A stretch of 60,311 bases of DNA, taken from Oscillospiraceae bacterium (GTDB taxonomy: Bacteria; Bacillota; Clostridia; Oscillospirales; Ruminococcaceae). Below the pieces are notes generated by a model. The model saw only the letters and a list, made by a program, of their open reading frames with translations. It searched no databases and was not told where the DNA came from. Positions within the stretch are counted from its first letter, which is position 1. Every line of letters starts with the position of its first letter. Positions 1-60,311 of the stretch are shown here, one piece after another. The position numbers were made by a program, and so were the translations under genes. The stretch is taken from assembly GCA_024695445.1 (NCBI GenBank), contig JAILIG010000096.1, forward strand, positions 1-60,311, in the 5' to 3' direction.

Positions 1-2913
1 AGCCATTTCACCCTGCGGAACTTCCAGATACGCATCAGATGCCAGCAGATACGGAATCCGGAAGGCGTTTATTTTGTTTTGTGCAGCATAGCTCAGGACC
101 GGAGAAGCGTCCGGAGCGGCAAGGGTTTTTGTCTGTAAGCCTCTGTCAGCAATGTTCTGTACCCGTTCGCCGAAGACAGCTACGCATTTTCCGCTGATTG
201 CTTCTGTTTCAACTGTTTCCGCATTTTGTAAGTAGAGTACATTGACATCGCATTCCCAGAACGCCCTTTTCGGAATGTTGAGAACAGCCGGAAAAGACAT
301 CGTGACACCTTCCGTGTGCGCAAAAGCCTGATATCCAAGTGTCGTCACGCAGTCGAAGGAAAGCGGCTCTGAGAACCGGTTGAACATCAATGCCATTTCG
401 CCGATCTCAATGATTTTGGACACATCAAAATGCAGCATCAGATCGCAAAGATACGCATGAGCGAAGGCGCGGTCTCCGAGCTTCGTAACGCCCGGAGCCG
501 TAACAGAGCGCAGAGAGCCGCAGTCTTCTGCAAATCCCTCCGGTATTTCTGTGACGGTTTCCGGCAGGATCAATTCCTGAATCATCGACAGACAAAATGC
601 ACTCTTTCCGAGCGTTTCCACCTGATCCAACGAGATTGAGCCCGTAAGACCGGTGTTGGAGAACGCGAGTTCCCCGATAGACTTGACAGCTCTCCATTCA
701 AACAGTTTGCCGAAGGATTTGATCTCTGTGCAGTCAGTGAACGAACAGTCTCCGAAGCTGACAACCGGTCCGAGCTCTATCTCTGAAATGGAGAAGCAGC
801 CGTAAAACGCATAGTCCGGTATTTCTGTCACATATTTGGAAACGATATATTTATCCGTACAAAGCGCATAACATTTTTTGAAAGAAGCTTTTCCGATTTC
901 ACTCAGATTATTGAAATCAAGTGTTCTGAGTTCTTTGCAATCGCAGAAAGCAGACTCTCCGACAGTGCGCACGCCGGGTGCAGACAGCTCGATCAGCTCG
1001 CTGCATCCATGAAATGCACGGTCTCCGATTTTTTCCACCGATTTGGGCAATGTGATATACTGGATGCGGGTATTGCCCTCAAAAGCGCCTTCCCCGATTT
1101 CAGTGATGGGCGTTTTCTGCGTAAGATCGAATAGATTTATTTCTGAGAGGACTCCGTGATATGCCTTCAAAACGCCGTTTTCTATTTCATACGGATCGGC
1201 AAGATCCTGTCCGTTCAGACAGTATACTTCGGTCATCTCCCGGCTTGTTTCACCATCGATGAAAGCCACTGCACGCAGCATGGTTGTTTTATCAATGTGT
1301 ATCGGTCCCGAATAGAGTGTTGCGGTCTTCGGATCGGGCATGGAGCCGTCAAGCGTATAATACATTGCCGCATGATATTCCGCACAGTACAGACTGACAT
1401 CCACAGCTTCGGGGAAGTAATCTCCTTTCGGCGAAGCTGACGGTGCCGGGCAGTAAACCGAAGAAAAACGGAAATCTTCCAGCGAAATTTCACCCCAGCC
1501 ATATGTATCGTCAAAGCCCGGATCTCCGAGGTCTAGTGCATTCGCACGAAGGAACTGATAGAGATCATCATTGGAAAGCGAAGGCTGGTAGGACAGCAAA
1601 TCAGCAACCGCGGCAGAGACAAACGGTGCTGCCATACTGGTACCGTCCCACATCGCAGTTGCTGTCGGGGAACCGGTAACCGAGCTGTTGATGGAAACAC
1701 CCGGTGCCACAAAATCTATCACGCTGCCGTAATTACTGAATAAGGCAAGCTCGTGATCCGAGTCAATTGCACCGATGGTAAAGCAGGACGGAAACGAAGC
1801 AGGATGATTATAAACGGCATCCTGGGTTTCATTTCCGGCAGAAACACAGAGAGGAATGTCCGCTTCTTCCAACGCAGCGCAGGCATCCTCCAGCAGCGGA
1901 GATTCGCCCAGACCGCCGAGGCTCATGCTGACGACATCCGCGTTTCGTTCCAGCGCATACATCATTGCGCAGTAAATTTCTATGGACTCACCGTAGCCTT
2001 CATCGTTCAGTGCCTTCAGCGGAATGATTTTAACATTTTCCGGAGTACAGGACGCGATGATACCGGAGCAGTGTGTACCGTGTCCGTGAACATCGTGATA
2101 GGAGCCGTCGGAATTCATGATAAAGCCGGCGCCGTCATCCGTGATTCTGCCTTCGAGCCAGGTGTGTTCCTGATATACGCCGGTGTCAATGACAGCAACA
2201 CGAACGGTCGGGAGCTCGGACTTCTCCGTTTTCAGCCATTGACAGAACCGATCTGCGCCGATGTCTGCAACGCCCCATGACAGATTATCCTCATCAATTG
2301 CAGCCGCCTTGGACACAGAGGGCTTTCCGGTCACCCGGAAGGTTGTGTCCGGATCCACATAGACGACGGAAGGATCCTCTTTGTAGTGCTGATAGGCCTG
2401 ATATGCCTGTTCCGGTGTGTCATACTGCATGACATACAGCCCGCGGTATCCGGACACCGTCTGTACAGCGCCGCAGGATTGCGGTTTCGTTTCGGACTTG
2501 ACAATCAGTCTCGCGTTCTGAAACGGAGACTGAACAGTCAGATCAGAGCCGTTTCTGCTGACCGTGCAGCCGGTTCTTGCGGCAGCTTCTTCGATCGGAA
2601 CCGCAGTCCTGTCAGTATCATTCAGCACGGTATACAGCTTTCTGTTTTGAATCCGATACGGGCCGAAGGATGTACCGACGGGGGTTCCGTCCCGGTAGAG
2701 CATCTGCTCCTTTTCAGAGAACTGCAGCGTGCAGAACGGTTCCGAATCAACCGCGGGATCGCTGTGCATCGAAGTGAGCCGGGATAGAAATGCAGAAAGC
2801 GATTCCGTATCTGCAGATACATAACGGGTAAAATCAAGACGCTGCGCAGAAAAACTGCCTGTCAATACAACGCCTGCGAGTAGCGCTGCAAGGTGTTGGG
2901 ACATTTTTTTCAT
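1..2913 (-). CDS. Secreted subtilisin-like (S8) protease with leucine-rich repeats, partial
   Basis: My reading of the minus strand gives an uninterrupted frame from ATG at 2913 to the window edge (971 codons, no stop), so the C terminus is missing. A Lys-led hydrophobic N terminus looks like a signal peptide. The S8 triad is visible: Asp243 in VIDTGV, His278 in HGTHCSG and Ser426 in GTSMAAP. Roughly residues 485-560 resemble a chitobiase C-terminal-type beta-sandwich (YYTLDGSMPDP), and from about 575 onward there are BspA-type leucine-rich repeats (repeated IGEGAF/IGDRAF/VGESAF units). A GGAGG site precedes the ATG. It lies 36 bp downstream of the glycosidase-like gene and is probably the last or a late gene of the minus-strand operon starting at 6351. 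Inference: an extracellular or wall-bound protease; its substrate is not evident. Confidence 0.9.
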   Translation of the reverse strand, partial: MKKMSQHLAALLAGVVLTGSFSAQRLDFTRYVSADTESLSAFLSRLTSMHSDPAVDSEPFCTLQFSEKEQMLYRDGTPVGTSFGPYRIQNRKLYTVLNDTDRTAVPIEEAAARTGCTVSRNGSDLTVQSPFQNARLIVKSETKPQSCGAVQTVSGYRGLYVMQYDTPEQAYQAYQHYKEDPSVVYVDPDTTFRVTGKPSVSKAAAIDEDNLSWGVADIGADRFCQWLKTEKSELPTVRVAVIDTGVYQEHTWLEGRITDDGAGFIMNSDGSYHDVHGHGTHCSGIIASCTPENVKIIPLKALNDEGYGESIEIYCAMMYALERNADVVSMSLGGLGESPLLEDACAALEEADIPLCVSAGNETQDAVYNHPASFPSCFTIGAIDSDHELALFSNYGSVIDFVAPGVSINSSVTGSPTATAMWDGTSMAAPFVSAAVADLLSYQPSLSNDDLYQFLRANALDLGDPGFDDTYGWGEISLEDFRFSSVYCPAPSASPKGDYFPEAVDVSLYCAEYHAAMYYTLDGSMPDPKTATLYSGPIHIDKTTMLRAVAFIDGETSREMTEVYCLNGQDLADPYEIENGVLKAYHGVLSEINLFDLTQKTPITEIGEGAFEGNTRIQYITLPKSVEKIGDRAFHGCSELIELSAPGVRTVGESAFCDCKELRTLDFNNLSEIGKASFKKCYALCTDKYIVSKYVTEIPDYAFYGCFSISEIELGPVVSFGDCSFTDCTEIKSFGKLFEWRAVKSIGELAFSNTGLTGSISLDQVETLGKSAFCLSMIQELILPETVTEIPEGFAEDCGSLRSVTAPGVTKLGDRAFAHAYLCDLMLHFDVSKIIEIGEMALMFNRFSEPLSFDCVTTLGYQAFAHTEGVTMSFPAVLNIPKRAFWECDVNVLYLQNAETVETEAISGKCVAVFGERVQNIADRGLQTKTLAAPDASPVLSYAAQNKINAFRIPYLLASDAYLEVPQGEMA

Positions 2914-2949
2914 AATAACCTCCCTCTGAAAAACAAATCTGCATACCGT

Positions 2950-4224
2950 TTAATCGACTGCGTAAATCTCTGTATAACCGGCCGAATAAGCGGTTTCCAA
3001 TACGGAATTGAACTGTTCATCCGTCAGGCTGCCGCGGACAAAGCACGGAATCAGTCTGACATCCCCCAGAATCTGTTTGCACAGACCGAGCAGTTCCACT
3101 GCTTTTTCGGCTTCGGAAAGCTGGCCGAGTGCATAGCGTTTATTCTCATAAATAAAAGGTGACCGGAACGATGTAACATCTATGTCCATGGAGACCGCCG
3201 GAACTGTCAGAGCGTCCGGGACAAAGGCTTCCGCTTTTCCGTTTATAACATCCTTCAGCGAGAAGGAAAAGACTGCCTGCGGCACATCTGCCGCAATTTT
3301 GTTAATCAGTCCGGTCAAAGCCTCGCTTCGCCGTTTCGGATCGGTAATTTGTTTGCCGAGCAGGGCCTCGTCGCTGTTGAAAAACTTCGGAAATGCGATG
3401 TCATAACAAAGTACATTCTGAAAGCCTGCTGCCACAAGCTCTGCTGCAAGTGACGAAAGGTACGCGCCGGAATGTGCACAATACGGAGAAATCCAGGGCT
3501 TTCCGCCGTCTGCCTCTGCACGGTCGAGCCAGCGCGTCTGACTGGATGCGATCATGTACCCGCCGTCTGAAAAAGCAGCCGGAAACAGATGATCCGTCAG
3601 CAGATCCATCTGGGCAATCCCCTTCAGCCCGTGCGCATCGAGGACTGCCTTGACGGCTTCCGGTGCGGGGGCATCATCAGAAAAAGCTCCGGAGGTCGCG
3701 GCATCTTTGACAGCAGAGGCATAGAGCAGCTGCCCGCCCGGTACCTTCATCGGCAGAATCATTGCCGAAAAGCCCTCTGATGCGCAGCGTTCTGCTGCTG
3801 TATCCAGCAGCTTCAGGTCAGAACAGGTTTCCGGGGTAATGCAGTAAGCCAGCGTCACATTCTCACCGAATTTCGCGGTATGAACAGTCGTTTCGGATGC
3901 CGTGGAGGAAGTGACCGTACCGGTTGCCGCGGCAGTCGTTTTGGTCTCCTCTGCTTCGGAGGAAGAAATCGTAGTTTTGATCGGTTCCGACTCCTGTTCA
4001 AAGAAAGGCTGATCTGTTTTTGTCGGCGATTCCGCTTCAGCAGAGAGCCTTGCCATCAGCGGGCCGACCACATTATATCCGACGATTCCCAGCATGGCGG
4101 CCAGCAGAACGGTCAGCGTGATGCCGAGAGCAGAGCGCATCGGATGATACCGGTTGAAAATGCGGTGATTCCGGTCTTTGCTTGTAAAGAGCTTTCTGCC
4201 CTTTTTCTTGTGTTTGAACTGCAT
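2950..4224 (-). CDS. Membrane-anchored putative glycoside hydrolase-like protein (DUF4015-like)
   Basis: 424 residues if started at the ATG at 4224, which has AGAGG seven bases upstream; an ATG five codons earlier lacks a good site. The N terminus is very basic (KHKKKGRK), then has one hydrophobic segment (about residues 35-60), then a Ser/Thr/Glu-rich linker (about 70-120). The C-terminal domain resembles the TIM-barrel family annotated as putative glycosyl hydrolases (DUF4015), with segments such as ILPMKVPGG, ISPYCAHSGAYLSSLA and VLCYDIAFPKFF. Predicted orientation is N-in with the domain outside. It sits between the RnfA-like gene (47 bp upstream) and the S8 protease. The family assignment is by resemblance; I cannot name catalytic residues or a substrate. 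Confidence 0.7.
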   Translation of the reverse strand: MQFKHKKKGRKLFTSKDRNHRIFNRYHPMRSALGITLTVLLAAMLGIVGYNVVGPLMARLSAEAESPTKTDQPFFEQESEPIKTTISSSEAEETKTTAAATGTVTSSTASETTVHTAKFGENVTLAYCITPETCSDLKLLDTAAERCASEGFSAMILPMKVPGGQLLYASAVKDAATSGAFSDDAPAPEAVKAVLDAHGLKGIAQMDLLTDHLFPAAFSDGGYMIASSQTRWLDRAEADGGKPWISPYCAHSGAYLSSLAAELVAAGFQNVLCYDIAFPKFFNSDEALLGKQITDPKRRSEALTGLINKIAADVPQAVFSFSLKDVINGKAEAFVPDALTVPAVSMDIDVTSFRSPFIYENKRYALGQLSEAEKAVELLGLCKQILGDVRLIPCFVRGSLTDEQFNSVLETAYSAGYTEIYAVD

Positions 4225-4271
4225 AATACATCCTCTCATGCTTCATGGATAGAATCCGCTTGAGTAGCTAA

Positions 4272-4835
4272 TCAGGAAAGAACAGAAGCGGTGATGCAGG
4301 CAGCCGCCATGGAAAGCAGTCCTGCAGAAAGATATATCCCGCGCCATCCGCGGAAGACGGCCGGCGTCTGTTCGCTGCAAACAGCCGGTTTCAGGGCCTC
4401 CAGCATCGCAGCGGCAATGAAAAAGCCGGTGCCTTCTTTGATTCCGTAGGAAAAAGCAGAAGAAACGCCCGAAACGGAACCGTCACTGAGCCAAAGAATC
4501 CCAAGAATTGCACCGGAACAGGCGGCTGTCAGCAGATGCGGTTCGACTGCCGATGCGGATTCTTTCAGAAGTACGCGCAGCAATAAATCAACAGCCGCTG
4601 TCAGAAGCAAAGTCAGGCACACCGCAATGACTGCGGTCCACACGGGATCGGCAATCAGGCTTTGCAGCAGAAACAGCAGAACCGTGTTCAGCGGACAGAT
4701 GCACAGTACGAGCAGCGAAGAAGGCAGCAGGCTTTTCCCCCTTTGCGTCAAAAACGAAAAGCCTGATAAGCCGAGTAATCTGGTAAAGACAAGATTTTGC
4801 GTCAGAATCGTGAAGAATGCGACAGACATACGCAT
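4272..4835 (-). CDS. RnfA-like integral membrane protein (divergent paralogue)
   Basis: 187 residues, about six membrane segments. It aligns by eye with the canonical RnfA at 15164-15757: TQNLVFTRLLG matches TDNFVLSKFMG, and LLTAACSGAILG matches LITTNCAVLG. The paired Cys of the first motif (GCCPFLG in the canonical copy) are Leu and Ser here, while the Cys of the second motif is kept. In Rnf/Nqr complexes such Cys residues of the A/E subunits hold a [2Fe-2S] centre in the membrane, so this copy would lack one ligand. The ATG lies immediately after the stop of the RnfE-like gene, indicating tight co-translation. Function unknown; homology to RnfA/NqrE is likely, normal Rnf function is doubtful. 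Confidence 0.75.
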   Translation of the reverse strand: MRMSVAFFTILTQNLVFTRLLGLSGFSFLTQRGKSLLPSSLLVLCICPLNTVLLFLLQSLIADPVWTAVIAVCLTLLLTAAVDLLLRVLLKESASAVEPHLLTAACSGAILGILWLSDGSVSGVSSAFSYGIKEGTGFFIAAAMLEALKPAVCSEQTPAVFRGWRGIYLSAGLLSMAAACITASVLS

Positions 4836-5426
4836 TTATGCCGCCTCCTTTTCCGTCCGGAACGGCGCGCATACTGCGGCGCTGAGCATGACAGTCAGAA
4901 TGATGCCGCCGCACGGTGCCGCAAACAGCGGAACCGGCGCAGACGGGAATACCGTTCTGCCGAGCAAGGTGCCGGAGCCGAGCAGCTCCCGAAGTGTGCC
5001 CAGAATCAAAAATGCAGTGCAAACACCGGCCATACAGCAGAACAGGCTCAGCAGAAAAGATGTGAGCTTTTTTGGCACCAGCAGCTCCGTGCATGATTCA
5101 GAGAGCGCTGTGCACAGGATCAGCAGCGGCAGAAATACGCCAGCTTTGCCGACCTCCGAAGGATCAAACATAATCCGCGCCGACATGACAGCCGGTACAT
5201 ACACCAAACCGGCTGTTACGGAATAAACTAGAATGCGTACAGGAAACGGAACACGCAACGGTAAAAGCGCTGTCAGCGGAACAGAGAACAGCATCAGAAA
5301 TGCCAGAATATAAGAAAGTATCGCTGCGTGCAGCAGGCTGTCTGCAAAGCAGCAGGCAGCAGCGGCATAAAGCCCCTCAGTCAGCAGAAAGTTCCGCCGC
5401 AGGAACAGAGTCCCCTTCGGTTTCAT
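4836..5426 (-). CDS. RnfE-like integral membrane protein (divergent paralogue)
   Basis: 196 residues from the ATG at 5426, which has an AAAGGGGG-type site about 11 bases upstream. Multiple hydrophobic segments; the general layout follows the canonical RnfE at 14487-15167. LYAAAACCFADSL sits where canonical RnfE has LVGLLGICPVLAIT, and FLPLLILCTALSE where it has FLSLITVNCIILG, so Cys residues survive near both expected [2Fe-2S] ligand positions. FLILGTLRELLGSGTL closely parallels canonical SFREIIGSGTWFG. The start overlaps the RnfD-like gene by 50 bp, and the stop abuts the RnfA-like ATG. Predicted partner of the RnfA-like and RnfD-like proteins. No RnfB, RnfC or RnfG accompanies it here. Confidence 0.75.
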   Translation of the reverse strand: MKPKGTLFLRRNFLLTEGLYAAAACCFADSLLHAAILSYILAFLMLFSVPLTALLPLRVPFPVRILVYSVTAGLVYVPAVMSARIMFDPSEVGKAGVFLPLLILCTALSESCTELLVPKKLTSFLLSLFCCMAGVCTAFLILGTLRELLGSGTLLGRTVFPSAPVPLFAAPCGGIILTVMLSAAVCAPFRTEKEAA

Positions 5427-6351
5427 CCGGACAGACGCCCCCTTTCGTTTGTTCAAAGAGCTCCGGACGGCGCAGATACAGCGCCAGCGGCGCGACCAGG
5501 ACGGAAATCATGACCGGTGCGTCTGTCACAGCGAAGAAGAAGGTCATAATCAGGACGAGAATTCCGCAGAGCAGGCCGTACAGAAATCCGTAGAGGGATT
5601 TCGGGGCATACATCGGATCAGCGTACAGGAAGACAGCGGAAAACAGAGTCTGATTGGTCATCATGGACGCGGTACAGACCAGCAAGGGTGCGCGGAAGAG
5701 ATGCAGCATGACATTTCCGCCGCAGATGACTGTCAGCATCGGGAGCAGAACAGAAAGAGAAGCTGATCTGCGGAAGCACAGTACTGCCGCAATCACCAGC
5801 AAAAGCAAAACGGAGACAGAGCCGGTCGGAAGTCCGGCGGGGCCGGTCAGCCATTCCATAAAGTCAGACGGAAAATGTCCGGACGAATTCCACTTTTCCG
5901 ACAGACCGGCACCCTGTTCTACCGAATCCGCGAAATAGAGCGGGAGGATTCCTTTGCTGAGCGGAAACAGCCGCATCTGTACACCGGACTGCATCAGTCC
6001 GAAACAGTAGCCGACAGCCGCCGTCGGAAACAGCATTTGTTTCCGTCCGCCGAAAACCTGTCTGCCGATGATAATTGCAAAAACACAGGACAGAATAAGC
6101 AGAGAGACCGAAACAGTCGGCGGCATCAGCATATAAATCAGAATGCCGCATACCGCTGCATCCAGATGCCGGAATCCGAAACGCTCATGCCGCAGATACA
6201 GACAAATCAGCTCTGTCAGCATCGAAACGGCAGCGGCCAGTGTGCAGAAAACCAAAATACGCGGCCCGTAATCGAATGACGCAACCGCCATGATTGCAGC
6301 AAGCGCTGCGAACCGGTCGAGAATCTGCTCATGTTCAGGCTTTTTTCTCAA
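5377..6351 (-). CDS. RnfD-like integral membrane protein lacking the flavin-attachment motif
   Basis: 324 residues from TTG at 6351, preceded by AAAGGAG; first gene of the minus-strand operon. It is recognisably RnfD/NqrB-like: HLDAAVCGILIYMLMPPTVSV parallels DGSAAVTGLLVGLNLPPTIPV of the canonical copy at 13066, and RQVFGGRKQMLFPTAAVG parallels KQMFGGLGQNFANPAIVG. In canonical RnfD a Thr in an S-x-A-T motif is covalently flavinylated (here SSATPL in the 13066 gene). At the same place this protein has a segment with no S-G-A-T-like motif. The late segment MMTNQTLFSAVFLYADPMYAPKS parallels LMLGSIFMATDYVTSPITP. Probably a membrane subunit repurposed without covalent FMN; role unknown. Confidence 0.8.
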   Translation of the reverse strand: MRKKPEHEQILDRFAALAAIMAVASFDYGPRILVFCTLAAAVSMLTELICLYLRHERFGFRHLDAAVCGILIYMLMPPTVSVSLLILSCVFAIIIGRQVFGGRKQMLFPTAAVGYCFGLMQSGVQMRLFPLSKGILPLYFADSVEQGAGLSEKWNSSGHFPSDFMEWLTGPAGLPTGSVSVLLLLVIAAVLCFRRSASLSVLLPMLTVICGGNVMLHLFRAPLLVCTASMMTNQTLFSAVFLYADPMYAPKSLYGFLYGLLCGILVLIMTFFFAVTDAPVMISVLVAPLALYLRRPELFEQTKGGVCPDETEGDSVPAAELSAD

Positions 6352-6410
6352 AGGCTGCGCGCTCCTTTCGGGTTAATTTATTATTTTGATTGAGAAAGGA
6401 ATCTGCTTTT

Positions 6411-6962
6411 ATGACCATTCAGCAGTTGTCTGCAAGAACCGTGAAAGTGCATATCCATGCAGAAGAACTGCGCACCCTGATGATCTCCGGCAGTGATCCG
6501 GAGTCCATGCAGATACTTGATCTGATCGGATTGATGCTGACGCAGGCAGAGGCATTCAGCCGGATTCCTTTTTCTGTATCCACCGTAAGCGTTGAAATTC
6601 TGACCGATTCCGCCGGCGGACTGACTGCCTATTTCTCCCTGGAACGGCAGGCAGAGACTGTACCGCGCACGAGTACGCTGCATCTGTCAGCAGCATTTCC
6701 GGACAAACAGACGATCCGCGCATGCTGCCGGCGGTTTTCCGGCGACAAGCATCCGATTCTCGGCAGCACGGCATATCAATACAAGGACTGCTGGATTCTG
6801 ATTCTCAAGCTGATGCGCAGCGATGCAGCACAGCCGTATCATTTGCTGCTGGAATACGGCAGACCGTTTCGGCTGACGCCGCTGAACCGCGCCCGGCTTT
6901 CGGAATACGGAAAATGCTTGTTTCGGCGAAACGCCGTGGAGCACTTTGCGTCAGATGTCTGA
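6411..6962 (+). CDS. MecA-like adaptor protein
   Basis: 183 residues. ATG at 6411 is chosen over an upstream TTG because AGAAAGGA ends ten bases before it. The N terminus (MTIQQLSARTVKVHIHAEELRTL), the pattern of predicted strands and helices, and the SGGLTAYFS-like motif (AGGLTAYFS) resemble the MecA/YpbH family, which links substrates to the ClpC AAA+ unfoldase in Firmicutes. The C-terminal half (YGKCLFRRNAVEHF) is also MecA-like. The gene is divergent from the Rnf-like operon (59 bp apart) and its 3' end overlaps the end of rpe by 12 bp. The family call rests on weak, overall similarity. Confidence 0.55.
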   Translation: MTIQQLSARTVKVHIHAEELRTLMISGSDPESMQILDLIGLMLTQAEAFSRIPFSVSTVSVEILTDSAGGLTAYFSLERQAETVPRTSTLHLSAAFPDKQTIRACCRRFSGDKHPILGSTAYQYKDCWILILKLMRSDAAQPYHLLLEYGRPFRLTPLNRARLSEYGKCLFRRNAVEHFASDV

Positions 6963-7619
6963 TTTGTCACCGCGCAGCAGTCTGACGGCTTCTGCCGGAT
7001 CCTTCGCTGACAGCAGATAGGAACCTGACACGATGTAGTCTGCACCCGCCTGACGGCAAAGCAACGAGGTTTCCGCATTGATGCCGCCGTCCACTTCGAT
7101 GTGAAGCCTGCGGTGCTTTTTCCGGATTTCACCGGAAAGCTTCCGGATTTTCGGAAGCACCTCCGGGATAAACGGCTGTTTGCCCCAGCCGGGTTCCACG
7201 GTCATCATGAGGAAAAAGTCCTCCTCATCCATTTCGGGAATCAGCGGGAAAACTTTCTCAACATCCGTACCCGGAGAGACCGCGATGCCTGCCGGAATCC
7301 CATGACTGTGAATTGCCTGCAGTGTCTGAACCGGATCGGACTGGCTTTCAATGTGAAACGAGAGGTACTGCGCGCCCGCAGAAACGAAGCGCTCGACAAA
7401 CCGCAGCGGCTCCTGAATCATCAGGTGGACATCAATCGGCAGTGCAGTATACCGCCGCAGGCTTTCCAGCACCGGCAGACCGAACGACAGATTATCCACA
7501 AATATACCGTCCATTACATCAAAATGCACTGCATCCGCACCGGCTGTTTCGATCAGATCCGCCGTCTTTGCAAGACAGGTAAAATCCGCATTCAGAATGG
7601 AAGCAGAAATCATCGCCAT
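6951..7619 (-). CDS. rpe: Ribulose-phosphate 3-epimerase
   Basis: 222 residues, normal for the family. Interconverts ribulose-5-phosphate and xylulose-5-phosphate in the pentose phosphate pathway; cytosolic TIM barrel. Visible signatures: SASILNADF at the N terminus, HFDVMDGIFVDNLSFG (metal and catalytic Asp), PIDVHLMI, MMTVEPGWGKQPF and VDGGIN followed by GADYIVSGSYL (phosphate-binding end). ATG at 7619 has GGGAGG about 11 bases upstream. It has its own consensus promoter (7664-7692) and overlaps the MecA-like gene tail to tail. Confidence 0.95.
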   Translation of the reverse strand: MAMISASILNADFTCLAKTADLIETAGADAVHFDVMDGIFVDNLSFGLPVLESLRRYTALPIDVHLMIQEPLRFVERFVSAGAQYLSFHIESQSDPVQTLQAIHSHGIPAGIAVSPGTDVEKVFPLIPEMDEEDFFLMMTVEPGWGKQPFIPEVLPKIRKLSGEIRKKHRRLHIEVDGGINAETSLLCRQAGADYIVSGSYLLSAKDPAEAVRLLRGDKSDI

Positions 7620-7663
7620 TCTTCATGTACCTCCCGTTTGATATCATCAGTGTTTACGATGTT

Positions 7664-7692
7664 ATTATATCGCAAAAACAGCATTTCGTCAA
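7664..7692 (-). promoter_or_regulatory. Sigma-A-type promoter of rpe
   Basis: On the minus strand TTGACG (7692-7687) and TATAAT (7669-7664) are separated by 17 bp, giving a start about 40 bases before the rpe ATG. Confidence 0.75.
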
Positions 7693-7759
7693 GCATTCCG
7701 CGCATTCCGGCGTGCGGTTCCCGCTTTTCGGTGAAACTGCCAAATTCAGCCGGATACGC

Positions 7760-7788
7760 TGGACAATCCTGTGAAAATCCGTTATAAT
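7760..7788 (+). promoter_or_regulatory. Sigma-A-like promoter facing the 8193 gene
   Basis: TGGACA (7760-7765), 17 bp, TATAAT (7783-7788). The only plus-strand gene it could serve is at 8193, leaving a leader of about 400 nt that would run antisense to the small ORF 7856-8038. Confidence 0.4.
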
Positions 7789-7807
7789 ATCTACAGATTC
7801 ATTCGGC

Positions 7808-7844
7808 AAAAAAGCAGCCGTGTCCTTCAGACGGAACCGGCTGC
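7808..7844 (-). terminator. Rho-independent terminator on the minus strand
   Basis: GCAGCCG (7814-7820) pairs with CGGCTGC (7838-7844); on the minus strand the stem is followed by six T. It lies 12 bp past the stop of the small ORF 7856-8038, which supports that ORF being a real transcript. Confidence 0.7.
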
Positions 7845-7855
7845 AAGCTGAATCA

Positions 7856-8038
7856 TCAGATTTTTGACGGAATCCCCAGATCGTGCAGGATTTGTCTTTT
7901 TTCTCGATGTGCGGGACAGGCCGGCTTCCAGAGCGGAAGATCCTCTCGCTCTGTCCGGACTGCCTGAACCGGCTGACGGAAGTGCTCTCCTGCCATGCTG
8001 CCGGGTACAAAGATTTTCATATCCGCTTCCTCAAACAT
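7856..8038 (-). CDS. Small hypothetical protein, 60 residues
   Basis: The frame from ATG at 8038 encodes 60 residues beginning MFEEADMKIFVPGS. I recognise no family. It is soluble and charged, with a single Cys. Support comes from an ideal GGGAGG site seven bases before the ATG and a clean intrinsic terminator just after the stop. The same reading frame is open upstream, but nothing there has a ribosome site. Plus-strand frames also cross this interval, but none has comparable signals. I see no clear minus-strand promoter. Treat as a probable small gene. Confidence 0.5.
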   Translation of the reverse strand: MFEEADMKIFVPGSMAGEHFRQPVQAVRTEREDLPLWKPACPAHREKRQILHDLGIPSKI

Positions 8039-8192
8039 CGTCACGCCTCCCGGAGAGTTTCTGTCCGGCGTTCCCGGCAGCTCTTTCGGGCCTCTGAACG
8101 GGAATGCCGTGTCTGTTCGGCGCTTTTCCACCAGATCTGCCCGAACAGCAAAGATAGTGTTTCGCGGATGCTGCAAAATATACGGAGGGCCT

Positions 8193-8723
8193 ATGTTCCG
8201 ATTCTGTAAATCCTTTGTCAGATGCCTGATCCGGCTTCTGATTTCCGAGCTGCTGTGCCTGATTCTGGCATTTTCCTTTGCTTTGATGCCGCAGAGCTGG
8301 GCGCGCTGGCTCAGTCTGATTTTTGTATGTCTCGCCCACTGTCTGCTCATGGCAAATGCCGGTTCTGCCGCTGCCGACGATGATTTGTCTGTCTACCGCC
8401 GCGAACAGAGGCAAACCGGATTGCTGTCTCCCCTGCTGCTCGGACTTTTATCTGCATTTCCGCGCTGTCTGCTGTATGTTTTCCTGCGGGTGTTCGCCGG
8501 CAGCAGCCTGATGCTGAATCTGTTTTTGCTGCTCAGTGCGCCGTATATCCAGCTTCACCGCCTGATTCTGAACGGTACAGAGCCGTTTTCGGCAGTGTCA
8601 TCTGTGCGGCAGATTCTCATGGCGCTGCCGCCGCTTTTCACGGTTCTGTCTGTCTGGTTCGGCTACATTCTGCGGTATGCGCCCCGTCTGGCCGAAGAAA
8701 AAGCCAAATCTCACCGCGTATAA
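8193..8723 (+). CDS. Hypothetical integral membrane protein
   Basis: 176 residues; ATG at 8193 is preceded by GGAGGG, and upstream in-frame starts lack a site. About four to five hydrophobic helices (residues 10-30, 38-60, 75-105, 110-125, 145-165) with Arg/Lys-rich loops and a basic C terminus (EEKAKSHRV). No family recognised. It sits 66 bp before the polysaccharide deacetylase, but a strong inverted repeat between them (8733-8780) could separate transcription or translation. Confidence 0.75.
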   Translation: MFRFCKSFVRCLIRLLISELLCLILAFSFALMPQSWARWLSLIFVCLAHCLLMANAGSAAADDDLSVYRREQRQTGLLSPLLLGLLSAFPRCLLYVFLRVFAGSSLMLNLFLLLSAPYIQLHRLILNGTEPFSAVSSVRQILMALPPLFTVLSVWFGYILRYAPRLAEEKAKSHRV

Positions 8724-8732
8724 CAGACGGTT

Positions 8733-8780
8733 CTTTGCACAAGCTGTTCCTGCAGCCCTGCTGCAAATGATTGTGCAAAG
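8733..8780 (+). promoter_or_regulatory. Long inverted repeat covering the deacetylase ribosome-binding site
   Basis: CTTTGCACAA (8733-8742) is a perfect complement of TTGTGCAAAG (8771-8780), with shorter complementary CTG/CAG tracts in between. The right arm contains the AAAG of the AAAGGGTG ribosome site of the 8790 gene, nine bases before its ATG. Folded in RNA it would partly mask that site. It could instead be a dyad operator or a poor terminator for the 8193 gene. Confidence 0.5.
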
Positions 8781-8789
8781 GGTGATTGC

Positions 8790-9524
8790 ATGAATTTGAA
8801 AAGAAAGATCTGCTGCGGAGTCCTGTCTGCTGCGTCGGTGCTCTGCTGTGCCGTTTTTCCGGCGTCTGCTGCCGGATACGGTCAGGGCAAGGAGTGCGAC
8901 GGACAGAACCGCCCGGTCGGCGCGGTGCAATTCCGGCAGCAGTATGCGGAATCGGGCGCCTATACGCTCTCCGATGACAGCCAAAGAATCATTCTCACCT
9001 TCGATCAGGGATATGAAAACGGCTATACCAGAAAAATCCTTGACACACTCCGGGACAAAAATGCCACAGCGATTTTCTTCCTGACCGGTGATTATGCAAA
9101 AAAAGAACCGGAGCTCGTCCGGCGGATGATTGACGAAGGGCATATGCTCGGCAATCACGGAATGAAGCATCTGGCTGCGCCGACACTTTCAGCGGCGGAG
9201 CTTGAACAGGAGATCATGAGCCTGCACCGATATGTGCTGGACCGGTACGGTTATGAGATGCAGTATTTCCGGCCGCCCTGCGGAGAATATGATGAAGGGG
9301 TGCTGGAAAGCGTCCGCCGGCTCGGATACCGGACCGTCTTCTGGAGCTTTGCCTATGTAGACTGGAAAACGGATGCACAGCCGGTTCCGGCAGAAGCACT
9401 GACAAAACTGACCGGCGCGGCACACGGCGGCGCGATTTATCTGCTGCACTCTGTATCGTCAGCAAACGCTGAAATTCTCGGCGATCTGATTGATTCGCTG
9501 CGCGCAAAGGGGTTCAAGGTGTAA
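8790..9524 (+). CDS. pdaA: PdaA-type polysaccharide (muramic acid) deacetylase, secreted
   Basis: 244 residues with a signal peptide (about 1-28) and a CE4/NodB domain. Motifs: TFDQGYENG (about 70-78), GNHGMKH (His123 and His127), RPPCGEYDE, VDWKTD and LLHS. The TFD-x-GYENGYT form is characteristic of PdaA, which deacetylates N-acetylmuramic acid of denuded peptidoglycan to make the muramic delta-lactam of the spore cortex. The second Asp of the usual TFDD motif is Gln here; B. subtilis PdaA also departs from TFDD (Asn). This suggests a spore-former or a repurposed wall enzyme. The stop overlaps a terminator read on the opposite strand. Confidence 0.85.
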   Translation: MNLKRKICCGVLSAASVLCCAVFPASAAGYGQGKECDGQNRPVGAVQFRQQYAESGAYTLSDDSQRIILTFDQGYENGYTRKILDTLRDKNATAIFFLTGDYAKKEPELVRRMIDEGHMLGNHGMKHLAAPTLSAAELEQEIMSLHRYVLDRYGYEMQYFRPPCGEYDEGVLESVRRLGYRTVFWSFAYVDWKTDAQPVPAEALTKLTGAAHGGAIYLLHSVSSANAEILGDLIDSLRAKGFKV

Positions 9525-9560
9525 AAAAAGCGGGCTGTATCGTTTATTCGGGTACAGCCC
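9523..9560 (-). terminator. Terminator of the 9572-10695 operon
   Basis: GGGCTGTA (9532-9539) pairs with TACAGCCC (9553-9560); on the minus strand it is followed by seven T. It may also stop plus-strand transcription from the deacetylase, though the T-run there is poor. Confidence 0.7.
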
Positions 9561-9571
9561 CTTTGTCTGCT

Positions 9572-10045
9572 TTAAAACAACCGCATCAGATACGGGATGG
9601 CCAGACAGCAGGCCGTGATCAGAATCACGGAAAAAGCGGTTCCCATCCCGATGATAAACAGGCTGTGACGGTCATAGGCTTTGTTTTTTTTCGAAGCCGA
9701 AACCAAAATGGAGCAGTGCTGTTCCGCTTCTCCTTCCCTGTAAATGCGTCTTCTGGCAACAGTTTCGGCCGGAAACCGGCAGATATATTCCCTGCCCTCT
9801 GCGAGGTATACCGCCCGTTCCCATCTGCCGCTGTCATCAAAGCGTACAAACTGCGCCTGTACGCGCTTGTAGAACGGCAGAGAACAAACTGTGACGAGAA
9901 AGAAGAGGACAAATGACGCCACAGTCAGCAGGAGCACAACGCAGAGGATGAGAACCGCCCATGTAATGATTGCCTGCACCGGGATTCCGGTCAGAATCAG
10001 AATCAGCAGCACAATCACGGCGGTCAGAATTGCCTCAATCAGCAT
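9572..10045 (-). CDS. Hypothetical membrane protein
   Basis: 157 residues. Two long N-terminal hydrophobic helices (about 1-25 and 28-60), a cytosolic or external middle domain rich in Arg/Glu with predicted strands, and one C-terminal helix (about 130-155). No family recognised. ATG at 10045 has GGGAGG nine bases upstream and lies 14 bp past the phosphatase stop, so it is co-transcribed with that gene. Confidence 0.75.
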   Translation of the reverse strand: MLIEAILTAVIVLLILILTGIPVQAIITWAVLILCVVLLLTVASFVLFFLVTVCSLPFYKRVQAQFVRFDDSGRWERAVYLAEGREYICRFPAETVARRRIYREGEAEQHCSILVSASKKNKAYDRHSLFIIGMGTAFSVILITACCLAIPYLMRLF

Positions 10046-10059
10046 AGGGCTTTCCTCCC

Positions 10060-10695
10060 TTAGAATTGATCGGACTCCTCCGGCAGAAAGGGAATCTGGC
10101 CGAGAATCTCAAAGGCCTGCGACTGCTGCCACATCTGCGGATTGATCTGAATTTCAAAGCCATCACCTGCCGCAACATGAATCTGCTTCGGATCGAGCTT
10201 CGGCAGCCCGAAGCAGGCCAGTGCGTTTGCGATCACACCGCTGTGCGTGATGACAGCGCAGTGGTTCAGTTCCTCGTCCATCATTTCCAGCAGAATGCGG
10301 TGCAGCCCGCGAAATGTCCTGACGCAAAGCTCTGCAACGCTTTCCCCCTGCGGCGGCTTGGCATCCATGCCGCCCTTGAGCCATTCCCGGTAATCCGGAT
10401 CGTGAATCAGCTCTTCCGCTGTTTTCCCCTCAAACACACCGAAATGCAGCTCGCTGAATTCCTCGGCATCTACTCGTTCACGGTCCGGGAAAAGAATTTC
10501 AGCGGTTTCCGTACAGCGCAGCAGCGGGCTTGTATACACGCGCTGCACCTTCGGGTATACGAACCGGTCCAGCTTGTCAATCAGCTCGTTCCGCCCGGCA
10601 TCGTTCAGCGGGTAGTCCGTTGTCCCGATGTAAAGGTGTCTGTCGTTGGCATCTGTTCTGCCGTGACGGATCAGAGAAATATGATAATTCTTCAT
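10060..10695 (-). CDS. Histidine phosphatase (phosphoglycerate mutase-like)
   Basis: 211 residues from the ATG at 10695, preceded by AAAGGA; an upstream extension of the frame is not supported. Cytosolic branch-1 histidine phosphatase: LIRHGRTDAN carries the catalytic RHG, YTSPLLRCTETAEIL the second Arg, EFSELHFGVFEGK the conserved Glu region, and VITHSGVI the second catalytic His. Members include cobalamin phosphatase CobC, broad-specificity PhoE and phosphoglycerate mutases. No cobalamin genes are nearby, so the substrate is left open. First gene of a two-gene minus-strand operon. Confidence 0.9.
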   Translation of the reverse strand: MKNYHISLIRHGRTDANDRHLYIGTTDYPLNDAGRNELIDKLDRFVYPKVQRVYTSPLLRCTETAEILFPDRERVDAEEFSELHFGVFEGKTAEELIHDPDYREWLKGGMDAKPPQGESVAELCVRTFRGLHRILLEMMDEELNHCAVITHSGVIANALACFGLPKLDPKQIHVAAGDGFEIQINPQMWQQSQAFEILGQIPFLPEESDQF

Positions 10696-10776
10696 AATTA
10701 TATCCTTTCTGACGGTATTTGTCATTATACACAAAAAAACGCGCAAAATTTTGGCACCGTTTTTTCTGGATAGGGC

Positions 10777-10805
10777 TTTACAAATTATACTATCTGTTAT
10801 ATAAT
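10777..10805 (+). promoter_or_regulatory. Sigma-A promoter of the XRE regulator
   Basis: TTTACA (10777-10782), 17 bp, TATAAT (10800-10805), about 80 bp before the 10886 ATG. Confidence 0.75.
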
Positions 10806-10885
10806 GGAAGGGAACGGTTTCCGGCGGAAGGGCAGTATCCGTGTCCGCCGATTCTTTTCCGAAATGATGAAAGGAGCTTTGACAT

Positions 10886-11599
10886 ATGAACCCCGATTTC
10901 CCGCGTATCATTACCCTGCAGAGAAAGGAACGAAAGATCAGCCAGAAAAAGGCTGCGACTGATCTCGGCATCTCGCAGGCGCTGCTTTCCCATTATGAAA
11001 AAGGCATCCGTGAATGCGGACTGGATTTTCTTGTCCGGATTGCAGATTACTATAATGTATCCTGCGATTATCTGCTCGGCAGAACACCGGAGCCTGAAGG
11101 GAAAACACTGACAATCGAGGAAATCCCGGATGATGACGGCAACAATGAAATGCCGTCCAATGAGGCGATCCGTTTTTACCGCAAGATCATCAACAACTCA
11201 ATCAGTCTGCTGTTCTCGTTCTCGCAGCGCGCCAATTCGGTCACGCTGATTCGTGAGGTGTCGTCCTATCTGATGCTCTCAGTCTATAAGCTGTTCCGCA
11301 TCATTTACAATGCCTGTCCGCACAATGACCAGAAGCTGTTCCGTGTGCCGAAGGTTGTGGCAAATGACAGTGCAAACGCGATCATCTCGTTGAACGAGTC
11401 CAATATCAAGGCTGCATCCAGCGGTATCGCACTCGGCAGCAACGACGCAGTTGAAAACGCCGAAAACCTGTATGTCACAACGGCCACGCTCTCGAAAGAC
11501 TTCTCTGAATACGCTTCCTCTCTGCTGAATCTCATCCAGATCAGCGAGCAGAGCATCGCACGCACCAGAGAGGAGCTCCAGACACAGCACCGTCCCTGA
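10886..11599 (+). CDS. XRE-family helix-turn-helix transcriptional regulator
   Basis: 237 residues. The N-terminal HTH (about 8-66) reads LQRKERKISQKKAATDLGISQALLSHYEKG, followed by the common DFLVRIADYYNVSCDYLLGR element. The rest is an uncharacterised helical C-terminal domain with Ser/Asn-rich stretches. GAAAGGAG precedes the ATG. It has its own promoter and stands alone between a phosphatase operon on the other strand and the rnf operon. Autoregulation and control of neighbours are possible but not shown. Confidence 0.85.
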   Translation: MNPDFPRIITLQRKERKISQKKAATDLGISQALLSHYEKGIRECGLDFLVRIADYYNVSCDYLLGRTPEPEGKTLTIEEIPDDDGNNEMPSNEAIRFYRKIINNSISLLFSFSQRANSVTLIREVSSYLMLSVYKLFRIIYNACPHNDQKLFRVPKVVANDSANAIISLNESNIKAASSGIALGSNDAVENAENLYVTTATLSKDFSEYASSLLNLIQISEQSIARTREELQTQHRP

Positions 11600-11724
11600 C
11601 ATCTCCTAGTATTATACCATATTTTCTCTGAAATGAAAAGACCTATTTTTCAGCATTTGCATCCGGAGTTCTGAACAGATACGGCACGGTGCGCGGACTG
11701 CTGTCCGCTCGTGTACTGCCGCCC

Positions 11725-11744
11725 GCAGCTCCGGCTGCATTTTT
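11725..11744 (+). terminator. Weak terminator-like hairpin ahead of rnfC
   Basis: GCAGC and GCTGC with a four-base loop, followed by ATTTTT. It would separate the XRE gene from rnf. The rest of the gap 11600-11785 holds a small GCGGAC/GTCCGC hairpin; I found no convincing rnf promoter. Confidence 0.3.
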
Positions 11745-11785
11745 GCTGTGCAGCATTGATTCTTACTGAAAGGTTCTGTTCCCCT

Positions 11786-13069
11786 ATGAAACGACTTCAC
11801 GGCATTCAGTTGCCGCAGCGAAAGCACGCAGAAGCCCGGAAAATTGAGACGATTCCCCTCCCGAAGCTTGTGCGGATTCCGATGCTGATGCACCTCGGCA
11901 CCCCCTGTACTCCGATCGTCACAGTCGGTGAGCAGGTCTGCGTCGGCCAGAAAATCGGTGCCCCGGCCGATCAAAATGCCGTACCGATTCATGCTTCTGT
12001 ATCCGGCACGGTTCGTGCGATTACTGAATTCACCAATGTCAACGGCTCCAAGGTTCCCTGCGTCGAAATCGAGTCGGACGGTTTGCAAACACTGTATCCC
12101 GGCTGCAAGGCACCGGTTCTGGAAACCCGTGAACAGTTTGTGCAGGCAGTCCGTGAATCCGGCTGTGTCGGACTCGGCGGTGCCGGCTTTCCGACCTTCC
12201 GCAAACTCAATGAACCGCAGAAAATCAGTATGCTGATTGTAAACGGTGCGGAGTGTGAGCCGTATCTGACCGGAGACAGCCGGCAGATCATTGAAAACTC
12301 CGGCGATATCCTTGGCGGAATCCATCTTGTGATGCAGTTTCTGAACATCAAAGAGTGCAAAATCGGGATCGAAAGCACTCGCCCCGCTGCTTTAAAGCAG
12401 CTCGCCTATGCAGTCGCCGCGGAAGAAAACATCACCGTTTGTCCGCTGCCGCCGGTCTATCCGCAGGGCGCGGAAAAGGTTCTGATTTATCATACAAGTG
12501 CCCGGATTGTTCCGGAGGACAAAATGCCGGCCGATCTCGGCATCCTGGTTATGAACATCAGCACACTGGCCTTTTTGTATCAGTATTCCCGCACCGGCAT
12601 TCCGCTGGTGGAACGCGTCGTAACCGTAGACGGAAATGCCGTCAAAAAGCCGTGCAATCTGCGTGTCCCGATCGGCACACCGCAGCATGACCTGCTGAAA
12701 TACGCTGACTGTAATTTTGATAAAGTGAAAAAACTGCTGTCTGGCGGCCCGATGATGGGAATTACACTGTATTCCGATGAACTGCCGGTCTTAAAGCAGC
12801 AGAACGGTCTGCTGGCCCTGACTCGCGTTTCGCACAGTGAGCCGACAGCCTGTATCCGCTGCGGCCGGTGTATGAACGCCTGTCCGATGCGCCTGATGCC
12901 GATGGAGCTTTCCCGTGCATATCACAAAAAAGACGCAGAAATGCTCCGGACGCTTCGGCTTTCACTCTGCATGAACTGCGGATGCTGCACCTATGTGTGC
13001 CCGGCGAAACGACCGCTTGCGGAAGAAAACCAGCTCGCCAAGCAATTTCTGAAGGAGGTTGAATCATGA
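11786..13069 (+). CDS. rnfC: Rnf complex subunit C (NADH-binding, Fe-S)
   Basis: 427 residues. Peripheral subunit of the Rnf ferredoxin:NAD oxidoreductase; binds NAD(H) and FMN and passes electrons through two [4Fe-4S] clusters. Visible: the N-terminal lipoyl-like RnfC domain, GLGGAGFPT (about 129-137, FMN/NADH loop), VNGAECEPYLTGD, and two ferredoxin motifs CIRCGRCMNACP and CMNCGCCTYVCP near the C terminus. ATG at 11786 starts the conserved MKRLHGIQLP sequence; AAAGG lies about 12 bases upstream, and a frame extension to 11711 is not conserved-looking. First gene of rnfCDGEAB; its stop overlaps the rnfD ATG (ATGA). Confidence 0.95.
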   Translation: MKRLHGIQLPQRKHAEARKIETIPLPKLVRIPMLMHLGTPCTPIVTVGEQVCVGQKIGAPADQNAVPIHASVSGTVRAITEFTNVNGSKVPCVEIESDGLQTLYPGCKAPVLETREQFVQAVRESGCVGLGGAGFPTFRKLNEPQKISMLIVNGAECEPYLTGDSRQIIENSGDILGGIHLVMQFLNIKECKIGIESTRPAALKQLAYAVAAEENITVCPLPPVYPQGAEKVLIYHTSARIVPEDKMPADLGILVMNISTLAFLYQYSRTGIPLVERVVTVDGNAVKKPCNLRVPIGTPQHDLLKYADCNFDKVKKLLSGGPMMGITLYSDELPVLKQQNGLLALTRVSHSEPTACIRCGRCMNACPMRLMPMELSRAYHKKDAEMLRTLRLSLCMNCGCCTYVCPAKRPLAEENQLAKQFLKEVES

Positions 13070-13989
13070 ATCTGCTTCAGGCATCGGCCTCTCCGCATGA
13101 GCGCACCCCGCTTCGGACCGGCCATATTATGGGCCTTGTACTGCTGGCACTGCTGCCGGCCGCAGTCCATGGCTGTTTCAGCTTCGGGCTTCAGGCAATG
13201 TTTGTTCTGCTTGCGACAACCGGTTCCGCTGTACTGTTTGAATGTGCAGCCAGACTGATTTTCCGCCGCCCGCAGACTATTCTGGACGGGAGCGCTGCCG
13301 TTACCGGCCTGCTGGTTGGTCTGAATCTCCCTCCGACCATTCCGGTGTGGCAGGCAGTGATCGGCAGTTTTGCCGCGATCGTTGTCGTCAAGCAGATGTT
13401 CGGCGGACTTGGCCAGAATTTCGCAAACCCGGCGATCGTCGGACGGATCGTGCTGATGATCTCGTTCCCCTCAGCCATGACTGCATGGACCGGAGCCGGA
13501 ACAGACGCGGTATCCTCGGCGACACCGCTGGTCTCCGGCAATGCGGAATACTGGGATTTGTTTTTGGGAAATACAGCCGGATGTATCGGCGAATCCTGTG
13601 CCGCAGCGCTCCTGTTAGGCGGCATTTTCCTCTGCATCTGGCGTGTTATCACGCCGGTGATCCCGCTGAGTTATCTTGGCTCGTTCGCACTGTTCACATG
13701 GCTTAGCGGCAATGATCCGCTCTATCAGGTGCTGTCCGGCGGACTGATGCTCGGTTCGATTTTCATGGCCACAGATTATGTGACTTCTCCGATCACACCT
13801 TTCGGCAAACTGATTTTCGGCATCGGCTGCGGCGGCCTGACATTTTTGCTGCGGCAGTTCAGCGGATACCCGGAAGGCGTATCGTTTGCAATTCTCCTGA
13901 TGAATCTGCTTACACCTTATATTGACCGCTTTACGCGCATCAAACCCTTCGGTGCCGTAACCGGAGAGAAGGAAGCGTCCAATGAATGA
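13066..13989 (+). CDS. rnfD: Rnf complex subunit D (covalent flavin membrane subunit)
   Basis: 307 residues, about nine to ten membrane helices. The motif DAVSSATPL contains Thr153, the position at which RnfD carries phosphoester-linked FMN. Other family landmarks: LDGSAAVTGLLVGLNLPP, KQMFGGLGQNFANPA, and MATDYVTSPITPFGK. It overlaps rnfC by 4 bp and rnfG by 8 bp. This intact copy is the reference against which the RnfD-like protein at 5377-6351 lacks the flavin site. Confidence 0.95.
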   Translation: MNLLQASASPHERTPLRTGHIMGLVLLALLPAAVHGCFSFGLQAMFVLLATTGSAVLFECAARLIFRRPQTILDGSAAVTGLLVGLNLPPTIPVWQAVIGSFAAIVVVKQMFGGLGQNFANPAIVGRIVLMISFPSAMTAWTGAGTDAVSSATPLVSGNAEYWDLFLGNTAGCIGESCAAALLLGGIFLCIWRVITPVIPLSYLGSFALFTWLSGNDPLYQVLSGGLMLGSIFMATDYVTSPITPFGKLIFGIGCGGLTFLLRQFSGYPEGVSFAILLMNLLTPYIDRFTRIKPFGAVTGEKEASNE

Positions 13990-14497
13990 CCGTATCAAAG
14001 GCCCGATTGCACTGACGCTGATTTGCAGTGCCGTCTGTGCGCTGCTCGCCGGCGCGCATCTCCTGACCGATGACCGGATCCGGGATACAGAAGCTGTCCG
14101 TCTCCAGCAGGCTTTGAGTGAAGCCTTCGGGGAGGGGCAGTATACCGCACTGAATGTAAAATATGACGGAATCTCACAGGTGATCCGCGACGATTCCGAC
14201 CGGCTGATTTTCGATCTGGTCTCCAGCGGATATGAGAAAGGCAGTCAGCATCTTCTGATCGGCATTTCCGACGGTGCCGTTTCAAAAGTGCATCTTGTTT
14301 CGATTTCGGATTCTCCGACACAGGCTGCCGCAGTCTCAGAACCGGACTTTTTGGATCAGTTTACCGGATGGACCGATCCGGACTCGGATTACGATGCTGT
14401 TTCGGGGGCAACCAAGTCTTCGGAGGGAATCCGTCAGGCAGTTGCCCGCGCACTGCGCACATATTATGAAAACAGGGAGATTACCGATGATGCGTAA
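13982..14497 (+). CDS. rnfG: Rnf complex subunit G (FMN-binding)
   Basis: 171 residues. One N-terminal membrane anchor (about 8-28), then an extracytoplasmic FMN-binding domain. DAVSGATKSS contains the S-G-A-T flavinylation motif with Thr144. It relays electrons between RnfD and the membrane part of the complex. Start overlaps the end of rnfD; the stop overlaps the start of rnfE. Slightly short but complete. Confidence 0.93.
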   Translation: MNDRIKGPIALTLICSAVCALLAGAHLLTDDRIRDTEAVRLQQALSEAFGEGQYTALNVKYDGISQVIRDDSDRLIFDLVSSGYEKGSQHLLIGISDGAVSKVHLVSISDSPTQAAAVSEPDFLDQFTGWTDPDSDYDAVSGATKSSEGIRQAVARALRTYYENREITDDA

Positions 14498-15167
14498 AAC
14501 AAAGTCTGTTTCCCTCTGGCAGGAATTCAGCAAAGGAATCCTGCGTGAAAACCCCAATCTTGTCGGACTGCTCGGAATCTGTCCGGTTCTGGCAATTACA
14601 CAGGAGGCACGGAATGCGCTCGGCATGGGAATCGCCACGACCTTTGTTCTGATCTGCTCAAACGCCGTTATTTCCATGCTGCGCAAGGTGATTCCGCAGA
14701 CGGTGAAGCTGTCAGCCTACATCGTGATTATTGCAGGCTTTGTGACACTGACACAGTTCCTGCTGCACGGCTATGCACCGGAGCTGTACTCTGCGCTTGG
14801 CACCTTTCTCTCTCTGATTACGGTCAACTGCATCATTCTGGGGCGGGCGGAGGTGTTTGCCGGCAAGAACGGCGTATTCCGTTCCGTACTGGACGGTGCC
14901 GGCATGGGAATCGGATTTACCCTGTCTTTGCTTCTGGTCAGTTCATTCCGTGAAATCATCGGTTCCGGCACATGGTTCGGCATCCCGCTGACCGGCGAAT
15001 ACAAGGTTGCCCTGCTGCGCTCTGCGCCGGGCGGTTTCTTTGCGCTTGGCTGTATCATTGCGCTGGTCAGTGCCCTGCTCCGGAAAAAGCCGCCGGAGGG
15101 CATCGGCTGCAACGGCTGTCCGAATGCAGATACCTGTGCTGCATCGAAGGGAGGCTGTTCCAGATGA
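14487..15167 (+). CDS. rnfE: Rnf complex subunit E
   Basis: 226 residues from the ATG at 14487, which has AGGGAG just upstream; a longer upstream frame only shadows rnfG. Six predicted membrane helices. Conserved LLGICPVLAIT and SLITVNCIILGRAE supply the Cys ligands for the membrane [2Fe-2S] centre shared with RnfA. The C-terminal tail is Cys-rich (GCNGCPNADTC), which is worth noting as a possible metal or disulfide site. ATGA overlap with rnfA. Confidence 0.94.
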   Translation: MMRKTKSVSLWQEFSKGILRENPNLVGLLGICPVLAITQEARNALGMGIATTFVLICSNAVISMLRKVIPQTVKLSAYIVIIAGFVTLTQFLLHGYAPELYSALGTFLSLITVNCIILGRAEVFAGKNGVFRSVLDGAGMGIGFTLSLLLVSSFREIIGSGTWFGIPLTGEYKVALLRSAPGGFFALGCIIALVSALLRKKPPEGIGCNGCPNADTCAASKGGCSR

Positions 15168-15757
15168 CGGTTCTCGGCATTATACTGTCAGCCATCCTGA
15201 CCGATAATTTTGTCCTGTCCAAATTTATGGGCTGCTGTCCGTTTCTCGGTGTCTCCCAGAAAATCAGCAGCAGCATCGGAATGGGCGCCGCAGTGATCTT
15301 TGTTATGACCTGCTCGACTGCAATCACCTACCCTGTCTATATGTATCTGCTGGTTCCGAACGGCCTCGAATATCTGCAGACATTGGCCTTTATCCTGATT
15401 ATCGCACTGTTCGTGCAGCTCGCGGAGATGTTTGTCCGGAAATGTTTCCCGCCTCTGCACCGCACGCTCGGCATCTATCTGCCGCTGATTACCACAAACT
15501 GTGCCGTCCTCGGCGTCACGATTCTCAATGTAGATCTGTTTGCTGCATCGGAATCGTTTCTGACCGGATATCTCCATGCGCTGCTGTATGCCGCCTGTGC
15601 AGGCGTCGGTTTTACACTGGCACTGATTCTGTTTGCCGGAGTCCGGAGCCGCATGGAAGATGCCGATATTCCGGCGTTTTTCAAAGGCACACCTGCCACA
15701 CTGATCGCAGCCTCGATTGTATCGCTGAGTTTTATGGCGTTTTCGGGCATGAGCTGA
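15164..15757 (+). CDS. rnfA: Rnf complex subunit A
   Basis: 197 residues, six membrane helices. TDNFVLSKFMGCCPFLGVS and LITTNCAVLGV are the typical RnfA motifs with Cys ligands of the [2Fe-2S] centre formed with RnfE. GGGAGG lies ten bases before the ATG at 15164, which overlaps the rnfE stop. Forms part of the ion-translocating membrane core. Confidence 0.95.
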   Translation: MTVLGIILSAILTDNFVLSKFMGCCPFLGVSQKISSSIGMGAAVIFVMTCSTAITYPVYMYLLVPNGLEYLQTLAFILIIALFVQLAEMFVRKCFPPLHRTLGIYLPLITTNCAVLGVTILNVDLFAASESFLTGYLHALLYAACAGVGFTLALILFAGVRSRMEDADIPAFFKGTPATLIAASIVSLSFMAFSGMS

Positions 15758-15769
15758 GAGGAGACGGGT

Positions 15770-16570
15770 ATGGAACAGATCTTACTGCCGGCCGTGATTT
15801 TTGCAGGCATCGGACTGATTGCAGCGCTGCTGCTGACCGTTGCCTCCGGGATTTTTGCAGTCAAGGAAGATCCGCGGGTGCAAAAGATTGACGCGGAGCT
15901 CCCGCACGCAAACTGCGGAGCCTGCGGTTATGCCGGATGTTCGGAATATGCGGCGGCGATCGTGAAGGAAAATGCGCTCTGTAATCTCTGCAAGCCGGGC
16001 GGAAATGATACGGCAGCTGCCGTTGCGGAAATCATGGGACAGGAAGCTCAGCCGATTCCGTCTGAAATCGCCGTGCTGGCCTGCCGCGGAAACTGCAATG
16101 CCGCGGCAGAAAAATATGCCTATCACGGGATTCACACCTGCAAAGCTGCCAAAAAGATGTTCGGCGGAAGCAAATTCTGCACTTACGGCTGTATCGGCTA
16201 CGGCGACTGTGCAGAAGTCTGTCCGCACGGTGCCATTACAATTCAGGACGGAATTGCTGACATTCAACCGGGGCTTTGCGATGCCTGCGGGCTGTGTGCA
16301 AAAGCCTGCCCGAACCGGCTGATCCGCTTCCGGCCGACCGGAAAACATTTTGATGTGCGCTGCTCCTCACCTTCTGCGGGAAAAACCGTCCGTCTGATCT
16401 GCAAAAACGGATGTATCGGCTGCAAGGTCTGTGAACGGAAATGCCTGCACCGCGCCATCACCGTTGTGCAGAATCTTGCCGTGATTGATTACGATAAATG
16501 TACCGGATGCGGCGTATGCAGAGATGCCTGTCCGACCGGTGCGATCTGCTGCTGCGAGGACACAAATTAG
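15770..16570 (+). CDS. rnfB: Rnf complex subunit B (ferredoxin-accepting, polyferredoxin)
   Basis: 266 residues. N-terminal membrane helix (about 5-28), then the Fe-S domain CGACGYAGCSEYA...CNLC, followed by four ferredoxin-type cysteine sets: CTYGCIGYGDCAEVCP, CDACGLCAKACP, CKNGCIGCKVCERKC and CTGCGVCRDACP. RnfB takes electrons from reduced ferredoxin and feeds the complex. GAGGAG precedes the ATG. Last gene of the operon, followed by a strong terminator. Gene order C-D-G-E-A-B matches that of other clostridial Rnf operons. Confidence 0.95.
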   Translation: MEQILLPAVIFAGIGLIAALLLTVASGIFAVKEDPRVQKIDAELPHANCGACGYAGCSEYAAAIVKENALCNLCKPGGNDTAAAVAEIMGQEAQPIPSEIAVLACRGNCNAAAEKYAYHGIHTCKAAKKMFGGSKFCTYGCIGYGDCAEVCPHGAITIQDGIADIQPGLCDACGLCAKACPNRLIRFRPTGKHFDVRCSSPSAGKTVRLICKNGCIGCKVCERKCLHRAITVVQNLAVIDYDKCTGCGVCRDACPTGAICCCEDTN

Positions 16571-16578
16571 AATATGAT

Positions 16579-16617
16579 ATCCCGCGATTATTCCAAAATG
16601 TCGCGGGATTTTCTTTA
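16579..16617 (+). terminator. Terminator of the rnf operon
   Basis: ATCCCGCGA (16579-16587) pairs with TCGCGGGAT (16601-16609), followed by TTTCTTTAT. Confidence 0.85.
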
Positions 16618-16660
16618 TCTAATTAGATTACAATTTGGTTGCAAAATCTCTAATTTGCAA
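16617..16660 (+). promoter_or_regulatory. Two dyads upstream of the 16741 promoter (candidate operator)
   Basis: A perfect 12-bp palindrome ATCTAATTAGAT (16617-16628) is followed by the inverted pair TTGCAAA (16639-16645) / TTTGCAA (16654-16660), ending eight bases before the -35. The downstream gene has an RHH-like N terminus, so autoregulation is a reasonable guess. Confidence 0.4.
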
Positions 16661-16668
16661 AATTGCAC

Positions 16669-16697
16669 TTGACAAATCTGTATCTTGTTGCTATAAT
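16669..16697 (+). promoter_or_regulatory. Sigma-A promoter of the 16741 gene
   Basis: Perfect consensus: TTGACA (16669-16674), 17 bp, TATAAT (16692-16697). Confidence 0.85.
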
Positions 16698-16740
16698 AGG
16701 ATTATCAAAACGGTCCGCCCGAACTGTAAAGGAGGATACC

Positions 16741-17340
16741 ATGAAGCAGATTACTTTTAATATTGATGAAAAGCTGGCTGAGAAGTTTGAGATTGCCCTG
16801 AAGCTCAGCGGCGATAACCCGAACGCTCTGGCCGAGGAGTTCATCCGCGGCTATCTCGGCAAGGCATTTTCGGAGGCTGCCGACAGCTTCCGTGCGCCCG
16901 GTCAGCGTATGGCCGCACATCCGCCGATTCCCCCGCAGAGCCGCGTGCAGCGCGATACGCCGTCGCAGTCTCCGTTCCGTTCCAGACCGGATCACCAGCG
17001 TCCGCCTCGCCCCGATTATTTCAGTGAGTGGGGCAAGGCCATTCACAGAATTCCGCGTTGGGCAAGAAATCCGCAGCAGAACAACCACAAGATTCTGAAG
17101 GCGTTTCTGGAGCTTCAGCGTGAAATTGGCAGAGTGACGATTGATTCGCTTCGCCGCCGCTGCTCCGATCCCGTGCAGCATCCTGAGACCTATGTTCCCC
17201 ATTTTGACAACAACTATGCGCAGATGAAGTTTGATAACGGCAATTCTCACGGTAAGGTCTTTGAAGAAAAAGACGGTTATGTCACGATCTGGGATCGCAT
17301 CAGCGATACCCTGCAGCGTTACCGCGACTATTTCCTGTAA
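16741..17340 (+). CDS. Hypothetical protein with ribbon-helix-helix-like N terminus
   Basis: 199 residues; ATG at 16741 has GGAGG six bases upstream. The first 45 residues (ITFNIDEKLAEKFEIALKLSG, then a second helix NALAEEFIRGYLG) look like a ribbon-helix-helix or RelB-type DNA-binding fold. A Pro/Arg/Gln-rich linker follows (about 60-105), then a C-terminal domain with WGKAIHRIPRWARNP and QMKFDNGNSHGKVFEE that I do not recognise. It is monocistronic with a perfect promoter and a strong terminator, implying high expression. Inference: DNA-binding protein or antitoxin-like regulator without an adjacent toxin. Confidence 0.8.
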   Translation: MKQITFNIDEKLAEKFEIALKLSGDNPNALAEEFIRGYLGKAFSEAADSFRAPGQRMAAHPPIPPQSRVQRDTPSQSPFRSRPDHQRPPRPDYFSEWGKAIHRIPRWARNPQQNNHKILKAFLELQREIGRVTIDSLRRRCSDPVQHPETYVPHFDNNYAQMKFDNGNSHGKVFEEKDGYVTIWDRISDTLQRYRDYFL

Positions 17341-17348
17341 GATGACAG

Positions 17349-17383
17349 CACGCCCCGCTTTGATTTGCGGGGCGTGTTCTCTT
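17349..17383 (+). terminator. Terminator of the 16741 gene
   Basis: CACGCCCCGC (17349-17358) pairs with GCGGGGCGTG (17367-17376), then TTCTCTT, whose end merges with the next -35 box. Confidence 0.85.
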
Positions 17384-17410
17384 GACAAAATTCTCTTTCT
17401 GTGCTATGAT
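17382..17410 (+). promoter_or_regulatory. Sigma-A promoter of the 17445 lipoprotein
   Basis: TTGACA (17382-17387), 17 bp, TATGAT (17405-17410). Confidence 0.8.
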
Positions 17411-17444
17411 ATAGGCATTCAAAACGAGAACGGGGGTGGCTCAA

Positions 17445-18290
17445 ATGCAGCTTGTCAAATTCGCCGCAGCGGCGGCAGCGCTTCTTTTGCTGTCCGGATG
17501 CGGCGAAAACGGATCAGATCATACGATGTCTACTGCGTCTCCGCACAATACAGACTCTCTGCTGACCGCTGCATCTGATTCCGTGACGACCGCGGAGGCA
17601 AAAACGACTTCCCGGACTGCACAGCAGACTCAACTGACAACCGACCGGACGGTATCCGAATCAACAGCTTCTCATACATCGGCTTCCGTTTCCGAAACGG
17701 TCAGTACCGCTTCTTCCTCTTTGGCACAGGGCGGAGAAGGCGGTGAAGATCACGCATCCGATCCGGATCCGGAGTTCTTTACCTACCGGTTCTTCCCGGA
17801 TTCTGTTTCCATGCGTCTTGCAGGCGGAAACTATCAGACCGTCTTCTATGATTTTGAAGCAGCGCTGGAGCACGATGTCAATTCGTTGTATCATCTTGCA
17901 GACTATAATTTTGACAGCAAGCCGGATTTGGTTGTTCCGGTCGAGTTCAGTAAAAAAAATATTACCTATGCCGTATTTCTCTGGAATCCTGACACACTGC
18001 ACTTTCAGACAGAGCCGCTTCTGCTCTGTAATCCGCAGACAGATGCCGCAACCCAGACTGTTTCGAGCCTGACTTACGAGAGCGAGGCCCGTCCGGAAAC
18101 AGTTCTTCGCTTTTTCCGCTGGGAGAACAGCTCCTTATCTGAAGTCCGCGCCTTGATTGCGGATTTTTCGGCACTGACTTTGACCGATGTGCCTGCGGAC
18201 GGCAGTGAAAGCATCGTGCAGTTTGAGAGCGAAGATGCGCTCCGCACGGCTTTGCAGCAGCAGTTTCTCTCTGCCGGCAGCGCCGACTGA
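17445..18290 (+). CDS. Lipoprotein with Ser/Thr-rich linker and VCBS-like domain
   Basis: 281 residues from ATG at 17445 (GGGGGTGG eight bases upstream). Signal peptide with lipobox LLSGC; mature Cys near residue 19. A Ser/Thr-rich linker (about 25-105) leads to a C-terminal domain containing ADYNFDSKPDLVV, which looks like a D-x-N-x-D-x-x-x-D calcium-loop or VCBS/FG-GAP-like element. No enzyme motif seen. Anchored to the outer face of the membrane. Own promoter and terminator. The linker style is shared with the lipoproteins at 24578 and 30624. Confidence 0.8.
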   Translation: MQLVKFAAAAAALLLLSGCGENGSDHTMSTASPHNTDSLLTAASDSVTTAEAKTTSRTAQQTQLTTDRTVSESTASHTSASVSETVSTASSSLAQGGEGGEDHASDPDPEFFTYRFFPDSVSMRLAGGNYQTVFYDFEAALEHDVNSLYHLADYNFDSKPDLVVPVEFSKKNITYAVFLWNPDTLHFQTEPLLLCNPQTDAATQTVSSLTYESEARPETVLRFFRWENSSLSEVRALIADFSALTLTDVPADGSESIVQFESEDALRTALQQQFLSAGSAD

Positions 18291-18320
18291 CCGCCGTAAT
18301 GCGGGTTCATAGTGTTCTGA

Positions 18321-18356
18321 ACGATTGCAGAGCCAGCGCTTTGCAATCGTTTTTTT
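18321..18356 (+). terminator. Terminator of the 17445 lipoprotein
   Basis: ACGATTGCA (18321-18329) pairs with TGCAATCGT (18342-18350), followed by six more T. Confidence 0.85.
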
Positions 18357-18360
18357 ACTC

Positions 18361-18389
18361 TTGACAGATTGCGGTAATTATGATAAAAT
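18361..18389 (+). promoter_or_regulatory. Sigma-A promoter of the 18443-20495 pair
   Basis: TTGACA (18361-18366), 17 bp, TAAAAT (18384-18389), five bases after the preceding terminator. Confidence 0.8.
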
Positions 18390-18442
18390 GTATCTGGCTT
18401 TTCAAAAGTGCAGATTTGTAAAAAGATTTCAGGTGATGAACA

Positions 18443-19123
18443 ATGCCAGATCGGCCAAAGCTGATTGTGATGCTCACATACAATGACAAGACCGTTGCAA
18501 ACGCTGCAGAAATATTTGAGCAGTGCAAAAGCTCACAGGCAGATTATTGGGGCTTTAAGGAAGAAGCGCTCCCCTTTCCGGAGATGAAGGCACTCTTTCA
18601 GGAGATCAAGCGATGCGGAAAAACCGCTGTACTGGAAGTTGTGGCGTATACAGAAGAAAAATGCCTGGAAGGAGCACAGATGGCCGTTGACTGCGGCTGT
18701 GATATGCTGATGGGCACAGTGTTTTACGATTCCGTCAACGTGCTGTGCCATAAACATCACATTCAGTATCTTCCTTTTGTCGGAACGGTGTCCGGCCGCC
18801 CCTCTGTTCTGGAAGGCAGCATTGATGAAATGATCGCTGAGGCAAATGAATACATTGCCAAAGGCGCAAGCGGCATCGACCTGCTTGCGTACCGTTACAC
18901 CGGCGACTGTGCGGAGCTGATCCGCCGATTCATCCAAGAGGTCCATGCACCGGTCTGTATCGCCGGAAGCGTCAACAGCACCCGGTGCCTCGATGAAATC
19001 AAACGGTCTTCACCGTGGGCCTTTACCGTCGGCAGTGCGTTTTTCCAGAATGATTTCGGCAAGGGCTTTTCCGAGCAGATCAACCGTGTCTGTGACTACA
19101 TGAAGGAACCTGCATATGTTTAA
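18443..19123 (+). CDS. TIM-barrel phosphate-binding-type protein, function unknown
   Basis: 226 residues; AGGTGA precedes the ATG. The alternating strand/helix pattern fits a TIM barrel: VMLTYND (strand 1), AVLEVVAYT, GCDMLMGTVFYDSV, ASGIDLLAYRYTGD, PVCIAGSVNS (phosphate-loop position) and WAFTVGSAFFQNDF (second phosphate-loop position). Overall it resembles NanE/HisA-like phosphate-binding barrels, but I cannot give a substrate. It overlaps the start of the YqeG-VanW fusion by 8 bp, so the two are translationally linked. Confidence 0.75.
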   Translation: MPDRPKLIVMLTYNDKTVANAAEIFEQCKSSQADYWGFKEEALPFPEMKALFQEIKRCGKTAVLEVVAYTEEKCLEGAQMAVDCGCDMLMGTVFYDSVNVLCHKHHIQYLPFVGTVSGRPSVLEGSIDEMIAEANEYIAKGASGIDLLAYRYTGDCAELIRRFIQEVHAPVCIAGSVNSTRCLDEIKRSSPWAFTVGSAFFQNDFGKGFSEQINRVCDYMKEPAYV

Positions 19124-20495
19124 GCAGCTTTACCCCGATGCCTATGTCAGCAGTGTCTATGAGATTGACTATCAAAAAATGTATGCACTCGGCATCAGAG
19201 GCATCATCTTTGATATCGACAATACTCTTGTCCGTCACGGTGCGGATGCCACAAAGGAAGCAGAGGCACTCTTTCGGGAAATCCGGGCGATCGGACTGAA
19301 AACCGTGCTGCTGACAGATAACGATGAGGCGCGTGTTGAACGGTTTAACAGAAATATCGGCTCCCCGTATATCTGCGATGCCGGAAAGCCGGATCCGAAG
19401 GGCTTTCTGCGTGCCCTGTCCGTTTTGGATCTGCCGCCTGAACAGGCAGTCGTGATCGGCGACAGAATATTTGAGGATATCAAGGGAGCCAATTTAAGCG
19501 GGATTCCCTCCGTCATGGTACATTACATGGAAACTCCGGGTGAAAAATGGATCGGCTTTCACCGCTATGCCGAAAAAGGCGTTCTGGCGCTCTATCGCCT
19601 CAGTAAAAAAAGCCGCAGCAGATTTTGCGGCGTGACAAAGGAAAAAGGACATATGCAAAAGAAGAAACGAAAGCTGTTTTGCGAGCTCAGCCCTGTCACC
19701 TATGCGATTTCTGAAAAAAAGAGCATTCTGATGAAGCATCTCCGGAATCTGACATCCGGCGAACACTACGCAAAGGCAAAATACAGCAAGCAGTTCCCCT
19801 GCCTGATTTCATCGTGCAGTTCGCATCTCATCAAAAAGGGAAAGGGCATTGATCCGGTCACACAGTACAACAAGGCAGAGAATATCCGTCTGGCATCCTC
19901 CCGCATCAACGGACTTGTCATCCGTCCGGGCGAAACCTTTTCGTTCTGGGGGCAGGTCGGAAATACAACCGCCGGAAAGGGATACAAGGAAGGCAGAGTG
20001 CTGATTTTCGGCAAGCTCACAAAAGGGCTGGGCGGCGGCCTCTGCAATCTTGCAAATACGATTCACCGGGCTGTCCTGCAAAGCCCGCTGACCGATACGG
20101 AATTTCATATGCACTCCGACGCACTTGCGCCGGACGAAGGCGGCGTTCGTGTGCCGATGAGTGCCGGCACTTCTGTCAATTACAACTATGTGGATTACCG
20201 TTTCCGGAACGACACCGATCAGGATATTCAGCTTTTGGTCTGGTGTGATGAAGAAAATCTGCACTGCGAGATTCGGAGCAAAACCGAATTTCCCTGCCGC
20301 TATGTCATTTCAGAAGAGGATCACCACTTTACGGAAGAAGCCGGCAGCTATTACCGGGTTTCCCGCATCTATCAGGATACTTACGATAAAAAGACCGGTG
20401 AACTGCTGAATCACAAGCTGATTGTCAACAACCATTCCAAGGTTTTGTTTGATCCTGCGATGATTCCGGCCGATCAGATCCGAAGCGAAACATGA
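19116..20495 (+). CDS. YqeG-type HAD phosphatase fused to a VanW-family protein
   Basis: 459 residues. Residues 1-170 are a YqeG-like HAD IIIA phosphatase: IFDIDNTLV (nucleophile Asp33), LLTDND, DAGKPDP (Lys) and GDRIFEDI. Residues about 180-459 are VanW-like: GLVIRPGETFSFWGQVGNTTAGKGYKEG, then LGGGLCNLANTIHRAVL. Usually these are separate proteins. ATG at 19653 (residue 180), preceded by AAAAAGGA at a good distance, could start the VanW part independently (280 residues). No frameshift or stop is seen between the parts. Overlaps the TIM-barrel gene and ends at a bidirectional terminator. Confidence 0.88.
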   Translation: MFKQLYPDAYVSSVYEIDYQKMYALGIRGIIFDIDNTLVRHGADATKEAEALFREIRAIGLKTVLLTDNDEARVERFNRNIGSPYICDAGKPDPKGFLRALSVLDLPPEQAVVIGDRIFEDIKGANLSGIPSVMVHYMETPGEKWIGFHRYAEKGVLALYRLSKKSRSRFCGVTKEKGHMQKKKRKLFCELSPVTYAISEKKSILMKHLRNLTSGEHYAKAKYSKQFPCLISSCSSHLIKKGKGIDPVTQYNKAENIRLASSRINGLVIRPGETFSFWGQVGNTTAGKGYKEGRVLIFGKLTKGLGGGLCNLANTIHRAVLQSPLTDTEFHMHSDALAPDEGGVRVPMSAGTSVNYNYVDYRFRNDTDQDIQLLVWCDEENLHCEIRSKTEFPCRYVISEEDHHFTEEAGSYYRVSRIYQDTYDKKTGELLNHKLIVNNHSKVLFDPAMIPADQIRSET

Positions 20496-20496
20496 T

Positions 20497-20537
20497 AAAA
20501 AGAGCGCCCGACCATGCCGGGCGCTCTTGGCTTTTTT
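20497..20537. terminator. Bidirectional terminator
   Basis: AGAGCGCCCG (20501-20510) pairs with CGGGCGCTCT (20518-20527). A T-rich tail follows on both strands, serving the VanW fusion (plus) and the Na/Pi transporter (minus). Confidence 0.85.
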
Positions 20538-22309
20538 TACAGTGCAAATTCCTTTCGGTATTCCTCGTACATTCTGGTGAAATCCGAATTCTGACGGCTC
20601 TTCACCTCGTGCAGATACTCATGCGTATCAAAGGAATCCGCATGAAGCTCAACAAGGGCAACTGCAATATTGGAGCAGTGGTCTGCGATACGCTCGAAAT
20701 TTCCGAGGAGATCGTTGAACACAAAGCCTTGCTGCAGCGTGCAGGAACCGGCCTGAAGCCGCGATACATGATTCAGCTTTGCAGTCTGGCAGAGCGAATC
20801 AATCCATTCTTCCAGCGGTTCCACCTTGCAGGCAAGCTCCAGATCGTTTTCCAGAAACGCCTGGAACGCAATTTCCACGATTTTTCGCAGTGCACGTTCA
20901 AGGACATTCAGTTCGTTCAGCGCAGAATCGGAAAAAGTAACCTTTTTCTCATGGATTTCCAGCGCACAGTCCTGAATGTTGACGGAGTGGTCACTGATTC
21001 GTTCGTAGTCTGTCAGGGTGTGGAGAAAGAGAGATGCTTCCAGCGTTTGTGCATGGTTCAAAGCCGTCCCTGTAATCTTAATCAGGTAGGTTCCGAGGCT
21101 GTCCTCGTACCGGTCCACAACGGATTCCGCATCTATCACCTGCTGTGCGGCTTCTGCGTCATAGTTCTGAATCAGTTCAAAGGAACGGAACAGATTCTCC
21201 TCCGTAATTCGTGCCATGTGACAAATCGCATCGCGGCTCTGAGCGAGTGCGAGCGTCGGGTGCTCGATGAAGCGATCCTCCAGATGCTCAATGGTCTGTT
21301 TGGATTTCGGCTCCTTTTCAGCCGTATTGCGCGTGAGGAAATCCGTCAGCTTTTCCAGATATTTCATACAAGGCATCAGAGCAATGATTGCTGCGATACG
21401 GTACAGTGTATTGATTAAAGCGATGTTGACCGCGTTGATCGGGATATCCTCCTCCATAAACCGGAAGCGGACGACCGCATTGACGGCATAAAACAGCAGC
21501 GTGCAAATCAGGGTGCCGAAGACATTGATCAGCAGATACACATATGCGGTACGCTTGCCGTCACGGTTTGCGCCGATTGCAGAGAGCAGAACCGGAACAG
21601 AAGCGCCGATACCCATACCCATAATCATCGGGAAAGCGGATGCGTAGCTGATTGCGCCGGTGACCGAGAGTGCCTGCAAAATACCGATGGATGCGGAATT
21701 GCTCTGCAGCATCGCCGTAATCAGGATACCGACCAGAATGCCGATCAGCGGGTTATCAAACATCGTCAGCATACTGCGGAACTGTTCGCTTTGCTTCAGC
21801 GGCGAAACAGCCGCGCTCATCGCGGACATTCCGTACATCAGGACGGAAAAGCCGAGCATAATGCCGCCGACCTGCTTCCGGGTTTCCGATTTGCTGAACA
21901 TCAGAAGCATGATGCCGATAAACGCCACCACGGCAGAAATCGTAGAGGTAGATAGAATACTGATCCATCCGCCGGCCTGATCGCCTCCGAATGACGAAAG
22001 ACACAGGATCCAGCCCGTCACACTGGTGCCGATATTGGCGCCCATGACGATGGAAATAGACTGTGCGACCGTCATGATACCGGAGTTGACAAAACCGACC
22101 GCCATCGCGGAGGTCGCCGAGGAGGACTGGATGACCGCCGTCACCGCCGTACCCAGCAAAATCCCCTTGATCGGTGTACCGGTCAGCTTCCAGAGAACCA
22201 TTTCGAGGCGGTTGCCCGCAACCTTCTTGAGTCCGTCGCCCATGAGCTGCATTCCGAACAGGAACAGCGCAATGCCGCCGAACAGTGCAATTCCGTCTGC
22301 AATTGCCAT
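20537..22309 (-). CDS. Na/phosphate cotransporter with C-terminal PhoU-like domain
   Basis: 590 residues; ATG at 22309 is better placed behind GAAGGTGAG than the GTG two codons earlier. The membrane part has the two inverted Na/Pi repeats with QSSSATS (about 60) and QSNSASIG (about 205). The cytosolic C terminus (about 350-590) is a PhoU-like helical domain (FELIQNYDAEAAQQVIDAE, DYERISDHSVNI, NFERIADHCSNIAV). NptA-type transporter importing phosphate with sodium. It is the third gene after a PhoB/PhoR pair, so it is probably induced on phosphate limitation. Confidence 0.92.
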   Translation of the reverse strand: MAIADGIALFGGIALFLFGMQLMGDGLKKVAGNRLEMVLWKLTGTPIKGILLGTAVTAVIQSSSATSAMAVGFVNSGIMTVAQSISIVMGANIGTSVTGWILCLSSFGGDQAGGWISILSTSTISAVVAFIGIMLLMFSKSETRKQVGGIMLGFSVLMYGMSAMSAAVSPLKQSEQFRSMLTMFDNPLIGILVGILITAMLQSNSASIGILQALSVTGAISYASAFPMIMGMGIGASVPVLLSAIGANRDGKRTAYVYLLINVFGTLICTLLFYAVNAVVRFRFMEEDIPINAVNIALINTLYRIAAIIALMPCMKYLEKLTDFLTRNTAEKEPKSKQTIEHLEDRFIEHPTLALAQSRDAICHMARITEENLFRSFELIQNYDAEAAQQVIDAESVVDRYEDSLGTYLIKITGTALNHAQTLEASLFLHTLTDYERISDHSVNIQDCALEIHEKKVTFSDSALNELNVLERALRKIVEIAFQAFLENDLELACKVEPLEEWIDSLCQTAKLNHVSRLQAGSCTLQQGFVFNDLLGNFERIADHCSNIAVALVELHADSFDTHEYLHEVKSRQNSDFTRMYEEYRKEFAL

Positions 22310-22390
22310 TTTCACTTCTCACCTTCATCAATATGTTACGGTAATATTATAGCAGATACAGGTCAAGTTTTTGTATGACAAATGTTAAGT

Positions 22391-23752
22391 TCATGTTAAA
22401 TCTGACTTTTCAACCGGAAAGATCAGCGAGATATCTGTCCCGATTCCGAGCTGACTTTGCAGCCGGATTTCAGCATGATGAAACGCGGCACCGTGCTTGA
22501 CGATAGAAAGGCCGAGACCGGTGCCGCCGAGCTGGCGCGAATGGCTTTTGTCCACGCGGTAAAACCGTTCAAAAATCCGTTCACGGTCTGCCTGCGGAAT
22601 GCCGATACCGGTATCCTCCACACGAAAAATAACAGAGTGCTCGGTGCGGGATACCGTCATGATGACGCGGCCGTGGTCTTTATTGTATTTGATCGCATTG
22701 TCGCACAGATTATAAAGCATTTCCTCCACAATGACCGGAACGCCGTGCATTTTTGCCGGATCCCCGTGTAAAGAAAGTGTGATCTGTTTGGCATCGGCAG
22801 CGGGCTGCAGTTGCATCAGCACCTCTGATGCAATTTCATACAGGTCAAGCGGCAGCACCTCGCCCGAAAAGCTTTCATCGTCGAGTCGTGACAGGCGGAT
22901 GATGTCCTCGATCAGTGAGATCATACGGCCGGATTCATCGCGGATGCGCCGTGCAAACCCGCTGATGTCCTCTGTGCGCACCATGCCGGATTCGATCATA
23001 TCGGCAATGCCGTAAATGGAAGTCAGCGGTGTTTTGAGCTCGTGTGAGACATTGGAGGTGAATTCCCGGCGCAGCACATCCCGCTGCTCACGCTCCGTCA
23101 CATCCAGCAAAACAAGTACTGCGCCGGTAATCACTTCGTTGTCGCCCGACACGGGATTGGCAATCAGCTGACAGGCGTTTTCTCCGATATAGAGTACCGT
23201 GCTGGCTCTTGTTCCCTGCAGTGCCTTTGAAATCAGTTCATGCAAGGCAGGCGCATCGTTGATTTCATACACAGAATCGGGGCGCATATCCTCTTTTTCA
23301 CTGCCCAGCAGCCGCAGTGCGGCAGGGTTGCAGATCAGAATGCCGCCCTCGGTGTCAATCAGCAGCAGTCCCTCCTGCATATTGTCCGTCAATGTCTGAA
23401 GCTGTGTCTTTTGTTCCTGCAATTCACTGACCTGCTCCGCAATCTGGGATTTCAGTCCGGTCAGCTGCTCTGCAAGCGGACGAAGCTCCGGCAGTGCCAT
23501 CAGGAATTCCGGCTCCCCGACATGAAATTTACTGCACTCATCAGAAAGCCGTTCACTCAGATACCGGCTGACCAGAAACAGTGGAAACAGCATAATCAGT
23601 CCGATCCCTGCTGAAACCGGAAGCATCCGCAAAAGGCGCCCCGTAAAGCCGTTCTCCGCGGCAGAAGGCTCAAACAAAGCGATGACAACAGTACACAGCA
23701 GCAGCGTAATGAAAGTGAGTGCAGCGAAACGCTGAAAAATCTGCCGCTTCAT
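22391..23752 (-). CDS. phoR: PhoR-type sensor histidine kinase with PAS domain
   Basis: 453 residues. Two N-terminal membrane helices (about 10-28 and 45-65) with only a short external loop, a linker coiled coil, a PAS domain (LTDNMQEGLLLIDTEGGIL), then the kinase: H-box FTSNVSHELKTPLTS, N-box NLCDNAIKYN, G1 DTGIGIP, F-box FERFYRVDKS and G2 GTGLGLSIVKHG. All catalytic motifs intact. It overlaps the response regulator by 4 bp. Domain plan and the downstream phosphate transporter support PhoR; the short sensor loop fits PhoR-like kinases that sense through a transporter and PhoU. Confidence 0.9.
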   Translation of the reverse strand: MKRQIFQRFAALTFITLLLCTVVIALFEPSAAENGFTGRLLRMLPVSAGIGLIMLFPLFLVSRYLSERLSDECSKFHVGEPEFLMALPELRPLAEQLTGLKSQIAEQVSELQEQKTQLQTLTDNMQEGLLLIDTEGGILICNPAALRLLGSEKEDMRPDSVYEINDAPALHELISKALQGTRASTVLYIGENACQLIANPVSGDNEVITGAVLVLLDVTEREQRDVLRREFTSNVSHELKTPLTSIYGIADMIESGMVRTEDISGFARRIRDESGRMISLIEDIIRLSRLDDESFSGEVLPLDLYEIASEVLMQLQPAADAKQITLSLHGDPAKMHGVPVIVEEMLYNLCDNAIKYNKDHGRVIMTVSRTEHSVIFRVEDTGIGIPQADRERIFERFYRVDKSHSRQLGGTGLGLSIVKHGAAFHHAEIRLQSQLGIGTDISLIFPVEKSDLT

Positions 23753-24444
23753 TCGTCTGGATCCTTGCCAGGCGCATCCGCCTGAAAGCGGTATCCGACG
23801 CCGCGGACAGTTTCCACAGCATCTCCGGCCCGGCCGAGCTTTGCACGGAGCGTCCGGATATGGACATCGACCGTCCGGCTTTCGCCTGCGTAATCATAGC
23901 CCCAGACTGACTGGAGAATCCGCTCCCGGTTCAGGACAATCCCCTGATTCCGCATCAAAAGCGCCAGCAGATCGAATTCCTTGCAGGTCAGACCGACCGG
24001 CTGACCGTCTGTAGTCACAAGATGTCTGATTGTATTGAGGCAGATTCCGCCGCTTGAGAACTCCGTTTCGGATTCGTGCTTTTCGGAACGGCGCAGAAGC
24101 GCCCGGATCCGCGAGAGCAGCTCCATGACACCGAAGGGCTTGACGAGATAATCGTCCGCTCCGCTGTCCAGTCCGAGAACCTTGTCATATTCGGTGCTTT
24201 TTGCCGTCAGCATCATAATCGGCAGAGCAGATGTCGCGGCATTGCTGCGCAGCCAGCGAAGAACGGACAGGCCGTCCTCCTCCGGCAGCATAATATCCAG
24301 CAGTACAACATCCGGCACCGCTTCCGAGACTGCCGCACGAAATGCAGACGGCAGCTCAAATCCCTCGATCTGGTATCCGGCCGACTGAATCGCATACACC
24401 GTAAAATCCCGGATATTCCGGTCGTCCTCCAGCAGATAAATCAT
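23749..24444 (-). CDS. phoB: PhoB-type response regulator
   Basis: 231 residues, OmpR/PhoB family. Receiver: EDD near the N terminus, phospho-Asp in VVLLDIMLP, Thr in MLTAK, Lys in LVKPFG. C-terminal winged helix: LTCKEFDLLALLMRNQG and SRTVDVHIRTLRAKLG, ending VRGVGYRF. ATG at 24444 follows GAGGTG. First gene of phoB-phoR-Na/Pi transporter, with its own promoter in a divergent region shared with the SGNH lipoprotein. Confidence 0.92.
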   Translation of the reverse strand: MIYLLEDDRNIRDFTVYAIQSAGYQIEGFELPSAFRAAVSEAVPDVVLLDIMLPEEDGLSVLRWLRSNAATSALPIMMLTAKSTEYDKVLGLDSGADDYLVKPFGVMELLSRIRALLRRSEKHESETEFSSGGICLNTIRHLVTTDGQPVGLTCKEFDLLALLMRNQGIVLNRERILQSVWGYDYAGESRTVDVHIRTLRAKLGRAGDAVETVRGVGYRFQADAPGKDPDE

Positions 24445-24480
24445 CTCACATACACCTCATTTCCGCTTGAATACGCCTTT

Positions 24481-24509
24481 ATTATAGCATGACTCCGAAA
24501 AAAAAGCAA
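24481..24509 (-). promoter_or_regulatory. Promoter of the phoBR operon
   Basis: On the minus strand TTGCTT (24509-24504), 17 bp, TATAAT (24486-24481). I saw no obvious Pho-box repeat. Confidence 0.65.
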
Positions 24510-24523
24510 GATTTATCCCGCAC

Positions 24524-24552
24524 TTGCACTTTTTATACTTTTGTGGTATACT
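24524..24552 (+). promoter_or_regulatory. Promoter of the SGNH lipoprotein
   Basis: TTGCAC (24524-24529), 17 bp, TATACT (24547-24552), divergent from and close to the phoB promoter. Confidence 0.7.
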
Positions 24553-24577
24553 TATCTCGTTGAAAGAGGTGAACAGA

Positions 24578-25555
24578 ATGCAGAAACTTCGTTTGATTCC
24601 GCTCCTTTTTACAGCCGGCGTGATCTTCTGCGGATGCCGTGCCGACGAATCCTCTGCGGCGCCCGCCGTAACCGCGGAACGGACAGAGCCGTCCTCTGTC
24701 ACGGAAACGACAACCGAATCCGAAACCACAACGACGGAAACGACCACGACCGCACCGCGGATCCGGAATCTGGTGACGCTCGGTGATTCCATTTCCGCAG
24801 GATACGGACTGGACCGGCCGGAGACACAGCGGTATTCGGCACTTCTGACGCAAAAGCTGGCAGAAGCCGATCAGCTTTCGTGGAACGATTTTAATTATGC
24901 AGTCAGCGGAGACGATTCCTCCGATCTGTTAAAGCTTCTTCAGGAGCAGAAGGCAGAGCATCTGAAGGAGGCCGACCTCATTTGCCTGTATATCGGCGCA
25001 AACAATCTGCTCGGACCTTATACGGACTATCTGAAAAGCTTTACAGCCATCTTTCAGAAGCCGGATTCAGACAGCGGTGCAATCGGCTGGATCGGAAAAA
25101 TTGCAGGCGCGCTCGAAAACAATGTCAAGAGCTTTCAGTCAATCCAGGAGAAGGTGGATGCAGGAATGTCCCGGCTCTCCTCTGACCTTCCGGCAACCTA
25201 CAATCTGATTCGGGAGCAGAACGCAGATGCCCCGATCTATCTGCTGACCGTATATCATCCCTACGCAAAGGTCAGTGTGGAAAATCCCGTCACCAAAGAG
25301 AATTTCGGAGCCTATTCCGGCGAAAAGATCAACCGCTTAAACGAAATCATCAAATCCTTTGCCGCATCGCATCCGGATATCCGGATTGTTGATATTTACA
25401 GTGAATTTGAAAAATGTGAGACCGTACCGGTGCTTGGAAACATCAACGAAGGCGTCAGCAAGGACAAAAAGGTCAATGTTGATCCGCATCCGAATCCGGA
25501 CGGACAGAAGCTGATTGCGGAGGCCGTTTTTGCGGCCGTAAGAGGTGCGGGATGA
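24578..25555 (+). CDS. SGNH/GDSL-type esterase lipoprotein
   Basis: 325 residues; ATG at 24578 has GAGGTG upstream. Lipobox FCGC, then a Thr/Glu-rich linker (about 25-60), then an SGNH hydrolase domain: block I GDSISAGYG with the nucleophile Ser, block III GANN, and block V DPHPNPDG carrying the Asp-x-x-His pair. Likely an extracellular esterase acting on acylated glycans or lipids; substrate not evident. Its stop overlaps the next ATG, so it is co-translated with the radical SAM gene. Confidence 0.9.
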   Translation: MQKLRLIPLLFTAGVIFCGCRADESSAAPAVTAERTEPSSVTETTTESETTTTETTTTAPRIRNLVTLGDSISAGYGLDRPETQRYSALLTQKLAEADQLSWNDFNYAVSGDDSSDLLKLLQEQKAEHLKEADLICLYIGANNLLGPYTDYLKSFTAIFQKPDSDSGAIGWIGKIAGALENNVKSFQSIQEKVDAGMSRLSSDLPATYNLIREQNADAPIYLLTVYHPYAKVSVENPVTKENFGAYSGEKINRLNEIIKSFAASHPDIRIVDIYSEFEKCETVPVLGNINEGVSKDKKVNVDPHPNPDGQKLIAEAVFAAVRGAG

Positions 25556-26466
25556 AGCATCCGTATTATACACTTAACGAGAGAATGCAGGCGCGTTACG
25601 GCAGAAAGATCCGGAAAATCTGTGTGGACGGCGGATTCACCTGCCCGAACCGGGACGGACGCTGCGGAACGGGCGGTTGCATTTTCTGCGGGGCACGCGG
25701 TGCAGGAGAACAGCTGGATCCGACCAAAACCATCCGCGAGCAGGTCGAAGCGGCGATGAAGCAGCGCCCCGGCAATGAGTGGATTGTCTATTTCCAGAAT
25801 TTCACAAATACCTACGCGCCGGTACCGGTTCTGCGTGCCCGATACGATGCGGCGCTGCTTGATGACAGCATCCGCGTGCTGGATATCGGCACCCGTCCGG
25901 ACTGTATCACGGACGAAATTGCATCTATGCTCGCAGAATATGCCAAAAGCCGCGAAGTCTGGGTAGAGCTTGGCCTTCAGACAGCCAATGACGAAACTGC
26001 GCGGCGCATCAACCGCGGGTATCCGCTTTCCGTGTTCACCGATGCCGTCCGCATCCTGAAGCAGCACGGCCTGCCGGTCATCGTCCACATCATCCTCGGT
26101 CTGCCCGGCGAAACTTTGTCAGATATCCGCCGCACAGTTGATGTTTTGAACGCCTGCCGTGTTGACGGCGTGAAAATCCACAGCCTGTTCATCATGAAGC
26201 ACACAGCACTTGCATATTTGTATCAATCCGGCGCATTTACGCCGATTTCCATGCAAACATATATCAGCTGGGCGATTGACGCGCTGACTCGTCTCTCCCC
26301 GGACATGACGGTTCACCGGATGACCGGCAACTGTCTCCGTTCGGAGCTGCTGGCACCGGACTGGATCACAGAACGCGATCTGATTCTCCTGACCATTGAC
26401 CGCAGAATGTACGCAGAGGGACTGACGCAGGGCTGCCGTTATGAGAAACCGGACTGTTTCACATGA
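25552..26466 (+). CDS. Radical SAM protein, YhcC/TIGR01212-like
   Basis: 304 residues. The cluster motif is the family form with spaced Cys: CPNRDGRCGTGGCIFCG. Further conserved pieces are FQNFTNTYAP, IGTRPDCI, WVELGLQT, HIILGLPGE and HSLFIMKHTALA. Cytosolic; binds a [4Fe-4S] cluster and S-adenosylmethionine. YhcC-type proteins have no firmly established reaction known to me. Coupled by ATGA overlap to the upstream lipoprotein, which looks accidental functionally. Confidence 0.92.
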   Translation: MKHPYYTLNERMQARYGRKIRKICVDGGFTCPNRDGRCGTGGCIFCGARGAGEQLDPTKTIREQVEAAMKQRPGNEWIVYFQNFTNTYAPVPVLRARYDAALLDDSIRVLDIGTRPDCITDEIASMLAEYAKSREVWVELGLQTANDETARRINRGYPLSVFTDAVRILKQHGLPVIVHIILGLPGETLSDIRRTVDVLNACRVDGVKIHSLFIMKHTALAYLYQSGAFTPISMQTYISWAIDALTRLSPDMTVHRMTGNCLRSELLAPDWITERDLILLTIDRRMYAEGLTQGCRYEKPDCFT

Positions 26467-26514
26467 AACAATCGTATTTTCTTGCTTTTTGTCGATTGCC
26501 GAAAGGATTCACAC

Positions 26515-27168
26515 ATGATTTTTCATCAAACCCGCGCCGTCATTTTTGACCTTGACGGCACATTGCTAGACACTCTGACCGACCTGATGAATGCGGTCAA
26601 TCATGCACTTTCTGTCAACGGCTTCCCCTGCCGGACCAGAGAAGAAGTCCGCCGCTTTGTGGGAAACGGTCTGGAAAAGCTGGTGGAGCGCGCCCTGCCG
26701 GACGGCAGAAGCACGCCTTCCTTTTCTGATGTACTGGCGGAGACAAGGCGCTTTTACGCCGAACACTGCCGCGAAAACACTGCCCCTTATGCCGGTATTC
26801 CGGAAATGCTCAGAGTGCTTCAGCAAAAAGGGATTTTGCTCGGCGTCGTATCAAACAAGCCGGACGCACAGGTCAAAGCGCTCTGTCAGAGCGAGTTCGG
26901 CGATCTGATCGCCGTTGCTTCCGGCGCATCAGAGGGTATCCGCATGAAGCCGGCCCCCGATACTCTGCTTGCCTGCATGGAAGCCCTCGGTTCTGCGACG
27001 GAGAATACCGTTTATGTCGGAGATTCTGATGTCGATATTCAGACTGCGGCCAATGCCGGAATCCCCTGTGTCAGTGTGCTCTGGGGCTTCCGCGATCGGG
27101 AATTTCTGACAGTGGCCGGCGCGGGAATATTTGCACAGAGTCCTTGCGAAATTTGCAGATTCTTCTGA
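26515..27168 (+). CDS. gph: HAD hydrolase, phosphoglycolate phosphatase-like
   Basis: 217 residues; ATG at 26515 follows GAAAGGA. HAD motifs: VIFDLDGTLLDT (nucleophile Asp), VVSNKPD (motif II), RMKPAPD (motif III Lys) and VGDSDVDIQTAANAG (motif IV). The cap sequence (VGNGLEKLVERAL) matches Gph-type phosphoglycolate phosphatases. Cytosolic salvage of 2-phosphoglycolate is the likely role; related HAD phosphatases with other substrates cannot be excluded. 48 bp downstream of the radical SAM gene, probably same transcript. Confidence 0.88.
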   Translation: MIFHQTRAVIFDLDGTLLDTLTDLMNAVNHALSVNGFPCRTREEVRRFVGNGLEKLVERALPDGRSTPSFSDVLAETRRFYAEHCRENTAPYAGIPEMLRVLQQKGILLGVVSNKPDAQVKALCQSEFGDLIAVASGASEGIRMKPAPDTLLACMEALGSATENTVYVGDSDVDIQTAANAGIPCVSVLWGFRDREFLTVAGAGIFAQSPCEICRFF

Positions 27169-27189
27169 CAATATCCACAATCCAAACGA

Positions 27190-27226
27190 AAGCTGCCGGA
27201 AAAAGATTGACTTTTTCCGGCAGCTT
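27190..27226. terminator. Perfect 16-bp hairpin between gph and the PAS protein
   Basis: The arms 27190-27205 and 27211-27226 are perfect complements with a five-base loop. They contain A5 and T5 tracts inside the stem, so it can act as a terminator in both directions. The loop and right arm also contain the -35 box of the next promoter. Confidence 0.7.
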
Positions 27227-27235
27227 GGTTATAAT
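27207..27235 (+). promoter_or_regulatory. Promoter of the multi-PAS gene, embedded in a hairpin
   Basis: TTGACT (27207-27212), 17 bp, TATAAT (27230-27235). The -35 is in the hairpin loop and the spacer is its right arm. Confidence 0.75.
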
Positions 27236-27281
27236 GAAAGATATCATCAGTCATTCTATGAAAGGAACGGAGGAGTTTGGA

Positions 27282-30200
27282 ATGTGGAATCAGACAGTTG
27301 AACGCGCTCTGATGGAGCTCCGGGAAGATGCTGTCCTGTTGTTCGATGCACAGAGCCTGGAACTTCTGTATTTGAATTCGACCGCAAAGGAACTGTTCGG
27401 TGAAGCTGTCGGCAAAAGCAGCAGCGATCTGATTCAGTCTTCTGTGATCGAAGGGCTGATTCACACAACCCTGGAAACAGGAAAACTCTGTGCCTGTTCG
27501 CCCGACGATGTCCATTGGTTCCCGGAGCGTGCTGTCGTTCATACAGTCGCTGCGGCATGGGAGGGAAAACCTGCTGTTGCCGTCACGATTGACAAGCGCG
27601 CATACGGCGCGCCGCCTGAAGCTCTGCAAATGATGAAAGCGGTTCTGTCCGCTTCATATTTCATGACGATGCGCATTGATCTGCAGACCGGCAAAGCCTC
27701 TGCGATGATCAGCCGCCGTCCCCTGCTGAGCACTCAGCCGACCTTCTCGTCCTTTTCTGAGTTTATCCGCATCTACGCGGAAGCTTCCATTCATCCGGAG
27801 GACCGGGAGCAGTTTCTCTCCTGCTTCTCAACCGAGCAGCTTCATCTGTTCACGCAAGCTGATACCGCACCGGTCTGCACAGTCCGGCGCCTGCTGGATG
27901 AGGAATACCGCTGGGCCAGCTTCTCGCTGACTGCGGTCAATCCGCAGATCATTTTGCTTCTCGGAAAGGACAGCAATGAAATTCATCTGCAAAAGGAAGA
28001 GTCTGCCCGTTATCAGTCCGAGCTGAAAACAGTTTCTCACCGCAACGAATTGATTCTTTCGAGCGTCAATGACATCTTCCGTCTGATGCTTCATGTGGAC
28101 CTGCGGAACGGCAATACGACGATCTGTTCCATGTCGCCGGATTTTGCTTCTTTGTTCTCTTACGATACTGTCTATTCGTACAGCACGGTCTTTCTGAACC
28201 TGCTGCGCCTGACTCATCCGGAAGACCGCGGCGAGATACTTCGTTTTGAGGATTACACTCAGCTCAGAAATGTCAAAGAGCAGAAAATCTCCTTTGAATA
28301 TCGTCGCCTTCCGATTGACCACAACAGCAATACGCCGGCAAAATGGACTCGTTCTTCCGTCAGTCTTGTGCGGTTTGAAGACGGCGTTCCGACAGAAGCA
28401 TTCTATACGGTACAGGACATCGACACGCAGCGGCGCAGAGAGCTCGAAGCGCAGCGTCTGCGTGAATCGCTGACCACACAGTTCTATACTTTGATCCGGA
28501 ACCGGTTTCTCTGGTTTGTGGACAATGATTATGCCGCATCAGTCTCCCGCTGCTACCGGATCTCCGACCGCAAAGTGAATCCGCTGGAGGACATCCCGTT
28601 CGGCCAGTTTTTCGAGCGCTTCATTATGCCGATCTGTCATCCGGAGGATTTCAAGACCGTTGCGAAAGCGCTCCTGCCCACCACCGCTGAGCTTGCATAT
28701 CGCGGCGGCACAGATACCATCGCACTGGACTTCCGGCACAGATCCGGCGATTCCTGGAAGTATGTCCACGCCGAAATGTATTTTCAGACCGATGAATCCG
28801 ATCATCTCCACTCCATGCTGTATATCTCCGATGTCGATCAGGAGCGTCAGCAGGCGGACCGTCTTTCCAAATCAGAGCATTTGGAGCTGATTATGCGGCA
28901 AAAATTCGGTCTTTCCATCGAAGAAAACTATGTCCGGATCGGAGAAGCGGATCTCGATGCTGACTGCCTCCGTCACTATCAGATCAACGGAAAGGAATGC
29001 CGGCTTGTTCAGGACGAGACACCGTTCAGCAGGCTGTGTGCGGAATTTGAAGCACAGATTCATCCGGAGCACCGCCCGGATTTCCGGAAGCATTTCACCT
29101 ATCAGGCACTTTTGCTGGAACAGCGCAAAAACTCCGACAAAATCCAGCGTCTGTACCGCATTGATCTGGAAAAGAACGGCAGCTACCGCTGGTGCAATCT
29201 GGTTGTCCGTTTCTTCCATGACGAAAACGGAAAATCCTTCCTGATGACCTATATCGAGGATGTGGACGATGAAATCCGCCGCCGTGACGGCCAGCTTCTG
29301 ATGCTGGAGGAGTCCCGTCAGGAGCTCCTTGCACTCATCCGTGAGCGCGACCAGCAGCGCGTCCTCAGAGCGCATATGTTCATCAACAGTGCAAGCAGTC
29401 ATCAGCTGACGCTGAATCGGATGTATGCCCAGCTGGAACGGCTGGCCGGAAAGATCGGCAGCGATCAGCCGGAAATCCGTGAGCTGCAAACTGCCTATGA
29501 GCAGATCAGCCAGATGACCAAGACCACAAAGGATATTCTGCTGCTGGAAAACAATATGCTGCCGCTTTTACAGGAGCCGGTCAAGCTTCCCCGTATGCTG
29601 CAGCAGATGAAGGAGAACTCCGCGGCGGTGTTCTACGGAAAAAAGCTCCGTACTGTCGCGTTTACAAACCATGTCACCGAGGAAACCGTGCGTTCTGACG
29701 GCAGACGCCTGACGGAGCTCATGGAAACGCTCTTTGTCAGTGTGATCCGGTCCTTGCCGGACGGGGCTGCGCTGACGCTCCAGCTTTCTCAGCACCCCGA
29801 TGCAACTCACGCCAACAGTGCGATCTATGAATTTTCACTGATTACGACGGACAGCAGCTCGGCAGATAAAATTCAGGAGCTTCTGTCTGATCCGTACTCT
29901 CAGGCTGGCGATTCGCTTCGCTCGATTCAGGATGCGCTCACGGACGGACAGAGCATTACACAGCAAACGCTGTATTTCAGCAAGCGTCTGATCGAGATGC
30001 TTCGCGGCGAATTAAAGTGTATCCGTCTGCCGGAGGGGGCAACTGCCGTGATTCTGCGTCTGCCGTTGGAATATATCCCGTCGGCAATCGTATTTCCTCA
30101 TGTTCACTGGTATCAGAAGCGTGCCTTTGTCTGGGATTCCCACCAGCGTTCCGCGATGGCGACGATGGAAATGCTGCGGGAAACCGGTATGTGCATCGAG

Positions 30201-30509
30201 TGGCAGGCAAACTACGAAAATCTCTGTTCCAATCTGCGCGCAGCGGCGGCAGAGCAAAATCCCTGTGCTCTGATCCTTGTGCGGCAGTCAGAGCTGAACG
30301 CCGACCGGCGTCCCTGCCTTGCAGAGCTTCATGCGCTGGCGCCGGAGATTCCCGTGCTGATTCTCAAGAATCAGCCGCCGGAACCGCACGCCGTTCCGGA
30401 TGCTTCGATGACCAATGTCCGCTATATGGCCTCTCCCCTGTTCCGTTCGGAGCTGGCGGAACGGCTCTGGGATGCGGTCAAGGAGCAGGAAGCAGAACGC
30501 GAATATTAA
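27282..30509 (+). CDS. Multi-PAS protein resembling a catalytically dead hybrid histidine kinase
   Basis: 1075 residues; ATG at 27282 has GGAGGAG six bases upstream. No membrane helix. Reading order: one PAS (about 1-100), then at least three PAS-like modules each with a histidine-proline-glutamate-aspartate type landmark (SIHPEDREQF, LTHPEDRGEI, ICHPEDFKTV, IHPEHRPDF), then a dimerisation-like helix (MFINSASSHQLTLNRM), an ATPase-like region (RRLTELMETLFVSVIRSLPDG and FSKRLIEMLRGEL) and a receiver-like end. The N-box Asn, the DxGxG and GxGxG loops, the receiver phospho-Asp and the receiver Lys all appear replaced. It is therefore probably a signalling scaffold or pseudokinase. Monocistronic. 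Confidence 0.8.
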   Translation: MWNQTVERALMELREDAVLLFDAQSLELLYLNSTAKELFGEAVGKSSSDLIQSSVIEGLIHTTLETGKLCACSPDDVHWFPERAVVHTVAAAWEGKPAVAVTIDKRAYGAPPEALQMMKAVLSASYFMTMRIDLQTGKASAMISRRPLLSTQPTFSSFSEFIRIYAEASIHPEDREQFLSCFSTEQLHLFTQADTAPVCTVRRLLDEEYRWASFSLTAVNPQIILLLGKDSNEIHLQKEESARYQSELKTVSHRNELILSSVNDIFRLMLHVDLRNGNTTICSMSPDFASLFSYDTVYSYSTVFLNLLRLTHPEDRGEILRFEDYTQLRNVKEQKISFEYRRLPIDHNSNTPAKWTRSSVSLVRFEDGVPTEAFYTVQDIDTQRRRELEAQRLRESLTTQFYTLIRNRFLWFVDNDYAASVSRCYRISDRKVNPLEDIPFGQFFERFIMPICHPEDFKTVAKALLPTTAELAYRGGTDTIALDFRHRSGDSWKYVHAEMYFQTDESDHLHSMLYISDVDQERQQADRLSKSEHLELIMRQKFGLSIEENYVRIGEADLDADCLRHYQINGKECRLVQDETPFSRLCAEFEAQIHPEHRPDFRKHFTYQALLLEQRKNSDKIQRLYRIDLEKNGSYRWCNLVVRFFHDENGKSFLMTYIEDVDDEIRRRDGQLLMLEESRQELLALIRERDQQRVLRAHMFINSASSHQLTLNRMYAQLERLAGKIGSDQPEIRELQTAYEQISQMTKTTKDILLLENNMLPLLQEPVKLPRMLQQMKENSAAVFYGKKLRTVAFTNHVTEETVRSDGRRLTELMETLFVSVIRSLPDGAALTLQLSQHPDATHANSAIYEFSLITTDSSSADKIQELLSDPYSQAGDSLRSIQDALTDGQSITQQTLYFSKRLIEMLRGELKCIRLPEGATAVILRLPLEYIPSAIVFPHVHWYQKRAFVWDSHQRSAMATMEMLRETGMCIEWQANYENLCSNLRAAAAEQNPCALILVRQSELNADRRPCLAELHALAPEIPVLILKNQPPEPHAVPDASMTNVRYMASPLFRSELAERLWDAVKEQEAEREY

Positions 30510-30512
30510 AAT

Positions 30513-30543
30513 ACAGCCGGTATCCCAGCCAAAGGATACCGGC
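30513..30543 (+). terminator. Terminator of the multi-PAS gene; copy A of a 31-bp repeat
   Basis: GCCGGTATCC (30516-30525) pairs with GGATACCGGC (30534-30543), followed by AATTTCGTTTT. The 31 bp recur at 31777-31807 with two mismatches. Confidence 0.8.
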
Positions 30544-30560
30544 AATTTCGTTTTGTCATA

Positions 30561-30589
30561 TTGACAAATCACGGAAAGCGTGATAAAAT
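30561..30589 (+). promoter_or_regulatory. Promoter of the mosaic lipoprotein gene
   Basis: TTGACA (30561-30566), 17 bp, TAAAAT (30584-30589). Confidence 0.8.
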
Positions 30590-30623
30590 TAAAACGAAAT
30601 CAGAAAGAAAGGAATGGTTGCCC

Positions 30624-31637
30624 GTGAAACAAATTGCCTTATTACTCGCCGTGACAATCCTGCTGACCGGCTGCGGCTGTTCCGCGCCCGAACCTGCTGA
30701 CATCACCGAACGCAGCAGCGCATCCGTCACCCAAACCGCCGAATCAACCGAATCCGCTGATGTAACCCGCACCGTGGAAGCAAAGCCCGACAGCACAGCG
30801 GAAGCACAGAACAACGAAACAACCGTCCCGACGGAAACAGAACGCACAACTGCCGCGGCAGACAACTCCGTTTCCGGCTCCCCTGCCAATACCGGAACAC
30901 AGCGCAACGCCGGCTCTGCGGAAGCGCGGAACACGACGGCAGCAGGCACAAGCCAGACTGCTACAAGTAAAACTACTCCTAAAGTAACAACTAATACTAC
31001 TAGAGGTACAATTACAACTAATAAGACTACTACAACAACTACTACAAAGAAAAATAATGGTAGTGAGCCTGAAATAGACGGATATAAATTGAGTGAAGTG
31101 CTTACAGAGAGATGGGCGTTTGGTTCGTTTGTATATCAATTAAATATTGATCTAGGATATGTTCCTGGCAAATTGCTTTATAGTGGAGTAAGGTTTTCAT
31201 ATGGTCAAACAGGTGGCGGAACTGAATCTCAAATCTTATTTTATTTGTTAAATTCGGATTATATTGAATTGTTTGATAAGAATAGTTTTGGTGATATTGT
31301 ACGTTTTGGAAAAGGTACGTTGGAACGCGGAAAGGAATTTTGTTCTAAGTATAAATATATAATAACTACACTTGGAACAAGTGTTGACTTTACGCAATAT
31401 ACCTTAAACCATGACTTGGCTGTACTATTAAATAAAATTGTAGATTCAGGTAATAAAGGGACTTTGAGCCAATTAACTATTCCAAAAAAATATAAAGATC
31501 ATCCTGCTGTTAAAACACTTCTACACTCTTATGGTGTTTATAAGAATGATGATTATATGGATTCATTCCTTGATGAGTTATCTACTATTACTTTTGGTGA
31601 ACCATATATTACAAATAGCAAAACATATACAAAATAA
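30624..31637 (+). CDS. Mosaic lipoprotein: native N terminus, AT-rich C-terminal domain
   Basis: 337 residues from GTG at 30624, with AAAGGA about ten bases upstream. Signal peptide with lipobox LLTGC. A long Thr/Ser/Ala/Glu linker spans about 25-145. The C-terminal 190 residues (from EIDGYKLSEVLTERWAFG) form a soluble domain I do not recognise. Base composition changes sharply near 30955: before it codons are GC-rich like the rest of the window; after it they are AT-rich (ACT, AAT, ATA, TTA, AGT) to the stop and beyond. The frame is continuous across the switch. Inference: the C-terminal domain was replaced by recombination within the repetitive linker. Confidence 0.8.
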   Translation: MKQIALLLAVTILLTGCGCSAPEPADITERSSASVTQTAESTESADVTRTVEAKPDSTAEAQNNETTVPTETERTTAAADNSVSGSPANTGTQRNAGSAEARNTTAAGTSQTATSKTTPKVTTNTTRGTITTNKTTTTTTTKKNNGSEPEIDGYKLSEVLTERWAFGSFVYQLNIDLGYVPGKLLYSGVRFSYGQTGGGTESQILFYLLNSDYIELFDKNSFGDIVRFGKGTLERGKEFCSKYKYIITTLGTSVDFTQYTLNHDLAVLLNKIVDSGNKGTLSQLTIPKKYKDHPAVKTLLHSYGVYKNDDYMDSFLDELSTITFGEPYITNSKTYTK

Positions 31638-31776
31638 TATAATTTTAAGACTTGTAAAAACATATCTTTTTAATTGTTATTATGTTATAGTTTACTTGTA
31701 TGATATGGAGAGTGTAATTTTATCAAAATTCTTTCATATTGTGCTTATGGTACACCATATTATACTGAATAATAGC
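30955..31776. other. AT-rich island of probable foreign origin
   Basis: The composition is strikingly AT-rich compared with both flanks. It covers the last two-thirds of the 30624 gene and 139 bp of non-coding DNA (31638-31776), ending exactly at the second copy of the 31-bp repeat. I saw no transposase, integrase or terminal inverted repeat. Confidence 0.75.
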
Positions 31777-31807
31777 ACAGCCGGTACCCCCGCCAAAGGA
31801 TACCGGC
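31777..31807. repeat. Copy B of the 31-bp terminator repeat
   Basis: Matches 30513-30543 at 29 of 31 positions, including the CCGGTA/TACCGG stem. It lies between the mosaic lipoprotein and tex, which converge here, and could terminate either, although its T-runs are weak. Confidence 0.75.
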
Positions 31808-31824
31808 TGTCATTTTCAGTAAAA

Positions 31825-33996
31825 TCAGAACAGGTTATCCTGCGAAACGCCCTTCATCGTCAGGCTGATGCGCTTACGCTTCACATCCACCGACATGATC
31901 TTCACGCGGACGATCTGCCCGACCTTGACCGCGTCGAGCGGGTGCTTGACAAACTTGTTGGAGAGCTGCGAGATGTGAACTAGTCCGTCCTCATGGACGC
32001 CGATATCAACAAACGCGCCGAAATCAATGATATTCCGCACAGTCCCGACCAGTTCCATATCCGGCTTCAGGTCTTCGAGCGTCATGATGTCGCCGCTGCG
32101 CATCAAAGGCTTCGGCAGCTCGTCACGCGGATCGCGTCCGGGCTTCTGCAGCTCCTTGACGATGTCGCGGAGCGTCGGCTCGCCGATGCCGAGTTCCTTG
32201 CTCAGCGCCGGATAACCTCTCGATGCGACGGTATCGCTGAGCGGCTGCAGATCGCCGCCGATATCTGTCAGCTTGCAGCCGCAGGCGGAAAGAAGCTGCT
32301 CTGCCGCCGCGTAGCTTTCCGGATGCACACCGGTATTGTCAAGCGGATTCTTCGCATTCCGGACACGCAGGAAGCCCGCGCACAGCTCATACGCCTTGGC
32401 ACCGAGCTTCGGAACCTTCATGAGCTGTTTTCTGCTTGTGAAAGCGCCGTTTTCCTCACGGTACGCGACAATGTTGTGCGCAATGCCGCTGTGAATGCCG
32501 GATACATAAGAGAGGAGCGAGCCGGACGCCGTGTTGAGATCGACGCCGACCGCATTCACGCAGTCCTCGACCACGCCGTTCAGCGATTCGTTCAGACGCG
32601 CAGGCGGCATATCGTGCTGATATTCGCCGACACCGATTGCCTTCGGCTCAATTTTGACCAGCTCGGCCAGCGGATCCTGCAATCTCCGTGCAATGGAAAC
32701 CGCACTGCGAAGTGCAACATCATAGTCCGGGAATTCTTCTGCCGCGAGCTTGGAAGCAGAGTAAACCGAAGCGCCGGCCTCGCTGACGATGGCATAGGCC
32801 GTCCCCTGCCCTGTCATTTCCCGCAGGATTTCCGCGACGATCTGCTCCGACTCGCGGGAGGCCGTGCCGTTTCCGATTGCGATTGCCGTAACGCTGTATT
32901 TTGCAATCAGCGTGCGGAGCTTGCGCTTACCCTCCTCGACCATGTGTGCGGATGCCGCCGTGATGTAGACCACATCGGTCGCCAGCACCTTTCCGGTTTC
33001 GTCCACGACAGCGATTTTACAGCCGGTCCGGTAGCCGGGATCCAGTCCGAGTGTTACGGCACCGCGCAGCGGCGGCTGCAAAAGAAGCTGTCTGAGGTTC
33101 GAGGCAAACACAGTAATGGCCTGCTCGGACGCCTGATCGGTCAGCTCTGCACGCACCTCGCGCTGAACTGCCGGCAGCAGAGACTTTTTCAGGCCCTCCA
33201 CGGCAGCGGCTTCAACCATTTTTCCGCACAGGCTGTCATTTTTGACATAAGTGCGGGTGACGAGCTGTTCACCGAGCCCCTCCGGCAAAACGATGCCGAC
33301 CTTGAGAAAGTTCTCCTTCTCGCCGCGGTTGATCGCAAGAATACGATGCTTTGCAGCCTTGGTCACGGCTTCCTGATAATCGTAGTAATCGCGGTACACG
33401 CTGTCAGTTTCCGGATCGACCGCCTTTGTCTGAAGCGTTCCGCGCAGCGTCAGCACATTCCGCAGACGCTTTCGCAGATCTGCATCATCGGTAATCATTT
33501 CCACCAGAATGTCGAAAGCCCCGGAAAGCGCCGCCTCAGTATCGGGCACCTCCAGTTCCTCATTGATGTATGCGCTTGCCTCAGCTTCCGGATTACAGTC
33601 GCGCCGCTGCTCCATGATGCACAGTGCAAGCGGTTCCAGTCCGCGCGCCTTTGCAACGGAAGCCTTGGTCTTCCGTTTCTGTTTATAGGGCCGGTAAATA
33701 TCCTCAACCTCCACAAGCGTCTGAGCCACGCTGAGGCTTTCGGACAGTTCAGGCGTCATTTTGCCGAGTGCTTCAATTGCCGCAGACACCTCCTGTCTGC
33801 GCTCGTCCAGCTTTCTGAGATAGTTCAGACGGTCATTCAGCGCATGAAGCGTCTGGTCGTCCATAGAACCGGTCTGCTCCTTGCGGTACCGTGCGATGAA
33901 CGGAATGGTCTTCCCGTCGTCAATCAGCGCAACTGCGTGATCGACCTGCTCCTGCCGCAGCTTAAATTCCGCTGCGAGCTGTTCCAAAATGGTCAT
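31825..33996 (-). CDS. tex: Tex-family RNA-binding transcription accessory protein
   Basis: 723 residues, typical for Tex. ATG at 33996 follows GGAGG. N-terminal Tex helical region (FIARYRKEQTGSMDDQTLH), YqgF-like RNase H fold (LGLDPGYRTGCKIAVVD, AIGNGTASRESE), helix-hairpin-helix region (GVDLNTASGSLLSYVSGI, RKQLMKVPKLG) and a C-terminal S1 domain (ELVGTVRNIIDFGAFVDIGVHEDGLVHISQ). Binds nucleic acid in the cytosol; linked to transcription in other bacteria. Monocistronic and convergent with the mosaic lipoprotein. Confidence 0.95.
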   Translation of the reverse strand: MTILEQLAAEFKLRQEQVDHAVALIDDGKTIPFIARYRKEQTGSMDDQTLHALNDRLNYLRKLDERRQEVSAAIEALGKMTPELSESLSVAQTLVEVEDIYRPYKQKRKTKASVAKARGLEPLALCIMEQRRDCNPEAEASAYINEELEVPDTEAALSGAFDILVEMITDDADLRKRLRNVLTLRGTLQTKAVDPETDSVYRDYYDYQEAVTKAAKHRILAINRGEKENFLKVGIVLPEGLGEQLVTRTYVKNDSLCGKMVEAAAVEGLKKSLLPAVQREVRAELTDQASEQAITVFASNLRQLLLQPPLRGAVTLGLDPGYRTGCKIAVVDETGKVLATDVVYITAASAHMVEEGKRKLRTLIAKYSVTAIAIGNGTASRESEQIVAEILREMTGQGTAYAIVSEAGASVYSASKLAAEEFPDYDVALRSAVSIARRLQDPLAELVKIEPKAIGVGEYQHDMPPARLNESLNGVVEDCVNAVGVDLNTASGSLLSYVSGIHSGIAHNIVAYREENGAFTSRKQLMKVPKLGAKAYELCAGFLRVRNAKNPLDNTGVHPESYAAAEQLLSACGCKLTDIGGDLQPLSDTVASRGYPALSKELGIGEPTLRDIVKELQKPGRDPRDELPKPLMRSGDIMTLEDLKPDMELVGTVRNIIDFGAFVDIGVHEDGLVHISQLSNKFVKHPLDAVKVGQIVRVKIMSVDVKRKRISLTMKGVSQDNLF

Positions 33997-34178
33997 TTCG
34001 GAATCCTCCGTTTTTGAATGATACCTTTATTATAGCAGATTCCGCCGAAATTGTCACGCGAAAAATTGTGAGAAAGGCAAATACGGTTCGATTTGTGAAA
34101 AAGAGCAAGGACTTTCCCCTGTTTTTTGCACTTCACCATGTTTCTGAAAATTTTTTCTGTGAAAATGCAAAAAAAGGC

Positions 34179-34207
34179 TTGCATTTTTTTGTGAAGTATG
34201 CTAAAAT
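34179..34207 (+). promoter_or_regulatory. Promoter of the D-Ala-D-Ala ligase-like gene
   Basis: TTGCAT (34179-34184), 17 bp, TAAAAT (34202-34207). Confidence 0.7.
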
Positions 34208-34216
34208 AGGAGTGGT

Positions 34217-34247
34217 CAGTTTTGAGGACTTCAAAACTGCTGTTTTT
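34217..34247 (+). promoter_or_regulatory. Palindrome at the transcription start, attenuator or operator
   Basis: CAGTTTTGA (34217-34225) is a perfect complement of TCAAAACTG (34231-34239), followed by CTGTTTTT. The element begins about ten bases after the -10 box, so it covers the expected start site. Confidence 0.5.
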
Positions 34248-34399
34248 CGATTTCACGCACTTTTTTCGCTTTTCCGCACAGATTGCGCAAATTTCGGCGG
34301 ACATTCCGGAATAATGCACAAATGGCAAAATGACCAATTCGTCAAAATGCCGAGGTGCAGCGCAGGAAGAGCGAAGGCATCGAAGGGAGCTTCACATCC

Positions 34400-35440
34400 A
34401 TGGCAAGACTGAAAATCCTGATTCTGTTCGGCGGAACCTCCAATGAATACGATGAATCCAGACGGTCGGCAGTCGCTGTACTCAATGCGCTTCCGGCGGA
34501 TCAGTATGAGTTTGTACCGATCGGAATCAGCCGAAAGGGCCGCTGGCTTTATTTCCCCGGCGATCTTTCTGAGATTGCGGAAGACACCTGGGATGAAAAC
34601 CCGGACTGTTCCCCGGCAATTCTCTCTCCGGATCCCGCACACCGCGGCATTCTGATTTTAGAGGATTCGGAATACACGCTGAAACGGATTGATGTGATAT
34701 TCTCCCTGCTGCACGGTCAGTTCGGTGAGGACGGCGCCGTGCAGGGGCTCTTTGCGCTCACGCAGATTCCCTATGTCGGAAACGGGATTTTAGGCTCTGC
34801 TGTTTGCCGGAGCAAGGTCTACACACACCGCCTTCTGAACGACGCAAATCTCAGAACGCCCAAATGGGTTTCTGTCACACAGCGAAGCCTCAGCCACCTG
34901 GAGCGTGAGTACGACAAGATTGAAGATGCCCTGGACTACCCGCTCTATATCAAACCGGCCGGTTCTGATTCTTCGGTCGCTTCCCGTGTTGCGCGCAGCC
35001 GCTCTGAGCTGTCGGCAGCGGTGAAGCTTGCATTCACGCGGGACAGCACCGTTTTGATCGAGGAATATATCACCGGAAAGGAATTCCGCGTCGGCGTCTT
35101 CGGCTATGACCACCCGTTTGCCTCTTTTGTCGGCGAAATGGTGACTGCGGACGGCAAGCGCACCCTTACGATTCCTGCCGATCTCGATGAAACGATGATG
35201 AAAATTATGCGTGAAACCGCGATTGCCGCATACCTGACGCTCGGCTGCAAGGGACTTGCGCTGCTGGATCTATACTATACAGATAAAGAGGGCGTGCTGA
35301 TCGGTGAGGTCAACACGATGCCGGTTCTTTCCGAGGGCGCATCCTATCCGAAGCTGATGGCAGATCTCGGAATGCGGTATCCGTATCTGATCCGGAAACT
35401 GATTGAGCAGGCCGTGGAACACGACAACAGCGTATTCTGA
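34400..35440 (+). CDS. D-alanine-D-alanine ligase-like ATP-grasp enzyme
   Basis: 346 residues; AAGGGAG lies about 11 bases before the ATG at 34400. Ligase landmarks: LILFGGTSNEYDESRRSAVAV (substrate-binding N terminus), LLHGQFGEDGAVQGL, YIKPAGSDSSVAS (the GSS-like loop), EEYITGKEFRVGVFG and GEVNTMP (Mg-binding Glu and Asn). Family reaction: ATP-dependent joining of D-Ala to D-Ala, or to D-Lac/D-Ser in resistance variants, for peptidoglycan precursors. Two loops differ from housekeeping Ddl: SDSSVAS instead of GSSVG-I, and VLSEGASYPKLM after EVNTMP. Specificity therefore cannot be assigned by eye. Confidence 0.85.
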   Translation: MARLKILILFGGTSNEYDESRRSAVAVLNALPADQYEFVPIGISRKGRWLYFPGDLSEIAEDTWDENPDCSPAILSPDPAHRGILILEDSEYTLKRIDVIFSLLHGQFGEDGAVQGLFALTQIPYVGNGILGSAVCRSKVYTHRLLNDANLRTPKWVSVTQRSLSHLEREYDKIEDALDYPLYIKPAGSDSSVASRVARSRSELSAAVKLAFTRDSTVLIEEYITGKEFRVGVFGYDHPFASFVGEMVTADGKRTLTIPADLDETMMKIMRETAIAAYLTLGCKGLALLDLYYTDKEGVLIGEVNTMPVLSEGASYPKLMADLGMRYPYLIRKLIEQAVEHDNSVF

Positions 35441-35465
35441 ACGGTCAAAGGAGCCCAGAAACAAC

Positions 35466-35918
35466 ATGAAATACAGCAAAAAGCATGAAAATGCTTTCAT
35501 ATATATCCGCAGCATCCAGCGTTCCGATGACGACACCGATGAAACCGAGCTGAACTGCAAAGGCATTTATCTCTATCATCCGGACAGAATTCAGATCATC
35601 TATCCGGAGCTGGACGATGATGCTTCTGTCAGCGGCGTCACGCTTATTACGGTGATCGGAGACGGGCTGGTGACAGTGCAGAAGACCGGCTTTACGGAGT
35701 CCAGAATGGTGCTGGAAACAGGCAAATCGCATGAGGCTGTCTACCGCACAGTGGTCGGCTCAATGGATATGCTGCTTTCCGCGATAGAAGTCCGGTCCGC
35801 GCTGAATGCGGACGGCGGAACGCTGAATCTTCACTATCTGCTTGAAATCAACCGCAACGATTTCAATACAGAGAATCTTCTCGAGCTGAGAGTGGAACGG
35901 TTCCGCACAGAAATGTAA
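35466..35918 (+). CDS. DUF1934 (YwiB-like) calycin-type protein
   Basis: 150 residues; AAAGGAG is 12 bases before the ATG at 35466. Predicted all-beta barrel with repeated strands (GIYLYHPDRIQIIYPE, VTLITVIGDGLVTVQKTG, GGTLNLHYLLEINRNDFNTENLLELRV), the pattern of DUF1934/YwiB proteins. YwiB is found next to argS in Bacillus and other Firmicutes, and argS follows here 47 bp downstream, which supports the call. No biochemical role known to me. Confidence 0.8.
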   Translation: MKYSKKHENAFIYIRSIQRSDDDTDETELNCKGIYLYHPDRIQIIYPELDDDASVSGVTLITVIGDGLVTVQKTGFTESRMVLETGKSHEAVYRTVVGSMDMLLSAIEVRSALNADGGTLNLHYLLEINRNDFNTENLLELRVERFRTEM

Positions 35919-35965
35919 ATCAACGGCTGCATCTTACAGCTGTTCAACAGAAAGGAGTGCTGCAC

Positions 35966-37735
35966 ATGAATCATATTGCTTCCGCGTCAGATCAGGTCAG
36001 AAGCCTGATTCTGGAAGCACTCGGAAGACTCGTTGCAGACAGTTTGATTCCGGCAGAACCGCTGCCGGACTTTACCGTCGAAATCCCTGCCGACCACGCA
36101 CACGGTGATTTTGCCGCCAATATTGCGATGGTCTGTGCAAGGCCGCTGCGGATGCCTCCGCGTAAAATTGCGGAGCTGATCCAGTCGGCGCTGATTCTGG
36201 ATGATTCCCCTTTTGATAAGGTGGAGATCGCCGGTCCGGGATTCATGAACTTTTATCTCGGTCAGCGCTGGTACGGCGATGTCGTCCGCAGCGTCATTGC
36301 AGAGAAGGAAATGTACGGCAAAACCGATTCCGGCGCAGGAAAGCGTGTTCTGGTGGAATTCGTTTCCGCAAACCCGACCGGTCCGATGCATGTCGGAAAT
36401 GCCCGCGGTGGTGCGATCGGCGACTGTCTTGCATCCGTGCTGCAGGCGGCCGGTTATCAGGCAGAGCGCGAATTTTATATCAATGACGCCGGCAATCAGA
36501 TTGAAAAATTCGGAAAATCCCTTTCCCTGCGCTACCAGCAAATCTGCTCCGAAGCAGGACAGGCTGTCTGCAAGGCGGCCGCCGACACCGAGCAGGTTTG
36601 CAAAATGATCTACGGGGAAGACGGAAAATCCGGTGAATTCCCGATGCCGGAGGATGTCTACCTCGGACAGGACATCATTGCCCACGCGAAAAACTTCTAC
36701 GATCTGCACGGCGACGAATTCCTGAATGCACCGGATGAGGAACGCCGCAAAGCGCTGGTTGCATTTGCACTTCCGAAGAATATTCAGGGACTGGAGGACG
36801 ACCTCGCACAGTACCGGATCCGTTATGACACATGGTTCCCGGAGAGCCGGCTCCATGCAGACGGCAGCGTTCAGAAGATCATTCAGCAGCTCAAGGACAG
36901 CGGTTATACCTATGAAAGTGACGGTGCGCTCTGGTTTAAGGCTCAGGAGCTCGGCGCGGACAAGGATTTCGTCATTGTCCGTTCCAACGGCATTCCGACC
37001 TATGTTGTCCCGGATATCGCGTATCACTACAACAAGCTCGTCACCAGAGGCTTTGACCGCGCCATTGACATTCTCGGCGCAGACCACCACGGATATGTCC
37101 CCCGCCTGAAGGCTGCACTGACAGCGCTCGGCGTGGACGCATCCCGCCTGACGGTCGTGCTGATGCAGATGGTCGCTGTCATGCGGGACGGAAAGCCTGT
37201 CAAACAGTCGAAGCGAAGCGGAAAGGCGCTGACGCTCGTAACGCTTTTGGAGGACATTCCGGTCGATGCCGCAAGATTCTTCTTCAATCTGCGCGAAGCC
37301 AATTCCCATTTTGAATTTGACCTCGATCTAGCAGTGGAGAAGTCGTCTTCCAATCCGGTTTACTATGTGCAGTATGCGCACGCCAGAATCTGCAGCTTGA
37401 TCAAGAATCTGGCAGACGGCGGCGTAACGGTTCCGCCTGCTGACCGGGCAGCGCTTCAGCTGCTTGATACAACCGCCGAGCGCGTCCTGATCCGTCAGCT
37501 TGCGATGCTGCCGGCCGAAATTGACGCTGCGGCAAACCAGCTTGATCCGTCCAGACTGACAAAATATTCTGTCGATCTCGCAGCCTGCTTCCACAAGTTC
37601 TACGATGCCTGCAAGGTGCGCGACGCAGAATCCGAACAGCTCCGTGATGCGCGCCTGATGCTGTGTGAGGCAACCAGACAGGTGCTCGGCAATGTTCTCA
37701 CCATGCTGAAAGTCACGGCACCGGAGAAAATGTAA
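35966..37735 (+). CDS. argS: Arginyl-tRNA synthetase
   Basis: 589 residues, class I synthetase of normal length. ATG at 35966 has AAAGGAG upstream. N-terminal Add1 domain (HAHGDFAANIAM, AGPGFMNFYL), then the HIGH-type motif ANPTGPMHVGNARGG, the catalytic domain (GADHHGYVPRLKAAL), a KMSKS-equivalent KQSKRSG and the C-terminal DALR anticodon-binding domain. Charges tRNA-Arg in the cytosol. The KMSKS loop departs from consensus, as is usual for ArgRS. Confidence 0.95.
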   Translation: MNHIASASDQVRSLILEALGRLVADSLIPAEPLPDFTVEIPADHAHGDFAANIAMVCARPLRMPPRKIAELIQSALILDDSPFDKVEIAGPGFMNFYLGQRWYGDVVRSVIAEKEMYGKTDSGAGKRVLVEFVSANPTGPMHVGNARGGAIGDCLASVLQAAGYQAEREFYINDAGNQIEKFGKSLSLRYQQICSEAGQAVCKAAADTEQVCKMIYGEDGKSGEFPMPEDVYLGQDIIAHAKNFYDLHGDEFLNAPDEERRKALVAFALPKNIQGLEDDLAQYRIRYDTWFPESRLHADGSVQKIIQQLKDSGYTYESDGALWFKAQELGADKDFVIVRSNGIPTYVVPDIAYHYNKLVTRGFDRAIDILGADHHGYVPRLKAALTALGVDASRLTVVLMQMVAVMRDGKPVKQSKRSGKALTLVTLLEDIPVDAARFFFNLREANSHFEFDLDLAVEKSSSNPVYYVQYAHARICSLIKNLADGGVTVPPADRAALQLLDTTAERVLIRQLAMLPAEIDAAANQLDPSRLTKYSVDLAACFHKFYDACKVRDAESEQLRDARLMLCEATRQVLGNVLTMLKVTAPEKM

Positions 37736-37821
37736 CCTTTTTGTAATCTATCGGCTGTATTCTCCGTCAAAACGGTATCAATTTTCGGTGTTTTTTACAA
37801 CAAAAGTTGAAAAAAATCCGA

Positions 37822-37852
37822 AGTTCACGGAATATTAACATTCAGTTCACGG
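37822..37852 (+). repeat. Direct repeats spaced two helical turns
   Basis: AGTTCACGG occurs at 37822-37830 and again at 37844-37852, 22 bp apart. They lie about 150 bp before the CdaR-like gene. A clear promoter was not found nearby, so this is a candidate binding site only. Confidence 0.35.
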
Positions 37853-37997
37853 TTTGTCAACAATTCAGCAAGGGAAATGTGTTACAATCTGTAATAGTTT
37901 CGGGATGACGGACAGTCATTTTCCCGCTGTTCTGATTGAAGCATCTCGTTTGCTGTTCGGCAATCAAAATCATGAAGAAAGCGAAGGGATATTGATT

Positions 37998-39083
37998 ATG
38001 TCTAACAGACCTTTTCAGGGACTTGTTGTCCAGATGCACGACACCATTCATCTGACCATCGGCGTGGTCGATGAAACCGCAACGATCATCGCGTGCAGCG
38101 ATCCGAGCCGTGTCGGCACCACAAATGAATTTGTTTCCATGGATATGAACGAATCGGGAGATCTGTTCATCCGCGACGGTTTTACCTACAAGCCGTTCGG
38201 TGTGCGCTCCGCCCCGGAATATGCGGTGTTTGTGGAGGGCACGGATGAAACGGCCGCGAAGTATGCCGACATCCTTGCGATTTCCATGGCGAGCATCAAG
38301 CAGTATTATGACGAGAAATACGACAGAAACAATTTCATCAAAAATGTTGTCCTTGACAATGTTCTCCCCGGTGATATTGTTGTAAAGGCAAGAGAGCTGC
38401 ATTTCAATGCAGAAATCAGCCGTGTCGTGTTCCTCATCCGCATTGTTTCTGCAAATGACATCTCGGCATACGATGTCATCCAGAACCTCTTCCCGGACAA
38501 GAGCAAGGACTTTGTGTTCAATATCACAGAGACTGACATTGTGCTTGTCAAAGAAATCAAGTCTACGGTCGAGAGCAAGGATCTTGAAAAGCTTGCCCGT
38601 TCGATCGCAGATACCCTTTCAAGCGAATTCTATACCCGTGTTAATGTCGGCATCGGCACCAGCGTTGTCGGCGTGAAGGATCTGGCGCGCTCCTTTAAGG
38701 AAGCACAGATGGCACTGGAAGTCGGCAAGGTGTTTGACACCGACAAGGTCATCGTCAGCTACGACAATCTCGGCATTGCCCGTCTGATTTACCATCTGCC
38801 GACCACCCTCTGCGAAACCTTCCTGCACGAGGTCTTTAAGCGCGGCAGCATCGAGAGCCTCGATCACGAAACGCTGTTCACCATTCAGCGCTTCTTCGAG
38901 AACAACCTGAATGTTTCCGAAACCTCCCGTAAGCTGTTTGTCCACCGTAATACACTGGTTTACCGTCTTGAGAAGATCAAGAAGCTGACCGGTCTGGATT
39001 TACGCGAATTCGATCACGCGATCATTTTCAAGATTGCGCTGATGGTCAAGAAGTATCTTTCGGCAAGCCCGATGAAATTCTGA
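37998..39083 (+). CDS. CdaR/PucR-type transcriptional regulator
   Basis: 361 residues from ATG at 37998, with GAAGGGA about ten bases upstream; the frame is open earlier but without a site. The N-terminal domain (about 1-125) resembles the sugar-diacid-recognition domain (HDTIHLTIGVVDETATIIACSDPSRVG). A central GGDEF-like/CdaR region follows (VNVGIGTSVVGVKDLARSFKEAQMALEVG), then a PucR-type HTH at the C terminus (LNVSETSRKLFVHRNTLVYRLEKIKKLTG). Its effector and targets are unknown; carbohydrate-acid sensing is the family theme. Ends in its own terminator before ftsE. Confidence 0.85.
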   Translation: MSNRPFQGLVVQMHDTIHLTIGVVDETATIIACSDPSRVGTTNEFVSMDMNESGDLFIRDGFTYKPFGVRSAPEYAVFVEGTDETAAKYADILAISMASIKQYYDEKYDRNNFIKNVVLDNVLPGDIVVKARELHFNAEISRVVFLIRIVSANDISAYDVIQNLFPDKSKDFVFNITETDIVLVKEIKSTVESKDLEKLARSIADTLSSEFYTRVNVGIGTSVVGVKDLARSFKEAQMALEVGKVFDTDKVIVSYDNLGIARLIYHLPTTLCETFLHEVFKRGSIESLDHETLFTIQRFFENNLNVSETSRKLFVHRNTLVYRLEKIKKLTGLDLREFDHAIIFKIALMVKKYLSASPMKF

Positions 39084-39137
39084 TTGCATCCGGCACAATT
39101 TAGATGTGTAATATCCGTTGAATCGCAGATGCATGGG

Positions 39138-39178
39138 GAGTGCTGAACGATGGTTTTCGTTTGGCACTCTCTTATTTT
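39138..39178 (+). terminator. Terminator of the CdaR-like gene
   Basis: The GAGTGC...AACGA arm (from 39138) pairs, with two wobbles, with TCGTT...GCACTC (to 39169), then TCTTATTTT. Confidence 0.75.
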
Positions 39179-39284
39179 GAGTAAAATTTTTCCGTCCCGA
39201 AGATTTCAAAAGATAGGGAATCCATCAGCAGAATCTGATGAAAACACTCCCCTGCTGCTGAATGTCCAAAAGGAGGATTATTCT

Positions 39285-40118
39285 TTGGTAGAACTGAAAA
39301 ATGTTTCCGTGACATACGGAAGCACTGGCGTAGAAGCACTGTCTGACTTCAACCTGACGATCAATGACGGCGAATTTGCATTTGTCATCGGAAGATCGGG
39401 CGCCGGAAAAAGTACGCTGATCAAGCTTCTGCTCAAGGAGCTTGACGCAAACAGCGGCGAAGTATATGTCAACGGCTACAGTCTGCACAAGCTGAGAAAG
39501 CGCAAGGTTCCGGAGTTCCGGAGAACCATCGGCGTCGTGTTTCAGGATTACCGCCTGATTGACACCATGACGGTCTATGAAAACATTGCGTTTGTCCTGC
39601 GCGTCATTGACGCACCGACCAAGCTGATCCGCAAGCGTGTCCCGTATGTGATGTCGCTGGTCGGCCTGACGGATAAAGCAGACTGCTATCCGAGCGAGCT
39701 TTCCGGCGGCGAGCAGCAGCGCTGTGCGCTGGCCAGAGCACTGGTCAATGAGCCGGCGCTCCTGATTGCAGACGAACCGACCGGCAATGTCGATCCGGAG
39801 CTGGCCTACGAGCTGGTGGAGCTGCTGCAGGGCATCAATGCCTGCGGCACGACGGTTCTGATGGTGACGCACGCACATGAAATGGTACGCCATTTCGGCG
39901 GCCGAATCATCAACATCGACCAGGGCGAAGTCGTATTCGACGAGGTCATCGAAGGTGCGGAAGCCGAGTATTTAGAAGGAATTGATGCGGAATATCCTGC
40001 TGAATTCGATGAAACCGCAGTGGAATACACAACGGATCCGTCTGTGCTGACGCCGGAAACGGAAGCAGCATCCGAGGCTCCGGAGACAACCGCAGAAACG
40101 GGAGGTACAGACAATTGA
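39285..40118 (+). CDS. ftsE: Cell-division ATP-binding protein FtsE with acidic C-terminal extension
   Basis: 277 residues from TTG at 39285, with AGGAGG eight bases upstream; there is no ATG in a suitable place. ABC ATPase: Walker A GRSGAGKST, Q-loop VFQDYRL, signature LSGGEQQR, Walker B LLIADEPTG, H-loop VTHAHE. FtsE drives FtsX to activate a peptidoglycan hydrolase at the septum. Typical FtsE is about 225-230 residues; here about 50 extra residues rich in Glu, Asp, Ala and Thr follow the ATPase core. Last codons overlap the ftsX start. Confidence 0.93.
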   Translation: MVELKNVSVTYGSTGVEALSDFNLTINDGEFAFVIGRSGAGKSTLIKLLLKELDANSGEVYVNGYSLHKLRKRKVPEFRRTIGVVFQDYRLIDTMTVYENIAFVLRVIDAPTKLIRKRVPYVMSLVGLTDKADCYPSELSGGEQQRCALARALVNEPALLIADEPTGNVDPELAYELVELLQGINACGTTVLMVTHAHEMVRHFGGRIINIDQGEVVFDEVIEGAEAEYLEGIDAEYPAEFDETAVEYTTDPSVLTPETEAASEAPETTAETGGTDN

Positions 40119-41032
40119 AGCTGAGTAGTTTTCGCTATCTGGTAAAACAGGGCTTTGATAATGTCTGGAAAAACCGCGTCATGGCATTTGCATCCTTCTG
40201 CGTATTGCTGGTCAGCCTGCTGCTGGTCGGCCTGTCGGTTCTGTTTTACATCAACATCAACGCAATCATCGGTGAGATTGAGCAGAAGAACGAGGTCATT
40301 ATTTATCTCAACGACGATGTGCCGCAGTCCTGTGTGGATGAGATTGATTCCCAATTAAGAGCGCTGCCGAATGTCAACTATGTCGAATTCTATTCGAGAG
40401 AGCAGGCATTTGAGGATCTCAAAAAGAAAATGGCTGACGCCGAAGAGCTGTTTGACTCTCTTGAGGACGACAATCCCCTGCCCGATGCCTTCCGCATCCG
40501 TGTGACGGACATCTCCCATATGAAGGATACGGTCACATCTGCTTCCGCCATTCCGAATGTGGACCGCATCAGCTCGCCGGACACCTTTGTCAAATTCCTG
40601 ACACAGACCAGAAGACTGGTCACGCTCGTTGCAACGGCGATTATCATTGCGATGCTTGTCGTCTCGATGGTCATTATCTCCAACACGACGAGAGCCAGCG
40701 TGTTTGCGCGGCGCCGGGAAATCAGCATCATGCAGAGCGTCGGTGCCACCAAAAACTTTATCCGGTTCCCGTTCTTTATCGAAGGTATGGTCAACGGATT
40801 CCTCGCCGGAGCTGTGGCAACACTTGTCACATGGCTGATTTACAGCAATCTCATCAAGACACTGAACAACTTTGATATGCTGCGCACCTTCGGTCTCGGC
40901 AGCATTCTCCCCTACGAGAAGATTGCGATTCCCGTCACGCTTGCGTATGTTCTGGGCGGCGCACTGATCGGTGCAATCGGCAGTGTCCTTTCCACCCGTG
41001 TCCACCTGAAATACCGTGCTGCAAACTTGTAA
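40115..41032 (+). CDS. ftsX: Cell-division permease-like protein FtsX
   Basis: 305 residues, starting at TTG 40115 (TTGA overlap with ftsE, GGGAGG upstream). N-terminal amphipathic segment, first membrane helix (about 20-45), an external domain (about 50-165; VIIYLNDDVPQSCVDEID), then three helices near 170-195, 220-245 and 265-290. FRYLVKQGFDNVWKNRVM and RREISIMQSVGATKNFIRFPFFIEG are FtsX landmarks. It transmits FtsE ATPase activity to the M23 hydrolase encoded next. Confidence 0.95.
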   Translation: MKLSSFRYLVKQGFDNVWKNRVMAFASFCVLLVSLLLVGLSVLFYININAIIGEIEQKNEVIIYLNDDVPQSCVDEIDSQLRALPNVNYVEFYSREQAFEDLKKKMADAEELFDSLEDDNPLPDAFRIRVTDISHMKDTVTSASAIPNVDRISSPDTFVKFLTQTRRLVTLVATAIIIAMLVVSMVIISNTTRASVFARRREISIMQSVGATKNFIRFPFFIEGMVNGFLAGAVATLVTWLIYSNLIKTLNNFDMLRTFGLGSILPYEKIAIPVTLAYVLGGALIGAIGSVLSTRVHLKYRAANL

Positions 41033-41047
41033 AAGGAGGCACTTGTT

Positions 41048-42544
41048 TTGAAACGGTTTCTGATGAAATTCACCGCTGTCACGATTGCGGTCTGCCTGAC
41101 AACAGGTACGATTCTTCGTGATTCCGGGTTCTTTTCCGGTGACGATGTGCTGGCAAAGACCATCGCAGAGGTCGAAGCGGAAAAGAAAGCAAAGCAAGCA
41201 GAAATTGAAAAGAAACGAAGCGAAATTGACAGTCTCTCCCGTGACATTTCCAATGCAGAACAGTATCAGACTGCGCTGCAGGAGCAAATTGCACTGATTA
41301 ACGGCAAGCTGACGCTCATTGACTCCGAACTGCAGGCTCTGAATGCAGACATGGAGGAAAAGAGCGCGGAGGTCATGAATCTCCAGACAGAAATTGAGGA
41401 GCAGCAGATTGCCGTCGATCAGGGCTTACAGACATTCAAAGGCCGCATCCGGTCCATGTATATGCAGGGCAATGAAGGAATGCTGTCCGCTTTGCTCGGT
41501 GCGTCAGACTTCTATGATGTGCTTGCAAAGGTCGAGTTAATCAACCGCATCGCAAAGCACGACAATGAAATGATCGACAACCTGAAAAACGGCCTGCGCA
41601 AGCTGGAAACCGATAAACAGGAGCTCAATACCAAATTGCAGGCGCTGTCCCTGAAGCAGACCGAAATGGAAACGCTGCTCAAGGAATTCAACGAATCCCG
41701 GGAAGAACTGGATGACGCTTATGCGAAGACGGACGAAGCAAAGTCCGATTTGCAGCAGCAGCAGCTTCAGGCAAACGGCGATCTGAGCGAATTCCAGAGT
41801 GAGCTGGATGCTCTTGAAGCGGAAGAAGAACAGCTGATTCTCGAAGCCGCACGAAAAGCGGAAGAGGAACGCCGCCGCAGAGAGGAAGAAGAAAGACGCC
41901 GCAGGGAGGAAGAATCCCGCCGCCGTGTCTCGGAATCTCAGTCGGTATCGGTTTCAAAGGAGGAATCCCGCGAAGCAGCGCGTACTACAGCTGCACCGGT
42001 CACCGATGCGAACGGTCAGACGGTCACAACAGCCAAAACCACAAAGAAAACGACCGTCACCTCCACATCTACCACCAAATATACGCCGCCGCCTGTTTAC
42101 AACGGCAAGCTGTCATGGCCTGCACCGGGCTTCTACCATATTTCCAGCGGTTTCGGATGGAGATTTAACGGCAAAAGCTACCATAAAGGCATCGACATTG
42201 CGGGCGCGGGAATTCACTATCAGCCTGCCTGTGCCGCAGCAGCCGGCACCGTCAGCAGAGTCAAGGGCGGCTGTACACACGACTATGGTACTGCCTGCAA
42301 ATGCAACGGCGGATACGGAAACTATGTCATGATTGACCACGGAAACGGTCTGCAAACCCTGTATGCGCATCTGGCCGCAATTACTGTATCGGTCGGTCAG
42401 TCGGTCAGTACCGGCACACAGGTCGGAAAGATCGGCGCTACCGGCAATATCGTCAGCAGCGGCGGCGGCGGATATCACCTGCATTTCAGCGTCATCGTGA
42501 ACGGCACATTTGTCGATCCGAAGCCGTATCTCGGCATCTCTTAA
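41048..42544 (+). CDS. Secreted coiled-coil M23 peptidoglycan hydrolase (EnvC/PcsB-like partner of FtsEX)
   Basis: 498 residues from TTG at 41048, preceded by AAAGGAGG. Signal peptide (about 1-38), a long coiled coil (about 40-265; repeats of E/K/Q heptads), a remarkable Glu/Arg tract (EEERRRREEEERRRREEE), a Thr/Ser-rich linker, and a C-terminal LytM/M23 domain: HKGIDIAG (metal His and Asp) and YHLHF (His-x-His). All zinc ligands present. The architecture and position after ftsEX fit the EnvC/PcsB-type effector; the intact LytM site suggests it cleaves wall itself. Confidence 0.93.
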   Translation: MKRFLMKFTAVTIAVCLTTGTILRDSGFFSGDDVLAKTIAEVEAEKKAKQAEIEKKRSEIDSLSRDISNAEQYQTALQEQIALINGKLTLIDSELQALNADMEEKSAEVMNLQTEIEEQQIAVDQGLQTFKGRIRSMYMQGNEGMLSALLGASDFYDVLAKVELINRIAKHDNEMIDNLKNGLRKLETDKQELNTKLQALSLKQTEMETLLKEFNESREELDDAYAKTDEAKSDLQQQQLQANGDLSEFQSELDALEAEEEQLILEAARKAEEERRRREEEERRRREEESRRRVSESQSVSVSKEESREAARTTAAPVTDANGQTVTTAKTTKKTTVTSTSTTKYTPPPVYNGKLSWPAPGFYHISSGFGWRFNGKSYHKGIDIAGAGIHYQPACAAAAGTVSRVKGGCTHDYGTACKCNGGYGNYVMIDHGNGLQTLYAHLAAITVSVGQSVSTGTQVGKIGATGNIVSSGGGGYHLHFSVIVNGTFVDPKPYLGIS

Positions 42545-42558
42545 AACCAAAAATTTAC

Positions 42559-42590
42559 AAAACGGCAGGAAGTACGCTTCTTGCCGTTTT
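42559..42590 (+). terminator. Hairpin between the M23 and ctpA genes
   Basis: An AAAACGGCAGGAAG arm pairs with CTTCTTGCCGTTTT with one mismatch around a three-base loop. The T-run is inside the stem, so termination may be partial and ctpA could be read through. Confidence 0.55.
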
Positions 42591-42621
42591 GGTGCAGAAA
42601 AACCTGAAAGGACGGACCGCC

Positions 42622-43815
42622 TTGAATAAGAAAATCAGCCTGAGCATGACAGTCAGTCTGATGGCACTGACCGCCGCAGTCACCTTTATTCTGACTTTAT
42701 CCTTCAGCAGGAATCAGTTCAACCGCAAGCTGCGGGAGGTAGAACGCCTCTCAGGAAAATATGAGCGGCTGGAAGAACTGGATGCACTGGTACAGCGTGA
42801 GTATTACACCGATCTGCCGGAAGAAGACATCATGGACGGAATGCTCGCAGGATATGTGGCTGGACTCGGTGACCGTTACAGCCAGTACCGTCCTGAAAAG
42901 GATATGGCATCCTTTGAAGACAGCAACACCGGCGTATACACCGGCATCGGTGTCACTGTGCAGAAAACGGAAGAAAATGAAGCGCTGATCGTTGCGGTTT
43001 CAGAGGGCGGTGCTGCTGAGAAGGCGGGGATCGTCGCCGGTGACAGGATCATTTCCGTCAACCGCATTGCCGTTGCGGAGCATTATGAAGAAGCTCTGAC
43101 CGCAATCGCCGGCGAAGTGGATACGACGGTAGACATCCGGATCCGGAGCAAAACCTCGGACACCGACAAAGATTATACCCTGACGAGGTCCAGAATCGAC
43201 GAAGTAACCGTCACCGGCGAAATGCTGGAGCACCGGATCGGATACATCCGGATTTCCAAATTCCGCACGGTTACCGTGCAGCAGTTTGAAACTGTCCTGC
43301 ACGATCTGCGCGGAAAAGGCGCAGAGGGCTTCATTTTTGATGTGCGGGACAACGGCGGCGGAATGCTGTCCGCGCTGGAAGCGATTGCCGATCCGCTTCT
43401 GCCCGAAGGAGATCTGGCGTTCTCATATGACCGGGAAGGAAACGCGACGACGATTCTCAAATCAGACAGCAACTGCATTGATCTGCCGTATGTCGTGCTG
43501 GTCAACGGCTACTCTGCCAGTGCCTCCGAACTCTTTGCCTGCATTATGCGGGATTACGGCGGCGCGGTATTGGTCGGCGAAAAGACCTTCGGCAAGGGCA
43601 TTATGCAGACAAGCTTTGATCTTTCGAGCGGCGGTGTCACGCTGACTACGGCGACCTATGCCACAGGGAAGACGCCCTGCTATCACGGCGTCGGACTGGA
43701 ACCGGATATTCTCTCCGTCAACGATCCGGAAACAGAGGAAGATACCCAACTGCTCGATGCACAGAGCAAAATGCTCTCTATGATTCAGGGAGACAAACTG
43801 GACGACGCCGCATAA
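42622..43815 (+). CDS. C-terminal processing peptidase (S41, CtpA-like)
   Basis: 397 residues from TTG at 42622, with AAAGGA ten bases upstream. One N-terminal membrane helix, then an S41 protease with an internal PDZ domain (GIGVTVQKTEENEALIVAVSEGGAAEKAGIVAGDRIISVN). Catalytic Ser in GYSASASELFA and general-base Lys in GEKTFGKGIMQT. Extracytoplasmic processing of envelope proteins. CtpA-type genes often sit behind ftsEX and an M23 hydrolase in Firmicutes. The stop codon overlaps an ATG (TAATG) of the GH26 frame. Confidence 0.93.
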   Translation: MNKKISLSMTVSLMALTAAVTFILTLSFSRNQFNRKLREVERLSGKYERLEELDALVQREYYTDLPEEDIMDGMLAGYVAGLGDRYSQYRPEKDMASFEDSNTGVYTGIGVTVQKTEENEALIVAVSEGGAAEKAGIVAGDRIISVNRIAVAEHYEEALTAIAGEVDTTVDIRIRSKTSDTDKDYTLTRSRIDEVTVTGEMLEHRIGYIRISKFRTVTVQQFETVLHDLRGKGAEGFIFDVRDNGGGMLSALEAIADPLLPEGDLAFSYDREGNATTILKSDSNCIDLPYVVLVNGYSASASELFACIMRDYGGAVLVGEKTFGKGIMQTSFDLSSGGVTLTTATYATGKTPCYHGVGLEPDILSVNDPETEEDTQLLDAQSKMLSMIQGDKLDDAA

Positions 43816-43860
43816 TGCGGTACGATCTCAACATTTTTCAGAAAGGAGGCGGACGGTTTC

Positions 43861-43911
43861 ATGAAGTTTCCTGCTGTTCGCAGCGGTGTGTTTCATCTGA
43901 TTGCAGAATGA
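43861..43911 (+). CDS. 16-codon upstream ORF coupled to the GH26 gene
   Basis: ATG at 43861 follows AAAGGAGG, the only strong ribosome site in this gap, and encodes 16 residues (MKFPAVRSGVFHLIAE). Its TGA overlaps the GH26 ATG at 43908 (ATGA). GH26 has no site of its own, so translation of the short ORF probably delivers ribosomes to it. Peptide function unknown. Confidence 0.5.
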   Translation: MKFPAVRSGVFHLIAE

Positions 43912-45536
43912 AGCGTTCCCGCGTGACATGGATGACGCGTTATGTTTTGCTGGTCGTTCTGCTGTATGCACTGGCAATCGGAATGTTTCTGATTCCGTCC
44001 TGCCGTTCCGGACAGAAATCCACGATTTCACAGCGAGATTCCTATCTCCGGATGATTACAGCCGGCGTCCGCGAAAAGACCTATCAGGAGGATGAACTGG
44101 AGCCTTCGCATTACATCCCGGCACTCCCGGAAATTGAAGCGGAATATGCCAGCTGGAGCGTCGAAGCGGAAACAGTCAAGATTCCGAAGGGGGTTGAAAT
44201 CCTGCGCGACCGTCCCGGATATTCCGGCATCGGTTATCTCGGCAAACTGCCGGAGCACACCAAATCCGCGCTGACTATTCCGATTCATGTGCCGTATACG
44301 CAGCACTATTCTCTGACGATCTGTCTCGGCTCCGATTACGGCGGAAACGGAGCCGTGAGAATCAATGATGCACTGGTATCACCGTTTTCGCTTGAGGCCG
44401 GAAAGACCTTTACCCGTGTCACCTTTTACGGGCTGTTTCTGGAAAAGGGAAAAACAACTGTAGCGCTGGACACCGAATACGGTCATTTGGAATGCGATTA
44501 CATCGAGCTGAGCAGCGATACCTCTCTTGACGATACGAGATTTGACATTCCGGAAACGCCCTGCGATGCCGATGCCTCTGATGCCGCCAAAAAGCTCTAC
44601 GAGTTTCTGCGCGATCACTGGGGCGAGCGGATGCTGACGGGACAGTATGTTTCCGACTCCGCCAACCGGGAGCTCGGCATCATATACAGCCTTACCGGCC
44701 AGCTGCCGGTTATCCGGTTCAGTGAGCTGGGAACCGACCGTGATCCGGCGCAGATCGAATCAGCGATTGACTGGAATGTCTACTTAAACGGTGTTGTCGG
44801 GCTGATGTGGCAGTGGAAGGCGCCCGGTTCAGACTCAGTCTATACAAATGATACCGAGTTTGACCTGGAAGCGGCACTGTTCAATGTGGATCCCTCCAGA
44901 CTGGCCGGAATGTCTCAGGATGAGATTCAGACAGCCATCCGCAAGCTCGATCTGCCGAAGGGCTCGCTGGAGCTGGTGAAGGACATTGACTCGATTGCCG
45001 AAAGCCTCCGGAAATTTGCCGATATGGACATTCCGGTGCTCTGGCGTCCGCTGCATGAAGCCGGCGGTGAATGGTACTGGTGGGGTTCCGCAGGACCTAC
45101 CTATTATGTGCGGCTCTGGGAGCTGCTGTATCAGCGTCTGACCTCCTATCATCAGCTTCATAACCTGATCTGGATCTGGAACGCGCAAAGCTCCGAATAC
45201 TGTGTCCCGGATGACACTTATGATATTGCATCGGTTGATATCTACTTAAAACCGGAGCACAGCTACGGCAGCCGCTATGAGCAGTTCGTTTCCCTTGCCC
45301 GGATAACGGACGGACAAAAAATGCTTGCCCTCAGTGAATGCAGTGCGCCGCCCGATCTGAAAATGCTTTCGATTGACCGGTCTGTCTGGTCTTTCTACGG
45401 CCTATGGTACGGAGAATACATCATGAATCCGGACGGAAGCTTCTCGGACCGTTATTATTCAAGTAATGATTTGTATAATCTATACAACTCAGACCTTGCT
45501 TTTAACCTGAATGATTTTCTGTCACTTTGCCAATAA
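43908..45536 (+). CDS. Membrane-anchored GH26 beta-mannanase with CBM35-like domain
   Basis: 542 residues from the ATG at 43908. The frame is also open to an ATG at 43815 overlapping the ctpA stop, but that start lacks a ribosome site and adds an unlikely Cys-rich pre-sequence. An uncleaved signal-anchor (about 8-30) precedes a CBM35-like beta-sandwich (about 70-205; YGGNGAVRINDA, LECDYIELS). The GH26 catalytic domain follows: acid/base Glu384 in WRPLHEAGGEWYWWG and nucleophile Glu477 in LALSECSAP. It would hydrolyse beta-1,4-mannan outside the cell. No dockerin. GH130 lies directly downstream. Confidence 0.88.
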   Translation: MKRSRVTWMTRYVLLVVLLYALAIGMFLIPSCRSGQKSTISQRDSYLRMITAGVREKTYQEDELEPSHYIPALPEIEAEYASWSVEAETVKIPKGVEILRDRPGYSGIGYLGKLPEHTKSALTIPIHVPYTQHYSLTICLGSDYGGNGAVRINDALVSPFSLEAGKTFTRVTFYGLFLEKGKTTVALDTEYGHLECDYIELSSDTSLDDTRFDIPETPCDADASDAAKKLYEFLRDHWGERMLTGQYVSDSANRELGIIYSLTGQLPVIRFSELGTDRDPAQIESAIDWNVYLNGVVGLMWQWKAPGSDSVYTNDTEFDLEAALFNVDPSRLAGMSQDEIQTAIRKLDLPKGSLELVKDIDSIAESLRKFADMDIPVLWRPLHEAGGEWYWWGSAGPTYYVRLWELLYQRLTSYHQLHNLIWIWNAQSSEYCVPDDTYDIASVDIYLKPEHSYGSRYEQFVSLARITDGQKMLALSECSAPPDLKMLSIDRSVWSFYGLWYGEYIMNPDGSFSDRYYSSNDLYNLYNSDLAFNLNDFLSLCQ

Positions 45537-45540
45537 TCTA

Positions 45541-45569
45541 TTGAAAACGCCCCTCCTCTGTGGTATAAT
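45541..45569 (+). promoter_or_regulatory. Promoter of the GH130 gene
   Basis: TTGAAA (45541-45546), 17 bp, TATAAT (45564-45569), starting four bases after the GH26 stop; GH130 may be transcribed alone as well as with GH26. Confidence 0.75.
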
Positions 45570-45616
45570 ATGACTATACTCGTGTATGCGAGGACAGAGA
45601 AAGGCGGAAGGTTACC

Positions 45617-46606
45617 ATGAAAGTAAAAGTGATTGAGGGGGTATCTATACCCATTCTCCCGTGGCAGGAGCGTCCTGCCGGCTGTCAGGACATCGTCTGG
45701 CGTTACAGTGAAAACCCTGTGATCCGCAGAGATCATCTCAAAATGTCCAACAGCATCTTCAACAGCGCAGTCGTTCCGTATGAGGACGGCTTTGCCGGTG
45801 TGTTCCGTGTGGATGACAAAGCCCGGAACATGGAGCTGCACGCCGGCTTTTCCGGGGACGGGCTGCACTGGGACATTTCGGAAGAACGCATTGTCTTTCA
45901 GAAGACAGATCCGGAAATTCAGGATTTCCAGTACGGATATGATCCCCGCGTTGTCCGGATTGAAGACCGGTATTATGTGACATGGTGCAATGCCTACGGC
46001 TGGAAACCGACCATCGGCATCGCATATACCTATGACTTTCAAAAGTTTTACCAGACAGAAAATGCCTTTCTGCCGTTTAACCGCAATGGCGTCCTGTTTC
46101 CGCGTAGAATCGGCGGAAACTACATGATGCTGAATCGTCCCTCAGACAACGGTCATACGCCGTTCGGAGATATCTATATCTCGCAGTCTCCGGATTTGAT
46201 CTACTGGGGAAAGCACCGCCATGTCATGAGCCCGTCCATGCCGTGGGAATCCACAAAGATCGGCGCCGGCCCGGTTCCGATTGAAACAGAACGTGGCTGG
46301 CTGCTCTTCTATCACGGGGTACTGACCTCCTGCAACGGCTATGTTTACAGCTTTTCGGCCGCACTGCTCGACCGCGATGAGCCGTGGAAAGTCCTGCGCC
46401 GCGGAAAAGAGTATCTCATCAGTCCGCAGACATCGTATGAATGTGTGGGCGATGTCCCGAATGTCACATTCCCATGCGCGAACCTCGTCGATGCCGATAC
46501 CGGACGCATTGCAATTTATTACGGCTGTGCTGATACCTGCACCGGCCTCTGCTTCACAACGGTTGACGATGTGATCGACTGGCTGGACACCCACTCCCAA
46601 GTATAA
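45617..46606 (+). CDS. GH130 mannoside phosphorylase
   Basis: 329 residues, no signal peptide, so cytosolic. ATG at 45617 has AAAGGCGGAAGG upstream. Five-bladed beta-propeller family: [39 protein letters not shown], and the catalytic and phosphate-binding region ([43 protein letters not shown]) are GH130 hallmarks. Family enzymes split beta-1,4-mannosyl bonds with phosphate to release mannose-1-phosphate. Its place after a secreted mannanase supports mannooligosaccharide use; exact chain-length preference is unknown. Confidence 0.92.
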
Positions 46607-46613
46607 CCGGAAA

Positions 46614-46647
46614 CAGAGTCTTCCCGCACCGGAAGGCTCTGCTTTTT
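46614..46647 (+). terminator. Terminator of the GH130 gene
   Basis: CAGAGTCTTCC (46614-46624) pairs with GGAAGGCTCTG (46631-46641), then CTTTTTG. Confidence 0.85.
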
Positions 46648-46657
46648 GTTCCGGGGC

Positions 46658-46686
46658 TTGACGCAAAGCAAAAAAAACGGTATAAT
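46658..46686 (+). promoter_or_regulatory. Promoter of ppk1
   Basis: TTGACG (46658-46663), 17 bp, TATAAT (46681-46686). Confidence 0.8.
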
Positions 46687-46727
46687 GTAGTTATACCCCG
46701 ATTACACTTTGAACTGAGGTGTTTTCT

Positions 46728-48788
46728 TTGAAAAATTCATGCTTTGAAAACCGTGAGCTCTCATGGCTGCGCTTTAATGCGCGTGTGTTGGAAGAAGCGC
46801 AGTGTACTGCCACGCCCCTGCTGGAGCGTCTGAATTTCACAGCCATCTTTCAGAATAATCTCGATGAATTCTTCCGGGTTCGTGTCGGCAAGCTCCTGCG
46901 TGACCGTTCCGAAGATGCAAAACAGACAGATCCTCTGACGGATATGACACCGCAAAAGCAGCTGGATGCCGTATTCGATCAGGTCCGTGCCCTTGCTCCC
47001 GCAAGAGATACGGCATATCATACGATCATGGGTGAGCTGCGCGCATACGGAATGGAGCAGATCACCATGCGTTCGGCGACGGAAGAGGAGCAGCGCATCC
47101 TTGCGGAGTGGTTCAAGCGTGAGATTCGCCCGCTGTCCATGCCTGTGGTAATCGACAAAGGCAAACCGTTCCCGTTCCTGCGCGACCGGGTTCTGTATAT
47201 CGTGCTGCGTCTGGAATCTAAATCCGGCATCCGCATGGGCATCCTGCCCGTATCGGATCAGTGCCAGCGCATCATCCGTCTTGGCTCCGGCGGAAGATTC
47301 ATTCTGGCAGAGGATGTGGTCCTCGCCTTTGCCCATACCGCTTTTGCCAATTCCCGCGTCATCGACCGGACCATTCTGCGTGTCACGCGCTCCGCGAGCA
47401 TCGCACCGGAAGATATCGGTGCGCTCCGGACAGGAGATTTCCGGACGGATATGCAGATTATGCTTCAGGAACGGAAGCGTCTGCCAGTTGTGCGCATGGA
47501 GCTTTCCGAAACATTCTATCAGCCTGCGCTTGCATATCTCTGCAAAAAACTGGACATCAAGGATCAGCAGGTGTTTTATGCCAAAGCCCCGCTGGATCTG
47601 TCCTTTGTATATGACTGCCATACACTGGCACCGGACGCATCTCTGCGCTATACGCGCATGGTACCTCAGAAATCCGGCATGATTGACGAGCATCGCATGA
47701 TGTTTACGCAGATTCGGAGACACGACATCCTGCTGAATTATCCTTACGAAAGCATCCGGCCGTTTCTGCGTCTGCTGGATGAAGCGGCAGACGATCCCGC
47801 TGTCACGGATATTTCGATCACACTGTACCGGATGGCACGCGACAGCCGCGTCATCGCCGCACTGTGTGAAGCCGCCGGTCACGGTAAAAAGGTCACGGCC
47901 CTGACAGAACTCCGTGCGCGGTTTGATGAGGAAGGCAATATCGAGTGGTCCAAAACACTCGAACGCGCCGGTGTGCAGGTCATCTACGGTCCGTCAGAAT
48001 ACAAGGTGCATTCCAAGCTCCTGCTGATTACAAGGAAATACCGCGGCAAAACCGAGCGGTTTACACAGATCGGCACCGGCAATTACAATGAAAAAACCGC
48101 TGCGCTTTACACAGATTACAGTCTCATGACAGCCAATCCGCAGATCGGAGAAGATGCGTTTCAGGTGTTTGAAGCACTGCGTCGCAACGAACTGCCGCAG
48201 CCGCAGAAGGAACTGCTCGTCGCACCGTTCGGTTTCCGTACCCGTGTCATGCAGATGATTGACAGGGAAATCGAAGCCGTCCGGGACGGAAAAGAAGGCT
48301 ATATCGGACTGCGTATGAACGGACTTTGCGACCGCGGCATTATGAAAAAGCTGGTCGAAGCTTCCTGTGCCGGCGTCCGGATTGAGCTTCTGGTCCGCGG
48401 CATCTGTTCTCTGATTCCCCGCGTTCCGGAGAAAACCGAGAATATCGAAGTGCGCAGCATTGTCGGCAGATATCTCGAACACGCAAGAGTCTACATCTTC
48501 GGCAGTGAGGGCAGAAGCACGGTTTATATCGGCTCAGCCGATTTTATGCCTCGCAACACGAAAAAGCGCGTTGAAATCTGCGCCCCCGTTCTGGACAAAG
48601 AGCTGAAAAAGCGCATCTGCGAAGAATTCAGACTGCAGTTTGACGATCCGGTCAAGGCGCGCTACCGTACTTCCGACGGTGAATACCATCTGCCGGAAAA
48701 CGGCGATCCATCACTGAGCTCACAGGAGCTCCTGCACTTGGCCGCCTATCGGCGCGCAGGAAACTCCGGCACGGAGGAACGTCAGTAA
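46728..48788 (+). CDS. ppk1: Polyphosphate kinase 1
   Basis: 686 residues from TTG at 46728, with GAGGTG six bases upstream. PPK1 domains in order: N domain (FENRELSWLRFNARVLEEA), head domain, and two phospholipase-D-like catalytic domains with YKVHSKLLLI (the autophosphorylated His region), IGTGNYNEKTA, EHARVYIFG (second His) and YIGSADFMPRN. Reversibly polymerises ATP gamma-phosphate into polyphosphate. Overlaps in purpose with the Pho genes at 20537-24444, though no Pho box was recognised here. Confidence 0.95.
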   Translation: MKNSCFENRELSWLRFNARVLEEAQCTATPLLERLNFTAIFQNNLDEFFRVRVGKLLRDRSEDAKQTDPLTDMTPQKQLDAVFDQVRALAPARDTAYHTIMGELRAYGMEQITMRSATEEEQRILAEWFKREIRPLSMPVVIDKGKPFPFLRDRVLYIVLRLESKSGIRMGILPVSDQCQRIIRLGSGGRFILAEDVVLAFAHTAFANSRVIDRTILRVTRSASIAPEDIGALRTGDFRTDMQIMLQERKRLPVVRMELSETFYQPALAYLCKKLDIKDQQVFYAKAPLDLSFVYDCHTLAPDASLRYTRMVPQKSGMIDEHRMMFTQIRRHDILLNYPYESIRPFLRLLDEAADDPAVTDISITLYRMARDSRVIAALCEAAGHGKKVTALTELRARFDEEGNIEWSKTLERAGVQVIYGPSEYKVHSKLLLITRKYRGKTERFTQIGTGNYNEKTAALYTDYSLMTANPQIGEDAFQVFEALRRNELPQPQKELLVAPFGFRTRVMQMIDREIEAVRDGKEGYIGLRMNGLCDRGIMKKLVEASCAGVRIELLVRGICSLIPRVPEKTENIEVRSIVGRYLEHARVYIFGSEGRSTVYIGSADFMPRNTKKRVEICAPVLDKELKKRICEEFRLQFDDPVKARYRTSDGEYHLPENGDPSLSSQELLHLAAYRRAGNSGTEERQ

Positions 48789-48803
48789 AGCGGAGGAATT
48801 TTC

Positions 48804-50069
48804 ATGACGGAAAAGCATAACAAACAAAAAAACAGAAGGATGTTCGCGCTCGTCACATACGGCATCGTGCTCTATATGGTTCTGCAAAACTTCAAATCCA
48901 TCCGCAGTGTATTTGCATGGATCTTTGCAATTATCGAGCCGGTTGCCTACGGAATCTGCATTGCATTTGTCATCAATCTGGTCATGAAGCTGTTTCGCCG
49001 GAAGGTCTTCCGCAAACTGGCAGATTCAGAAAAGCCATGGGTGAACAAGCTTTGTACTGTCTGCTGCGCCCTTTCCACACTTCTGGTCGCGGCCGGAATG
49101 GTCGCCATGTTGATATTTTTGATTATTCCGCAGATCTCGACCGCAATCAACACCTTGATTGAGAAGATACCGAGCAGTCAGGAGCAGCTGACCGCCGTCA
49201 TTGATGCAAAGCTGACAGCCTGGAATGCACCGCAGTTCATTGTGGACAAATACCATGAACTGGATGTAGACTGGGAAACTGCGTTCAAGTATCTGACCAA
49301 TTTCGCAGACGGAAAGATCAAAATTGAATCTGTACTCGGCACAGCATTTCAGGCCACCACATCGGTACTCTCGGCTGCAACCAATTTACTGCTCGGTGTG
49401 ATTATAGCAATCTACATCCTGCTGCAAAAAGAACGCGTGCTCTATGTTTTCCACAAGATGATCGAGCTGTTTGTTCCGCAGCGCTATCAAAAGCAGACTT
49501 TCCGGATTCTGCATATGACCAATCAGTCCTTTGCGAATTTCCTCACCGGCCAATTCATCGAAGCCCTGATTAACGGTTCACTCTGTACGGTCGGACTGAC
49601 AATTTTCGGATTCCCGTTTGCCGCAACCATCGGCGTCCTGACCGGCCTGACGGCTCTGCTTCCGATTATCGGCGCATGGATCGGCGGCGGAATCGGCTTG
49701 CTGCTTGTCTGGGTTGTTGCGCCGGAGCGTGCAATCTGGTTTATTGTGTTCATCGTCATCCTGCAGCAGCTGGACGGACAGCTGATCTATCCGAAGATCG
49801 TCGGCGATTCTGTGGGACTGCCCGGACTTCTGGTGCTGATCGCGGTGATCCTCGGCGGCGGATTCGGGGGAATTCCCGGTATCCTGTTCGCCGTGCCGCT
49901 CTTTACGATTCTCTATGCACTGTTAAAGGAAGCAATTGACAAACTGCCGAAGGAGCAGCCGGTGCCCCCAGCGGATCCCGAACCGGAAGCGCAGGAACCT
50001 GATGCCGGCAGTACTTCAGAGGTTGTCCCGGTTTCAGCTCCGGCAGATACCGCTTCAACTGACAAATAA
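48804..50069 (+). CDS. AI-2E family transporter (PerM-like membrane protein)
   Basis: 421 residues; GGAGGAATTTTC leads into the ATG at 48804, 15 bp after ppk1. Seven to eight membrane helices with the family core: LLQKERVLYVFHKM, NFLTGQFIEALINGSLCTVGLTIFGFP, TALLPIIGAWIGG and LDGQLIYPKIVGDSVGLPGLLVLIAVILGG. The C-terminal 50 residues are Pro/Glu-rich and probably cytosolic. Members include the quorum-signal exporter TqsA and Na/H antiporter-like proteins, so the substrate is open. Confidence 0.9.
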   Translation: MTEKHNKQKNRRMFALVTYGIVLYMVLQNFKSIRSVFAWIFAIIEPVAYGICIAFVINLVMKLFRRKVFRKLADSEKPWVNKLCTVCCALSTLLVAAGMVAMLIFLIIPQISTAINTLIEKIPSSQEQLTAVIDAKLTAWNAPQFIVDKYHELDVDWETAFKYLTNFADGKIKIESVLGTAFQATTSVLSAATNLLLGVIIAIYILLQKERVLYVFHKMIELFVPQRYQKQTFRILHMTNQSFANFLTGQFIEALINGSLCTVGLTIFGFPFAATIGVLTGLTALLPIIGAWIGGGIGLLLVWVVAPERAIWFIVFIVILQQLDGQLIYPKIVGDSVGLPGLLVLIAVILGGGFGGIPGILFAVPLFTILYALLKEAIDKLPKEQPVPPADPEPEAQEPDAGSTSEVVPVSAPADTASTDK

Positions 50070-50105
50070 CAGACAAATCCTCGCATTTTCGGCAGTTTTC
50101 CTCAC

Positions 50106-50134
50106 TTGACAAACAGCCGGAATTATGATATAAT
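50106..50134 (+). promoter_or_regulatory. Promoter of smpB
   Basis: Perfect TTGACA (50106-50111), 17 bp, TATAAT (50129-50134). Confidence 0.85.
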
Positions 50135-50165
50135 AGGCTATTCCGCCGGAAAGGAGTGTTGACTT

Positions 50166-50630
50166 ATCAAACAGCCCGGTACCAAACAGATTGCCGAAAA
50201 CAGGAAAGCCCGGCATGATTATTTTGTGCTCGAAACCTATGAAGCCGGAATCGAGCTGGTAGGAACCGAAGTCAAATCCATCCGAAGCGGAAATGTCAAC
50301 CTCAAAGACAGCTGGTGTTCGATCGACCGCGGGGAGCTGTTTCTCCGTGACATGCACATTTCCCCTTATGAAAAAGGAAATCTCTTTAACCGTGATCCGC
50401 GGCGCGTCCGGAAACTGCTGATGCACAAGCGCGAAATCATGAAGCTGTTCGGTCTGCTGAAAACGCAGGGGCTCACATTGATTCCCCTGTCGCTGTACTT
50501 CAAGGACAGCCGGGTAAAGGTACAGATCGGACTCTGCAAGGGCAAAAAGCTTTACGACAAGCGCGAGGATGCGGCCATCAAATCGGCAAACCGCGATATC
50601 GACCGCGCAGTGAAAACGCGAAATCAATAA
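50166..50630 (+). CDS. smpB: SsrA-binding protein SmpB, apparent ATC start codon
   Basis: 154 residues if started at ATC 50166. SmpB binds tmRNA and delivers it to stalled ribosomes. Conserved: [13 protein letters not shown] (about 8-20), [57 protein letters not shown] and [14 protein letters not shown] stop lies two codons before ATC (TGA at 50160-50162). The in-frame stretch between that stop and GTG 50226 holds no ATG, GTG or TTG, and starting at 50226 would delete the conserved N terminus. AAGGAG is nine bases before the ATC. The tmRNA gene follows 119 bp downstream. Confidence 0.92.
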
Positions 50631-50692
50631 CAGCACGGGGGAAACGCGGTGTTTTCCGGCGTTTACCGGTTCAGCAAAGCGTCTGCTGCGGC

Positions 50693-50721
50693 TTGACAAA
50701 CCGCAGCAGATACGATATAAT
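50693..50721 (+). promoter_or_regulatory. Promoter of the tmRNA gene
   Basis: Perfect TTGACA (50693-50698), 17 bp, TATAAT (50716-50721); the transcript would start about 20 nt before the mature 5' end. Confidence 0.85.
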
Positions 50722-50749
50722 ATATCAAGCAGACCTGTTCCTGTTCAAT

Positions 50750-51095
50750 GGGGGCGTAAAGGTTTCGACGGGGGCTGGGAAGTTCAGTCGGCGAGCTGGG
50801 GCGCACTGCCCACAAACGGTGCAATTATAAATTTAAACGCGAATAACGATTCCGTTCTGATGGCCGCTTAAGGCCGTCCGTCTGCCCGGATGATACCATG
50901 GCTCCGGTGTCAGGCGTCATGACATGGTGAACGCCCGCTGCCCATGTGCATAAGCGGCGGGGGTATTATGCACTACCAATTTGCAGAGCCTGTTTGTCGG
51001 CGATGCAATGCGGGAATGTAAAAGACAAACTATGCTCGTAGATGACCGGATGGATCGGTTTTCGGACAGGAGTTCAATTCTCCTCGCCTCCACCA
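50750..51095 (+). ncRNA. ssrA: Transfer-messenger RNA
   Basis: About 346 nt. The 5' GGGGGCGTAAAGGTTTCGAC and the 3' T-arm AGGAGTTCAATTCTCC followed by TCGCCTCCACCA are classic tmRNA ends. GGGGGCG pairs with CGCCTCC to form the acceptor stem, and CCA is encoded. The tag frame most consistent with family length starts at GCG 50839 and reads ANNDSVLMAA, with stop TAA at 50869-50871. The tag ends LMAA instead of the common ALAA. Works with SmpB encoded just upstream. Exact ends are predicted, not mapped. Confidence 0.95.
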
Positions 51096-51099
51096 AAGA

Positions 51100-51147
51100 A
51101 AAGGAGCCGTATCGGCGTGATGAACACGCTGGCACGGCTCCTTTTTT
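51100..51147 (+). terminator. Terminator of the tmRNA gene
   Basis: AAAGGAGCCGT (51100-51110) pairs with ACGGCTCCTTT (51134-51144) over an inner GCGTG/CACGC stem, followed by a T-run. Confidence 0.85.
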
Positions 51148-51191
51148 CATTTATAACGCATATTGAGATCTGATAGAAGCGCAGACGGGAT

Positions 51192-53156
51192 TCATGAAGC
51201 AAGAATCAGACGCTTCATCAAAGCGAGATCCACGGCATTGAGAACGCCGTCTGAATTCAGATCGACTGCTGCCGCCTGCTCAGCCGTCAGGTAACGGATA
51301 CAGAGCAGATGATTGCAAAGCAAGGAAACATCCTTGAATCCGCATATTCCGTCTCCGTCTGCATCTCCGCGCACCTGCGGCGCAATCAGATCGCCGGTCC
51401 GGATCAGCATACAGTCATCAACAGAACCGTAGCTCCCGGCTTCTCCGGAAACCGTGACGATCAGGGTAACCGTCTCTCCCTTATGCAAGGCCAGCTCCAG
51501 TGCAGGCTGTTCCCAGACAGCCCAGCCCTGCCCGGTTCCGCGAACTGTCTCCGACCGGTCACCTGCCGTCAGAGAAACCTGATACGCAGTCTTTTCGTCT
51601 CCCTGAATGTAAACGGAGGCACGGTATACGCCGTCCTCCGCAGCCGTCGCAGAAGCAGAAGCTGAACTGCCTGTAAACGGCTGCTCTGTATACCAATGCA
51701 GAGCATACCCGCCGGAACGGGTATCTTCGGCGCGCACATCAAAATGATCATCTGCCGTACCGTGCAGTTTCCAGCCCTGCGGCGCCGCAGTCCAGCCGTG
51801 ATCCGCCTCGAAACCCGGATTCAGCAGCAGATTATTTGCCTGCTCCGGAGCATCAGAACTGCCGTCGCCGTGAACTGTCCGGAAAAAGTAGAGCGAATCC
51901 AGCGGCTTTCCGTCCGCAGAAAACAACGATTCATTGTCTACTGCACTGCCGCCGAAATAGCTCTTTGCAGAATCGTCATACTCCCCTGCTGCCTTGGTCG
52001 CCCAGCCGGAACCGTACTGTCTCCAGAGCTGTAAATTGCTGTTGTAGTCGTTCCCGACCGGAAGCCAGGCAGGCTCCCAGTAGAATACGCCGATGCCGTT
52101 TCCGTTCGGCACTGCGGCCACAGCTCTGCACAAATCCCGCAGGAACGCAGTCTGCCCGGCTGTGCTGATTTCATAGGAGACATAGCTGCCCATTTTATCG
52201 CGTGACGAGATCGTGTTTCCGAACCGGTCACCGTCATCCAAAGTGCGCACCCAGGAGGTTTCCGCGACCACAACCTTTTTGTGATATGTGTTTGCTATAT
52301 TTGTCAGAACATTTGTCAGATTACTCATTGTCCCGTGCCAATAGGGATAATACGAGGTTGCAAACACATCATAGTCCACACGGTTCTGGTCGAGCGATTT
52401 TGCAAGATAGAGCATATTGGAGGATTTCTCCGGATTCGTGAAATGAATGGCGGCGAGTGTTTTGCTGCTGAAATCCCGGACAGCTTTTGTCCCTGCCGAA
52501 AACAGGGTGCAAAGATCGCGCCAGCCGACATCGCTCCACTGGTAGCTTTCCAGCATTACACCGCACATTCCGGTTGTCGTTTCATTTCCGACCTGTACCA
52601 TGGCGATATTGACACCGGTTTCCGCGATTTTCTTGAGGGTACTGAGCGTAAAGCTGTATATGGCATCTGCTTTCTGACTGACGGAATAGTTCTGCCAGGC
52701 TTTCGGCGCATTCTGTTTTCCGGGATCTGCCCAGAAATCTGAATAGTGAAAGTCAGCCAGCAGGCTGAGACCGGCATCGGCGCACCGTTTTGCAATCTTG
52801 ACGGCACAGTCCGGATCGCAGATGCCGCCGCCGTAGGTTTCATGAGTCTGCGAGTGATACGGTTCGTTCCAGATGCGGACGCGCACCGTATTGATTCCGG
52901 CATCTGCCAGTGTATGAAAAATATCCTGCGGGTTGCCGTCACGGTCACGGAACACCACACCGCTGTTTTCCAGCGAAATCACAGAGGAAATGTCCACACC
53001 CTTGAACGGATCCCCATGCTCGAACGGAAGACCGGTTACACCGGAAAACACGATTTCTTCTGCCGCAAGAACACATTCTGTATCCGGCAGCGCGGCCGGC
53101 ATCACACAAAGCACGGCTGCTGAAACTGCTGCCGCGATTTTTTTCAGAACACCCAT
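51192..53156 (-). CDS. Secreted GH53 endo-beta-1,4-galactanase with CBM-like domain and dockerin
   Basis: 654 residues; GGGGGAAG precedes the ATG at 53156. Signal peptide (about 1-32), GH53 domain (about 50-430) with acid/base Glu192 in VQVGNE and nucleophile Glu299 in VVAETSW, a galactose- or CBM4/61-like beta-sandwich (about 445-590, starting NLLLNPGFEADHGW), and a C-terminal dockerin (about 595-654) with two duplicated calcium loops, DADGDGICGFKD and DLNSDGVLNAVD. Hydrolyses galactan side chains of pectin. The dockerin implies docking to a cohesin scaffold encoded elsewhere. Same strand as the GH9 gene upstream but with a terminator and promoter between. Confidence 0.92.
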   Translation of the reverse strand: MGVLKKIAAAVSAAVLCVMPAALPDTECVLAAEEIVFSGVTGLPFEHGDPFKGVDISSVISLENSGVVFRDRDGNPQDIFHTLADAGINTVRVRIWNEPYHSQTHETYGGGICDPDCAVKIAKRCADAGLSLLADFHYSDFWADPGKQNAPKAWQNYSVSQKADAIYSFTLSTLKKIAETGVNIAMVQVGNETTTGMCGVMLESYQWSDVGWRDLCTLFSAGTKAVRDFSSKTLAAIHFTNPEKSSNMLYLAKSLDQNRVDYDVFATSYYPYWHGTMSNLTNVLTNIANTYHKKVVVAETSWVRTLDDGDRFGNTISSRDKMGSYVSYEISTAGQTAFLRDLCRAVAAVPNGNGIGVFYWEPAWLPVGNDYNSNLQLWRQYGSGWATKAAGEYDDSAKSYFGGSAVDNESLFSADGKPLDSLYFFRTVHGDGSSDAPEQANNLLLNPGFEADHGWTAAPQGWKLHGTADDHFDVRAEDTRSGGYALHWYTEQPFTGSSASASATAAEDGVYRASVYIQGDEKTAYQVSLTAGDRSETVRGTGQGWAVWEQPALELALHKGETVTLIVTVSGEAGSYGSVDDCMLIRTGDLIAPQVRGDADGDGICGFKDVSLLCNHLLCIRYLTAEQAAAVDLNSDGVLNAVDLALMKRLILAS

Positions 53157-53200
53157 ATCTTCCCCCGTTCTCTGTGCAGACTGACACAGACTTTTTCTTA

Positions 53201-53228
53201 ATTATATCATACTGCAAGGAAGTTGCAA
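53201..53228 (-). promoter_or_regulatory. Promoter of the GH53 gene
   Basis: On the minus strand TTGCAA (53228-53223), 16 bp, TATAAT (53206-53201). Confidence 0.6.
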
Positions 53229-53273
53229 TGAATGATTGTATTCAATCGACTGTCCGATCGTCGCCAATTCGGA

Positions 53274-53314
53274 AAAAACCGGCTGTACCGTTTCATGCGG
53301 TACAGCCGGTTTTT
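53274..53314 (-). terminator. Terminator of the GH9 gene
   Basis: A perfect 17-bp stem (53274-53290 with 53298-53314) with A5 and T5 at its edges and a seven-base loop; symmetric, so active in either direction. Confidence 0.85.
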
Positions 53315-53340
53315 CATAGCTTCCATTCGGAATCTGATCT

Positions 53341-55656
53341 TTATGCGCAAAGTGTACGCTTCAGAAGTGCCAGATCAACGGCATTCAGTTTTCCGTTCTT
53401 GTCCATGTCGCCGGCCTTCCAGTTCGGCAGTGTGGTGTCCAGCACCAGCAGGAACCGCTGCAGGGAGACTGCATCCGCAATCGAGCACTCACCGTCTCCG
53501 TTGACATCGCCGGCCACCACCTGCTGCGTTTCAGAACCGGCAAGCTCTGCCAGCAGGAAAATCAGCGGTGAATTCCAGTAAATCGTAATCTCATTGGTCG
53601 AGTAGCTTTCTGAGTTATCCACATAGCATTTTGCCGCAGGCGAATCGGCACAGTAAGCCTTTGCCGCGCTGTCCTCCAGACTGGAATTGACACCGCCGAC
53701 CAGCATACCGGGCTGTGCTTCACCGACCGCCATAGAAGGACGGTGATGCGGCGTTTCCGGCGAAACCGTACCGAATCCGGTCACAAAGCAGGTGCCGAGC
53801 GGATTCTGTCCGAGCAGATAGTCACGAACCGCCGTTGCGGCATCCTTCCGGCCGGTTTTAGCCAGCAGAACACCGGAATTAGCAATCGTCATATTGCTGC
53901 CCCAGTTGTACTTGGTAACCGGAGAACCGTAAGGATGATTCTGAACATTGCGCTCCGAGGAAGAAGCAGACTTTTCGATCGCGCTCTGTGCGGCGCTCTG
54001 AAGATCGTTTGCTTTTGCGCCCAGCAGTGCAAAGCTGCCGTAGTCACCGACCGTAGACCAGTCCATACCGGTCTGAACAGTGCTGACACCGCTCAGGTAG
54101 GACGCATCGCCGGTTGCGCGGAACATCTGGCAGGCTGCCCAGAATCGCTCGTCTTTGTCAGAAAGATCGCCGTATTCACCGGTTGAAATGTCCGCCGGAT
54201 TCTTGAAAATGAAGCCGGGATTCTGTTCCAGGAAGGCCCACGCCTTTTTGGCAGCATCAAGGCATTTTGCAGCAAAGCTGCTGTCATACTCTGCATAGAA
54301 CTCCGCAGCCATGGCCATCGAAGCGCAGAAATCAGCGGTCGCAGTCGAGGAAATCGGAGTTGCGATCAGCTCCTTGACCTCAGCTGTCGGCATCACATAG
54401 CCGGGGAAAGTATCGCAGGTCACCTTGTGATAGACACCGCCGCTGCTCGCCTGCATTTTCAGCATCCATTCGAGTTCGTACCGTGTTTCGTCCAGAATAT
54501 CCGGAATACCGTTTCCGCTCTCCGGAATACCGACCTGATCGGTGAAAAGCGAAGGATTCGCGTCATAGGCGTACAGCAGGTCCGCGACCGCCTTGGCGCC
54601 GGCCACCACATATCTGCCGTAGTCACCCGCATCGTGCCAGCCGCCGGAAACATCAATCTTCTCGCTGGTACCGTAAACCGTAGCCAGATCGGTGTGGCAG
54701 GCCTTGTGACCGAACTTGCTGTCCGTGACCTCACAGCCGCAGCGCTGCAGATAAAACATCCGGATCAGCGAATTCATCAGTTCCGCATAAGGATCGTCCG
54801 CAATGATAAATTCGTAGGACGGATCGAGCGAACCGCAGGTGATGTAATACTTGCCTTTTTCGGTCAGCTGGGAGAAATCGGCGATATAGTCCGTTTCATC
54901 AGCGCTCGTGTTGCTGACCGCCTCGCTGAGCTTACCGGTAAAGGCAGTCTGCTTGGTTGCGGCGTTGACAACAGCAAAATCCGTTGTTCCGGCATCCTTG
55001 CGAATCACAGCCGTCTTCCGGTCATCGGTACGGAAGCCGATCTGATTGGTCAGAATCGGAGCCTGATACGGACCGATCTGCGAATAATCCACCTGACTGT
55101 CATCTTCAATTTCGATCACGACATTGTCCAGATAGATCGTATGCTCCGGAAGCTCGCCGTCCTGCTCCTGCAGGCCGCAGTTAAAGCAGAACTTCGCCAT
55201 GATATCGGTTTCTTTTTTCATCGGGAAGGTGTAGTCCACGACCAGCGGTTCGGGAGTCAGATTCAGTCCCTTCCATGTATAGGACTGATAAGTGCCGCCG
55301 TTCTGCTGAATCATGCCCTCAACATAACGGTTCACCGTGCTGGAAATCTCATAGTGAACATGATAAATCGCGTTCTGGTACAGCGGAACGATATCGTAGT
55401 AAAGCTGAACGGCATAGTTCAATTTGCCGAGCGATGTGACATTGAGTGCCAGTCTGCCGTCGTTCACAGACAGCTTTCCGGCGCCGCCGCTCTCCTTGTA
55501 GATTGCCCACCCGGAAGTACCGGTATCAAAGGTGGAATTGCTGATGAGATTTTTTGCCGCCAGACCGGTCATCGGGGCTGTGGTCTGTACTGCAGCTGAC
55601 AGCATCACACCGGCTGTCAGCGCAGACAGAATGCGTTTGCAAATACGCGTTTTCAT
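53341..55656 (-). CDS. Secreted GH9 endoglucanase-type enzyme with CBM4-like domain and dockerin
   Basis: 771 residues; ATG at 55656 has GGGAG eight bases upstream, and an upstream open frame lacks a site. Signal peptide (about 1-34); CBM4-like domain (about 36-185; ISNSTFDTGTSGWAIY); Ig-like CelD N-terminal domain (about 198-285; ILTNQIGFRTDDRKTAVI); GH9 catalytic domain (about 290-700) with Asp342 and Asp345 in GWHDAGDYGRYV, the HHRPS histidine motif and SYSTNEITIYWN with the acid Glu. A dockerin follows (about 712-771) with DVNGDGECSIAD and DMDKNGKLNAVD. Cellulosomal cellulase. Divergent from an AraC regulator. Confidence 0.94.
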   Translation of the reverse strand: MKTRICKRILSALTAGVMLSAAVQTTAPMTGLAAKNLISNSTFDTGTSGWAIYKESGGAGKLSVNDGRLALNVTSLGKLNYAVQLYYDIVPLYQNAIYHVHYEISSTVNRYVEGMIQQNGGTYQSYTWKGLNLTPEPLVVDYTFPMKKETDIMAKFCFNCGLQEQDGELPEHTIYLDNVVIEIEDDSQVDYSQIGPYQAPILTNQIGFRTDDRKTAVIRKDAGTTDFAVVNAATKQTAFTGKLSEAVSNTSADETDYIADFSQLTEKGKYYITCGSLDPSYEFIIADDPYAELMNSLIRMFYLQRCGCEVTDSKFGHKACHTDLATVYGTSEKIDVSGGWHDAGDYGRYVVAGAKAVADLLYAYDANPSLFTDQVGIPESGNGIPDILDETRYELEWMLKMQASSGGVYHKVTCDTFPGYVMPTAEVKELIATPISSTATADFCASMAMAAEFYAEYDSSFAAKCLDAAKKAWAFLEQNPGFIFKNPADISTGEYGDLSDKDERFWAACQMFRATGDASYLSGVSTVQTGMDWSTVGDYGSFALLGAKANDLQSAAQSAIEKSASSSERNVQNHPYGSPVTKYNWGSNMTIANSGVLLAKTGRKDAATAVRDYLLGQNPLGTCFVTGFGTVSPETPHHRPSMAVGEAQPGMLVGGVNSSLEDSAAKAYCADSPAAKCYVDNSESYSTNEITIYWNSPLIFLLAELAGSETQQVVAGDVNGDGECSIADAVSLQRFLLVLDTTLPNWKAGDMDKNGKLNAVDLALLKRTLCA

Positions 55657-55805
55657 AACATTCTCCCTCTCAAGAATATTCAGTCTGTGTCTGCTGAATG
55701 CCGCGCAGTTATTCCGGCCCCTCAACCGGCTCGTCAGTTTTTTCTGTACGAAAAACTGCACAGCTTGATAAAAGAAACACAGCTCTGTAATACTATTATA
55801 AAAGA

Positions 55806-55834
55806 TTGACAATGGAAAGAAAATGGTGTATAAT
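55806..55834 (+). promoter_or_regulatory. Promoter of the AraC regulator
   Basis: Perfect TTGACA (55806-55811), 17 bp, TATAAT (55829-55834). A TATAAT also reads on the minus strand just next to it (near 55795-55800) and may belong to the GH9 promoter, but I found no matching -35. Confidence 0.75.
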
Positions 55835-55884
55835 ACAAAGTATATGATGTTTTGTGCATTTTTCGGATTTCGGGGTGATATTTT

Positions 55885-56664
55885 ATGATTTTACGGAATG
55901 TCGGCTACAACCACTGTCACAATGCAGATTTCAAAATTGAGCGGCCGGAGGGCAGCGGAGACAATCTCCTGCTGATTTTGAAGTCTGAATCCATCATAAC
56001 CCTGAACGGCAATGATATTCTGCTGCCGCGAAACACCTTCTTTCTGTATCCGGTCGGAATGCCGCAGTATTATCGCTGCGTGCCGGGAAAAACATTTGAA
56101 AATGACTGGATTCACTTCTTATTTGAGCACGAGGAAGCCGCATGGTTCTCCGAGAAACAGATTCCCCTCGCCACGCCGATTCCGCTCAGGCATACGGAAT
56201 TTTTCAGCTACTGCATCAAATCCATCGCCGAAGAAAGCTATTCGGACAGCCTGCACGCCGCCGACTCGATTTCCCATTATTTCTGGCTGCTCTGCAACAA
56301 AGTCAGCGAGCAGCAGCATGAGATCCAGTTCCGGCTCACCAGCTCCAAGCAGGAGATGATGCAAATTATCCGGAATAAAATCCAGCGTGAGCCGTATCTG
56401 GAATGGTCCGTGGACTGGGCTTCCCATGAAACCAATATGAGCCGGTCCGCATTCCAGCACCAGTACCGCGTCCAGTTCGGCGTCACATTCATTCAGGACC
56501 TGATTGCAAGCCGGATCGCATATGCCAAAATGCTGCTGCACACCACGAATATGACCGTGCAGGATGTCGCCCTGCAGTGCGGGTATCACAACTACGAGCA
56601 TTTCGCACGGCAATTCAAAGCCAACTGCGGCACATCGCCCGGAGCCTTCCGGAATAACCGGTAA
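55885..56664 (+). CDS. AraC-family transcriptional regulator
   Basis: 259 residues; GGGGTGA precedes the ATG. N-terminal cupin-like sensor (about 1-130; LILKSESIITLNGNDILLPRNTFFLYPVG) and C-terminal double HTH (about 160-258; WASHETNMSRSAFQHQYRVQFG and MTVQDVALQCGYHNYEHFARQFKANCGTSPGAFR). Divergently placed from the GH9 gene, with about 230 bp between start codons, so control of GH9 by a sugar ligand is plausible but unproven. Confidence 0.9.
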   Translation: MILRNVGYNHCHNADFKIERPEGSGDNLLLILKSESIITLNGNDILLPRNTFFLYPVGMPQYYRCVPGKTFENDWIHFLFEHEEAAWFSEKQIPLATPIPLRHTEFFSYCIKSIAEESYSDSLHAADSISHYFWLLCNKVSEQQHEIQFRLTSSKQEMMQIIRNKIQREPYLEWSVDWASHETNMSRSAFQHQYRVQFGVTFIQDLIASRIAYAKMLLHTTNMTVQDVALQCGYHNYEHFARQFKANCGTSPGAFRNNR

Positions 56665-56700
56665 AAAAGCCGCACAGTCTTGTGAACTGTGCGGTTTTTT
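56663..56700. terminator. Bidirectional terminator between two AraC-type genes
   Basis: CCGCACAGT (56670-56678) pairs with ACTGTGCGG (56686-56694), with A6 on the left and T6 on the right, so it terminates both convergent genes. Confidence 0.88.
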
Positions 56701-56705
56701 CATAC

Positions 56706-58880
56706 TCATATGCGTTTCCGGAACTGTCCGGGTGTCAGGCCGGTCAGCTTCTGGAACTGTCGGAGGAAATAGTTGCTGTCCTCATAGCCGCATTCCTCTG
56801 CGATGCTTGCAATGCTCCGGACGGTCGTCACAAGCAGATAGATCGAGCGGCAGATGCGCGCCTGAATGACATCCTGATGGAAGCTGATTCCGAAGAAATC
56901 CTTGTAAATCTGCCGGAAATAACCTGTACTGAATGAATACTGCCGGCAAATGGAATCGGTATCGCAGGTTTCCATCTGGTAAATCAGATTCCGCACGGTA
57001 AACAGAGCTTCTGCGTGCGGATTTTTCTTTTTCGCCGCAAAGGAGGCGGTGTCGCTGTCCAGCTTAGCCTGAAGCGACGAAATCGCCTTTCCGGCAGATT
57101 CCTCCGGAGAAACAGCAGCCGTCTCGATCAGAAGTGACTCCATGCCGATTGCGTTGCAGATCCCGGATGAATGCAGAAGAACCGCAGTAAACTTCCGGGC
57201 GACAATCTGGCAGTTTTCTTCTGAATCGCAGGAAAAACCGGCGTAGATAAACACCTGGGAGTCAATTCTGCCGCAAAAACCGTTCTGCCCGCAGATCATG
57301 CGGAGAACTTCGGCCGTCCTTTGCAGCAGATCCGACTGAATCATGTGGGAATCCTGTCCGGAGCACAACTTTATCATGATCGCATAGACAGGCTTGTTGT
57401 GCTCAGAAAGCGCTGCGGACAGTGCCGATTCCGCACCTCTCCGGTTCAAAAGTCCGGTCAGTGAGTCATGTTGTTCGGACAAATTCTGGCACTGAAGAAG
57501 ATATCTGATATCATTTTTCATACAAAGGAAAGTCAGACCGATCGAAATCGACTTCATCCAGTTTCGGAAAATGTCGTCATAAGTGTCCGGCGAATGATAT
57601 TCCAGCACAAAATAGCCGAAAAAGTGATTTTCAAAGAACAGCGGCAGATAATAGTGAACCGCAGTTGCAGGCGCGTACAGATACAGCGCCGAAAAGTCAA
57701 ACCGTGTGCAGACAATCGGCGAATTCTGCGTATTCCAGGGCATCACGCTGTGGCAGCTGAGCAGCGTGCCGGGCATATCGGAATTGGTATCATACCAGTT
57801 TTCAAACAGGCAAAGATACATATTCTGAACCCAGCGCACCCAGTAGTGGTGCTTGGACAGGACCTCGATCAGTTCATCCAGTGTCCCGCAGAGCGTCAGC
57901 TGCTGTTCCATGGTGCCAAGCACATTCCATCGGTCATACATCTGCTTGACGCGCAGCGTCTCCAGCTCAGAATTCAGCTGCGGGTTGGAGGCTCCGCAGG
58001 AGCAGCTGTTTCCGGCGATCCAGCAGCCTTTCGGCGGATAAAACGGCGGCAGCTCGCGGTCGTTGACGGCTGCGTCCAGAATCTGGACCGCAGAGGAACC
58101 GAGCTCGTTCCTGCCGCGCTGATAAGTACTGAGCAGCGGCGAATGAAACACGCGTTCATGGACGAATTCGTAGCCTGTTACAGTAATATCCTCCGGAACA
58201 CGCACACCGTTCTGCAGGAAAGTATCCAGCACACCGTATGCCATGTAGTCATTTGCACAGACCAGAGCCTGCGGCAGCTCCACCCGTTTGTGAATATAGT
58301 CTTTTGCAAGCGCTTCACCCGATGTAAACCAGAAATCGCCGTAATGCACGCGGCGTTCGTCATATGGAATTCCGTGGGTTTCGAGTGCACGGCGATACCC
58401 CTGCACACGCTGCTCCGAGGCTTCATTCCCCTCCATGCCGGTCAGAATATCAATCTTGGAAAAATGATGTACATTGATCAGATGATTAGTAATTTCCAGA
58501 ATATCCTCCGAATCGCTCGCATTGATGAAACGAACATTCGGAAACGCCAGCGATGGAATAAAGATGCCGACAATCACAACCGGAATATCCTGCCGTTTCG
58601 CAAGCATTTCCCGGACCTTCAGCTGCAGCGACGGATTCGTAAACGACTCCGCAATCAGTACAAGTCCGCTGAGCATCGGGGAATACATCAGCTCATAAAT
58701 ATTATTTTCCAGAACAAGTGACTCATCCGTTTCATACGGGTTGTACAGATTGGAAAAGACAATTGTCCGTTTTCCGAGAGCCTGAGCCTCGTGAATGATC
58801 CCTTTCATGATTTCCCGCTGCTCAATACTGTTGACTTCAGCGGCGATCACCCCGATATACTGTATCTCTGTATTAGACAT
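56706..58880 (-). CDS. LacI-type sensor, degenerate GGDEF and AraC HTH fusion regulator
   Basis: 724 residues from the ATG at 58880 (GGGGGAG close upstream). Residues about 1-290 form a periplasmic-binding-protein/LacI-type sugar sensor without a LacI HTH (YIGVIAAEVNSIEQREIMKGI, DIPVVIVGIF, QRVQGYRRALETHGI, ALVCANDYMAYGVLDTF, DITVTGYEF). A middle region (about 300-460) is GAF-like. Then a GGDEF-like domain with DSLTGLLNRRGAE, but DSQVF where GGDEF is expected, so cyclase activity is unlikely. The C terminus (about 625-724) is an AraC HTH pair (CDTDSICRQYSFSTGYFRQIYKDFFG, SIASIAEECGYEDSNYFLRQFQKLTGLTPGQFR). Soluble. Probably controls nearby polysaccharidase genes. Confidence 0.85.
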   Translation of the reverse strand: MSNTEIQYIGVIAAEVNSIEQREIMKGIIHEAQALGKRTIVFSNLYNPYETDESLVLENNIYELMYSPMLSGLVLIAESFTNPSLQLKVREMLAKRQDIPVVIVGIFIPSLAFPNVRFINASDSEDILEITNHLINVHHFSKIDILTGMEGNEASEQRVQGYRRALETHGIPYDERRVHYGDFWFTSGEALAKDYIHKRVELPQALVCANDYMAYGVLDTFLQNGVRVPEDITVTGYEFVHERVFHSPLLSTYQRGRNELGSSAVQILDAAVNDRELPPFYPPKGCWIAGNSCSCGASNPQLNSELETLRVKQMYDRWNVLGTMEQQLTLCGTLDELIEVLSKHHYWVRWVQNMYLCLFENWYDTNSDMPGTLLSCHSVMPWNTQNSPIVCTRFDFSALYLYAPATAVHYYLPLFFENHFFGYFVLEYHSPDTYDDIFRNWMKSISIGLTFLCMKNDIRYLLQCQNLSEQHDSLTGLLNRRGAESALSAALSEHNKPVYAIMIKLCSGQDSHMIQSDLLQRTAEVLRMICGQNGFCGRIDSQVFIYAGFSCDSEENCQIVARKFTAVLLHSSGICNAIGMESLLIETAAVSPEESAGKAISSLQAKLDSDTASFAAKKKNPHAEALFTVRNLIYQMETCDTDSICRQYSFSTGYFRQIYKDFFGISFHQDVIQARICRSIYLLVTTVRSIASIAEECGYEDSNYFLRQFQKLTGLTPGQFRKRI

Positions 58881-58902
58881 ATGCTCCCCCCTATCTACAA
58901 CA

Positions 58903-58931
58903 ATTATAGTATATAATTCCGGAAATGTCAA
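58903..58931 (-). promoter_or_regulatory. Promoter of the LacI/GGDEF/AraC gene
   Basis: On the minus strand a perfect TTGACA (58931-58926), 17 bp, TATAAT (58908-58903). Confidence 0.85.
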
Positions 58932-58936
58932 GGGGA

Positions 58937-58959
58937 AAATCTGCATTTCGTCCAGATTT
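58937..58959. promoter_or_regulatory. Inverted repeat beside the -35 box (candidate operator)
   Basis: AAATCTG (58937-58943) and CAGATTT (58953-58959) are complementary, just upstream of the minus-strand -35. A possible self-binding site for the 58880 regulator. The remaining DNA up to 59130 is AT-rich with no supported ORF. Confidence 0.35.
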
Positions 58960-59131
58960 GAAAAAAATAATAGAGAAATATTAGAGGAACCAAACTATCA
59001 CACTGAATATGCGGTGGAAGAACTGCACAAAACAAGTGCTTTTTCTTATCTTTTTGTCGCCGCCCCTAATTTCGCATGGAAAGCAGCATACAATTTGCTT
59101 CAATTTGTCCATACAATCTACAGAATACACA

Positions 59132-59160
59132 TTGAAAAACAAGACATCTTGAGGTACAAT
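59132..59160 (+). promoter_or_regulatory. Promoter of the GH10 gene
   Basis: TTGAAA (59132-59137), 17 bp, TACAAT (59155-59160), leaving a leader of about 147 nt. Confidence 0.7.
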
Positions 59161-59204
59161 AGATAATGCAGGAGACCATATGATTGCGGCTGTCCAACGG
59201 TCAG

Positions 59205-59266
59205 TCGGGTGCATCCCCCTTCATGCAGCCGAAGGATCCGAGGGCAACTGCGATGATTCGGTTTCC
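59205..59266 (+). promoter_or_regulatory. Structured 5' leader of the GH10 gene
   Basis: Two consecutive hairpins: TCGG-TGCAT / ATGCA-CCGA (59205-59232, one G-G mismatch) and GGA-CCGA / TCGG-TCC (59234-59266). GC-rich inside otherwise AT-rich DNA, ending about 48 nt before the ATG. No known riboswitch recognised. Confidence 0.45.
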
Positions 59267-59313
59267 ACAAAGATCGAACCACGATTCACTTATGTTAGGT
59301 TAGGGGGAAAGAA

Positions 59314-60311
59314 ATGAAACTCAAGCGTTTCACAGCTGCACTGACGGCAGCGGCTTGTTCGGCAGTAATGCTTTCATCACTGCCCGTCGAGCTTTCCGCA
59401 GGTGCAGCCACCATCTTCTCGAATGACTTCGAGATCAACTACGGCGGTTGGTATGCCGAATCGCCGGACTATGTTGCCGAACTGACTGCAGTCAACGGCG
59501 CGGGCTATGAGGGCTCCCGCGGTATGCTTGTCACCGGCAGAACCTCGCCGTCTGACGGCGTATCGTCTTCCAAGGATCTTTATCTGGAAGGCGGCAAGCG
59601 CTATGACTACTCTGTTCGGGTATTCTGCGAGACAGATCAGACATTCCGTCTGACGCTGCTGACCGTCGATATTGACAGCGGCAAGGAAACAGTCAAGGAA
59701 CTGGATTGCAAGTTTGTCAAGGGCGGCACATGGGCTGAGCTCGGCGCACGCTACAAGGCGCCGAATAACAGCAAAGAATTTAAGATGACCATTACGACGG
59801 ATTCTACAGATGACTTTTACTTTGATGATGTGAAGGTTATCGGCAAAGCGGAGATCGTGGCACAGGCTGCCGAAAAAGGTCTCAAAGATATGCTTGTCAA
59901 TTTCGGCATCCGTTCCGGCAATATTCTGAACGGTCAGACCATCGGTGACAGCGGCATCAAGAGCCGTCTTCTGAAGGACTGCAACGCAATCGAGTGTGAG
60001 AACGAGACAAAGCCGGAAGCTACGATCGTGCAAAACGGCTCTACCGATACAAATGTCAAGGTCACCGACTCGTCATTTGCAAAGATTGCTTCTTGGTGTG
60101 CGGATAACGGCCTCGCCTTCCGCGGTCACACGCTTGTCTGGCACTCCCAGACAAAGGACTGGTTCTTCAAGACCGGTTTCTCCAGCAACGGAAACTGGGT
60201 CAGCACTGATGTCATGGATCAGCGCATGGAGAGTTACATCAAAAATATGTTTGCGCTGTACAAGAACAATTATCCGAACCTCAATCTCTACGCCTACGAT
60301 GTCTGCAACGA
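59314..60311 (+). CDS. Secreted GH10 xylanase with CBM22-like domain, partial
   Basis: 332 codons visible, cut by the right edge. ATG at 59314 follows GGGGGAAAG. Signal peptide (about 1-32), a CBM22-like beta-sandwich (about 34-185; FSNDFEINYGGWYAES, FYFDDVKVIG), then the GH10 barrel: MLVNFGIRSG, FAKIASWCADNGLAFRGHTLVWHSQT, and YAYDVCN followed by GA, the start of the catalytic acid/base Glu codon (family motif DVVNE) at the very edge. Endo-beta-1,4-xylanase acting outside the cell. Whether it ends in a dockerin cannot be seen. Confidence 0.93.
   Translation, partial: MKLKRFTAALTAAACSAVMLSSLPVELSAGAATIFSNDFEINYGGWYAESPDYVAELTAVNGAGYEGSRGMLVTGRTSPSDGVSSSKDLYLEGGKRYDYSVRVFCETDQTFRLTLLTVDIDSGKETVKELDCKFVKGGTWAELGARYKAPNNSKEFKMTITTDSTDDFYFDDVKVIGKAEIVAQAAEKGLKDMLVNFGIRSGNILNGQTIGDSGIKSRLLKDCNAIECENETKPEATIVQNGSTDTNVKVTDSSFAKIASWCADNGLAFRGHTLVWHSQTKDWFFKTGFSSNGNWVSTDVMDQRMESYIKNMFALYKNNYPNLNLYAYDVCN

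Follow-up and report, generated by a model that had tools for sequence, protein, structure and literature searches.

What remains for a set of Rnf-type membrane proteins to do when their partner subunits and redox sites are missing? This question is raised by three adjacent genes (D, E, and A; Table 1) in the window, i.e., the whole stretch of 60,311 nucleotides that was analyzed (contig JAILIG010000096.1 of Oscillospiraceae bacterium, assembly GCA_024695445.1). The initial annotation regarded these genes as an orphan triad of RnfD, RnfE, and RnfA relatives, devoid of RnfB, RnfC, and RnfG and situated close to a complete rnfCDGEAB operon, and proposed a reduced Rnf-derived complex that is not engaged in normal Rnf electron transfer. 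As judged from the sequences, the locus probably, if by no means surely, encodes a redox-dead Rnf derivative that works with the product of a fourth gene (H) in the cell envelope, perhaps conducting an ion or a small solute.

Table 1. Positions of the D, E, A, and H genes and of the canonical rnf operon in the window
Feature	Position	Strand	Remarks
RnfD/NqrB-type membrane protein D	5377..6351	-	324 aa; without S-x-A-T flavin motif
RnfE-type membrane protein E	4836..5456	-	206 aa from TTG; both [2Fe-2S] Cys absent
RnfA-type membrane protein A	4272..4835	-	187 aa; both [2Fe-2S] Cys positions replaced
H	2950..4239	-	429 aa; N-terminal membrane helix, linker, and outside DUF4015-type TIM barrel
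Complete canonical rnfCDGEAB operon	11711..16570	+	Pfam and NCBIfam; ligand-intact comparison within the window

The relationship to RnfD, RnfE, and RnfA was confirmed by profile searches. D matched Pfam PF03116 (117.9 bits; cut-off 27.7), and E and A matched PF02508 (36.9 and 35.0 bits, respectively; cut-off 23.8), scores that rule out a chance resemblance to Rnf. The subfamily cut-offs of NCBIfam were missed, as the rnfD, rnfE, and rnfA models gave 64.1, 24.3, and 40.5 bits, far below their cut-offs of 207.05, 213.4, and 229.3, and the nqrB, nqrD, and nqrE equivalog models gave 27.7, 20.4, and 14 bits (cut-offs 349.9, 244.85, and 247.55). The rnfA, rnfD, and rnfE genes of the canonical operon, which was indeed located about 5 kb from the triad, all scored above the NCBIfam cut-offs. 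PF03116 was the sole domain match of D in Pfam, without a fused NqrF NAD domain, and matches to it occurred at two places only in the genome of the window (89% complete), namely D of the triad and the canonical D. A probable ATG start of the E-like gene lies at position 5426. No genes for RnfB, RnfC, or RnfG were found in the operon of the triad as far as the contig extends, in agreement with the initial annotation; a divergent mecA gene is located upstream, and H, starting 32 bases past the end of A, is followed by a subtilisin/LRR gene truncated by the end of the contig.

Alignment to the canonical copies of the window revealed the extent to which the redox equipment has been lost. The S-S-A-T motif of the canonical RnfD corresponds to A-G-L-S in D of the triad. 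Similarly, GCCPFLG of RnfA is replaced by GLSGFSF in A, with Leu-Ser at the Cys pair, and the second cysteine (TTNC) by Gly. In E, Ala and Thr occupy the columns where the canonical RnfE has Cys. None of the four [2Fe-2S] ligands is left in the triad (0/4), whereas the SSAT motif of D, the Cys pair of E, and the Cys columns of A are intact in the canonical operon. The half-helix cysteines of RnfA and RnfE jointly hold a [2Fe-2S] cluster in the middle of the membrane, according to the accessible part of a review (PMC12174285). The losses initially reported for D and A were thus found as described, and the overall loss of redox sites had been understated, both cysteines of E being gone too, which had escaped notice.

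The arrangement recurs beyond the window. Relatives of D were found by protein searches in the same genus and family, and 20 genus loci and 20 family loci were fetched, these being the best D matches with their flanks and not a random draw. Fourteen genus loci displayed the order D-E-A-H, two were cut by a contig end (L057 and L064), and four contained D and H only (L066, L068, L069, and L070). Among the family loci, 13 were D-E-A-H and five C-D-E-A-H (L080, L083, L084, L087, and L089), one was cut (L077), and one was without H (L079). In addition, public genome contigs were scanned by means of an A-type alignment, and the best 80 of the 244 relatives obtained were taken; their records were those of Ruminococcus and further Oscillospiraceae or Clostridia, including R. 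flavefaciens FD-1, YRD2003, and MC2020, and eight of these loci were family loci already fetched by another route. D, E, A, and H followed each other in this order on one strand in 72 of these best 80 of 244 loci, the remaining eight comprising six contig-end cuts, a split E (L190), and a locus without H (L159). L159 and L079 come from the same genome, without H downstream; in L123, H is located 2.2 kb off. A C-like gene of more than 60 bits occurred in one of the 80 scan loci (L198), and G-like and B-like genes in none (0/80 each). The possibility that the B, C, and G genes reside elsewhere in the same operon was rejected on the basis of the genes flanking the triad in the window and of these counts in the relatives. 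A survey for D-E-A sets without these three genes, as suggested initially, hence turned out positive. The designation "orphan triad" does not hold, the triad representing three quarters of a conserved operon, D-E-A-H, the fourth gene of which had been overlooked as part of the unit.

By score, a triad-type D was present in 46 of 61 sampled family genomes, each from its own genus (46 at 240 bits or more, the next rows at 228 bits or less; neighborhoods were not checked in each, and G000, G048, G050, G080, and G082 among the 46 contributed rows to the search alignment); 11 genomes had another D only and four had none. An A-type profile run on the four D-H genomes and G015 gave matches in G024 only, at the canonical locus; canonical RnfA likewise escaped this profile in the other four, so that A may be absent or may have been missed there. 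At the phylum level, the score of the A profile could not separate triad-type from canonical RnfA.

H also occurs behind complete, ligand-intact rnf operons, namely in further families of the order. The order and class were searched with H, and 40 loci were fetched (L352 being a family genome without H). The arrangement CDGEAB-H was found in L319, L320, L322, L323, L327, L333, L336, L340, L342, and L343, in cut form in L324 and L341, and at the class level in L346, and a G-like gene was recognized by the G model in all 12 CDGEAB-H loci used for the ligand counts. C-D-E-A-H without G and B was represented by L317, L318, and L330, and D-E-A-H outside the family by L331, with a split E. At the order level, 26 of 34 loci had an H of at least 40 bits and sufficient upstream room; an rnf gene was located within 1.5 kb of H in 17 of them and none in nine. 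Left out were six loci with an H below 40 bits or none (L338, L339, L349, L350, L351, and L353) and two without upstream room (L315 and L321). Of the five class-level loci, L346 alone has H and an rnf gene 1.5 kb or less apart; in L344, H follows the rnf operon at a distance of 2 kb, L345 offers no room, and L347 and L348 have no such gene. Relatedness of the locus to Rnf operons with an extra 3' gene H is well supported.

The fate of the ligands was followed across these operon types, with labels set per locus; cut loci without C, L328 (only A and H visible), and L331 were counted as DEA-H, and the canonical class (L203-L255) was defined by D similarity. Counts refer to distinct sequences with gapped columns left out, eight family loci having been fetched twice. 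Canonical-type loci had the E cysteines in 54/54, the first A cysteine in 32/32, and the D threonine in 57/57 cases, and CDGEAB-H loci had each of these in 12/12. In CDEA-H loci, the E cysteines and the first A cysteine were both at 0/9, the D threonine at 2/9, and the x-A-T string of D at 0/9; in DEA-H loci, the E cysteines were at 0/99 and 0/100, the first A cysteine at 0/102, and the D threonine at 0/99, and D-H loci had the D threonine in 0/4. The second A cysteine was retained in 4/9 CDEA-H and 79/102 DEA-H sequences. No readable D-E-A-H relative has more than one of the four [2Fe-2S] ligands. Of 53 canonical-type loci, 47 contained a G-like gene; the other six, which proved upon extension to be phylum-level C-D-E-A-B operons without G and without H, had all ligands intact, indicating that loss of G alone does not bring about loss of the ligands. 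RnfB was looked for in these six, the other 47 stretches being too short. Thus, the ligands are intact wherever RnfB was found and lost in all these loci without RnfB; the idea that ligand loss is tied to the loss of G and B alike was rejected, as it tracks B. The joint absence of RnfB, RnfG, the [2Fe-2S] ligands, and the flavin motif of RnfD is well supported, as is the absence of RnfC from most fetched family loci and that of A and E at the locus in four genus genomes.

The loop of D that carries the flavin motif is hard to align, another alignment yielding 48 Thr and 46 Ser at the flavin column among 117 rows. Searched as a string, [STDN]-x-A-T occurred in two of 116 readable D loops, one of which, from L051 of the same genus, has a true S-G-A-T; [STDNAE]-G-x-[ST] occurred in 20 of 116, the window included. 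The cysteine columns of E and A are free of this alignment problem. Elsewhere in D, residues F233 and D237 (canonical FMATD stretch) are retained in 91/108 and 96/108 DEA-H rows, respectively.

Phylogenetic trees were built for D (85 of 190 sequences; midpoint root) and E (77 of 184). In the D tree, canonical and CDGEAB-H rows grouped together, with the CDEA-H rows L317 and L318 nearest to the intact ones, followed by the CDEA-H rows of the family, mixed with a few DEA-H rows (L088, L090, L174, L184, and L331), and finally by the main DEA-H group, within which D-H occurred twice inside the genus of the window. All degenerate rows except L330 lay on one side of a branch with support 100/99. A phylogeny including the rnf genes, as proposed initially, thus separates degenerate from intact D, with the exception of L330 (CDEA-H), which fell among the CDGEAB-H rows of its family; a single degenerate clade was not rejected (p-AU 0.275). 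The E tree had the same outline, with L330 on the degenerate side among long branches, and two independent redox losses are not claimed. As the D tree was rooted by midpoint, the direction of change is taken from gene content and ligand loss. The operon series represents a trend and not a strict ladder, and the position of the DEA-H rows L090, L088, L174, and L184 among CDEA-H rows hints at a possibly repeated loss of C. Finally, dN/dS ratios of 0.03-0.18 were obtained for D, E, A, and H in eight close pairs (H in seven), some with dS near or above 1 and none from the genus of the window; in these pairs, all four genes are thus subject to purifying selection. Absence of the E and A cysteines, this selection, and the recurrence without B, C, and G support the initial proposal of a reduced Rnf-derived complex without normal Rnf electron transfer.

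The best surviving alternative is a redox complex of another kind, in which D would keep a flavin (riboflavin, or FMN on Ser) and pass electrons from a cytosolic donor to an outside acceptor. Indeed, the RnfC proteins of the CDEA-H types retain their [4Fe-4S] domains (six tested), and residues N118 and N121 of D, which presumably contact riboflavin, are present in 9/9 CDEA-H rows, so that electron transport on the cytoplasmic side may persist in this intermediate. The [STDNAE]-G-x-[ST] strings, the S-G-A-T of L051, and the ApbE gene present elsewhere in the genome of the window also fit such a complex. However, DEA-H operons are without C, and both residues go together with RnfC, N118 being kept in 9/108 and N121 in 39/108 DEA-H rows (eight rows being duplicates); R127, T153, and E176 are at 0/108. 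Furthermore, the [2Fe-2S] ligands are lost and the degenerate loci yielded no RnfG-like protein (FMN_bind), the two FMN_bind matches in the genome of the window being the canonical RnfG and a protein encoded on contig C188. Another redox partner was the weakest option of the initial annotation for the window, as the unit has none of C, G, and B and none of the ligands, and a redox complex of this kind is unlikely compared with the redox-dead derivative.

The fourth protein could itself be the actual unit, an envelope glycosidase that the membrane proteins merely anchor or export. H scored 31.7 bits with DUF4015 (Pfam PF13200; cut-off 27), compared with 406.8 bits for its relative in L346, and the Q-Y-D-Y-V-R-F-P stretch of the latter reads L-C-Y-D-I-A-F-P in H of the window. 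In its AlphaFold2 model (pLDDT 83.9), residues 33-69 form one long helix, which a linker connects to a confidently modeled barrel from about residue 129. Foldseek matched the model with 4s1a, GH191 enzymes, the hydrolase domain of Cwp19, and, further down, that of PelA, and a sequence search against solved structures returned weak matches only. Among relatives, residues K165, D216, W249, and E267 are conserved or nearly so, and the mean majority frequency is 0.50 in the helix, 0.46 in the barrel, and 0.25 in the linker. The occurrence of H in every operon type, also without adjacent rnf genes, and fold neighbors that include cell-envelope and amino-sugar hydrolases would suit such a role. However, H already has a membrane helix of its own, and purifying selection is equally strong on D, E, and A, which makes this explanation quite improbable.

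Slightly less probable still is an accessory of the canonical Rnf complex, i.e., an assembly, inhibitory, or regulatory pseudo-complex pairing with Rnf subunits. Besides the window, canonical rnf genes lie near the triad in L051 and L058, and 42 of the 46 genomes with a triad-type D have another D match too. However, the other 18 of 20 genus loci had no canonical rnf gene in the fetched stretch (several stretches being short), and in G030, G072, G075, and G081 (66-89% complete) the triad-type D was the only D match. Lastly, a decaying pseudo-operon without function, as strong divergence and gene loss might suggest, is hardly credible in view of the open frames in the window and the spread of triad-type D over 46 of 61 genera by score, and was rejected for the eight pairs tested by their dN/dS ratios.

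A mechanism for the redox-dead derivative can be outlined. Firstly, it is moderately likely that H is a partner of D, as D and H are the last pair kept; the D-H genomes, the selection on both genes, and the conserved helix of H all point in this direction. Secondly, H may occupy the place of RnfG, since both possess one N-terminal membrane helix and an outside domain. The six C-D-E-A-B operons speak against a simple swap of H for G, as their G is absent (or its gene lies elsewhere) although they have no H and their ligands are intact. Thirdly, and less certainly, D might pass an ion or a small solute without electron transfer. Its AlphaFold2 model (pLDDT 88.1) resembles RnfD (8ahx_D, TMq 0.77; 7zc6_D, TMt 0.81), with RnfD and NqrB as first structure matches and urea transporters next, and RnfA-E are described as symporter-like and RnfD as related to ammonium/urea transporters in the accessible part of a review (PMC12174285). 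With the same reservation, the A/E dimer, where present, might take part in this passage, and H, with its glycosidase-like barrel, might couple, gate, or use it at the cell wall. The full scenario, in which a respiratory ion pump was converted stepwise into an electron-free machine, the steps being still traceable in extant relatives, with an RnfD channel with or without A/E gating or using an ion gradient and driving or controlling a glycosidase-like H at the cell surface in the seat of RnfG, is possible and, taken as a whole, rather unlikely.

Compared with known systems, the D-E-A-H unit is an Rnf-derived variant and not an Rnf. It shares homologous D, E, and A proteins with the Rnf complex (RnfABCDGE; 7zc6, 9eri, and 8ahx), D having the RnfD fold, and the C-D-E-A order is retained in the intermediates; the window unit differs by the absence of B, C, G, the [2Fe-2S] ligands, and the RnfD S-x-A-T motif, by the extra H, and by scores below the rnfA, rnfD, and rnfE cut-offs. 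Na+-NQR is a paralogue of rnf as well, for which an origin by duplication and RnfB loss has been proposed in the portion available of PMC4014512, but it keeps the [2Fe-2S] cluster, both FMNs, and NqrF, whereas the window unit has lost these and no new electron donor is evident. NQR/RNF-like flavinylation clusters, as far as described in the accessible part of PMC8238504, are partial Rnf/Nqr systems around an NqrB/RnfD protein, in which D is fused to an NqrF NAD domain and works with an FMN-binding protein; the window unit has neither. For each of these three systems, defining features that were tested are lacking in the unit. H shares the TIM-barrel fold of DUF4015 and GH114-GH191-like hydrolases and passes the DUF4015 cut-off, but differs by its membrane anchor, its location in an Rnf-derived operon, and its low score. 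Mrp antiporters offer a parallel, being a non-redox relative of a redox-driven ion pump, complex I; there, the non-redox module is usually viewed as the older one, whereas in the D-E-A-H unit redox function appears to have been lost. No description of the D-E-A-H unit was found in the accessible parts of the literature.

How Rnf and Nqr couple electron transfer to ion transport is disputed, including whether ions pass via RnfD or via RnfA-E, according to the part available of PMC12174285. Relatives that keep D, be it with E and A or not, have lost the intramembrane Fe-S ligands, and are still under purifying selection are test objects for this coupling; if an ion or a solute still passes through them, the conducting part would be pinned down in the absence of redox chemistry. 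They would further illustrate how a respiratory pump turns into a non-redox envelope complex, with the intermediates in hand. The hosts are gut and rumen bacteria, among which are Ruminococcus flavefaciens and many Ruminococcus-type bacteria, and family-level 'Rnf-Nqr' annotations overcount Rnf in these genomes. In these bacteria, respiratory equipment appears to have been refitted for a task in which electrons play no part.

Further features were noted in the window's genome and its relatives (Table). The canonical-type RnfD of the genus-level locus L058 carried T-R-V-T in place of S-x-A-T at its flavin site. Six operons from phylum-level genomes (L358-L363) displayed the gene order C-D-E-A-B, with no gene for RnfG between or beside their genes; the Fe-S and RnfD flavin motifs were retained in these operons despite the lack of an adjacent RnfG gene. 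In the window's own genome, the FMN_bind protein of contig C188, of which the ferric-reductase-like match was weak, and apbE probably constitute a separate flavin-based electron transfer system.

Location of the features considered
Feature	Location	Context
Canonical-type RnfD	L058, 16346-17311	window's genus
445-aa protein with C-terminal FMN_bind domain	contig C188 (L356)	adjoins apbE
RnfE-type protein with N-terminal extension	L330, 4632-6194	order-level C-D-E-A-H locus
Subtilisin-type protease with BspA-like leucine-rich repeats	window, 1-2913	downstream of H, runs into contig end

Among the operons that combine RnfC with D, E, A, and H (the membrane-anchored DUF4015/TIM-barrel protein), those of the family-level loci L080 and L084 harbored shortened RnfC-like genes, in which the ferredoxin-type [4Fe-4S] domains were kept and the FMN/NADH domain match was weak, the scanned pieces beginning at the model match and not at the frame start. 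The N-terminal extension of the RnfE-type protein of L330 comprised approximately 320 low-complexity residues, rich in Ala, Pro, and Lys. Downstream of H, large ORFs were found in several relatives in the window's genus.

Finally, complete rnfCDGEAB operons with intact ligands were directly followed by a DUF4015 gene in L319, L320, L322, L323, L336, L340, and L346, an arrangement that spans several Clostridia families. Gene order links the operon of a ferredoxin:NAD pump to a gene for a glycosidase-like protein.
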